Part shown: one piece after another, positions 1 to 33,071 of the stretch
Layout of the letters: each line of letters opens with the position of its first letter
How positions within the stretch are numbered: the stretch's first letter is position 1
Assembly: GCA_002839765.1 (NCBI GenBank)
Contig: PGYR01000031.1
Coordinates: forward strand, 1-33,071
DNA length: 33,071 bases
Origin: Ignavibacteriae bacterium HGW-Ignavibacteriae-4
GTDB lineage: Bacteria; Bacteroidota; Ignavibacteria; Kapaibacteriales; UBA2268
Direction of reading: 5' to 3'
Program-made: the position numbers and the translations under genes
Notes under the pieces: generated by a model
What the model saw: the letters and a program-made list of their open reading frames with translations, nothing else
The model's database searches: none
What the model was told of the DNA's origin: nothing

Positions 1-101
1 TTATCATAAGGAAGAGCTATTTCTTCTAGATCAAAATCAATAGAGAATCCTAATGAGAATGACAAAAAGAAAAAAAGTATTATTGTTTTTGTAGTTTTCA
101 T
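1..101 (-). CDS. Secreted protein, N-terminal fragment (runs off window edge)
   Basis: The frame opens with ATG at 101 and stays open to the window edge, giving 33 residues starting MKTTKTIILFFFLSFS. Seen: two lysines, a long Phe/Leu/Ile core and small residues near LGFS, which is a Sec signal peptide followed by an acidic start of a mature chain (DFDLEEIALPYD). It is divergent from uvrA with about 145 bases between the two starts. Nothing of the mature domain is visible, so function cannot be given. Confidence 0.6.
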   Translation of the reverse strand, partial: MKTTKTIILFFFLSFSLGFSIDFDLEEIALPYD

Positions 102-246
102 ACTTATATAGACACATGAACTGGAAAAACGTCTCAAAGAATTGCAAAATATATGAATTATTCTCATTTTCTTCGTTACTTTGTAGCAAAATAAATTGAC
201 CTTTTATCCATCTTTACATTTTTATCTTTCCCCGATTCCAAAGAAT

Positions 247-3039
247 ATGTCGAAAACGAAGAAGAAACAGAAAACCATAATCATTAAGAATGCAGCATTG
301 CATAACTTAAAGAACATAGATATAGAAATACCTCGCAATAAGCTAACAGTTATCACTGGGCTATCTGGCTCAGGGAAATCATCTCTTGCTTTCGATACGC
401 TCTACGCTGAGGGTCAACGTAGATTTGTGGAATCATTGTCTTCGTATGCAAGACAATTTTTGGAAAGAATGACCAAACCCGATGTAGATTTGATAGATGG
501 TTTACCGCCAGCTATAGCAATAGAGCAACACAAACCGAATAAAAATCCACGTTCAACCGTAGGTACTTCGACTGAGATTTATGATTATTTGCGATTGCTT
601 TATGGACGTATTGGCAAGACTTATGACCGTATAACTGGCAATTTGGTAAGGAAAGATACTGCCGAAACAGTATTCGAGAGCTTGAATTACTTGGCAGAAG
701 ATACAAAACTTTTGCTATCAGCTGAATTTAATTCTGCAATAACTCCAGAAGATTTATCCAACTACATAGAAAACGGATATTACAGATTACTGAACAAAGA
801 AAGTGAGTTAATTGACTTAGAATCTGACGGAATCCCAACTGACTTTGAGGCAGAGAATTACACTCTGCTTGTTGATAGATTAATATATAGAACAGACGAA
901 GAAAGTAAGACTAGATTAATTGACTCAATGGAAAAAGCTTTTTCTATTGGTGATGGTAGAATCAGGTTAATAGAGTTAAACGATAAGAAAGTACATCGCT
1001 TTAGCAATCACTACGAAGACCCAGAATCGGGTATAGAATATGGCGAACCAGATCCAAAGCTATTCTCTTTCAACAATCCACAGGGTGCATGCTACAAGTG
1101 CCAGGGATTTGGTAGAACTATAGAGATAGACGAGAATCTAGTGATTCCTGATAGATCGTTATCTATCGAAAAAGGAGCAATCGCAGCATTCAAAGGTGAG
1201 ACACATAGTAGTCATTTAGATGATTTGCTGGATATAGCTAATAAATATGAGATAGACACTGCTGCCCCTGTTGCAATGCTGTCAGATGACAAATATAAAC
1301 TCTTATGGGATGGAGCTGGTAAGTACATTGGAATAGATGGTTTTTTCAAGAAAATAGAAGAAAAACTTTATAAAGTACAAAACAGAGTAATGGTAAGCAG
1401 GTACAGGGGCTACACTACTTGTAAGGCATGTGGTGGTTCTCGTTTACGAACTAGCGCTAGACAAGTATTTATAAATGAGAAGAATGTTCCCGAATTAATT
1501 AATATGCCATTGTGGAAATTGAGAGACTTTATTTCGGGTTTAGAGCTAAACGATTACGAAAAACAAGTTGTCGGTCAAGTGAATGAAGAGATAATCTGGC
1601 GATTACAATTGCTAGTTGATATTGGATTGGGCTACTTGACGTTAGCAAGATTATCGCACACACTTTCAGGTGGTGAGGCGCAGAGAATAAGTCTTTCGAC
1701 TGCATTGGGTTCTTCGCTAGTTGGTACTCTTTATGTATTAGATGAGCCGTCAATTGGTTTGCATTCGACAGATACTAAGCGATTGATAGATATACTATAT
1801 AAGTTACGTAATCTTGGTAACACAATAGTTGTAGTTGAGCACGACCCAGAAGTAATAGCTGCAGCTGATAATGTAATTGATATGGGACCAGGCGCAGGTG
1901 AGAAAGGTGGTGAAATCGTATTCCACGGAACAGTGAAAGAACTGCTATCTAAAGGGAATACTCTTACTTCTGACTACATGAAAGGTATTAGAAAAATAGA
2001 AATTAGCAAAAAGAAAAGAGAAGGGAACGGAAAATCTGTAAAGATAATAAAGCCAAAAGAAAATAATCTTAAAATGGATGAAGTTGAGTTTCCACTCAAT
2101 AAATTAGTACTAATCACAGGAGTTTCTGGCTCTGGTAAAAGTACACTAGTACACGATATACTATACGCTGGTGTAAAAAGATACCGTGGTGGTTACAAAG
2201 ATAAGATTGGTAAATACCAATCTATAATTGGTGTCGAGCATGTTGATAATATAGAATTGGTTGATCAATCTGCAATAGGTAAATCATCTCGTTCCACACC
2301 TGCAACTTACACTAAGGTATTCGACCATATCAGGGATTTATATTCTGGTTTGCAAGAAGCAAAGCAGTTGGGCTGGAAACCGGGTTATTTATCATTCAAT
2401 GTAGCTGGTGGTAGATGTGATACATGCGATGGACAAGGATATATAATAGAGGATATGCAATTCCTCCCAGATGTTAGATTAGAATGCGAAGCATGCAACG
2501 GCACACGATATAAACGAGAAATTAGAAACCTAGAATACAAAGGCAAATCAATAGTTGATGTACTTGATATGACTGTCTCGGAAGCGAAAGATTTCTTCGG
2601 AGACCACAAATACATACAACCAAAACTACAGATACTAGCCGACGTAGGATTAGACTATCTGAAATTAGGGCAAGCATCTACTGAACTATCTGGTGGAGAA
2701 GCACAAAGAATTAAACTAGCTGGACATTTAGAAACAAAGTCTAATTTGAAAACAATGTTTATATTCGATGAACCAACTACAGGGTTACATCTTCACGATA
2801 TTTCAAAGTTAATGACTTGTTTTAGTAAACTATTAGACGAAGGTCACTCTGTAATAATAATAGAACATAATACAGAATTGATAGCAGCAGCCGACCATAT
2901 AATTGACTTAGGTCCTGGTGCGGGGTATTTAGGTGGTGAGGTTGTAGTTACTGGGACACCAGAAGAAGTTGCTAAGCATAAAGATTCGCTAACTGCTCAG
3001 TCCCTAAAAAAATACTTTGAGTTCTATTACAAGAACTAA
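247..3039 (+). CDS. uvrA: Excinuclease ABC subunit A
   Basis: UvrA is the damage-sensing ATPase of nucleotide excision repair and loads UvrB on DNA. Seen from the ATG at 247 (930 aa): Walker A GLSGSGKS at 38-45, zinc cysteines C282/C285 and C392/C395, ABC signature LSGGEAQR at about 473, second Walker [10 protein letters not shown] at about 625, second zinc module C724/C727 and C747/C750, second signature at about 814, and two DEP-type Walker B motifs. The frame could extend to a TTG at 196, but that adds 17 residues unlike the family; MSKTKKKQK is the natural start. The UvrB-binding insertion is present, so this is not the short UvrA2 type. The CPxCG usually preceding the first LFSFN motif in E. 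coli UvrA is absent (acidic NHYEDPESG instead). Tail-to-tail overlap of 4 bases with the next gene. Confidence 0.97.
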
Positions 3040-3479
3040 AATGTCATTTTAATTTCAACTCGGCGATTCAAAGCTAAGCTATTCTCATCATTTTGACTGG
3101 CTATTGGCTCTGAAGCACCTTTGTTGAATATTTTCAATCTATCAGCAGATATGCCCTTTTTCTTTACATATTCTGCTACATTGTTTGCTCTTCCAATTGC
3201 TCTTTTCAGATTAGTTTCTGAATCCGCAGTATTATCTGAGTGACCAGTAATCATAAGGTAATAATCTTTATTGTTCTGCATTTCCACGACAACATAATCA
3301 AGGAATTCTGTTAATCTAGGCGATAACTCAACAGTTTCAGCTTTTTCGAATGAGAATTCATAGTTAACATGAGGCATAACGTGGATATAATTGCCTTTCT
3401 GACTCTTACATGACATTAATCCAAGCATAAATAGCAATGTTATGAAGGATAATATTCTTATATTTTGTAACTTATTCAT
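3036..3479 (-). CDS. OmpA-family peptidoglycan-binding lipoprotein
   Basis: The protein has 147 aa. Residues 1-24 form a lipoprotein signal peptide ending in the lipobox LMSC, so the mature chain should start at a lipidated Cys24. The C-terminal half is an OmpA_C domain: TGHSDN, then RAIGRANNVAEYVKKKGI, then NRRVEIKM at the end. In this family the conserved Asp and Arg bind the diaminopimelate of peptidoglycan. The region between is short, so this is a Pal-like small anchor rather than a full OmpA with a barrel. It likely tethers the outer membrane to the wall. The gene is divergent from the propeller gene at 3520, with a 40-base gap between starts. Domain call is firm; the specific role is inferred. 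Confidence 0.9.
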   Translation of the reverse strand: MNKLQNIRILSFITLLFMLGLMSCKSQKGNYIHVMPHVNYEFSFEKAETVELSPRLTEFLDYVVVEMQNNKDYYLMITGHSDNTADSETNLKRAIGRANNVAEYVKKKGISADRLKIFNKGASEPIASQNDENSLALNRRVEIKMTF

Positions 3480-3481
3480 AG

Positions 3482-3520
3482 TATTTTTGTTTTTATTGGT
3501 ATTAAATCAGTACAAATTTA
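3482..3520. promoter_or_regulatory. Candidate divergent -7 boxes
   Basis: The 40-base gap between the OmpA-like gene and the propeller gene contains TATTTTTG (3482-3489, plus strand) and TAAATTTG (3520-3513, minus strand). Both match the Bacteroidota -7 form TAnnTTTG and lie a plausible distance before each start. I see no well-spaced -33 TTTG for either, and such octamers are common in AT-rich DNA. Confidence 0.25.
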
Positions 3521-5352
3521 TGATTCGAATTCTAATTATTATAATATTATACGTATTTGTTCCATATTTGGTTGAATCTCAGCCTATAAATATGGTAGAA
3601 AGAGAACTTAGGTATCACCCAGATTCATTGATGAATAGGTATAACCGAGGAGAATTAGATTTATCAAATCAAATTAAAGAAAGAAAGCTCAACAACGAAA
3701 TTATGGATTTAGATAATTCAAAGCTTTCTGATATTAGAGATTATGAAGTTGAGTCTGAAGTTCATGCAGCTATTAATCCCATAGATTCGAATAATATAAT
3801 AATCTCCCCTATTTTTCAAAATGATGATCCAAAAAATCCACAACTTTTTTGTAGCATTTACTATACCACGAACGCTGGTTTGAGTTGGAAAATGAGCAAC
3901 TATAGAACAAATCCTATTGGATATAAAAATGTAATGATCCTAGGTGGTGGTGATCCCGTATTAACATATAATTACAAAGGCAGAGCATATTTGACTTGGC
4001 TAAGCCTTTTCCAAACTACTAATGGTATAGTACATACTGGATTACTTTGGGCATATTCTGATGATGGTGGGCGTAATTGGATAGAACCAGAAGAACCATA
4101 CATCGCACATTTCGAAAACACTACAAATATCAATTTATTAAAAATGGCTGATAAACAATGGGTTACAGTAAACAAAAATAATGATATTTTTGTTTCTTAT
4201 ACTTATTTGGAAGGAAATAATGGCGGCCAAACTACTGCGATATATGTTGCTAAATTACCAAGTGGTAAAAATAAATTCGAATCTCCAGTAAAGGTTAGCA
4301 ACCAATTATCTACATTTACACAATTTAGTACTATCACCGTTGATGAAAGACAGGATTTACATGTAATGCATTTAGAACTTTTTAGAAGTAATGAAATGCT
4401 TTTAGTACATTCCAAATCAACAGACAATGGTAAATCATTCAATCTAGATAGTTATGTGAGTAATCTAACAATGCCACAATCTATACTCGATCAATCCGGT
4501 ACGAAAGATACAATTGTAGGAATAACTACAAGAAGATTATACCCTGCTCCACTCATAGTAGCTGACAATAGACAAACAAGTAAATACAAGAATAATCTAT
4601 ATGCTGTATGGAATGCAAATGGAATAAGTAGAAATGTTGGAAAGAAAATGGATATTTATTTCTCGCGCTCTACTGATGGAGGTAAGCAATGGGAGAAAGC
4701 TAAAATATTGAATAGGGAAAATAATAGCAGGGCCGTGTCTCAATATTACCCTAGCTTAGCTGTAAATAAGAATGGCGTCATAGCTATAAGTTATTATGAT
4801 CGAAATGACGATGTTAATTTTGACATTCATACTGACTATGTTATCCAATTCTCTTATGATGGTGGACTATCATTTACTGAACCAAGAAAGATAAATACAA
4901 TACCTACAGACTTCAGAGATGTTGGAATTAATAATGGCTTGTTTGGAATTGGAGAATACAATATGCTTATCTTCCAAGATGAGCAAGCTATACCTGTTTG
5001 GGCTGACGGAAGAGAAGGTGATGGAAAAGTACGAATATATACTACTCGCACTAATCAAGACACAAATGGAATCGAAGTTCTTTATTCGCTGGAATCTACA
5101 AATAGAATAACAAATGCCTACTTTGAGAATTTATCAGTATTGATAATAGAAAAACTATTCACAAAAGAATCAAGCTACCACTATGAGCTTTACGATTTAG
5201 AAGGAAACTTAAAATTTGAAACTGATGTAGCAGATGCAGATAAAGGTATGTCAACTGATAGAATTGATATAGACCATTTAGCTACAGGCGTTTACTTCGT
5301 TCGTTTAAAGACTAACAATGGCTATTCAGTTGCAAAATTTATCAAGAATTAA
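3520..5352 (+). CDS. Secreted sialidase-like Asp-box propeller protein with T9SS tail
   Basis: The start chosen is ATG 3520 (610 aa), which begins a clean signal peptide [20 protein letters not shown]; a longer frame from 3442 would run into the divergent gene. Seen: five Asp-box motifs of the form S/T-x-D-x-G-x-x-W/F ([32 protein letters not shown] and SYDGGLSF, at roughly 116, 180, 300, 384 and 445), typical of a BNR/sialidase beta-propeller. The last 75 residues are a T9SS type A sorting domain ([15 protein letters not shown], then [15 protein letters not shown] and a Lys-rich end). Asp boxes are structural, so sialidase activity is not implied; I do not see a convincing catalytic arginine triad. 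It probably acts at the cell surface. The 3' end overlaps uvrB by 11 bases, convergently. Confidence 0.88.
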
Positions 5353-7375
5353 TAGCTTCATCTGCTTTTATCCGAGCAATTTCATCTCGTAAATTAGCAG
5401 CTCTTTCAAAATCAAGATTTATTGCTGCTTTCTTCATTTCTACAAACATTTGCTCAAGCAAATCTTCTTTTTGGTCTTCTGACATATAAGCTATTGTTGG
5501 CTCAGCAGCAATTTGCTTCAGATTTTCTTTCACTGCCATTCTACCCTTTCTAGCTTTTTGCACATCTGCAACTGAAGTAGATTCAAGAATCTCTTCAAGA
5601 GATTTATAAATAGTTTTAGGGTCAATGCCGTGCTTCTCATTATAAGCTGTTTGTATTTCTCTACGTCTATTTGTTTCGTCTATTAGTACTTTCATAGCTT
5701 TAGTCACTCTATCAGCATAGAGTATAACTAAACCATTAACGTTACGAGCAGTTCTACCAGCAGTTTGAAGTAATGCACTAGCTGAACGCAAGAATCCCTC
5801 TTTATCAGCATCTAAAATAGCTACAAGCGACACTTCTGGCATATCTAATCCCTCTCTTAGTAAGTTTACACCTACTAAAACATCATATTCACCAAGACGG
5901 AAATCACGAATAATCTCAACCCTTTCTAGTGAGTCAATATCAGAGTGAATATATGCAACTTTGATATCCAAATTGAACAAGTAATCTGATAAATCCTCTG
6001 ACATTCTTTTCGTAAGAGTTGTTACCAATACACGTTCATTCTTCATAATTCTAATTCTAATTTCACCCACCAAATCATCTATTTGCGTAGCTATAGGTCT
6101 AACTGATATTAGTGGGTCTAGCAAGCCTGTAGGACGGATAATTTGCTCTACGAATACACCTTCTGATTGCTCTAACTCATAATCAGATGGAGTTGCACTC
6201 ACGTATATTGTCTGTTTCGTAGTATTTCTGAATTCATCAAATTGTAATGGTCTATTCTCAAGTGCTGAAGGTAAACGAAAACCGTGCTCAACGAGCGTAG
6301 TCTTACGCTTTTTATCGCCGCTGTACATCGCTTTTATCTGTGGGACTGAAATATGACTTTCATCTATTATCGTAAGGAAATCATCAGGGAAATAGTCTAT
6401 CAAACAAGTTGGCTTATCACCAAAAGTTCTTCCCGACATGTGCATAGAATAATTCTCAATTCCCGAGCAATAGCCAACTTCTTTCATCATTTCCAAGTCG
6501 AATAAAGTACGTTGTTCTAATCTTAGAGCTTCTACTAATTTGTCTTCAGCTCTAAGTACTTTCAATCTCTCATAAAGCTCATCTTTGATATCGGTCATTG
6601 CCTTTATCAACTGATTTTCGTTGGTTACGAATAGCTTTGCAGGATATATAGTAGTCAAGTCTTCTTTACCCGTTACTTTACCAGTTGTGGCATCAATGTA
6701 GAATATATTCTCAATTTCATCACCGAATAACTCTATTCTTATTCCTTCTTTTACTTGAGAGGCAGGGATTAAGTCAATTACATCTCCCCTTACTCGGAAA
6801 GTACCACGTTTGAAATCGAAATCATTTCTTTCAAAGTATAATTCTTGTAGCTTATAAAGCAACTGTTTTCTAGTTATTTTTTGACCGACTTTTATAGGGA
6901 AAAGTAGGTCTTTGAAATCACTTTTCTGACCAATACCATATATACAACTTACTGAAGCAACTACAATCACGTCTCGTCTCTCTTCTACAAGAGAGCTAGT
7001 TGCACGAAGACGAAGTCTATCAATCTCGTCATTTATTGAGAAGTCTTTTTCAATATATGTATCAGAAGAAGCAACATAAGCTTCGGGTTGATAGTAGTCA
7101 TAGTATGATATAAAATACTCAACCGAGTTATTAGGGAAAAAACCTTTCAACTCGCTATATAGCTGAGCCGCCAAAGTCTTGTTAGGTGAAATAACCAAAG
7201 TTGGTTTTTGAACTCTTTCTATAACATTAGAAATAGTAAAAGTCTTACCAGAACCAGTTATACCAAGCAAAACCTGATCGCGGTCTCCCCTTTCCAAACC
7301 TTCTGTAAGCTCGTTTATTGCTGTAGGTTGGTCACCAGCTGGTTTGTAATTCGATACTAATTGAAATTTTCCCAT
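5342..7375 (-). CDS. uvrB: Excinuclease ABC subunit B
   Basis: UvrB is the helicase-like core of nucleotide excision repair: it takes over the lesion from UvrA and recruits UvrC. At 677 aa it is full length. Seen: N-terminal [17 protein letters not shown], Walker A GITGSGKT near 39-46, the beta-hairpin region with [11 protein letters not shown] near 93, Walker B DESH ([12 protein letters not shown] near 340), motif [18 protein letters not shown], motif QTAGRTARN, and a C-terminal UVR domain ([21 protein letters not shown], residues split here only by position 635-670) that binds UvrC. It is the third gene of a leftward cluster cutA-radC-uvrB, with 54 bases between radC and uvrB. uvrA lies nearby on the other strand, while uvrC is not in the window. 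Confidence 0.98.
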
Positions 7376-7429
7376 TTACGCTTTTTTGTGTATTTTTATA
7401 AGTGAATTTATGACGATTATAGTTACCGT

Positions 7430-8146
7430 TTAGGGTATAAGTCCTTGCGTCCTGAAACTATAAAAACTGTTTCCTGCTATTATTAGATGGTCTAGAATAC
7501 GAATATCCATTATCTTCCCGGCTTCTATTAGCTGATTAGTGATAGCAATATCCTCTTTCGAAGGTGCATTATTACCACTCGGATGATTATGAACTAATAT
7601 AATTGCATTAGCAGAAACACTAACCGCAGTTTTGAATACTTCTCTCGGATGTACCAAACTAGCGTTAAGTGTGCCACTCGTTATTTGCTTCTCTTTTATT
7701 ATCTTATTCGCTGTTGATAGATAAACTGCATAGAACTTCTCTACAGTTTCCGAAGCTAATTTATGTACAAAGTACTTACCAATTTTTTCAGGTGAAGTTA
7801 TCTTATCTTGGATATTCAGGTCAGCTATTTTTATACGCTTGCCTAACTCAAAAGCGGCAGCCAATATAGTTGCCTTTGCATCGCCAATACCATCAAGTAC
7901 TTTGAAGCTCTCTATTTCACATTTTGTCAGTTCGAATAAATTGCCATCGTGATTAGCTAAAAGCTCACGAGCTAAATCAACAGCAGATTTGTTCCTTGTA
8001 CCATTATTGATTAGTATAGCTATCAACTCTGCATCCGTAAGCGTCTCTGGCCCGAAAGCCAATAGCTTTTCTCTTGGTCTTTCGTCTTCGTTTCTTTTGT
8101 TTATTGGTACGAACTCTTTCAATTCTTCAGCGCTCCCACTAACCAA
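7430..8146 (-). CDS. radC: RadC-family JAMM/MPN domain protein
   Basis: RadC (UPF0758) has an N-terminal helix-hairpin-helix and a C-terminal JAMM metalloprotease-like domain. Seen: the family start motif RPREKLLAFGPETLTDAELI, the HhH segment VLDGIGDAKA, and the JAMM motif HNHPSGNNAPSKED, which supplies the two metal His and the Asp. No ATG exists in the right place. The frame permits TTG at 8146 or TTG at 8122; the latter overlaps the cutA stop as TTGA and gives the usual roughly 12 residues before RPREK, so translation coupled to cutA from 8122 is equally or more likely. The old DNA-repair assignment of RadC is not supported in later work; its cellular role is unclear. Confidence 0.93.
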   Translation of the reverse strand: MVSGSAEELKEFVPINKRNEDERPREKLLAFGPETLTDAELIAILINNGTRNKSAVDLARELLANHDGNLFELTKCEIESFKVLDGIGDAKATILAAAFELGKRIKIADLNIQDKITSPEKIGKYFVHKLASETVEKFYAVYLSTANKIIKEKQITSGTLNASLVHPREVFKTAVSVSANAIILVHNHPSGNNAPSKEDIAITNQLIEAGKIMDIRILDHLIIAGNSFYSFRTQGLIP

Positions 8147-8448
8147 TCATAGTATTTGCCATTAGATGCAGGAACATCAATCTGAATAATCTCTGGAGTA
8201 TCAAAAGGATGAATCTCTAATATCATCTCTTCAGTTTGTTCTCTATATTCTCTTAAAGTTTTTATTATCATCGTAATTTCCGTCTCCTCCTCTATAGCTC
8301 CCTCCCACTCGTAGATTGAGGTCACACCAGAGAATAAATTAACACAGGCAGCCAACTTTTCTTTTACAAGTTTGTGAGCTATTTGTTTTGCATTATCTAT
8401 ATTTGGAGTATTACAAATTAGAATGATGAAATTTTCTGTTTTTATCAT
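8119..8448 (-). CDS. cutA: CutA1-family divalent cation tolerance protein
   Basis: The protein has 109 aa from ATG 8448; a TTG six bases upstream is possible but needless. Seen: the family pattern KLVKEKLAACVNLFSGVTSIY (by position 24-44), then WEGAIEEETEITMIIKT, then HPFDTPEIIQIDV and a C-terminal WLVGAL. CutA1 forms very stable cytoplasmic trimers with a ferredoxin-like fold, and its physiological role is not settled in spite of the copper-tolerance name. It is the first gene of the cutA-radC-uvrB cluster, and its end overlaps the start of radC. It is divergent from the small membrane-protein gene at 8489, with 40 bases between. Confidence 0.94.
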   Translation of the reverse strand: MIKTENFIILICNTPNIDNAKQIAHKLVKEKLAACVNLFSGVTSIYEWEGAIEEETEITMIIKTLREYREQTEEMILEIHPFDTPEIIQIDVPASNGKYYDWLVGALKN

Positions 8449-8488
8449 TTTCAATTGTTGGTTTTTTCAGACTTTAAAGTTAAACAAA

Positions 8489-8764
8489 ATGATAGAAATA
8501 ATAATATTTGAATTGCATTTATTAGGTGCTTTATTCGCTTTTACTAAAAGCTGGCAAGAAGGTGGATTGAAAGATGGACTTATGGCAGTGGCTATTGTCT
8601 TGCTTTTCTTCACTGTGGGATGGGCTATTACTGGTACAGTGGCGTCTCTTATATATCCAGATAGTTGGAATACTATCTACTTCACACAAGATACACTATC
8701 ACTAATATTTCTTCTTATACCAGAGGTATTATTCTATAAGTACTATTTTTTGGGGAAGGATTAG
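8489..8764 (+). CDS. Small multi-pass membrane protein, function unknown
   Basis: The start chosen is ATG 8489 (91 aa), since the upstream part of the frame overlaps cutA. The chain has three hydrophobic stretches: residues 2-18 (IEIIIFELHLLGALFAF), 31-54 (LMAVAIVLLFFTVGWAITGTVASL by position) and 68-84 (TLSLIFLLIPEVLFYKY). The loops contain SWQEGGLKDG and YPDSWNT. No known motif is recognised. The codon pattern and the clean membrane profile support a real gene. It stands alone between cutA and the toxin-antitoxin pair. Confidence 0.7.
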   Translation: MIEIIIFELHLLGALFAFTKSWQEGGLKDGLMAVAIVLLFFTVGWAITGTVASLIYPDSWNTIYFTQDTLSLIFLLIPEVLFYKYYFLGKD

Positions 8765-8792
8765 AGGGGTGGGGATTAGTATTCGAAATGTC

Positions 8793-9068
8793 CTAAAGGA
8801 AATTTTGTTTAGAATGAATTATATTCAATATAGATATATCTTCTTCTATTAAATAAACTACTCTATACGGTTTGATAATTATTTCTCTAATTTTTTCATT
8901 ATTTAGCTCAGGAACTATTCTACCAGAATTGGAGAATGATTCCAATTCTTTAATTCTGATTAAAATTCTATCTATAAATCGATCTGCATACGTGATTGAA
9001 TCTTGAGAAATATAGGCATGTATGCTTACTAATTTTTCTTGTGCAAGTTTAGTGAACTTTATTTGCAT
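8793..9068 (-). CDS. ParE/RelE-family toxin of a toxin-antitoxin pair
   Basis: The protein has 91 aa. Seen: KFTKLAQEKLVSIHAYIS at the N terminus, a middle helix ending in SGRIVPEL, then IREIIIKPYRVVYLIEED and a C-terminal VIHSK-like end (ILNIIHSKQNF). This order matches ParE/RelE superfamily toxins (GRxVPE, RE, YRxxY, H near the end). Family members either inhibit gyrase (ParE) or cleave mRNA (RelE); the sequence alone does not decide between the two, though the GR(I/V)VPE-REI spacing is more like ParE. Its ATG lies inside the end of the antitoxin gene (20-base overlap), so the two are translationally coupled. Confidence 0.9.
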   Translation of the reverse strand: MQIKFTKLAQEKLVSIHAYISQDSITYADRFIDRILIRIKELESFSNSGRIVPELNNEKIREIIIKPYRVVYLIEEDISILNIIHSKQNFL

Positions 9069-9234
9069 TGAAGTTCTCTTTTACTTCTTCAAAACTAATA
9101 ACTTCATTCTTTTCAACTTGTGAAATCCCTTCTTCAATCGATTGGATAACATATATCTGATACATTACATCATCCCAATTTGAATTATCATCTATATTTT
9201 CAATAATTTTATTTAGTTGTTCTTTTATTTTCAT
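9049..9234 (-). CDS. Antitoxin partner of the ParE/RelE toxin
   Basis: The protein has 61 aa. Acidic and helical, it contains DDVMYQIYVIQSIEEGISQV followed by VISFEEVKE. This resembles short antitoxins whose C terminus reads as IxYxLYVxxxIExGLxxxExGxxxSHEEVK, usually encoded just before RelE/ParE toxins. No clear DNA-binding domain is visible in such a short chain, so autoregulation is uncertain. It precedes the toxin with a 20-base overlap, the classical antitoxin-first order. A small inverted repeat lies 22 bases upstream. Confidence 0.85.
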   Translation of the reverse strand: MKIKEQLNKIIENIDDNSNWDDVMYQIYVIQSIEEGISQVEKNEVISFEEVKENFNANKVH

Positions 9235-9255
9235 TTCTCAATTCCTTTTTTAATT

Positions 9256-9270
9256 ATTAACGAAATTAAT
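9256..9270. promoter_or_regulatory. Inverted repeat upstream of antitoxin gene
   Basis: ATTAA-CGAAA-TTAAT, a 5-bp inverted repeat with a 5-base centre, lies just before the antitoxin start. It is followed on the upstream side by an AT alternation (atatatatat). It could be an operator for the pair, but such short AT palindromes occur by chance in this composition. Confidence 0.2.
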
Positions 9271-9346
9271 ATATATATATTATTATGGGTTATAGTCTTA
9301 CATTTATTTCATCACCCCCCCATTTTGAAAAGTCGTGAATCTTTAT

Positions 9347-9376
9347 CTATCACTGTTCTTACGTTTCCTAAGTGGT
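9347..9376 (-). pseudogene. Displaced Rhs core fragment (HLGNVRTVI), 30-bp perfect copy
   Basis: These 30 bases are identical to 11399-11428 in the Rhs-type gene, where they encode DHLGNVRTVI. Read leftward the frame gives HLGNVRTVIDKDSRLFKMGG and then a stop at 9312-9314, so the fragment is a broken relic. The core is interrupted on its 5' side by the DUF559 unit whose end begins about 5 bases away. Short displaced core pieces downstream of an Rhs tip are a known mark of tip replacement. Confidence 0.75.
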
Positions 9377-9380
9377 GAAA

Positions 9381-9432
9381 ATTCCCCTTTTTTTAAAAAG
9401 GGGTGGCTCCCGCTATAAGCGGGAGACGGGGT
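9381..9432 (+). repeat. Left terminal inverted repeat with two hairpins
   Basis: It holds CCCCTTTTT-TT-AAAAAGGGG (9384-9403) and a perfect 8-bp stem CTCCCGCT-ATA-AGCGGGAG (9407-9425). The outer ATTCCCC and the blocks GGGGTGG and ACGGGGT recur at the right end. Confidence 0.65.
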
Positions 9433-9434
9433 AT

Positions 9435-9830
9435 TTACATATCCACAAACTCTGTTATTATCCGATTTTTCAAATCTAATATTACACTATCCAAATCAAA
9501 CTTTACTTCCAAATCAGTATATCTTATAACTGTAAGCCCATAACTTCTTAGATAGTTGTCTCTTGCTAAATCATCATCCAATTTTTCGTTGTGGCTAATG
9601 CCATCTATCTCAATTACAATTCCAAGTTTTTTAATATAAAAATCAACTATGTAATTTCCAATTATTTTTTGTCTATCGAAATCCAAATCGAATATTTTCT
9701 TTTGTTTTACTTGATTCCAAAATAACACTTCGGAGAGTATTCCTTGTTTGCGTAGCTCTTTTGCCCTTTGTTTTAGTTGAGGATTTGTTGGTAGATTTAG
9801 TATTCTTGGTTTGAATTTATAGTTGCTCAT
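9435..9830 (-). CDS. DUF559 / Vsr-like endonuclease domain protein
   Basis: The start chosen is ATG 9830 (131 aa, MSNYKFKPRILNLP), because the longer frame begins in the repeat end. Seen: KELRKQGILSEVLFWNQVK, FDRQKIIGNYIVDFYIKK, LGIVIEIDG, and RDNYLRSYGLTVIRY with a following acidic helix. This is the DUF559 fold, a PD-(D/E)xK nuclease relative of the Vsr mismatch endonuclease; the Asp of IVDFY and the Glu/Asp of IEIDG are the expected metal ligands. The gene is alone between inverted repeats and its stop lies 2 bases from the left repeat. It is probably the cargo or the driver of the small unit. Activity and target are unknown. Confidence 0.88.
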   Translation of the reverse strand: MSNYKFKPRILNLPTNPQLKQRAKELRKQGILSEVLFWNQVKQKKIFDLDFDRQKIIGNYIVDFYIKKLGIVIEIDGISHNEKLDDDLARDNYLRSYGLTVIRYTDLEVKFDLDSVILDLKNRIITEFVDM

Positions 9831-9856
9831 ATTGTTTTGGAATTTATTAATTAAAC

Positions 9857-9911
9857 ACCCCGTCCTGCTGGCGCAGTCCACCCCTCTTTCGCTACGCTTA
9901 AAGAGGGGAAT
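9857..9911 (-). repeat. Right terminal inverted repeat
   Basis: It holds ACCCCGT (9857-9863), CCACCCC and a 9-bp stem CCCCTCTTT (9881-9889) with AAAGAGGGG (9900-9908) around a 10-base loop, then ends GGGGAAT. It is the inverted counterpart of 9381-9432. Confidence 0.65.
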
Positions 9912-9987
9912 AACTCCTTCTCCATCCCATTGAAGCCATAGCGGTAATCCTCAGCGGCGTTGTAGATGGCGTTGGTGCCGTAGCTTT
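9912..9987 (-). pseudogene. Displaced GC-rich Rhs core fragment (YGFNGMEKE)
   Basis: Read leftward the bases give KSYGTNAIYNAAEDYRYGFN then GMEKE, the same residues as in the intact Rhs core at 11221-11292, but with many synonymous changes toward G/C (25 of the 40 bases 9941-9980 are G or C, against the AT-rich surroundings). It starts exactly at the stop of the lipoprotein gene and runs into the mobile unit, where the frame ends after about 15 foreign residues. This is what a core displaced by tip exchange should look like. Confidence 0.75.
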
Positions 9988-10347
9988 TTACCATTCTAAC
10001 ATCACTTTTGCATGAATAACTTTATTCGAATCAAAACATAAATTCTCATTACTAAATACTAAAGAATTTAAAGAGAATATATTTAAAGATATACATGACT
10101 TCTTTTTTAAATTAATTCTTATTTCTCCGTTTTTATTTGGATAAACTACATATTTTCCATCTATAAGTACTTCAACGCCTGCACCTAAAGTTGAATCATA
10201 GTATAAAGGAATTAAATGTAATTCTACACCGCCTTTTAGTTCTTTATTGTAAGTTCTAATTATTTGATATTCTCCAATAATATTTTTATTTGTTTTTACG
10301 ACTGAACAACTAACTAAAAATATTATGAAAAAAAAATAAATTTTCAT
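9988..10347 (-). CDS. Small lipoprotein, candidate immunity protein
   Basis: The protein has 119 aa. The N terminus MKIYFFFIIFLVSCSV is a short lipoprotein signal with lipobox LVSC. The mature part is beta-rich (GEYQIIRTY, VELHLIPLYYD, VEVLIDGKYVVYP, GEIRINLKKK) with two further cysteines; no family is recognised. Its ATG overlaps the stop of the metzincin-tip gene as ATGA, and a displaced Rhs core begins right at its own stop. A lone small gene placed between an Rhs tip and a displaced core is the standard position of the immunity gene, and a lipoprotein anchor would fit protection against a periplasmic protease. The immunity role is inference from position only. Confidence 0.65.
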   Translation of the reverse strand: MKIYFFFIIFLVSCSVVKTNKNIIGEYQIIRTYNKELKGGVELHLIPLYYDSTLGAGVEVLIDGKYVVYPNKNGEIRINLKKKSCISLNIFSLNSLVFSNENLCFDSNKVIHAKVMLEW

Positions 10348-11918
10348 TTCTCTTGCTCCTTGACTTCACCTTTTTGCATCTTTTCTGGTGCTTTCTGTCC
10401 ACTAGGGGTAATGACTTTTGGCTTTTGTGTTTCATTGATATTAGAAATTATAGTATTTAATTCTTTAATACCTGCATGGATTAAAATAGCGTTTATAACA
10501 CTTTTTGTAATTACAGGGTTACTTTTTTCTAAATCCGACTGCATAATAGTTCTCCAGATATGATTAAGCCCGAAATTGTGCCCAAGCTCATGTGTTGAAA
10601 CTGTAGAATTACTAGAATAAGATTCTTTTACATAAATGCTTACACCACCACGAGACATTCCTGCATTGTCATCTGGATGTTTTGACTTGTTAAAAATAGG
10701 GTCATCATCTTTGGTGACTTTATAAGAATTACTTGAATTATCATTTACAATCTTTTTTTGATTACCAGTGAATGTGCTTCTGTCATAATTTAATTGAGCA
10801 GTTGGTGGTATTTCATATCCATTAATAATATTTTTATCTATTTCAACATGCTCAATCTCAAACCTAATATTATAGCTTACAATTCCCGTTTGTGTTTCTA
10901 CTTCATAAGTAAATTGACCATTTGTTGACAACCATTTATCTATTCCTAATTGTAAAGAATTTTTAGAGTCCATATCTCCTTTAATCGTATAGTATGTTGC
11001 TTTAATTACAATTGATTCACTTCCCTTTGTATGATCAATATATACAGTATAGTCCTTTCCCGTAGGATCTATGTGTAATATAGGGTTATTTGCAAATGGA
11101 GAATAGGGTGATATACCAGGATAATGCATCTCATGGTCATCTCTTCTAGCAAATATTGGAAACTCACTATCAAAAACCCTCGCCCCAAAATCAGTAATAT
11201 CGCCACTGGCATCCATGTTCTTCTCTTTCTCCATACCATTGAAGCCATAGCGATAATCGTCACTAGCGTTGTAGATGGCGTTAGTGCCATACGACTTACC
11301 GTAAGGGTACATATTGCTTATGTTCTTGATGTCAGCGAAGTATTTCCAGAAGTTCATAGAACCTGATGTCGTAGTTGGGTCTGGGTTTTTATAGTCAGCT
11401 ATCACTGTTCTTACGTTTCCTAAGTGGTCCTTAATCTCATATCTACGGAAATCAGGGGTTCTTTGTTGCGTTTGTCGGTGTCCCGTTACTCCGCTTATTC
11501 CTCTTTCTCTCATTGCTATTGGTACTTTTAGTGTATCAATAGGGCTACCAACCATATTCACAGGCAAAAGGAATTCTGAGCCTGTCATTCTCTTTCCACT
11601 TCCTTCTATCACTTCTTTGGGGTCAACAGTTGCTATCCTTCCGTCCGCTTCCGAACCATATACATACCAATCGTCGAGCCATATTTCAGTATAATTCACT
11701 TGACATGAGTAAATTCCAGTTGCGTCATTTATTGGAGGGTCGGTATCATATAGAGCTAATGTTTTTCCTCCTGCTTCTCTTCCGTAATATGTTGCTTTTA
11801 GTCCTAGAGCTTTTATGCATTCCACACAATTATCATATAGAGTTAGCATATACTCATCACCATTGCATCGCGAACTTATAGGATACTCCATAGCGGATTC
11901 TGGTTCAGTTATAGTCAT
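10344..11918 (-). CDS. Truncated Rhs-type core with C-terminal metzincin-like protease tip
   Basis: The protein has 524 aa. Residues 1 to about 288 are the last part of an Rhs/YD-repeat core: WYVYGSEADGRIATVDP, DHLGNVRTVI (164-173), YRYGFNGMEKE (about 222-232), DFGARVFDSEFPIFARRD and SPYSPFANNPILHIDPTG. The remaining 240 residues are unlike the core, AT-rich in codon use, and carry HELGHNFGLNH (443-453) followed by a Met-turn-like IMQS (458-461), a zinc metalloprotease signature of the metzincin type. The bulk of the usual YD repeats and any signal peptide are missing, so this is an orphan 3' cassette or a broken gene. Its ATG overlaps the stop of the upstream T9SS gene as TAATG. The downstream lipoprotein overlaps as ATGA. 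A protease toxin tip is the likely reading; function is not proven. Confidence 0.8.
   Translation of the reverse strand: MTITEPESAMEYPISSRCNGDEYMLTLYDNCVECIKALGLKATYYGREAGGKTLALYDTDPPINDATGIYSCQVNYTEIWLDDWYVYGSEADGRIATVDPKEVIEGSGKRMTGSEFLLPVNMVGSPIDTLKVPIAMRERGISGVTGHRQTQQRTPDFRRYEIKDHLGNVRTVIADYKNPDPTTTSGSMNFWKYFADIKNISNMYPYGKSYGTNAIYNASDDYRYGFNGMEKEKNMDASGDITDFGARVFDSEFPIFARRDDHEMHYPGISPYSPFANNPILHIDPTGKDYTVYIDHTKGSESIVIKATYYTIKGDMDSKNSLQLGIDKWLSTNGQFTYEVETQTGIVSYNIRFEIEHVEIDKNIINGYEIPPTAQLNYDRSTFTGNQKKIVNDNSSNSYKVTKDDDPIFNKSKHPDDNAGMSRGGVSIYVKESYSSNSTVSTHELGHNFGLNHIWRTIMQSDLEKSNPVITKSVINAILIHAGIKELNTIISNINETQKPKVITPSGQKAPEKMQKGEVKEQEK
11399..11428. repeat. 30-bp perfect direct repeat with 9347-9376
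   Basis: The two copies are identical over CTATCACTGTTCTTACGTTT plus the ten bases CCTAAGTGGT, same orientation, about 2.05 kb apart. Homology stops sharply on both sides. This copy is inside the Rhs core; the other is a relic. Confidence 0.9.
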
Positions 11919-14900
11919 TACTTCACCTTATTGAACTTAAATGTTTCAGACCAGATATCTGATTTTAGATGCATAATATAAGAGCCGCTCGGTAAGTTAC
12001 CGATTTCTATTCTGGAATTATCGTTTATCTCTAAAATGTTATTATAAACTTCAGCTCCTGTTTCGTTGATTATAGTGATTTTGAATTCTCTTGTGCTGTT
12101 ATCAATTAAATCAATAGTTAAATAGTCAGAAGCTGGGTTAGGGTAAATATCCACTCCTTCATAAAAATCAAACACTATTAGTCTTTTGTCATTCAAACAT
12201 ACTTGACCGATTTCAATACTTCCGTTATTTGTATCTATTATAACATAAGGATTATCAGTAGATATGCTATTGAAATATGTATTCTGTTTGAAAGGGGCAC
12301 CAAGCATTGTTTTACCAACAACAAATGTATCCAATTTATTTGAAATACTAACTATATTATCGAATAAAACAGGTTCTTGAATATAGAAAATATTATAAGG
12401 CAGATTCAAATCAAACATTAGTCTTAAGTTAAGCGGTATATCCGAAGAAAAAGAAATGGGATACTCATAATCCTCGTTGAGATATGTAAAATACTTATCT
12501 GTCAAATTTGCTTTCATGATAGTATAAACATTATAGTGATAATCAATTATTGTATCATTGGAACAATCACCAATTGTTTTTCCGTTATGTCTAATAAATA
12601 CAGATAGAGTATTAGGTCCAAGTTCGTTTGCTTTCAACTTAGATTTATATTGAACAGATTCATTGTTATTAACTCTTACATTTTCAAATGAACTATTAAA
12701 TGATATACTGTAATCTTCATCATTTAAACCTTTATTATTAATAGTGAAATAGAATTCTGTTTCATCTCCAATTAATAAACTATCTTTTTGAATTCCAACT
12801 TCATTTACCGTAAATGATTCACTTGACATATTTACCACAAAACTCTTTGTATTAGTGCATCCATTTGTATCGACAACAATTAAAGTATAAATACCTGGTA
12901 AAACTACTTGAATAGAATTATTAGTAGAGCCAGTTGACCATAAGTACTCATCGAATACTTTGTCGCAAAGCAGAACTGCTGTATCACCATAGCAGATAAT
13001 ATTCTCTCCAATTATATCGAATTCTGGAGTTCTATTTAAAGTTACTTTAACAGTATCTGAAACTATGCATCCAAGTTTGCCATCTACAGTAGCATAATAT
13101 ACACCTGACATATTTACTAGAATACTATCAGTAGTCTCACCATTACTCCATTTTATATCGCCGTAATCATAGTTAGCATATAACACTGTCGATTCCCCCT
13201 CACAAAAGTTCAGTTTACCTATGATATTTAACTTTGGTGCTGGCTTAGTATTTAGGGTAAAGCTCGCAGTATCTGAACAATCACTACCCTTAACACTTAC
13301 TATAAGTTGGTAAGTACCAGCATTATTAACCACAATCGAAGGTGAGTTTTTACCATTAGACCAAATGTATGAATAGTTCGATAGATTATTAAGTCCTACT
13401 ACTGAGAGAATTGTTTGTTCACTTTCGCAAATCAAATTTCCTTTACTACTAGCAATATCAAAACTCGGTAGGTCTATAATCTCTACATAAACTGTATCAC
13501 GAACATAACAGAAGTTCTTATCATTGGCTTGTAGTATATATCTACCCGATTTAGTAACTATAATCGAGTCTTTTCGAGAACCAGTTGACCATTGCTGTGA
13601 AGTGATGAGTGGTGATTTTTCTCTCAGCTTTAGTATTACTTCACCAGGTGCACATATTGTATCACTTGGGAAAGATACAATATCTAAATCAAAACTTTGC
13701 ACGCGAGTTACTTCAATAGTATCATAGAATTCACAACCAGATTTTGTGCTAATTTTCAGATTATAAATCCCCGTTTTAGTCACAAATAGCGAATCAGAAT
13801 TCGAACCAGTTGACCATTCAAAATCGAATATTTCTGCATCTGCATTTGTTATCAATATATTAGTTGAATTATCACAATCGAAGTTCTCATATATTTTTAA
13901 TTCGAAATCTGATATATCTTCGATGTTGAAATCAATAGATTTCACACATTTAGTAACTGTATCTATCCCAAAAGCGGTATGAGCACCAGCCGTTGATATA
14001 GTTGCTATTAATCCAATCTCACCGTTACTCCAATAATATTTGTACCTAGGATGGGGATTTCTTATTTTAACTTCAATGTCTTCCCCTTCACATAAAGAAT
14101 GGCCTTCTGGAAAGTCTAGTTTCATACTATGGTAGCTATAACCTTTAACTAAAATTGAATCACTGAATTCACAATTTCCAGATTTTGATTCTACTCTCAA
14201 AGTGTAGTACTTGTCCTGTTCTGCGCTTATCGTATCATTACTACTTCTATTAGACCAATAGAAATTGAATGAAATTGTATCAGCATTCGAAGTGAGCTGT
14301 ATATCATTAATATCACAATTATAGATTGGTATAATTTCTAATTCAAAATCTTCAGCGGAGTATATCCTAAATTCTTTCTTGAATATACAGCCAGTTATTG
14401 TATCTTCAGCTGTTACCCAATATTTACCGGATTTACTAAATGCGGTTTTTAGTGTTTTATATCCATTACTCCATAAATAATTACAATGTGGATGTGGATT
14501 AGTAATTTCGACTTCAATAACCTCATCTTCACAAATAAATGAGCCTAGTGGAAAATTCAAATTAGGAGTTCGGTTAATACTTTCTATTGTTATGCTTTTT
14601 TCTGTAAAGCAATCATCAGATATAGAAACTTTCAGAGTGTAAGTTCCCATTTTGGTAACAATAATTGATCGAGTAGTATCTCCAGTTGACCATAAATAAT
14701 TATTAAAAACTCCACTACATTCTAGTTTGAATGAATCTTTACAATCGAGAATTTCTTTTTCTATCACAAAAGCAGGTGGAGGGACAAAAAATATACTAAC
14801 TGAATCACGAACAGTACATCCATATTGATTAGTAGCTGTCAGAAAGTATTTACCAGACTTAGTTACTTTAATTGAACTGTCTTGGCTACCCGTTGACCAT

Positions 14901-16372
14901 AAATATTCATCAAAATGAGCGGTAACATTAATACTCACAGTATCAATATTACATACTACATTGCCTGGATCAATTTCAAATTTAATTTTTGTAGGGTTTC
15001 CTACACTTAATCTTATAGCCATTGCTATTTTATTTGTAATTCTGTCTTTTAGATAATACATCCCTGAATTTGAAGTAGTAACATTTGGAATTGACAATGC
15101 TCTATTATTAAACTCCTGGAACATCCCCATCCATTTATATCTATTATAGTCTAATTCAAGTTCTGGGTTAAAATAAAATTGTCCTCCAATACAAAATCGA
15201 AATTCCTTTATTTCAAATTCATCTTCATATCTGCCAGGCCCAGTATCGGGAAGACCTAGTAGCGATTTATCATTATTAGTAGTTATTCCAGGGCCTAATT
15301 CTTTATATCTACACTCAGACCCCCATACATTTGGAGCATCAATAACAGAGAGATAAGATTTATTTTCACGGGCAATATAGATTCTATCGTTAATCGCTCT
15401 TTTCATAGCCCACATTCCTCCATCACCACGCTTGTGTTTAAACTCAACTACTTTATTATATAGTAGCTTACCGTTATATACAAAGGCATTCACATCCATT
15501 TGAAAGCATCTAGAAGTGAAAGTGTCATTAGTATTAGAATCTAACTCGTAAGTCGTAATATATAAATTCATTGAATTTTGAGAAAATTCTAATCCATATA
15601 CTCCAGTTTCAAATAATGGAGTTGTAAGTAGCTTTGATTTAGTAATTCTTCCATTTTGATTGTCAAATTCTACAAATTCTATTTCATTTCCATCATAATT
15701 TGCTGAAACAAGTATATTCTGATTAGGAGTTACTTTTAAGTAGCCCTTATTGAAGTTACGTATCATCTTACTCTTAAATCTATCTTTATAGTACAATTTT
15801 CCGTCTTGATAAAGATATACAAGATACGTAGTACTATCGGGTATATGGGGATTGAGAATTATCCAAAGATCTTTCTTGTTGTAATGTCTTACAACCTCAA
15901 CTCTTTCAAAACTTTTCTCAGAACTATCTAAATGAGTTTTTACTTTTGAAAGTTCACCATCCAAATTATTCGAGAAATCTAGTTTATATAAATATGAACC
16001 ATCTTGAAAAGCAGAAGTATGTGCAGTTATCAATAAAAATAATTTGTCATTACTTGGATCTTGGTAAATTGAAATCCCCTGAGTGGCATCTTGAGATCCT
16101 AATAGTTCATTAGTGATTAGTTTATGTTTGCTATTCCAAATATTCATACCATCGGAATAGAATAATAATCTCCCATCTTGATCTATACCTGTTGCGGCTG
16201 CTTCCGGCGAGTTAATCAAAAAATCATCTGAAAGAGAATAAGGTGGAGCAATTCTAGAATCAAATTTTAGTGAAGCACCTTTACCAAATATCCATAAATC
16301 CTTTTCTAATTGACTTTGTGCAATCAAAAAGGAACTGACAAAAATAAAAAATATGATTAATTTTCTTTGCAT
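11918..16372 (-). CDS. Large secreted Ig-like-repeat protein with T9SS type A tail
   Basis: The start chosen is ATG 16372 (1484 aa), where MQRKLIIFFIFVSSFLIAQS forms a signal peptide. The N-terminal ~400 residues are propeller-like and of a type often seen on Bacteroidota surface proteins (LWIFGKGASLKFD, AAATGIDQDGRLLFYSDGMN). Then come ten Ig/CHU_C-like repeats, each with a Cys at both ends and a core of the form W-S-T/N-G-x5-I-x-V-T-x-S/T-G-x-Y (YLWSTGSQDSSIKVTKSGKY is the first). A domain without repeats follows, and the last 75 residues are a T9SS tail (DIYPNPASDYLTIDL ... LPSGSYIMHLKSD). It is probably an adhesin or matrix protein on the cell surface. It overlaps the Rhs-type gene by one base. 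Function is inferred from domains. Confidence 0.9.
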   Translation of the reverse strand: MQRKLIIFFIFVSSFLIAQSQLEKDLWIFGKGASLKFDSRIAPPYSLSDDFLINSPEAAATGIDQDGRLLFYSDGMNIWNSKHKLITNELLGSQDATQGISIYQDPSNDKLFLLITAHTSAFQDGSYLYKLDFSNNLDGELSKVKTHLDSSEKSFERVEVVRHYNKKDLWIILNPHIPDSTTYLVYLYQDGKLYYKDRFKSKMIRNFNKGYLKVTPNQNILVSANYDGNEIEFVEFDNQNGRITKSKLLTTPLFETGVYGLEFSQNSMNLYITTYELDSNTNDTFTSRCFQMDVNAFVYNGKLLYNKVVEFKHKRGDGGMWAMKRAINDRIYIARENKSYLSVIDAPNVWGSECRYKELGPGITTNNDKSLLGLPDTGPGRYEDEFEIKEFRFCIGGQFYFNPELELDYNRYKWMGMFQEFNNRALSIPNVTTSNSGMYYLKDRITNKIAMAIRLSVGNPTKIKFEIDPGNVVCNIDTVSINVTAHFDEYLWSTGSQDSSIKVTKSGKYFLTATNQYGCTVRDSVSIFFVPPPAFVIEKEILDCKDSFKLECSGVFNNYLWSTGDTTRSIIVTKMGTYTLKVSISDDCFTEKSITIESINRTPNLNFPLGSFICEDEVIEVEITNPHPHCNYLWSNGYKTLKTAFSKSGKYWVTAEDTITGCIFKKEFRIYSAEDFELEIIPIYNCDINDIQLTSNADTISFNFYWSNRSSNDTISAEQDKYYTLRVESKSGNCEFSDSILVKGYSYHSMKLDFPEGHSLCEGEDIEVKIRNPHPRYKYYWSNGEIGLIATISTAGAHTAFGIDTVTKCVKSIDFNIEDISDFELKIYENFDCDNSTNILITNADAEIFDFEWSTGSNSDSLFVTKTGIYNLKISTKSGCEFYDTIEVTRVQSFDLDIVSFPSDTICAPGEVILKLREKSPLITSQQWSTGSRKDSIIVTKSGRYILQANDKNFCYVRDTVYVEIIDLPSFDIASSKGNLICESEQTILSVVGLNNLSNYSYIWSNGKNSPSIVVNNAGTYQLIVSVKGSDCSDTASFTLNTKPAPKLNIIGKLNFCEGESTVLYANYDYGDIKWSNGETTDSILVNMSGVYYATVDGKLGCIVSDTVKVTLNRTPEFDIIGENIICYGDTAVLLCDKVFDEYLWSTGSTNNSIQVVLPGIYTLIVVDTNGCTNTKSFVVNMSSESFTVNEVGIQKDSLLIGDETEFYFTINNKGLNDEDYSISFNSSFENVRVNNNESVQYKSKLKANELGPNTLSVFIRHNGKTIGDCSNDTIIDYHYNVYTIMKANLTDKYFTYLNEDYEYPISFSSDIPLNLRLMFDLNLPYNIFYIQEPVLFDNIVSISNKLDTFVVGKTMLGAPFKQNTYFNSISTDNPYVIIDTNNGSIEIGQVCLNDKRLIVFDFYEGVDIYPNPASDYLTIDLIDNSTREFKITIINETGAEVYNNILEINDNSRIEIGNLPSGSYIMHLKSDIWSETFKFNKVK

Positions 16373-16415
16373 TTTGATAAAATACTGAAATAATATAGAA
16401 TAATCAAACAATTGT

Positions 16416-16429
16416 AGATTAGTTAATCT
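16416..16429. promoter_or_regulatory. 14-base inverted repeat in divergent gap
   Basis: AGATTA-GT-TAATCT lies midway in the 86-base gap between the Ig-repeat gene (start 16372) and the phosphatase gene (start 16459). It could be an operator shared by both; with 6-bp AT-rich arms, chance cannot be ruled out. Confidence 0.25.
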
Positions 16430-16458
16430 CGTAATTCTATTCTATAATTAATTTTTTT

Positions 16459-19329
16459 TTGATTAAATTGTTAAGATTAAAATCACTGAACAGCATAATA
16501 AAAGTGAGCTATTGGGATAAGAATCCAATTTACTATCAGATTTTCATATCAGTACTAAGCTTTTGCTTCGTTTTACTGGGGACATTCTATTTTGTAAAAC
16601 TGGCTACAACAGTTAGTGACGAGAATTTATTTATTTCCCCTCCTTCGGATATTTATATATCAAAACTTAAAGGAGAATTCGATGATTATAATAAACGCAA
16701 ATATTATGATACAGCATTCGTAGGTAGTTTTATAGTTGCTATCGATAATATTACTTTGGATAGTGTAACTAATCAATATGATATTTTAGAACAAAGAAAG
16801 AATGCTGAAAGTAATGTCTCTCTTGAAATTGCAAATTTCAATAGTCAAAAAATTGAGAAAATTCGTATTCCTTCAAGTGATTTGGATAATTTTTATTTAG
16901 AAAATCTAACATCATCTGTTATCATCACTTATGTTTTCCCTGAAGGAGTTTCAGATAGAGCAGGACTACAAAGTGGCGATATAGTTTTAGAAATCAATGG
17001 ACAAACATTCAGCAGTGTGCAACAAGCAGACCGTATAATAAAAAGTAGCCGTTCGGGAAGCACCATCGAATATTTGATTAAACGAAACGGTAAAGTATTC
17101 AATAAACAACTTACACTACCCAAATTTGGTATAAATTTATCACAGTTATTGATGATGATTTGTGGAATGTTTCTACTCTTTCTTGGAGAAATAATTGGTA
17201 TCAAACGTCCAAGAATAAGAGGAGCTAGGATTACATCGTTATCATTAGTTATGTTTGGATTAGTCTCTACTCTAGGGATAGTTGGACTGAGTTCTATTGA
17301 CAATATATTTGATCATTTCTTGCTCAATTTTGCAAACTTTGCAATGTTCGTATCTATTCCACTAATTCTGCATAGTTTGAAATACTTCCCTCGTCATTTG
17401 GTAGGGTTAACTGAAAGAAAATATACAATCGTAACTCCATATATTATTGCAGGGTTATTCTTCCTTTTCCAAGTTGGAATTAGCTATGAGTTTTGGATTA
17501 ATATGATTGATATTAGGACTCTCGAATTCTTTACTAATTCATTGTTCCTTATATTTTTAATAATAACTTCGATTTTCATTTTCTTAACTAATTTAATTCA
17601 TAGAAAATCCATAAATAAAAAAGATTGGAAGAAAGGAAGGTTATTAAGGTTTTCATATACTTTAGTATTCTTAATGATTGTAGTTCAATCAATACTCTTC
17701 CAATTCGGTTATTTCAAACTCAGAGAACTAATATATGCTTCTCTTTTACTAATACCAATTTCCTATATGGTTTCGGTAGGTTTATATAGAGTATTTGATT
17801 TAAACATTAGATTAAAAAGAAATTACCAATATTTACTTGTTAGCTCTGGGCTTTACATAGTATATACAGCTATAGTAATACTCTTCATTTATTTTCTTTC
17901 TTCTATTCATTGGGAAATACCAAACTTACATTTTTCAGGTACGTCAATTGAAGTACTGAAGAATCCATTAAGTATTGAAATGCATGCCTTATACGAGAAG
18001 ATTTTGATAGTATTGCTTTCTATGTCTATCGCAATTTTATTATGGAATGTGGCAAAAGTAATACAAGAAAAGATTAATCATAAATTCTATAGATCCAAAT
18101 CAGATTTTAGACAAGCTGCAAAAGAATTTAGCAAATTGAATTCCAAGAGTTTCAACCCTGATCAATTCAGCAAATTCTTTCTGCATAGATTGTTAGATAT
18201 GATACAAACTAAAAGAGCTGGTTTACTACTATTCAAAGATGGTCACCTTGTGTCTCAGAGATTCGCCGGATTCAATGATGATACACTTACAGAGTATATT
18301 TCTGCTGTTAATGGGAAATTGCACATGAGTCTTAAGAACTATTCTGATAGTGTACCTGTTGATTATTTGCCAGATGCACAGCGAATAGTGCTACGTGAAT
18401 TCAAGTTCCAATACTTAACTCCGATTTGGTCAAAAGATGACTTAATTGGGATAATCTTTGTTGGTGAAAAATTATCTGAAACGGCTTATCATAATGATGA
18501 TTTACTCTTCTTGTCGGCTATTTCTGGTCAAGCCTCTGTTGCAATAGAAAATTCATTACTTTATGAAGATTTGGCAAAACAAGAGAGATTCAGACATGAA
18601 TTAGAAATTGCAAGAGGTATCCAATTAGCTTCTCTACCTATCAAAACACCGGATATTTCTGGACTTGATATAGCAGGTGTATCAATACCAGCTTTAGAAG
18701 TAGGTGGAGATTTTTATGATTATCTGAATGGCAAATCTAATGCTGTAACGATTGTTATTGGTGACGTTAGTGGGAAAGGAACTTCAGCGGCATTATATAT
18801 GTCAAAGATACAAGGTATAATGCGTACTTTGCACGAGTTTGATTTGAAACCCAAAGAACTATTAGTCAGAACAAATACTCTAATAAGTGATAGTATGGAC
18901 AATAGATCCTTTGTTACGGCTACAAGTGCATTTATAGATTTAGATACTCAATCAGTTACTATATCAAGAGCAGGACATCTGCCACTATATTTCTATAATA
19001 GCAAAGAAGACCGTGTAGAAAACCTTAAGCCAAATGGTATAATGCTTGGATTCGGCAATGGCGCAAAGTTTTCTGATATATTAGAAGAAATTGTAATTGG
19101 GTTCAATCCAGGTGACATCCTATTATTTATCACGGATGGTATTTTGGAGACTAGAGATAGTGGTGGAAATGAGTTCGATGAGAAGGAAATTATAAGAATG
19201 TTAAGTATATATAGCAGCCAATCGGCCGATGAAATCAAAAATAATATACTCCGAAGAGTACAAAGTTTCACTGGTGAAATGGAACAATTCGATGATATGA
19301 CTATAGTAGTAGTTAAAAGGAATAGCTAA
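16459..19329 (+). CDS. Membrane SpoIIE-type (PP2C) phosphatase with PDZ and GAF domains
   Basis: The protein has 956 aa. Seen in order: one membrane helix at about 26-48; an extracytoplasmic segment with a PDZ domain (FPEGVSDRAGLQSGDIVLEI near 157-176); about nine more hydrophobic helices between 228 and 536; a GAF domain about 555-700 ending in SGQASVAIENSLLYEDL; and a SpoIIE/RsbU phosphatase about 730-953 with GGDFYDY, IGDVSGKG, FITDGILE and [11 protein letters not shown], which supply the metal-binding aspartates. The family dephosphorylates anti-anti-sigma proteins in partner-switching signalling; no partner kinase or STAS gene is in the window. No ATG exists near the start: TTG at 16459 or 16468 must be used. 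The PDZ outside the membrane suggests envelope-protein sensing. Convergent overlap of 17 bases with the next gene. Confidence 0.9.
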   Translation: MIKLLRLKSLNSIIKVSYWDKNPIYYQIFISVLSFCFVLLGTFYFVKLATTVSDENLFISPPSDIYISKLKGEFDDYNKRKYYDTAFVGSFIVAIDNITLDSVTNQYDILEQRKNAESNVSLEIANFNSQKIEKIRIPSSDLDNFYLENLTSSVIITYVFPEGVSDRAGLQSGDIVLEINGQTFSSVQQADRIIKSSRSGSTIEYLIKRNGKVFNKQLTLPKFGINLSQLLMMICGMFLLFLGEIIGIKRPRIRGARITSLSLVMFGLVSTLGIVGLSSIDNIFDHFLLNFANFAMFVSIPLILHSLKYFPRHLVGLTERKYTIVTPYIIAGLFFLFQVGISYEFWINMIDIRTLEFFTNSLFLIFLIITSIFIFLTNLIHRKSINKKDWKKGRLLRFSYTLVFLMIVVQSILFQFGYFKLRELIYASLLLIPISYMVSVGLYRVFDLNIRLKRNYQYLLVSSGLYIVYTAIVILFIYFLSSIHWEIPNLHFSGTSIEVLKNPLSIEMHALYEKILIVLLSMSIAILLWNVAKVIQEKINHKFYRSKSDFRQAAKEFSKLNSKSFNPDQFSKFFLHRLLDMIQTKRAGLLLFKDGHLVSQRFAGFNDDTLTEYISAVNGKLHMSLKNYSDSVPVDYLPDAQRIVLREFKFQYLTPIWSKDDLIGIIFVGEKLSETAYHNDDLLFLSAISGQASVAIENSLLYEDLAKQERFRHELEIARGIQLASLPIKTPDISGLDIAGVSIPALEVGGDFYDYLNGKSNAVTIVIGDVSGKGTSAALYMSKIQGIMRTLHEFDLKPKELLVRTNTLISDSMDNRSFVTATSAFIDLDTQSVTISRAGHLPLYFYNSKEDRVENLKPNGIMLGFGNGAKFSDILEEIVIGFNPGDILLFITDGILETRDSGGNEFDEKEIIRMLSIYSSQSADEIKNNILRRVQSFTGEMEQFDDMTIVVVKRNS

Positions 19330-19912
19330 GTGCAAATTCAGGATAGCCGAACTTGTTCACGTTCATATTATATGACAACTCATCATCTACATTAAAATCA
19401 TATAAATGAGCCCCTACATAAGCATCTACAGCTGATATAACATATACTCCCAACAAATAGAAAGCCATCATATCTCTATTATCACGGTTCAACTCTTTAT
19501 TTGCTTTTAACTGTCTTATTTGTAAATCTGTGAGTACACTTTTCTGAATAGGATAATAAGTATCTCCTAGATTATCTGGACCTTCAATTGCGATTTTTGT
19601 ACCCGTTCTAGTTGCATTATCTAATTGATCACGGTAGCTATTAAATTCACTATTATAATAATAAATAAGACTACCTAAACCAACTGCAGCACCAAATAAA
19701 ATAGGTGATTTCCAATACTCTTCATTATAATACTGTCCCCATCCTGGAATAACAGATTTCCATAAAGCTTCGCTCGGAGATTTACTCATATAATTATTAT
19801 TGGAAGCAGGTACAGTTTTAATCTCAGATTGAACAACTTCGGTACTATCTTGAGCATAATTCATATTAGTTATCGATAAAAAAGCAATCAATATGATAAG
19901 CGGTTTTAACAT
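19313..19912 (-). CDS. DUF5683-like membrane/envelope protein
   Basis: The protein has 199 aa. A signal peptide covers residues 1-20 ([20 protein letters not shown]), then come a polar linker and the diagnostic [20 protein letters not shown], with a hydrophobic helix ([15 protein letters not shown]) directly after. A second helix lies near 150 ([20 protein letters not shown]), followed by HLYDF. The pattern P-G-W-G-Q-x-Y-N-x-x-Y-W-K with a late DAYVxAHL matches DUF5683, which is common in Bacteroidota and of unknown function, sometimes near lipoprotein or wall genes. It is the last gene of the gcvPA operon and overlaps ridA by 7 bases. Confidence 0.85.
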
Positions 19913-20286
19913 ACTGCAATAGCTTCTATTTCGATTTGAACATCTTTTGGCAGTCTGCTTACTTCGAAAGTAGCTCTAGCTGGCTTAGATTCATGGAAAT
20001 ATGTGTTGTATGTCTCATTCATTTCTCCAAACTTACTCAAGTCAGTCATTAGTACAGTAGTTTTCACTACATTATTCAGACTCAATCCCTGTGATGCAAG
20101 AATAGCTTTTATATTCTCAATTACTTTTTGAGTTTGCTCTGCTACAGTCTCACCTACCATATTTCCTTCCGTATCGAATGGAATCTGTCCAGATATAAAT
20201 AACATAGAACCAGAAGCTTTTACTGCTTGCGAATATGGTCCTACTGGAGCTGGTGCGTGTGATGTTTCTATTATTTCTTTTGTCAT
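19906..20286 (-). CDS. ridA: RidA family enamine/imine deaminase
   Basis: RidA hydrolyses reactive enamine/imine intermediates (such as 2-aminoacrylate) made by PLP enzymes, releasing ammonia. The protein has 126 aa, the usual length. Seen: [27 protein letters not shown], a central helix [27 protein letters not shown], and [20 protein letters not shown], which carries the conserved catalytic arginine (PARATFEV) and glutamate. Its company with a PLP-dependent glycine decarboxylase subunit in the same operon fits a role in cleaning up PLP by-products, though that link is inference. Its ATG overlaps the ROK kinase stop (ATGA). Confidence 0.96.
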
Positions 20287-21194
20287 TTCATATTTTCCTT
20301 TGCGTATAATGCTGCACCTAATATGCCCGCTTCATTATGCAATTTTGATTTTATTATACTTACTTTGTCTTTTAACTCAGGAATTACTCGTTTCTTCATT
20401 TCACTCGTCGCTGTCTCAAAAAGAAGATTATTAACTTGACTAATGCCACCACCAATCACAAATATAGGAATTCCAGTCAAATTAGCAGCAGAACTAAGCC
20501 CAATTCCTAATATTTTGCCCATTTCCATAAAATTTATAATGGCAAGATCATCACCAATATTTACAGCATCTGATATTTCTCTTACAGAAAATGAATCAAG
20601 AGAACGAAGCATTGAGTTTGGAAAATTCTTTAAATCTGACTTGGCTTTTAATACGAATTCATTTGCATTAAAATAGTTCTCGAAAATACCAGTTCTGTAG
20701 TCATCTCCTTTTGCTTGGAAACTGATGATTATATGCCCTAACTCACCAGAACTTCCACTAGCAGTGGTTATTAAGACTTTGTCCTTAATCAAAACACTAC
20801 CTATACCAGTTCCCAAAGTAACGAAGTAAAATTCACTAATTTCATTGAGCTTAGCTTCTGCGTAGCCAGCTAGATAGGCATCATTCTGGTAATAAACAGG
20901 TAGGTCAGTTAATTTATTAAATACATCTATTATATTGCCACTTTCCCAATAAGTCATATTAGGAGCTGATATTATATCACCTGATGAGTTTATAGTTCCT
21001 GGGAATCCTATGCCTATAGATTCAGGAGAAAATCTCTTAGTCAAATCTTTGATAGTATTATTTACAACAAGTTCGAATTCCGATAAATTAATTGCATTAT
21101 TTGGTATTTCGGTATTGTGGATTAGATTATTATCTTCGACTATTCCGAATTTGATAAACGAACCACCTATGTCAATCCCCAGATTCTTCATCAT
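20283..21194 (-). CDS. ROK-family sugar kinase (glucokinase-like)
   Basis: The protein has 303 aa. Seen: the phosphate loop [12 protein letters not shown] at 5-16, a GFPGTI motif, QNDA with the catalytic Asp near 104, [17 protein letters not shown], and the adenosine motif VIGGGISQ. This is a ROK fold that should phosphorylate glucose, N-acetyl-sugars or similar; the substrate is not decided. The zinc motif CxCGxxGCxE that follows GELGH in most ROK kinases is absent, with [10 protein letters not shown] in its place (the Glu kept, no Cys). It starts with MM; the first ATG (21194) lies 23 bases inside ftsB. It sits in a translationally linked operon. Confidence 0.9.
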
Positions 21195-21507
21195 TTTTCT
21201 TTTTCTTAATGAATATTACTTTCTCACCGGGTTTTATCATACCGTATTTTTCACGGGCAAGACGCTCAATTTCCAAAGTATCTTTTTTCATCTGAATTTC
21301 TAATTTTTTCAGAGAATCGATTTCTGAGCGGAGTTTTTCAACTTTTTCGGATAGGTCACTTTCTTTAGTGATGTAAGAGTATTTGTTAATAGCTCCATAA
21401 TCTGTGAATAGATAAAAAATCAGGATTACAAATAAAATAACCCCGCCTACGACAAGATGTCTTTTGACGGGGTTTTCGTGTAATTTCTGTTTGTAATCTT
21501 CAGTCAT
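21172..21507 (-). CDS. FtsB/DivIC-family septum formation protein
   Basis: The protein has 111 aa. A short basic N terminus is followed by one membrane helix at about 19-36 (HLVVGGVILFVILIFYLF), then a coiled coil with heptad leucines (EKVEKLRSEIDSLKKLEIQM), the family end motif ERLAREKYGMIKPGEKV and a Lys-rich tail. FtsB/DivIC is a bitopic divisome protein that works with FtsL and FtsQ/DivIB to activate septal wall synthesis. It lies 15 bases after gcvPA and overlaps the ROK kinase by 23 bases. The call is firm at family level. Confidence 0.92.
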   Translation of the reverse strand: MTEDYKQKLHENPVKRHLVVGGVILFVILIFYLFTDYGAINKYSYITKESDLSEKVEKLRSEIDSLKKLEIQMKKDTLEIERLAREKYGMIKPGEKVIFIKKKKNDEESGD

Positions 21508-21522
21508 TTATTTCGCTATTTT

Positions 21523-22860
21523 TTATTTGAATTGCTTCAAGAAATCAACGAAATCATCCATTTCTTTTTTAGTTCTAGTTTCAGTAACTGCAATTAGTAA
21601 TGTATTAGGGCGATTAACATGTTTTGAAACATTGATACCAGCTAGGAAACCTGAGTCATTAGCTTGGTCTAGAATCTCTACAATGTCACCAGGTACAGAA
21701 ATAGCAAATTCGAACACAAATGGCTTATTATTGAATAATTCATAACCATCTAATTCTGTAATTCTATCTGCTAGATAATGTGCTTTGTGGAATGATTGCT
21801 CTGCAACTTCCTTAACTCCGGATTTACCCATTGTTTCCAAATACACAGTAGCTGCTAACATGAAAAGACCTTGGTTAGTACATATATTAGATGTAGCTTT
21901 CTCACGTTTGATTTGCTGCTCACGTGTTTGTAGTGTTAATACGAAACCACGTTTACCATCTAAATCAGTAGTAACACCTGCTAAACGGCCAGGAATCTTA
22001 CGTACGAACTCTTGTTTACAAGCGAATATACCTAAATAAGGACCACCATAACTAAGCGGAATACCTAGAGGTTGCCCTTCAGCTATCACGATATCAGCAT
22101 TATAGTTACCCGGTGCTTCTATCACTCCAACAGAGAAAGGATCGGCAGCTACAATAAATAAACTACCATTAGCATGAGCTAATTTCTCTATTTCACGTAC
22201 ATCTTCAATTGAACCCAAGAAATTAGGTTGTTGAACTATTACTGCAGAAGTTTTATCACTTAATGATGATTTCAACTTTTCAAAATCAGTAGTTCCATCT
22301 GCTGCAATCGCGTCAAGATAAGTGAACTTTCTACCTTGAGTAATTGTTTTTACAACATCTTTATAATTAGGGTTAATAGTACCTACATAAACAAACTCTG
22401 TTTTGCGGTTGATAGCAGAAGCCATAAGTACAGCCTCAGCTAAAGCAGTACCACCATCATAAAGTGAGGCATTAGCTACGTCCATACCGAATAGCTCACA
22501 AATCATTGTTTGGAACTCATACATAGCTTGCAAAGTACCTTGCGATACTTCCGCTTGGTAAGGCGTATATGCAGTACGAAACTCAGCTCTGTTGATAGTA
22601 TCACCTACTATAGAAGGGATATATCTTTCGTAAGCACCACCGCCCATAAAGCAGATATGCGAAGAAGCAGAGTTATTCATATTAGAATAAGAAAGCATCA
22701 ATCTAGTAACTTCGTACTCCGAAAGCTGCTCAGGGAAATCCATACCACCTCTGTAACGTACTTCAGATGGGATGTTTTCTATTAATTGTTCAAAATTTTG
22801 TACGCCAATTTTACTTAGCATATATTCTCTATCTTTGTCCGATGCTGGAACGAATGGCAT
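21523..22860 (-). CDS. gcvPA: Glycine dehydrogenase (decarboxylating), subunit 1
   Basis: P-protein of the glycine cleavage system, N-terminal subunit of the split form: with GcvPB it decarboxylates glycine and passes the aminomethyl group to the H-protein lipoyl arm. At 445 aa it is typical for GcvPA. Seen: MPFVPASDKDREYMLSKIGV, GGGAYERYIPSIV, the segment TAYTPYQAEVSQGTLQAMYE, ELFGMDVANASLYDGGTALAE, IVIAEGQPLGIPLSYGGPYLG, and GKRGFVLTLQTREQQIKREK. The PLP lysine is on GcvPB, which is not in the window. Most Bacteroidia and Flavobacteriia have the fused gcvP, so the split form is a lineage clue. It heads the operon and has a good promoter upstream. Confidence 0.96.
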   Translation of the reverse strand: MPFVPASDKDREYMLSKIGVQNFEQLIENIPSEVRYRGGMDFPEQLSEYEVTRLMLSYSNMNNSASSHICFMGGGAYERYIPSIVGDTINRAEFRTAYTPYQAEVSQGTLQAMYEFQTMICELFGMDVANASLYDGGTALAEAVLMASAINRKTEFVYVGTINPNYKDVVKTITQGRKFTYLDAIAADGTTDFEKLKSSLSDKTSAVIVQQPNFLGSIEDVREIEKLAHANGSLFIVAADPFSVGVIEAPGNYNADIVIAEGQPLGIPLSYGGPYLGIFACKQEFVRKIPGRLAGVTTDLDGKRGFVLTLQTREQQIKREKATSNICTNQGLFMLAATVYLETMGKSGVKEVAEQSFHKAHYLADRITELDGYELFNNKPFVFEFAISVPGDIVEILDQANDSGFLAGINVSKHVNRPNTLLIAVTETRTKKEMDDFVDFLKQFK

Positions 22861-22894
22861 TTTAATCTCCGAATATTATCTTTTTTGGTAGTTG

Positions 22895-22926
22895 CAAAAT
22901 TACTATCAAAAAGATGTAATTGCAAA
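22895..22926 (-). promoter_or_regulatory. gcvPA: Bacteroidota-type promoter of the gcvPA operon
   Basis: Read leftward: TTTG (22926-22923), a 20-base spacer, TAATTTTG (22902-22895), about 35 bases before the gcvPA start. Both boxes match the -33 TTTG and -7 TAnnTTTG of Bacteroidota housekeeping promoters, with fitting spacing. Confidence 0.5.
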
Positions 22927-22984
22927 CAAATAATGAATGGTGTATAAACTTGTTATTAAGTTAGTTATTGTAAGGGGGCTATAA

Positions 22985-23010
22985 ATAAAAAAAAAGGAGC
23001 CGAAGCTCCA
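22985..23010 (-). terminator. Intrinsic terminator with UUCG loop
   Basis: Leftward transcript: GGAGC-UUCG-GCUCC (23009-22996) followed directly by nine U. The C(UUCG)G loop is exceptionally stable. It closes the T9SS gene ending at 23017. The same stem and its flanks recur at 29830-29851. Confidence 0.9.
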
Positions 23011-23016
23011 TTTGAT

Positions 23017-24537
23017 TTATTTCGTGATAATTAAATTCTTAGATTGAATTATACCTTTATTATCGACTTTCAAAGTATAAAGCCCTTGTGGAAATTCACT
23101 TACATCTAAATTATAATCTATTTCGAATATTCCTATTTTCTCAATTACTTTTCTTCCAGAATAATCATATAACTCTAAGTTATAGGGTAACCCAAAAGTT
23201 TTAATATTGATAAAACTACTTGTAGGGTTAGGGTATAGAGAGAAATTAAAAGTTGTAATTGGTTGATTTACATCTGTAATCAAATCCCTACTCATCTTAA
23301 TGAAGTAGGTTTTGTTATTAACCCTATTTACTATATCATGTTCTCCCAGTCCTATGATAAGTCCTTCATCATCTGATGTTAAATAATAAACTTCTTCTTC
23401 TAACCTATCAACATCTGTTCCGTTCCATGTAAATTCTTTTTTAATATTAAAACCAGTATCAATAACTGAAATCCAATAATCTGAATATGTACCATCTACA
23501 AAAGTCTTCCCATTAGTTGAAGCACTTCCATAAAAGTAAATCATACCAGTATATTCATCAAAATGGATATTCCGAAGTTCAATCTTATGATTAAATTCAA
23601 AGTCAACCACTTTTTCAATTTTATTATTTTCAATATCATATCCGAAAATAGTTATCTTATTGTCTAATAGATATTTATTTTTTACTGAGCTGTCTTGTTT
23701 ATTAACAGCGAAGTAGAATTTATTATCAAACTCGAAAGTTTTAGGTGATACATATGTATATTCTTTTTCTAATATAATAGTATCAACAGCAAGGTCTAAT
23801 TTATTAATCCTGTAAATCTCAAATTTACTCATCGTGTCAACAATCTCTTCATAGTCTAAGAGACTATTAAAAATGTTAAATGTAGTAAAATAATCAGAAT
23901 TATCATAAATGAGAATATCATGAGACAGTTGAGAATTAATATTATTAGTAAATACCAATTGCTTATCTAAATAATCATCAACTAAGGAGATTTTATACAG
24001 ATTATTTGTGTAGAATATTTCATCCGTATTCGACGTAATAAAATCTAACTTATAGAATGAGTTATCAATAAAAGGTCTTACTTCATCATTCAATATCCTT
24101 ACTGTTGGCAGACTTAGTTTTTCAAAATAAGTCTTACTTAAATTATCTGAGTGTATTGTGACTGAGACCTTATCATTAGTTGCACTATTTAGATTAGAAA
24201 TCTCAGAAATTGTTATAATTTCTTCTTCACTTTTGTACATCATTTTAGGTCTATAACAATCACTACCTTCACTAATATCGGCATTTAGTATTTCATTTAT
24301 TTTGCCGTCTTTAAGATCATATCTTACAAATTTGTAATTACAATCACCTCCATTAGGGCTTTGAAAAAATGAAATATTAATACTAAATAAATAATCCCCA
24401 TCAATTACAGAGTAGTTAGGGTTTGATAAATAATTAACTTTTTCAAAATCATATACCTTTATTTGAGTATATAAACAATTTGGACTAAAAATCAATAATA
24501 ATAAACTAACGACACTCGATAATACAATCACTCGCAT
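23017..24537 (-). CDS. Secreted protein with T9SS type A tail, unknown function
   Basis: The start chosen is ATG 24537 (506 aa), giving signal peptide MRVIVLSSVVSLLLLIFS and a cleavage zone near LYTQ. The middle 400 residues are beta-rich with repeated strand-turn units mentioning no known catalytic motif; the pattern is propeller-like (YLFSINISFF, DGKINEIL, FYTNNLYKISL, KFYFAVNKQD, GMIYFYGSASTNGKTFV). The C-terminal 75 residues are a T9SS tail: FNFSLYPNPTSSFINIKTFG, YDYSGRKVIEK and FPQGLYTLKVDNKG. The start overlaps the end of the Cys-rich gene by 32 bases, so the two are coupled. This is cassette one of two similar pairs. Confidence 0.85.
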   Translation of the reverse strand: MRVIVLSSVVSLLLLIFSPNCLYTQIKVYDFEKVNYLSNPNYSVIDGDYLFSINISFFQSPNGGDCNYKFVRYDLKDGKINEILNADISEGSDCYRPKMMYKSEEEIITISEISNLNSATNDKVSVTIHSDNLSKTYFEKLSLPTVRILNDEVRPFIDNSFYKLDFITSNTDEIFYTNNLYKISLVDDYLDKQLVFTNNINSQLSHDILIYDNSDYFTTFNIFNSLLDYEEIVDTMSKFEIYRINKLDLAVDTIILEKEYTYVSPKTFEFDNKFYFAVNKQDSSVKNKYLLDNKITIFGYDIENNKIEKVVDFEFNHKIELRNIHFDEYTGMIYFYGSASTNGKTFVDGTYSDYWISVIDTGFNIKKEFTWNGTDVDRLEEEVYYLTSDDEGLIIGLGEHDIVNRVNNKTYFIKMSRDLITDVNQPITTFNFSLYPNPTSSFINIKTFGLPYNLELYDYSGRKVIEKIGIFEIDYNLDVSEFPQGLYTLKVDNKGIIQSKNLIITK

Positions 24538-25129
24538 AATCGCAGTCAAAATGGTTGTCTGGATAGTCATCACATGCCTCATATTGTGCTGGTTGGTAAT
24601 CTGTTAATAATAGTCCATTTTCGTCTTTATTTGCAATTATTTGCTCTACACAGCAATAGTAGTTTTGACTACATGATCTAATCTCACCCACCATCATTTG
24701 TTGTACATTATCAATTTTCCAACAAATATAATTACAAGATCCCGGTCTCCAATGATTAAATGCATAAGAGGAGCCATTACTTGAAGGAAGGTTGAGCAAT
24801 ATCGATAATTTTAATGTCAATTCATTTTCACATCTCTCGTAAAAACCTGGTAAATTTCTAACTTCTGTATAACAGCTACTTGCTGGTACAAAAAGTCTAT
24901 TTATATAGGTATCTACTGCCCCATTACAAAATCTATAACCATAACCAACAGAGATAACACATGAAGCTGGATTACTATCATCATCTATATAATTATAAGT
25001 AAAAGTTAGAGTCCCAGTTGTCCAAGGAGTACTATCACAATCCAAACACATATCTGGATTTGGTGGGATAATTGCATAGGAACTCATAGCACTAAACAGG
25101 AAAACTAGTAATACTATATACTTTTTCAT
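24506..25129 (-). CDS. Cysteine-rich secreted protein
   Basis: The start chosen is ATG 25129 (207 aa), where MKKYIVLLVFLFSAMSSYA is a signal peptide; the longer frame only reads the TTTTA tract upstream. The mature chain has 15 cysteines, including MCLDC, NYICW, RSCSQNYYCC and a C-terminal DCDYASDCIIECR. No lipobox and no T9SS tail are seen. It resembles the Cys-rich protein at 32151-32798 in size, Cys count and a shared stretch (SCSQNYYCCVEQ with PCSEDYC). Many disulfides suggest an exported, stable surface or periplasmic protein. It is followed, overlapping, by a T9SS gene. I do not recognise a family. Confidence 0.8.
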   Translation of the reverse strand: MKKYIVLLVFLFSAMSSYAIIPPNPDMCLDCDSTPWTTGTLTFTYNYIDDDSNPASCVISVGYGYRFCNGAVDTYINRLFVPASSCYTEVRNLPGFYERCENELTLKLSILLNLPSSNGSSYAFNHWRPGSCNYICWKIDNVQQMMVGEIRSCSQNYYCCVEQIIANKDENGLLLTDYQPAQYEACDDYPDNHFDCDYASDCIIECR

Positions 25130-25175
25130 AAAAACCCTCTCTATTATAAATATTAAAAAATTTGTAGGGCAATAA

Positions 25176-25220
25176 TAAAATAAAATAAAATAAAATAAAA
25201 TAAAATAAAATAAAACAAAA
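25176..25220. repeat. Pentanucleotide tract (TAAAA)8 plus one variant unit
   Basis: Eight perfect TAAAA units at 25176-25215 are followed by CAAAA. On the minus strand this reads TTTTG(TTTTA)8 and ends 46 bases before the ATG of the Cys-rich gene, within its likely promoter zone. Tandem short units of this kind can change number by slippage and so shift promoter spacing. Confidence 0.95.
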
Positions 25221-25341
25221 TGCAAGAATTATTTTAAAAACAAATGATTTTTATTAACAGATCTATATAAATGTTACAACTAGAGTTAGAAGCGTTTTAT
25301 TTAGTAACAAATTACGATAAAGGGGGGCATTAACTTGTAGA

Positions 25342-26103
25342 TTATAGGTCTTTTGGTACGTATCTTTCTAAGCGGAAATTCTCGCCAAGATAATATTTGC
25401 GGACTTCGGGATTAGCAGCTACTTCTTCGGATTTTCCGCTTGTGAACAGGCTACCGTCTATTAGGATGTACGCCCTATCAGTGATTGACAGAGTTTCGTG
25501 GACATTGTGATCAGTGATTAGTATTCCAATTCCTCTATTTTTAAGAGCAAAGATAATATCCATAATATCTTCAACTGAAATCGGATCTATACCAGCAAAT
25601 GGCTCATCTAATAGAATAAATTTGGGATCGGAAGCTAGAGTACGTGCTATCTCGCAGCGGCGTCTCTCCCCTCCCGAAAGCATATACCCCTTACTCTTAC
25701 GCACACGAGCAATTTTAAAATCTTCTAATAACTGCTCTAATTTTTCTTTGATTTGCTTTCGGTTGAGTCCTTTTTGAAGCTGTAGCACAGCTTTTATATT
25801 ATCTTCAACTGAAAGCTTACGGAATATTGAAGGCTCTTGAGGAAGATAACTTATACCCATTCTAGCACGCTGGTACATCGCCTTGCGGGTAATCTTTTTA
25901 TCATCTATTCGTACTATACCCTTATTCGGTCGAACCATACCAACTATCATATAGAAAGTAGTAGTTTTACCTGCACCATTAGGACCAAGCAGACCGACTA
26001 TCTCGCCTTGCTTTACTTCTACATCTATCCCTTTGACTACTGTTCGTTTGCCATAGATTTTGATTAGTCCTTGTGCTGATAGAACTGATTTACCTTCTTC
26101 CAC
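25342..26103 (-). CDS. lptB: LPS export ABC transporter ATP-binding protein LptB
   Basis: LptB powers extraction of lipopolysaccharide from the inner membrane with LptF/LptG. The protein has 253 aa. Seen: Walker [22 protein letters not shown]-loop [11 protein letters not shown], signature [20 protein letters not shown], Walker [14 protein letters not shown], and the family switch [29 protein letters not shown] and [11 protein letters not shown] also fit LptB rather than generic exporters. The start is GTG, overlapping the htrA stop as TAGTG, so it is translationally coupled to the protease gene. The LptFG partners are not in the window. Confidence 0.93.
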
Positions 26104-27245
26104 TATCTATATCTTCTGTTTTGTTGCGGTTCTTCTAACTGCAATTTAATAGTTTTTTCCTTATCTCCACGTAAGATTTGGAATTCCATAGTATCGCCGA
26201 CCATACTATCATATATTTCTATGTAGTAATCATCTTCTCGTAGAACTTTTCGCCCATTGATTGTAAGTATCACATCACCGGGTTCTAAACCCGCTTTGTT
26301 AGCTGGGCCACTATTTTGAGTAGAATATATCACAACCCCTCTAATGTCAGGTAAGTTTAGATATGATATAACCTTATCATCTATTTCTTGAATTTCTAAA
26401 CCAAGGAAAACGTTTCTATTTATTACTTTCTTTGATTTAATTAACTCAACTATCTGGCTAACTCTGTTTATAGGAATTGAAAAGCCAATACCAATGCTAC
26501 CTGAACCAGATTGGGATTGAGCAGTGGAGAATATCATAGTATTCATACCTATTGCTTTTCCCTCAGCGTTTACAAGAGGCCCACCAGAGTTACCTGAGCT
26601 AATAGCCGCATCCGTTTGAATCATATCTTTGTAAACAGTTAATCGCTTGTCTTGCTCCTCTAAGAAGTTTACGCCTTTGTTAGAGATAACTCCAACAGTT
26701 ACAGTCGGTTTTGCGTTTATATCGAATAGCCCGAATGGGTTACCCAAAGCAATTGCCCATTCTCCAATTATCAAATCATCAGAATTTGCAAATTGTATAT
26801 AAGGCAGCTTTTCATTTGACTTTATCTTTAGCAAAGCAATATCTGTAGCTGGGTCAGATCCTATTATTTCGGCATCGTATCTCTTGCCATCAGTAGTTGT
26901 TATAACTACTTTCTTAGCATTACCAGCTACGTGATTATTAGTTAGTATATATCCATCGGGTGAGATGATAAACCCCGAACCAAGGCCTTTTACTTCATAT
27001 TCACGTACTCTATCTCGTTGCTTACCGAAAAATCTTTCGAAAAGCGTACCACCATAAGGATTGCGATATAGTACTTGCCTTACTTCTGTTACGTTTATAC
27101 CAACTATGGCAGGACTAGCTTTCTCAATAGCTCTAGTTATCGCATTTTGACGAGAACTAGCTATATCGTTTTGTGCAATGCTTTCGCTGTTCATAGCAAA
27201 AAGCATAACTAGACTTACAAATAAGATTATGTATTGTTTTTTCAT
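26103..27245 (-). CDS. Periplasmic HtrA/Deg-type serine protease
   Basis: The start chosen is ATG 27245 (380 aa); a GTG three codons upstream is possible. Signal peptide about 1-24 ([17 protein letters not shown]). Seen: the trypsin-like triad H105 (LTNNHVAG), D135 ([10 protein letters not shown]) and S220 ([20 protein letters not shown]), then one PDZ domain (GLEIQEID ... [17 protein letters not shown]). HtrA proteases degrade or refold damaged envelope proteins; with a single PDZ it is closer to DegS or the short DegQ-like types than to DegP, but no anchor helix other than the signal is seen. It shares an operon with lptB, consistent with envelope quality control. Confidence 0.95.
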
Positions 27246-27270
27246 ATATTCCACTCTTTATTCTAATTAG

Positions 27271-27298
27271 ATTATATTACATTTGAAACCTAATACAA
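27271..27298 (-). promoter_or_regulatory. Candidate htrA promoter
   Basis: Read leftward: TTGTAT (27298-27293), a 16-base spacer, TATAAT (27276-27271), 26 bases before the htrA ATG. This resembles a sigma70-like pair. On the plus strand TACATTTG (27278-27285) in the same gap matches the Bacteroidota -7 form and may serve priA, but no matching -33 is seen for it. Confidence 0.3.
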
Positions 27299-27313
27299 TT
27301 ACAAAAATTCGAT

Positions 27314-29812
27314 ATGCCATTAGTAGCAGAAGTATCTGTACCATTACGTGTAAACCAAATATACTCTTACCTCATACCAGAGCGTTTCGGCTCGGATATG
27401 ATAGGAAAGCGTGTAATTGTTAATTTCTCTAACAAAATAATAACTGGGTTAGTAGTCAATGTAACTAAAGATATACCAGACATTAAATTGAAGGAAATAT
27501 CAGATGTAGTTGACAAAGAACCAATTGCCGATATAGGTTTCTTGAAATTATGCAAATGGACAGCTGATTATTATCTTTGCTCACTAGGCGAAGTATTCAT
27601 GGCGGCTTTCCCACCCAAGACTTTCCCACAAGAAGAAGTTTTCGTCAAACTGTCTGACGTATATAACGAAAATGAACTAACAAAGTTTAAGCAGAGTTCT
27701 AAAAAAAGAGAAGAACTAATCAACTTATTGACTGATGAAGATGATTTTATAGCTCTTAGTACTTTGAAAAACAAGTATGACTTCACTTATAGCTACAAGC
27801 AATACCTAGAATTCAGAGATTTAGGATTAATAGATATAAGCTATGAGATGAAAGAAGAACACAAACCAAAAATGATGGTAGCTGTTCGTCCCACTAAAAC
27901 AGAAGGAATAGACGATAAGTACATACACCGAATTGGGAAAGAGTACTTTTCTCGATCGGCAAAGCAATTGGAAGCATTTGATTCTATTTGCAATCACTAC
28001 GTAGAAACTCAAGAACCTATATTACAACAAGCTCTAATTAACGATTATAATATTTCTGCTGCTGCTATTACTGCCTTGGAAAAGAAAGGTTTAATAGAAA
28101 AAGTTGAGATGGAAGTCAGTAGAGTAACAGAAGAATTATCAGAGCTAAGTACGAAAGTTGAATTGCAGCTAGAGTTAGCCGACTTCCAAAAAGAACTATT
28201 GACCAATATCAGACAAGAGATAGCCACAGGAAAAAAGAATATACTAATTCACGGAATAACAGGTAGTGGAAAAACTCTGATATATATGCACTTAATCAGA
28301 GATGTAATTAGTAGTGGTAAGCAAGTAGTAATGCTTTTGCCAGAAATATCTCTAACCCCACAGCTGACAGATAGGTTCAAGCTCTCATTCCCTGGGAGAG
28401 TGTGTACTATACACAGTAAGTTGAACAAGAATGAACGCTATGAACTTTGGCAACAGATAGCCAACGGCGAATATGACATAGTAATTGGCCCACGCTCGAC
28501 TATCTTCTCCCCTATGAAAAACATTGGGCTGATAATAGTAGATGAGGAACATGACCAAAGTTACAAGCAAGACTCCCCTGCTCCTCGTTACAATGCACGG
28601 GATTTGGCAACTGTAAGAGGGCATATACTAGATTGCCCAGTGCTTTTCGGGTCGGCGACTCCTTCGCTGGAGACATACTATAATGCAAAGCAAGGTAAGT
28701 ACGGCTATTTCCAGATGACAGAAAGAGCGGATTCGCACAAGCTACCAGCTATTGAATTAGTTGACTTGCTCAATGCTCGTAAATCTGGTGGAATGCACGG
28801 CTCGTTCTCTTATGGACTAATTGAGCAGATTAAATTTACACTTGCAGAAGGAAGAAAAGTGATGCTCTTCCAAAATAGGCGTGGACATTCGAGTTTCGTT
28901 CAATGTCAGAGCTGCGCACATATACCGCTTTGTGATGATTGTGATATAGCAATGACTTACCACAGCCATAGTAACGTAATGATATGTCACTATTGCGGTC
29001 AGAGAGAAGAGTATTCGGAGCATTGCAAAGGCTGCGGTGCAGATGATGTTATAAAAATTGGGCTCGGCACTCAGCAAGTGGAAGATGAGATAAATGAGAT
29101 ATTGGGTAATAAAGTAATCGTAGTACGATATGATTCGGATACGGTTACTAACAAGAATAAGCAAAGGCAAATATTACAGAAATTCACCGATGGTGGGATA
29201 GATATACTAGTCGGTACGCAGATGATAGCCAAAGGGTTAGATTTCTCTACTATTGGGTTGGTGGGTATATTGAATGCTGATGTGGATTTATTTATGAGTG
29301 ATATAAGGGCGGCAGAAAAGACCTATCAGCTAATAAATCAGGTAGCTGGTAGAGCAGGTAGAAGCAAGAACTCCGAGAGTAAAGTAATACTACAAACAAC
29401 CGTACCTAATAACTACGCTATCAAATCAATCAAGCAGATGTTAAACCTAGATTTCCTTGGTGAGGAGCTGCAACACAGAGAAGACCTGAGCTATCCCCCA
29501 TTCTCACGTTTGGTAGTGATAGAGATGATATCATCGGACTATGCACAGCTAGAAAGACAGGCGATGGCACTCTATAAGACGTTCCCCAAAGATAAACCAG
29601 AGCTAGATGTGCTACCTCCGACAGACCCTGTCATAAAAAAAGTACGTAAAAAATACAGAAAGATAATAGTAATAAAAAATAGCAAACTGCTAGACCCAAC
29701 AGGTAAAGTAATGCGCAAATATGTTTGGGGCTGCGTTGATTACTACACTAAGCAAGGCGGACACGGCGATTTGCGAATAAACATAAACGTAGATGCCAGC
29801 TCTGTGATGTAG
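27314..29812 (+). CDS. priA: Primosomal replication restart helicase PriA
   Basis: PriA is a 3'-5' superfamily 2 helicase that reloads the replisome at stalled forks. At 832 aa it is long but within range. Seen: an N-terminal DNA-binding domain (VSVPLRVNQIYSYLIPERF), Walker [23 protein letters not shown], Walker B VDEEHDQSYKQD, LFGSATPS, a zinc domain with eight cysteines (CQSCAHIPLCDDCD, CHYCGQ, HCKGCGAD), VGTQMIAKGLDF, and QVAGRAGRSK. It is divergent from htrA, with 68 bases between starts. Ends just before a hairpin that also serves it as terminator. Confidence 0.97.
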   Translation: MPLVAEVSVPLRVNQIYSYLIPERFGSDMIGKRVIVNFSNKIITGLVVNVTKDIPDIKLKEISDVVDKEPIADIGFLKLCKWTADYYLCSLGEVFMAAFPPKTFPQEEVFVKLSDVYNENELTKFKQSSKKREELINLLTDEDDFIALSTLKNKYDFTYSYKQYLEFRDLGLIDISYEMKEEHKPKMMVAVRPTKTEGIDDKYIHRIGKEYFSRSAKQLEAFDSICNHYVETQEPILQQALINDYNISAAAITALEKKGLIEKVEMEVSRVTEELSELSTKVELQLELADFQKELLTNIRQEIATGKKNILIHGITGSGKTLIYMHLIRDVISSGKQVVMLLPEISLTPQLTDRFKLSFPGRVCTIHSKLNKNERYELWQQIANGEYDIVIGPRSTIFSPMKNIGLIIVDEEHDQSYKQDSPAPRYNARDLATVRGHILDCPVLFGSATPSLETYYNAKQGKYGYFQMTERADSHKLPAIELVDLLNARKSGGMHGSFSYGLIEQIKFTLAEGRKVMLFQNRRGHSSFVQCQSCAHIPLCDDCDIAMTYHSHSNVMICHYCGQREEYSEHCKGCGADDVIKIGLGTQQVEDEINEILGNKVIVVRYDSDTVTNKNKQRQILQKFTDGGIDILVGTQMIAKGLDFSTIGLVGILNADVDLFMSDIRAAEKTYQLINQVAGRAGRSKNSESKVILQTTVPNNYAIKSIKQMLNLDFLGEELQHREDLSYPPFSRLVVIEMISSDYAQLERQAMALYKTFPKDKPELDVLPPTDPVIKKVRKKYRKIIVIKNSKLLDPTGKVMRKYVWGCVDYYTKQGGHGDLRININVDASSVM

Positions 29813-29821
29813 GTGGAGATT

Positions 29822-29858
29822 ATAAATAAAAAAGGAGCCGAAGCTCCTTTTGTTTATT
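29822..29858 (-). terminator. UUCG-loop terminator, usable from both sides
   Basis: A 9-bp stem AAAAGGAGC (29830-29838) with GCTCCTTTT (29843-29851) and loop CGAA on the plus strand, UUCG on the minus strand. It closes priA from the left and the T9SS gene (stop 29867) from the right. The core and the neighbouring TATAAATAAA and TTTATTTC repeat those at 22985-23010. Confidence 0.9.
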
Positions 29859-29866
29859 TCTATTTC

Positions 29867-32083
29867 TTATTCCACTACAACTTTCACGGCCTTCTCTTCA
29901 GTTCCGTGTTTTATGTTGATTAGGTATATACCCGGCTGAGCTGAGGAGCAGTCCCAAATTAAGTTACCGTAATGGCTTTCTTGCTTAACTAAGCTTATAT
30001 TACCAACAGCATCTATTTTCTTACCAGTTATATCATATATGCTTATGTCATCTGTTGTCATCGGTAAGTTTATATCCCAATAGAATAGTATCTTAACCTC
30101 TGATTTTGCTGGGTTTGGGTATGGTGGATAAGTGTATAGATAATTGCGTTCTATTTCTGATTCGACTGATGATTGCACTCCAATCTTTTCTAATGTAGAG
30201 ACGAACAAATTACCATTTAGATAACTGGTAGTAGAACTTCCTACAAAAATATTATTTCCTTTTCTCCCAATTATTCTATAAATATAGGAATTAGTTTCAA
30301 CAGTTTCACTAAATAGTGGTAAATCTTCGTCAATCCTTTTCCAATTTTTTCCTTGGTCGTTTGAAATCCTCAAACCTCTAATTCCGTTGCCATAGCTTGA
30401 AAGAATTAAATTGTTCTCATCAACCATCTCTAAATAGCAATATTGAATTTCATTAAATAATTCAATTTCTAATTTTTGCCACGAAAGTCCTTTATCTGTT
30501 GATTTTATTATTAATGGAGGAGTTGTGTTAACTGCATAATAATTATCATCAAATTCATAGAAACTATTTATAGAAGCAAAAGTTGTATCCGTTGGTAAAG
30601 AATCTACTAATTTTGACCAAGTTTCTGCATTGTCAGAAGATTTGAATACTCCATTGAATGTAGAAAAAGCTAATAAATCATCACTTCCCGTTTGAGCCAT
30701 TTTCATAATTCGGAAATTATTTTTAATTATAGTTGTATCGATTGTAGTAAAAGTTTTACCATAATCTTTACTTTCTAATATTCCAAAGCTTCCTGAAAGT
30801 AATATCTTATTTTCTAATATTGTGAAGTCATTAATACTACCTCCAAAGTTAACAGAATCAAAAGAATATCCGTAGTCGTTAGATGCATAAATTTTAGTAA
30901 GAAAAAAACCTTGATTTAATAGATATATTTGATTTCTATTAAAATAAACATTGGTTAAATCAACTCGATTCTCTTCTAAAAAAGGGTAATAAGTATGCCA
31001 ACTCTTTGCATTATCAGTTGAATATTGGACTCCTCTTTGAAAATTTCCAACGCTTAATAAAGTATCGTTATAATCATATATAAAACCGATTCTAGTATCT
31101 TTACGAATCAAATTTGTATGTTTTACTTCTGTAAACAAACTATCTGATTCGTAAACTAATCCAAAATTCATAAAGAAGTATTTATTATCTTTTTTATAAA
31201 ATTGTGAGTTATAAATAGATTCATTTATTACTTGCCAAGTTATGCCATTATCTCGTGATTCAATTACACCTTTAGGTGATGAATTTCCAATTATTCGTTC
31301 ACCGTCAAGAGTAAAACTAATTATTGTTGTTCCTATTTCTATAACATTCCAAGTTTTGCCATTGTCTTTTGACTTCCAAAGTTTGCCGTTCTTTGTACTT
31401 ACTAATACATAATCTTCAGTTACAAACATCGTTGAAAGCGTTGAATCAGATAGTGTTTTCTCCCATTTTTCACCTTTATCTGTTGATATAAATATCCCTC
31501 CACTCACTGTATCTTTATATTTGAATGGATTAGCCACTTTTTGTTGAAGTGCAAACAAGTGGGTGTAATTAGATTCAACTTGTTTAATAAAAAAGATTTG
31601 CAAAGTATCTTGTTTATCTTCATCTAACGGTTTCCATAGATTTTCAGTCTCATCAAATTTAAATAAATGATTTTCATTAGATGTTTTTATAGCAAATATT
31701 CCATTTGGACTAATATCGCAATCTCCAGAAAAATTTGGCCCTTCTAATTTTGTCCAACTTTTCGCACTATCTTCACTTAGATATATACCATAAGTACTAC
31801 TAATTAATACTCTATTATTAAATTGAACTATATGTTTTAAAGTTCCAAAAACTTCATATAGTGAATCATTTTTTGCCCTTATCCAATCATTATTCGAATA
31901 TTTGTAATTAAAAGTTTTTTCTAATCCCAAATCACGTTTAGATATATAAACTTCATTATTAAGTGATACTAAATTTTCGACTCTTTCATATTCAAATGGA
32001 GTTGAGACCTCATCCCATATTTGCGAGTTGGCTTGAGATAAGAATGATAGTATCAATGTACATGCTATTATAGTAAGTTTCAT
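29867..32083 (-). CDS. Secreted Asp-box (BNR/sortilin-type) propeller protein with T9SS tail
   Basis: The protein has 738 aa. Signal peptide MKLTIIACTLILSFLSQANS. Seen: at least nine Asp-box type motifs spread through the chain (SEDSAKSW, STDKGEKW, SKDNGKTW, SRDNGITW, STDNAKSW, SKDYGKTF, SSDNAETW, STDKGLSW, SNDQGKNW), as in photosynthesis-stability-factor-like and sortilin-type propellers. The last 90 residues are a T9SS tail: YPPYPNPAKSEVKILFYW, ISIYDITGKKID, AQPGIYLINIKHG. It is probably a surface-displayed binding protein. It follows the Cys-rich gene with a hairpin between. No catalytic site is visible. Confidence 0.9.
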   Translation of the reverse strand: MKLTIIACTLILSFLSQANSQIWDEVSTPFEYERVENLVSLNNEVYISKRDLGLEKTFNYKYSNNDWIRAKNDSLYEVFGTLKHIVQFNNRVLISSTYGIYLSEDSAKSWTKLEGPNFSGDCDISPNGIFAIKTSNENHLFKFDETENLWKPLDEDKQDTLQIFFIKQVESNYTHLFALQQKVANPFKYKDTVSGGIFISTDKGEKWEKTLSDSTLSTMFVTEDYVLVSTKNGKLWKSKDNGKTWNVIEIGTTIISFTLDGERIIGNSSPKGVIESRDNGITWQVINESIYNSQFYKKDNKYFFMNFGLVYESDSLFTEVKHTNLIRKDTRIGFIYDYNDTLLSVGNFQRGVQYSTDNAKSWHTYYPFLEENRVDLTNVYFNRNQIYLLNQGFFLTKIYASNDYGYSFDSVNFGGSINDFTILENKILLSGSFGILESKDYGKTFTTIDTTIIKNNFRIMKMAQTGSDDLLAFSTFNGVFKSSDNAETWSKLVDSLPTDTTFASINSFYEFDDNYYAVNTTPPLIIKSTDKGLSWQKLEIELFNEIQYCYLEMVDENNLILSSYGNGIRGLRISNDQGKNWKRIDEDLPLFSETVETNSYIYRIIGRKGNNIFVGSSTTSYLNGNLFVSTLEKIGVQSSVESEIERNYLYTYPPYPNPAKSEVKILFYWDINLPMTTDDISIYDITGKKIDAVGNISLVKQESHYGNLIWDCSSAQPGIYLINIKHGTEEKAVKVVVE

Positions 32084-32100
32084 AATTATATTTCTTTTTT

Positions 32101-32138
32101 ATAAAAATCTGATGGACTTTCGTCCATCAGGTAATAAT
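32101..32138 (-). terminator. Intercistronic hairpin with GAAA loop, possible attenuator
   Basis: Leftward transcript: CUGAUGGAC-GAAA-GUCCAUCAG (32130-32109), then AUUUUUAU. The 9-bp stem with a GNRA loop and a short U-rich run follows the stop of the Cys-rich gene by about 20 bases and precedes the T9SS start by 26 bases. No promoter fits in the rest of the gap, so partial read-through is likely. Confidence 0.7.
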
Positions 32139-32150
32139 TTCAAACTAATC

Positions 32151-32798
32151 TTAATCACACGGTGTATGATAAATATAGCATGGCGTTTTAGTATGTGGTG
32201 GATATGATGGATTAATAAATGGAATAGGTGGCTCTTGTCCACTACATGAAGGTGTACTTCCGATTGAAGGTAAAAGAGCAGTCATAATCTTGTTTCCACT
32301 TCCATCTACACAAATTGAATATGTCGTTTCACAATAATCTTCAGAACATGGTGAAAAGTAAATGGTATTACTTCCAAAATAATAAATAACCTCTGCTTGC
32401 CAACATTGAGGTAAATAGAAAGTTACCAAATATGGCGGGGGTGGTCCATCACACGGAGGTATATTTGGATTATATATACAAATTTCAGAGAAAAGAAAAG
32501 CTGGCGTCTGAATTTGTGATAAAATATAATCTATTACTTGGTTAAAAGGGACAGTTGGCACACATCCAGGTGTAATTAATGTAGGCGTGGTTCCTAATTG
32601 AACTTTAGTTGCTCCTGCGCCTAGTGGAGAACACTTATAACATATTTCAAATTCATAAATACATCCACCAACATTCATATTTATAGTTTTGGTACTATAC
32701 CCTGTGGGGCATAATGCCTCTGCCTCGCTTTTCATCCCTACAATCAGCAGGAATAATGTTACTCCAAGAGCAACCAATATGTTTGTATATTTTTTCAT
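32151..32798 (-). CDS. Cysteine-rich secreted protein, second copy of the type
   Basis: The protein has 215 aa. Signal peptide MKKYTNILVALGVTLFLLIV with cleavage near SEAEA. The mature chain holds 14 cysteines, two proline-rich stretches (PNIPPCDGPPPPYLV, PPIPFINPSYPPHTKTPC) and the motif FEICYKCSP. The section PCSEDYCETTYSICVDGSGN resembles SCSQNYYCCVEQIIANKDEN of the protein at 24506-25129, and each precedes a T9SS gene. It is probably an exported disulfide-rich protein; no family is recognised. Promoter not identified. Confidence 0.8.
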   Translation of the reverse strand: MKKYTNILVALGVTLFLLIVGMKSEAEALCPTGYSTKTINMNVGGCIYEFEICYKCSPLGAGATKVQLGTTPTLITPGCVPTVPFNQVIDYILSQIQTPAFLFSEICIYNPNIPPCDGPPPPYLVTFYLPQCWQAEVIYYFGSNTIYFSPCSEDYCETTYSICVDGSGNKIMTALLPSIGSTPSCSGQEPPIPFINPSYPPHTKTPCYIYHTPCD

Positions 32799-33071
32799 TT
32801 CTGAAATTCCTAAAAAATTAATAAATATTTAATTATTTATAGGTAATTCATTAAGTTTGTATATATCATTTTGAGTTGTGCAATTTTAAATGATAAATAC
32901 AGGTCAGGAATTACCCACAAAGTTTTTTCTGACTTTTTTATAGCTATTAGAATTTGAAAACCGCTTTTTAACCTCCCATTGAGTGGTGCTTTTGTTGATG
33001 GATTCATTTGTTATTCATTTATCAAATCATTTACAAATGCTTTTAATTTCATTTAGGATTAAAATAATATG
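32799..33071. other. Non-coding or unassigned right end
   Basis: AT-rich, no strong promoter pair, no RNA gene and no hairpin with a U-run seen. A 56-codon frame (32837-33007, minus) beginning MNPSTKAPLNGRLKSGFQ is open but has no recognisable product, and the upstream gene boundary lies outside the window. Confidence 0.4.

Follow-up and report, generated by a model that had tools for sequence, protein, structure and literature searches.

A gene on the minus strand of the window, by which we mean the whole 33,071-nucleotide stretch analyzed here (contig PGYR01000031.1 of Ignavibacteriae bacterium HGW-Ignavibacteriae-4), joins the C-terminal part of an Rhs core to a tip with a metzincin zinc motif, and is followed by an overlapping gene for a lipoprotein. 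The locus as a whole is probably an Rhs tip-immunity module without a shell, with a metzincin toxin, a lipoprotein that would block it, and core sequences through which it may move. Such a module would be a stored one, kept apart from the remainder of the Rhs protein. If joined to an Rhs shell that is delivered, the tip would act as a zinc protease on periplasmic or surface proteins of a competitor, and the overlapping lipoprotein, exported and lipid-anchored, would bind and block the tip at its site of action. As there is core on both sides, 287 codons upstream and short displaced pieces downstream, the module may move between Rhs genes by recombination.

Organization of the locus

The Rhs-tip ORF of 524 residues (10344-11918; this and the other features of the window described here lie on the minus strand) was identified from its reading frame and motifs. 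DHLGNVRTVI, YGFNGMEKE and NNPILHIDPTG are present ahead of HELGHNFGLNH and IMQS. Residues 1-287 (11058..11918) are the C-terminal part of an Rhs protein, ending in IDPTG and missing the N-terminal shell, and the remaining 237 residues (10344..11057) form the tip with the zinc motif and IMQS. The model Rhs_assc_core (TIGR03696) covers residues 204-287. Its score was 30.8 bits when the protein was scanned, under the cut-off of 32.5, whereas the genome search scored this core at 32.5 bits and over the cut-off. The Rhs-associated core stands directly before the tip, as in Rhs polymorphic toxin modules, and the motifs and the TIGR03696 match together confirm the 524-residue fusion of Rhs core and metzincin tip that an earlier note on this DNA had described.

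The start of the lipoprotein gene (9988..10347, 119 residues, a candidate immunity protein) overlaps the tip stop as ATGA. The lipoprotein matched no Pfam family at E≤1, CarboxypepD_reg included, in agreement with the earlier description of it as belonging to no recognised family. Within a few bases of its stop, VKSYGTNAIYNAAEDYRYGFNGMEKE can be read in another frame and represents displaced core. This fragment (9914..9982) equals the upstream core at 11223-11291 in 60 of 69 nucleotides, so the displaced core that had been placed at the lipoprotein stop is indeed there. The order of core, tip, small gene and displaced core, which had been likened to the layout of polymorphic toxin tips with immunity genes, recurs in G002:C70 of the same genus; in the window it looks like an orphan, without an Rhs shell.

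An element at 9377..9913 lies inside the displaced core sequence. It contains a DUF559 gene as an ORF (9435-9881), and its ends, read by eye, are inverted-repeat-like (ATTCCCCTCTTT.../...AAAGGGGAATTTT). A second scrap of displaced core (9347..9376, reading HLGNVRTVI) follows, identical to 11399-11428 at 30 of 30 nucleotides. Close copies of the element were found in G002:C70 and G001:C407, and a degenerate copy in contig C17 of the same assembly as the window. In all four cases Rhs core can be read by eye to the left of the element, although C17 gave only a weak match there (E 0.16), and in three of the four also to its right. The element may be a mobile one with rhs core pieces as landing sites. 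Immediately past the Rhs scraps lies a ParE-family toxin gene with a 61-residue upstream ORF overlapping it (together 8793-9234); the ORF is perhaps its antitoxin. The core part has a G+C fraction of 0.41, the tip 0.31 and the lipoprotein gene 0.23, compared to 0.33 for the window. A promoter scan found nine candidates against a mean of 11.6 in shuffles, that is, no excess.

The missing shell and the conserved core

The Rhs part starts abruptly, as the ATG of the ORF overlaps the TAA of an unrelated T9SS-tail gene (11918-16411). Window residues from 5 onward align to residues from 447 onward of a 985-residue Rhs frame in the same genus (G002:C112), which indicates that at least some 440 shell residues are missing here, and both the YD-repeat shell and a delivery domain are absent from the 524-residue ORF. 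Searches of the window's own genome, an assembly of 110 contigs, gave six matches to the core at E≤10, the frames that contain them being 55 to 527 residues long. RHS_repeat gave four matches at E≤10, one of them over the cut-off; this model performs weakly in the genus, scoring the G002 Rhs frame at 21.2 bits against a cut-off of 22, and proves no absence. Because the ORF has no Rhs shell and no core frame in its own genome exceeds 527 residues, the locus looks like a stored orphan tip-immunity cassette, not a complete Rhs toxin. VipB had no match in this genome; delivery is left unexplained, which counts against our main explanation.

The missing shell and the shortness of those six core frames would also suit a decayed remnant, as would the interruption of the core scraps by the DUF559 element. 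The Rhs fragment would then be a fossil that the cell does not translate or deliver, with the lipoprotein the sole part that might still be in use, as orphan immunity. We consider such decay unlikely, however, since the tip and lipoprotein frames are both intact, the catalytic motif has been kept, and storage as orphan CT-immunity modules is known for both Rhs and CdiA (PMC10539506). A stored module, whose genes are presumably still expressed, is the reading that we prefer.

Like those orphan Rhs modules, the locus has a core end, a variable tip, an overlapping downstream gene and displaced cores, and differing tips occur on one core within the genus. A core 67% identical over residues 1-295 is present in G002:C70, also of this genus, where it continues into a different tip. 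That other tip has a GHSMG motif, and behind it come a gene for an exported product, a piece of displaced core and a gene of the DUF559 family. The locus differs from Rhs CT-immunity modules in that its ORF carries no Rhs shell, and in having a metzincin tip family with exported partners.

Five core-tip modules were surveyed in the window's own genome (contigs C5, C62, C66, C74 and C75). The next gene has a lipobox, by a home-made rule, in four of the five, and that of C75 is membrane-like. The C66 module (L218 2337-3320) has a second zincin-like Rhs tip, in which HDMTH replaces HExxH. It is 30% identical, over 266 columns that include the core end, to a HELGH module of G001:C215 from the same genus, and is followed by a 139-residue lipoprotein.

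A metzincin tip family

The zinc motif HExxHxxGxxH/D is present in the window tip as HELGHNFGLNH, and HExxHxxGxxH arose in only 4 of 200,000 shuffles of the tip. IMQS follows shortly after the third His and aligns with GLM, GVM and DVM of sister tips, G135 having GVL at this place. Searched alone, the window tip gave sub-threshold Pfam matches to reprolysin, matrixin and similar models (E 0.004-0.08), and matches in the PDB only near E 1. An alignment was made of 14 Rhs tips from 12 genomes, in which the H, E and H of the motif are invariant, and its profile matched 187 PDB sequences at E≤1, the best being a serralysin (E 2.1e-5). The best 60 of these 187 matches we take, by their names, to be metzincins. 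HExxHxxGxx[HD] is found in ten of the 14 aligned tips and the third ligand is missing in the other four. Based on this sequence profile, the tip family is metzincin. Zinc motif, a candidate Met-turn and profile matches are shared with the serralysin, matrixin and astacin metzincins, which differ in being secreted free-standing enzymes and not Rhs tips. A subgroup of tips (L100, L103 and L143) has HEIFH or HEMFH, without the third metzincin metal ligand, and keeps the rest of the family pattern.

Pfam holds models of the Tox-MPTase families. The comparison with metallopeptidase and Tox-MPTase families that the earlier note had proposed retrieved metzincins, but no toxin-named Pfam model was among the matches of the 14 tips at E≤1 or E≤0.1, with HMMER filters that lose weak matches. 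An AlphaFold model of the tip, from an alignment of three rows, had a pLDDT of 45 and was too weak to judge the fold. Foldseek returned no match at E≤0.001 for the tip model or the lipoprotein model, and the best VIA-align Z scores, 4.8 for the tip and 7.5 for the lipoprotein, were among tied generic rows.

Relatives of the tip and their partners

Relatives that align over nearly the whole tip sit behind Rhs cores. The closest in the same order are from G095, the best other tip match in the order, and G107, in stretches that are Ca. Kapaibacterium contigs (L137 and L138, respectively). The tips of G135 and G153 come from outside the window's class; that of G135 was matched with E 9e-24 in the profile search and is 28% identical to the window tip over 241 columns in a pairwise alignment. 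The partners of these tips differ. The G095 tip is followed by two lipoproteins that are 39% identical to each other, which is what duplicated immunity genes would look like. In G135 the partner is a 126-residue lipoprotein that overlaps the tip and has a CarboxypepD_reg domain, and in G107 it is a 395-residue protein that, when read from its GTG, has what looks by eye like a signal. Applying a crude rule to the 14 aligned-tip modules, we found an export signal in the next gene of 13, the exception being that of G107. The tip of G367:C82 is cut by a contig end and was left out of the counts.

A metzincin without Rhs was also found. G302:C57 (L144 2163-4612) encodes a free-standing T9SS-tail metzincin with a PKD domain and HELGHNFGLKH, which matches the tip only around the zinc motif (E 2.5e-7, positions 61-151 of 207), with 14 of 31 residues identical in the catalytic stretch. 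Its stop overlaps by four bases a lipoprotein-like gene of 192 residues, for which neither a Pfam family nor any resemblance to the lipoprotein of the window was found. The layout thus exists outside Rhs as well, and a metzincin with a lipoprotein next to it is not necessarily an Rhs toxin. The protease might act on eukaryotic or environmental proteins, or process itself, and not be an antibacterial toxin, as the catalytic stretch shared with this secreted enzyme and the best PDB matches of the tip family, secreted serralysins and other extracellular metzincins, could suggest. We regard such a function as very improbable, because the partners that co-segregate with tips (see below) point to immunity, which a protease of this kind would not need. 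The preferred reading of the tip is that of a toxin, predicted to be proteolytic. Nor is it likely to be a housekeeping protease lacking Rhs context in relatives, as the earlier note had considered, since the non-Rhs proteases examined matched the zinc-motif stretch only.

Several weak tip matches were inspected and rejected as Rhs tips. They include G302:C57 itself, on account of its T9SS tail and its match around the zinc motif only, G026:C32 (a T9SS-like surface protein), G352:C2 and G475:C149 (zinc peptidases without Rhs) and G093:C88 (taken as a chance match).

Survey of core-tip modules

We surveyed 99 loci in all, of which 78 were further stretches fetched from core matches, chosen by eye if they reached about residue 282, with two of the matches taken from the own-genome search. 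The loci come from relatives in the phylum, and 84 of the 99 yielded 129 closed core-tip modules, each counted once; modules were excluded if the tip was shorter than 60 or longer than 600 residues, or if it had no stop within the locus. Export was called by a home-made rule that combines a hydropathy window with a lipobox pattern, and in both groups compared a start that yielded a signal took precedence.

With related modules not being independent, the next gene carried an export signal in 33 of 37 modules with HExxH tips vs. 57 of 92 others (Fisher p 0.003). The difference grew when partners with further membrane spans were not counted (33/37 vs. 44/92, p 9e-6). The main figures count one HExxH and eleven other modules that have no next gene as not exported; with these set aside, 33 of 36 HExxH and 57 of 81 other modules had exported partners (p 0.016). 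Among loci fetched for their core alone, the window included, the numbers were 18/20 and 50/83 (p 0.016), and among those fetched for their tip, 15/17 and 7/9. The lipobox alone (12/37 vs. 18/92, p 0.17) and the presence of any next gene (36/37 vs. 81/92, p 0.18) did not distinguish the groups. These counts point to an extracytoplasmic site of action for most partners of HExxH tips. That 57 of 92 non-HExxH modules also have exported partners, which are common lineage-wide, counts against our main explanation.

Tips and next genes were also found to co-segregate. Among the 117 modules with a next gene, similar next genes went with similar tips in 20 of 22 pairs (mean in shuffles 0.18, with none of 2000 reaching 20), and among HExxH modules in seven of seven, from which it follows that the gene after a tip in these loci is generally its cognate partner. 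The tip and next gene overlap by four bases in 12 of 36 HExxH modules, including that of the window. Single stretches from G076 and G043 (L177, L211 and L226) were observed to have four to six core-tip-partner modules in series, and represent natural collections of tip-immunity cassettes.

The lipoprotein as candidate immunity protein

The lipoprotein starts with Lys, a hydrophobic run and VSCS, the last being a lipobox by eye and by the crude home-made rule. No convincing relative was found among 123 genomes of the order (best other match E 0.003) or 395 genomes of the phylum (seven matches, E 9e-4 to 8e-3), two sets that overlap. Four of the seven phylum matches were inspected by eye and rejected, three lying in NAD synthetase-like frames and one among acetyltransferase-like genes. 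Since neither set gave a convincing relative, the exact tip-lipoprotein pair is unseen elsewhere, and the search for it behind other Rhs cores, which the earlier note had proposed, gave no second case; the converse, a lipoprotein widespread without the tip, was likewise not encountered.

The lipoprotein also had no significant similarity to the partners of sister tips in BLAST, hhalign or shuffle tests, and among the partner lipoproteins compared only the two of G095 were significantly similar to each other. Its similarity to the G135 lipoprotein was not significant, with 42 of 1000 shuffles scoring as high under BLOSUM45 and 120 of 1000 under BLOSUM62. A CarboxypepD_reg-like fold shared by the partner lipoproteins is considered only as part of the bolder proposal given below; that domain was matched in the G135 partner alone among those scanned (E 7.5e-9). 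A single-sequence model of the mature lipoprotein was all-beta, at low confidence (pLDDT 56).

With neither a convincing relative nor similarity to sister partners, the pairing of this lipoprotein with this tip rests on position. The same two findings would fit a lipoprotein that is a passenger, or an unrelated gene overlapping a true toxin gene by chance. This seems improbable to us given that its four-base overlap is one also present in a third of HExxH modules, that partners co-segregate with tips across the lineage, and that displaced core resumes a few bases past its stop, which places it within the module. Based on position, the enrichment of export among partners and tip-partner co-segregation, we regard the lipoprotein as most likely the cognate immunity factor for a protease with an extracytoplasmic site of action. 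The toxin-immunity pair suggested in the earlier note is therefore upheld in part, by the exported partners of HExxH tips and by co-segregation, but the exact pair did not recur in the genomes searched.

Relation to known systems

The metzincin tip family and its probable lipoprotein protector look new, although the kind of system is already known. A metallopeptidase toxin with exported immunity is an established principle, owing to VgrG2b/PA0261 and Tpe1/Tpi1, so that the pairing is not an unrecognised one. In Wood 2019 (PMC6899460), the periplasmic metallopeptidase toxin VgrG2b is neutralised by the exported PA0261, homologues of PA0261 in Enterobacteriaceae are predicted lipoproteins, and the immunity proteins of VgrG2b/Tpe1 toxins are periplasmic, inner-membrane or lipoprotein. 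Our locus resembles these pairs in having a predicted zinc metallopeptidase toxin with a partner of such a location; VgrG2b and Tpe1, however, are T6SS effectors and not Rhs tips, and are likened to the locus by description, not by sequence.

Zincin domains also end RHS proteins in Tox-MPTase1-5 and the HopH1-like toxins, as they do here. In Zhang 2012 (PMC3482391), Tox-MPTase1-5 are tabulated as RHS metallopeptidase toxins without immunity proteins and described as distantly related to Wss1-like peptidases; the window tip family differs in that it was matched by no toxin-named Pfam model. Imm65, given there as the only lipoprotein immunity of that collection, is like our candidate in being found with RHS toxins in Bacteroidetes, and differs as the partner of a JAB-domain toxin, Tox-JAB-1. 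TANFOR polymorphic toxins of Bacteroidetes likewise have very diverse downstream genes, according to PMC7073777. No metzincin Rhs tip was named in the titles and abstract openings of the literature searched, which leaves absence from print unproven.

A bolder and rather doubtful proposal is that Rhs proteins of Kapaibacteria and other Bacteroidota carry undescribed extracytoplasmic metzincin toxins with fast-diverging, systematically exported immunity partners, and that the window and G135 partners are small beta-sandwich lipoproteins that plug the active site. If this is true, such lipoproteins would be to bacteria what protein inhibitors of metzincins are to animals. The analysis supplies about a dozen pairs of toxin and partner for studying envelope-anchored immunity against metzincins, and tip-partner co-segregation offers a simple way to find such pairs. 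Overall, the Rhs repertoire of a little-studied lineage gains a protease family, presumably one that is extracytoplasmic in action.
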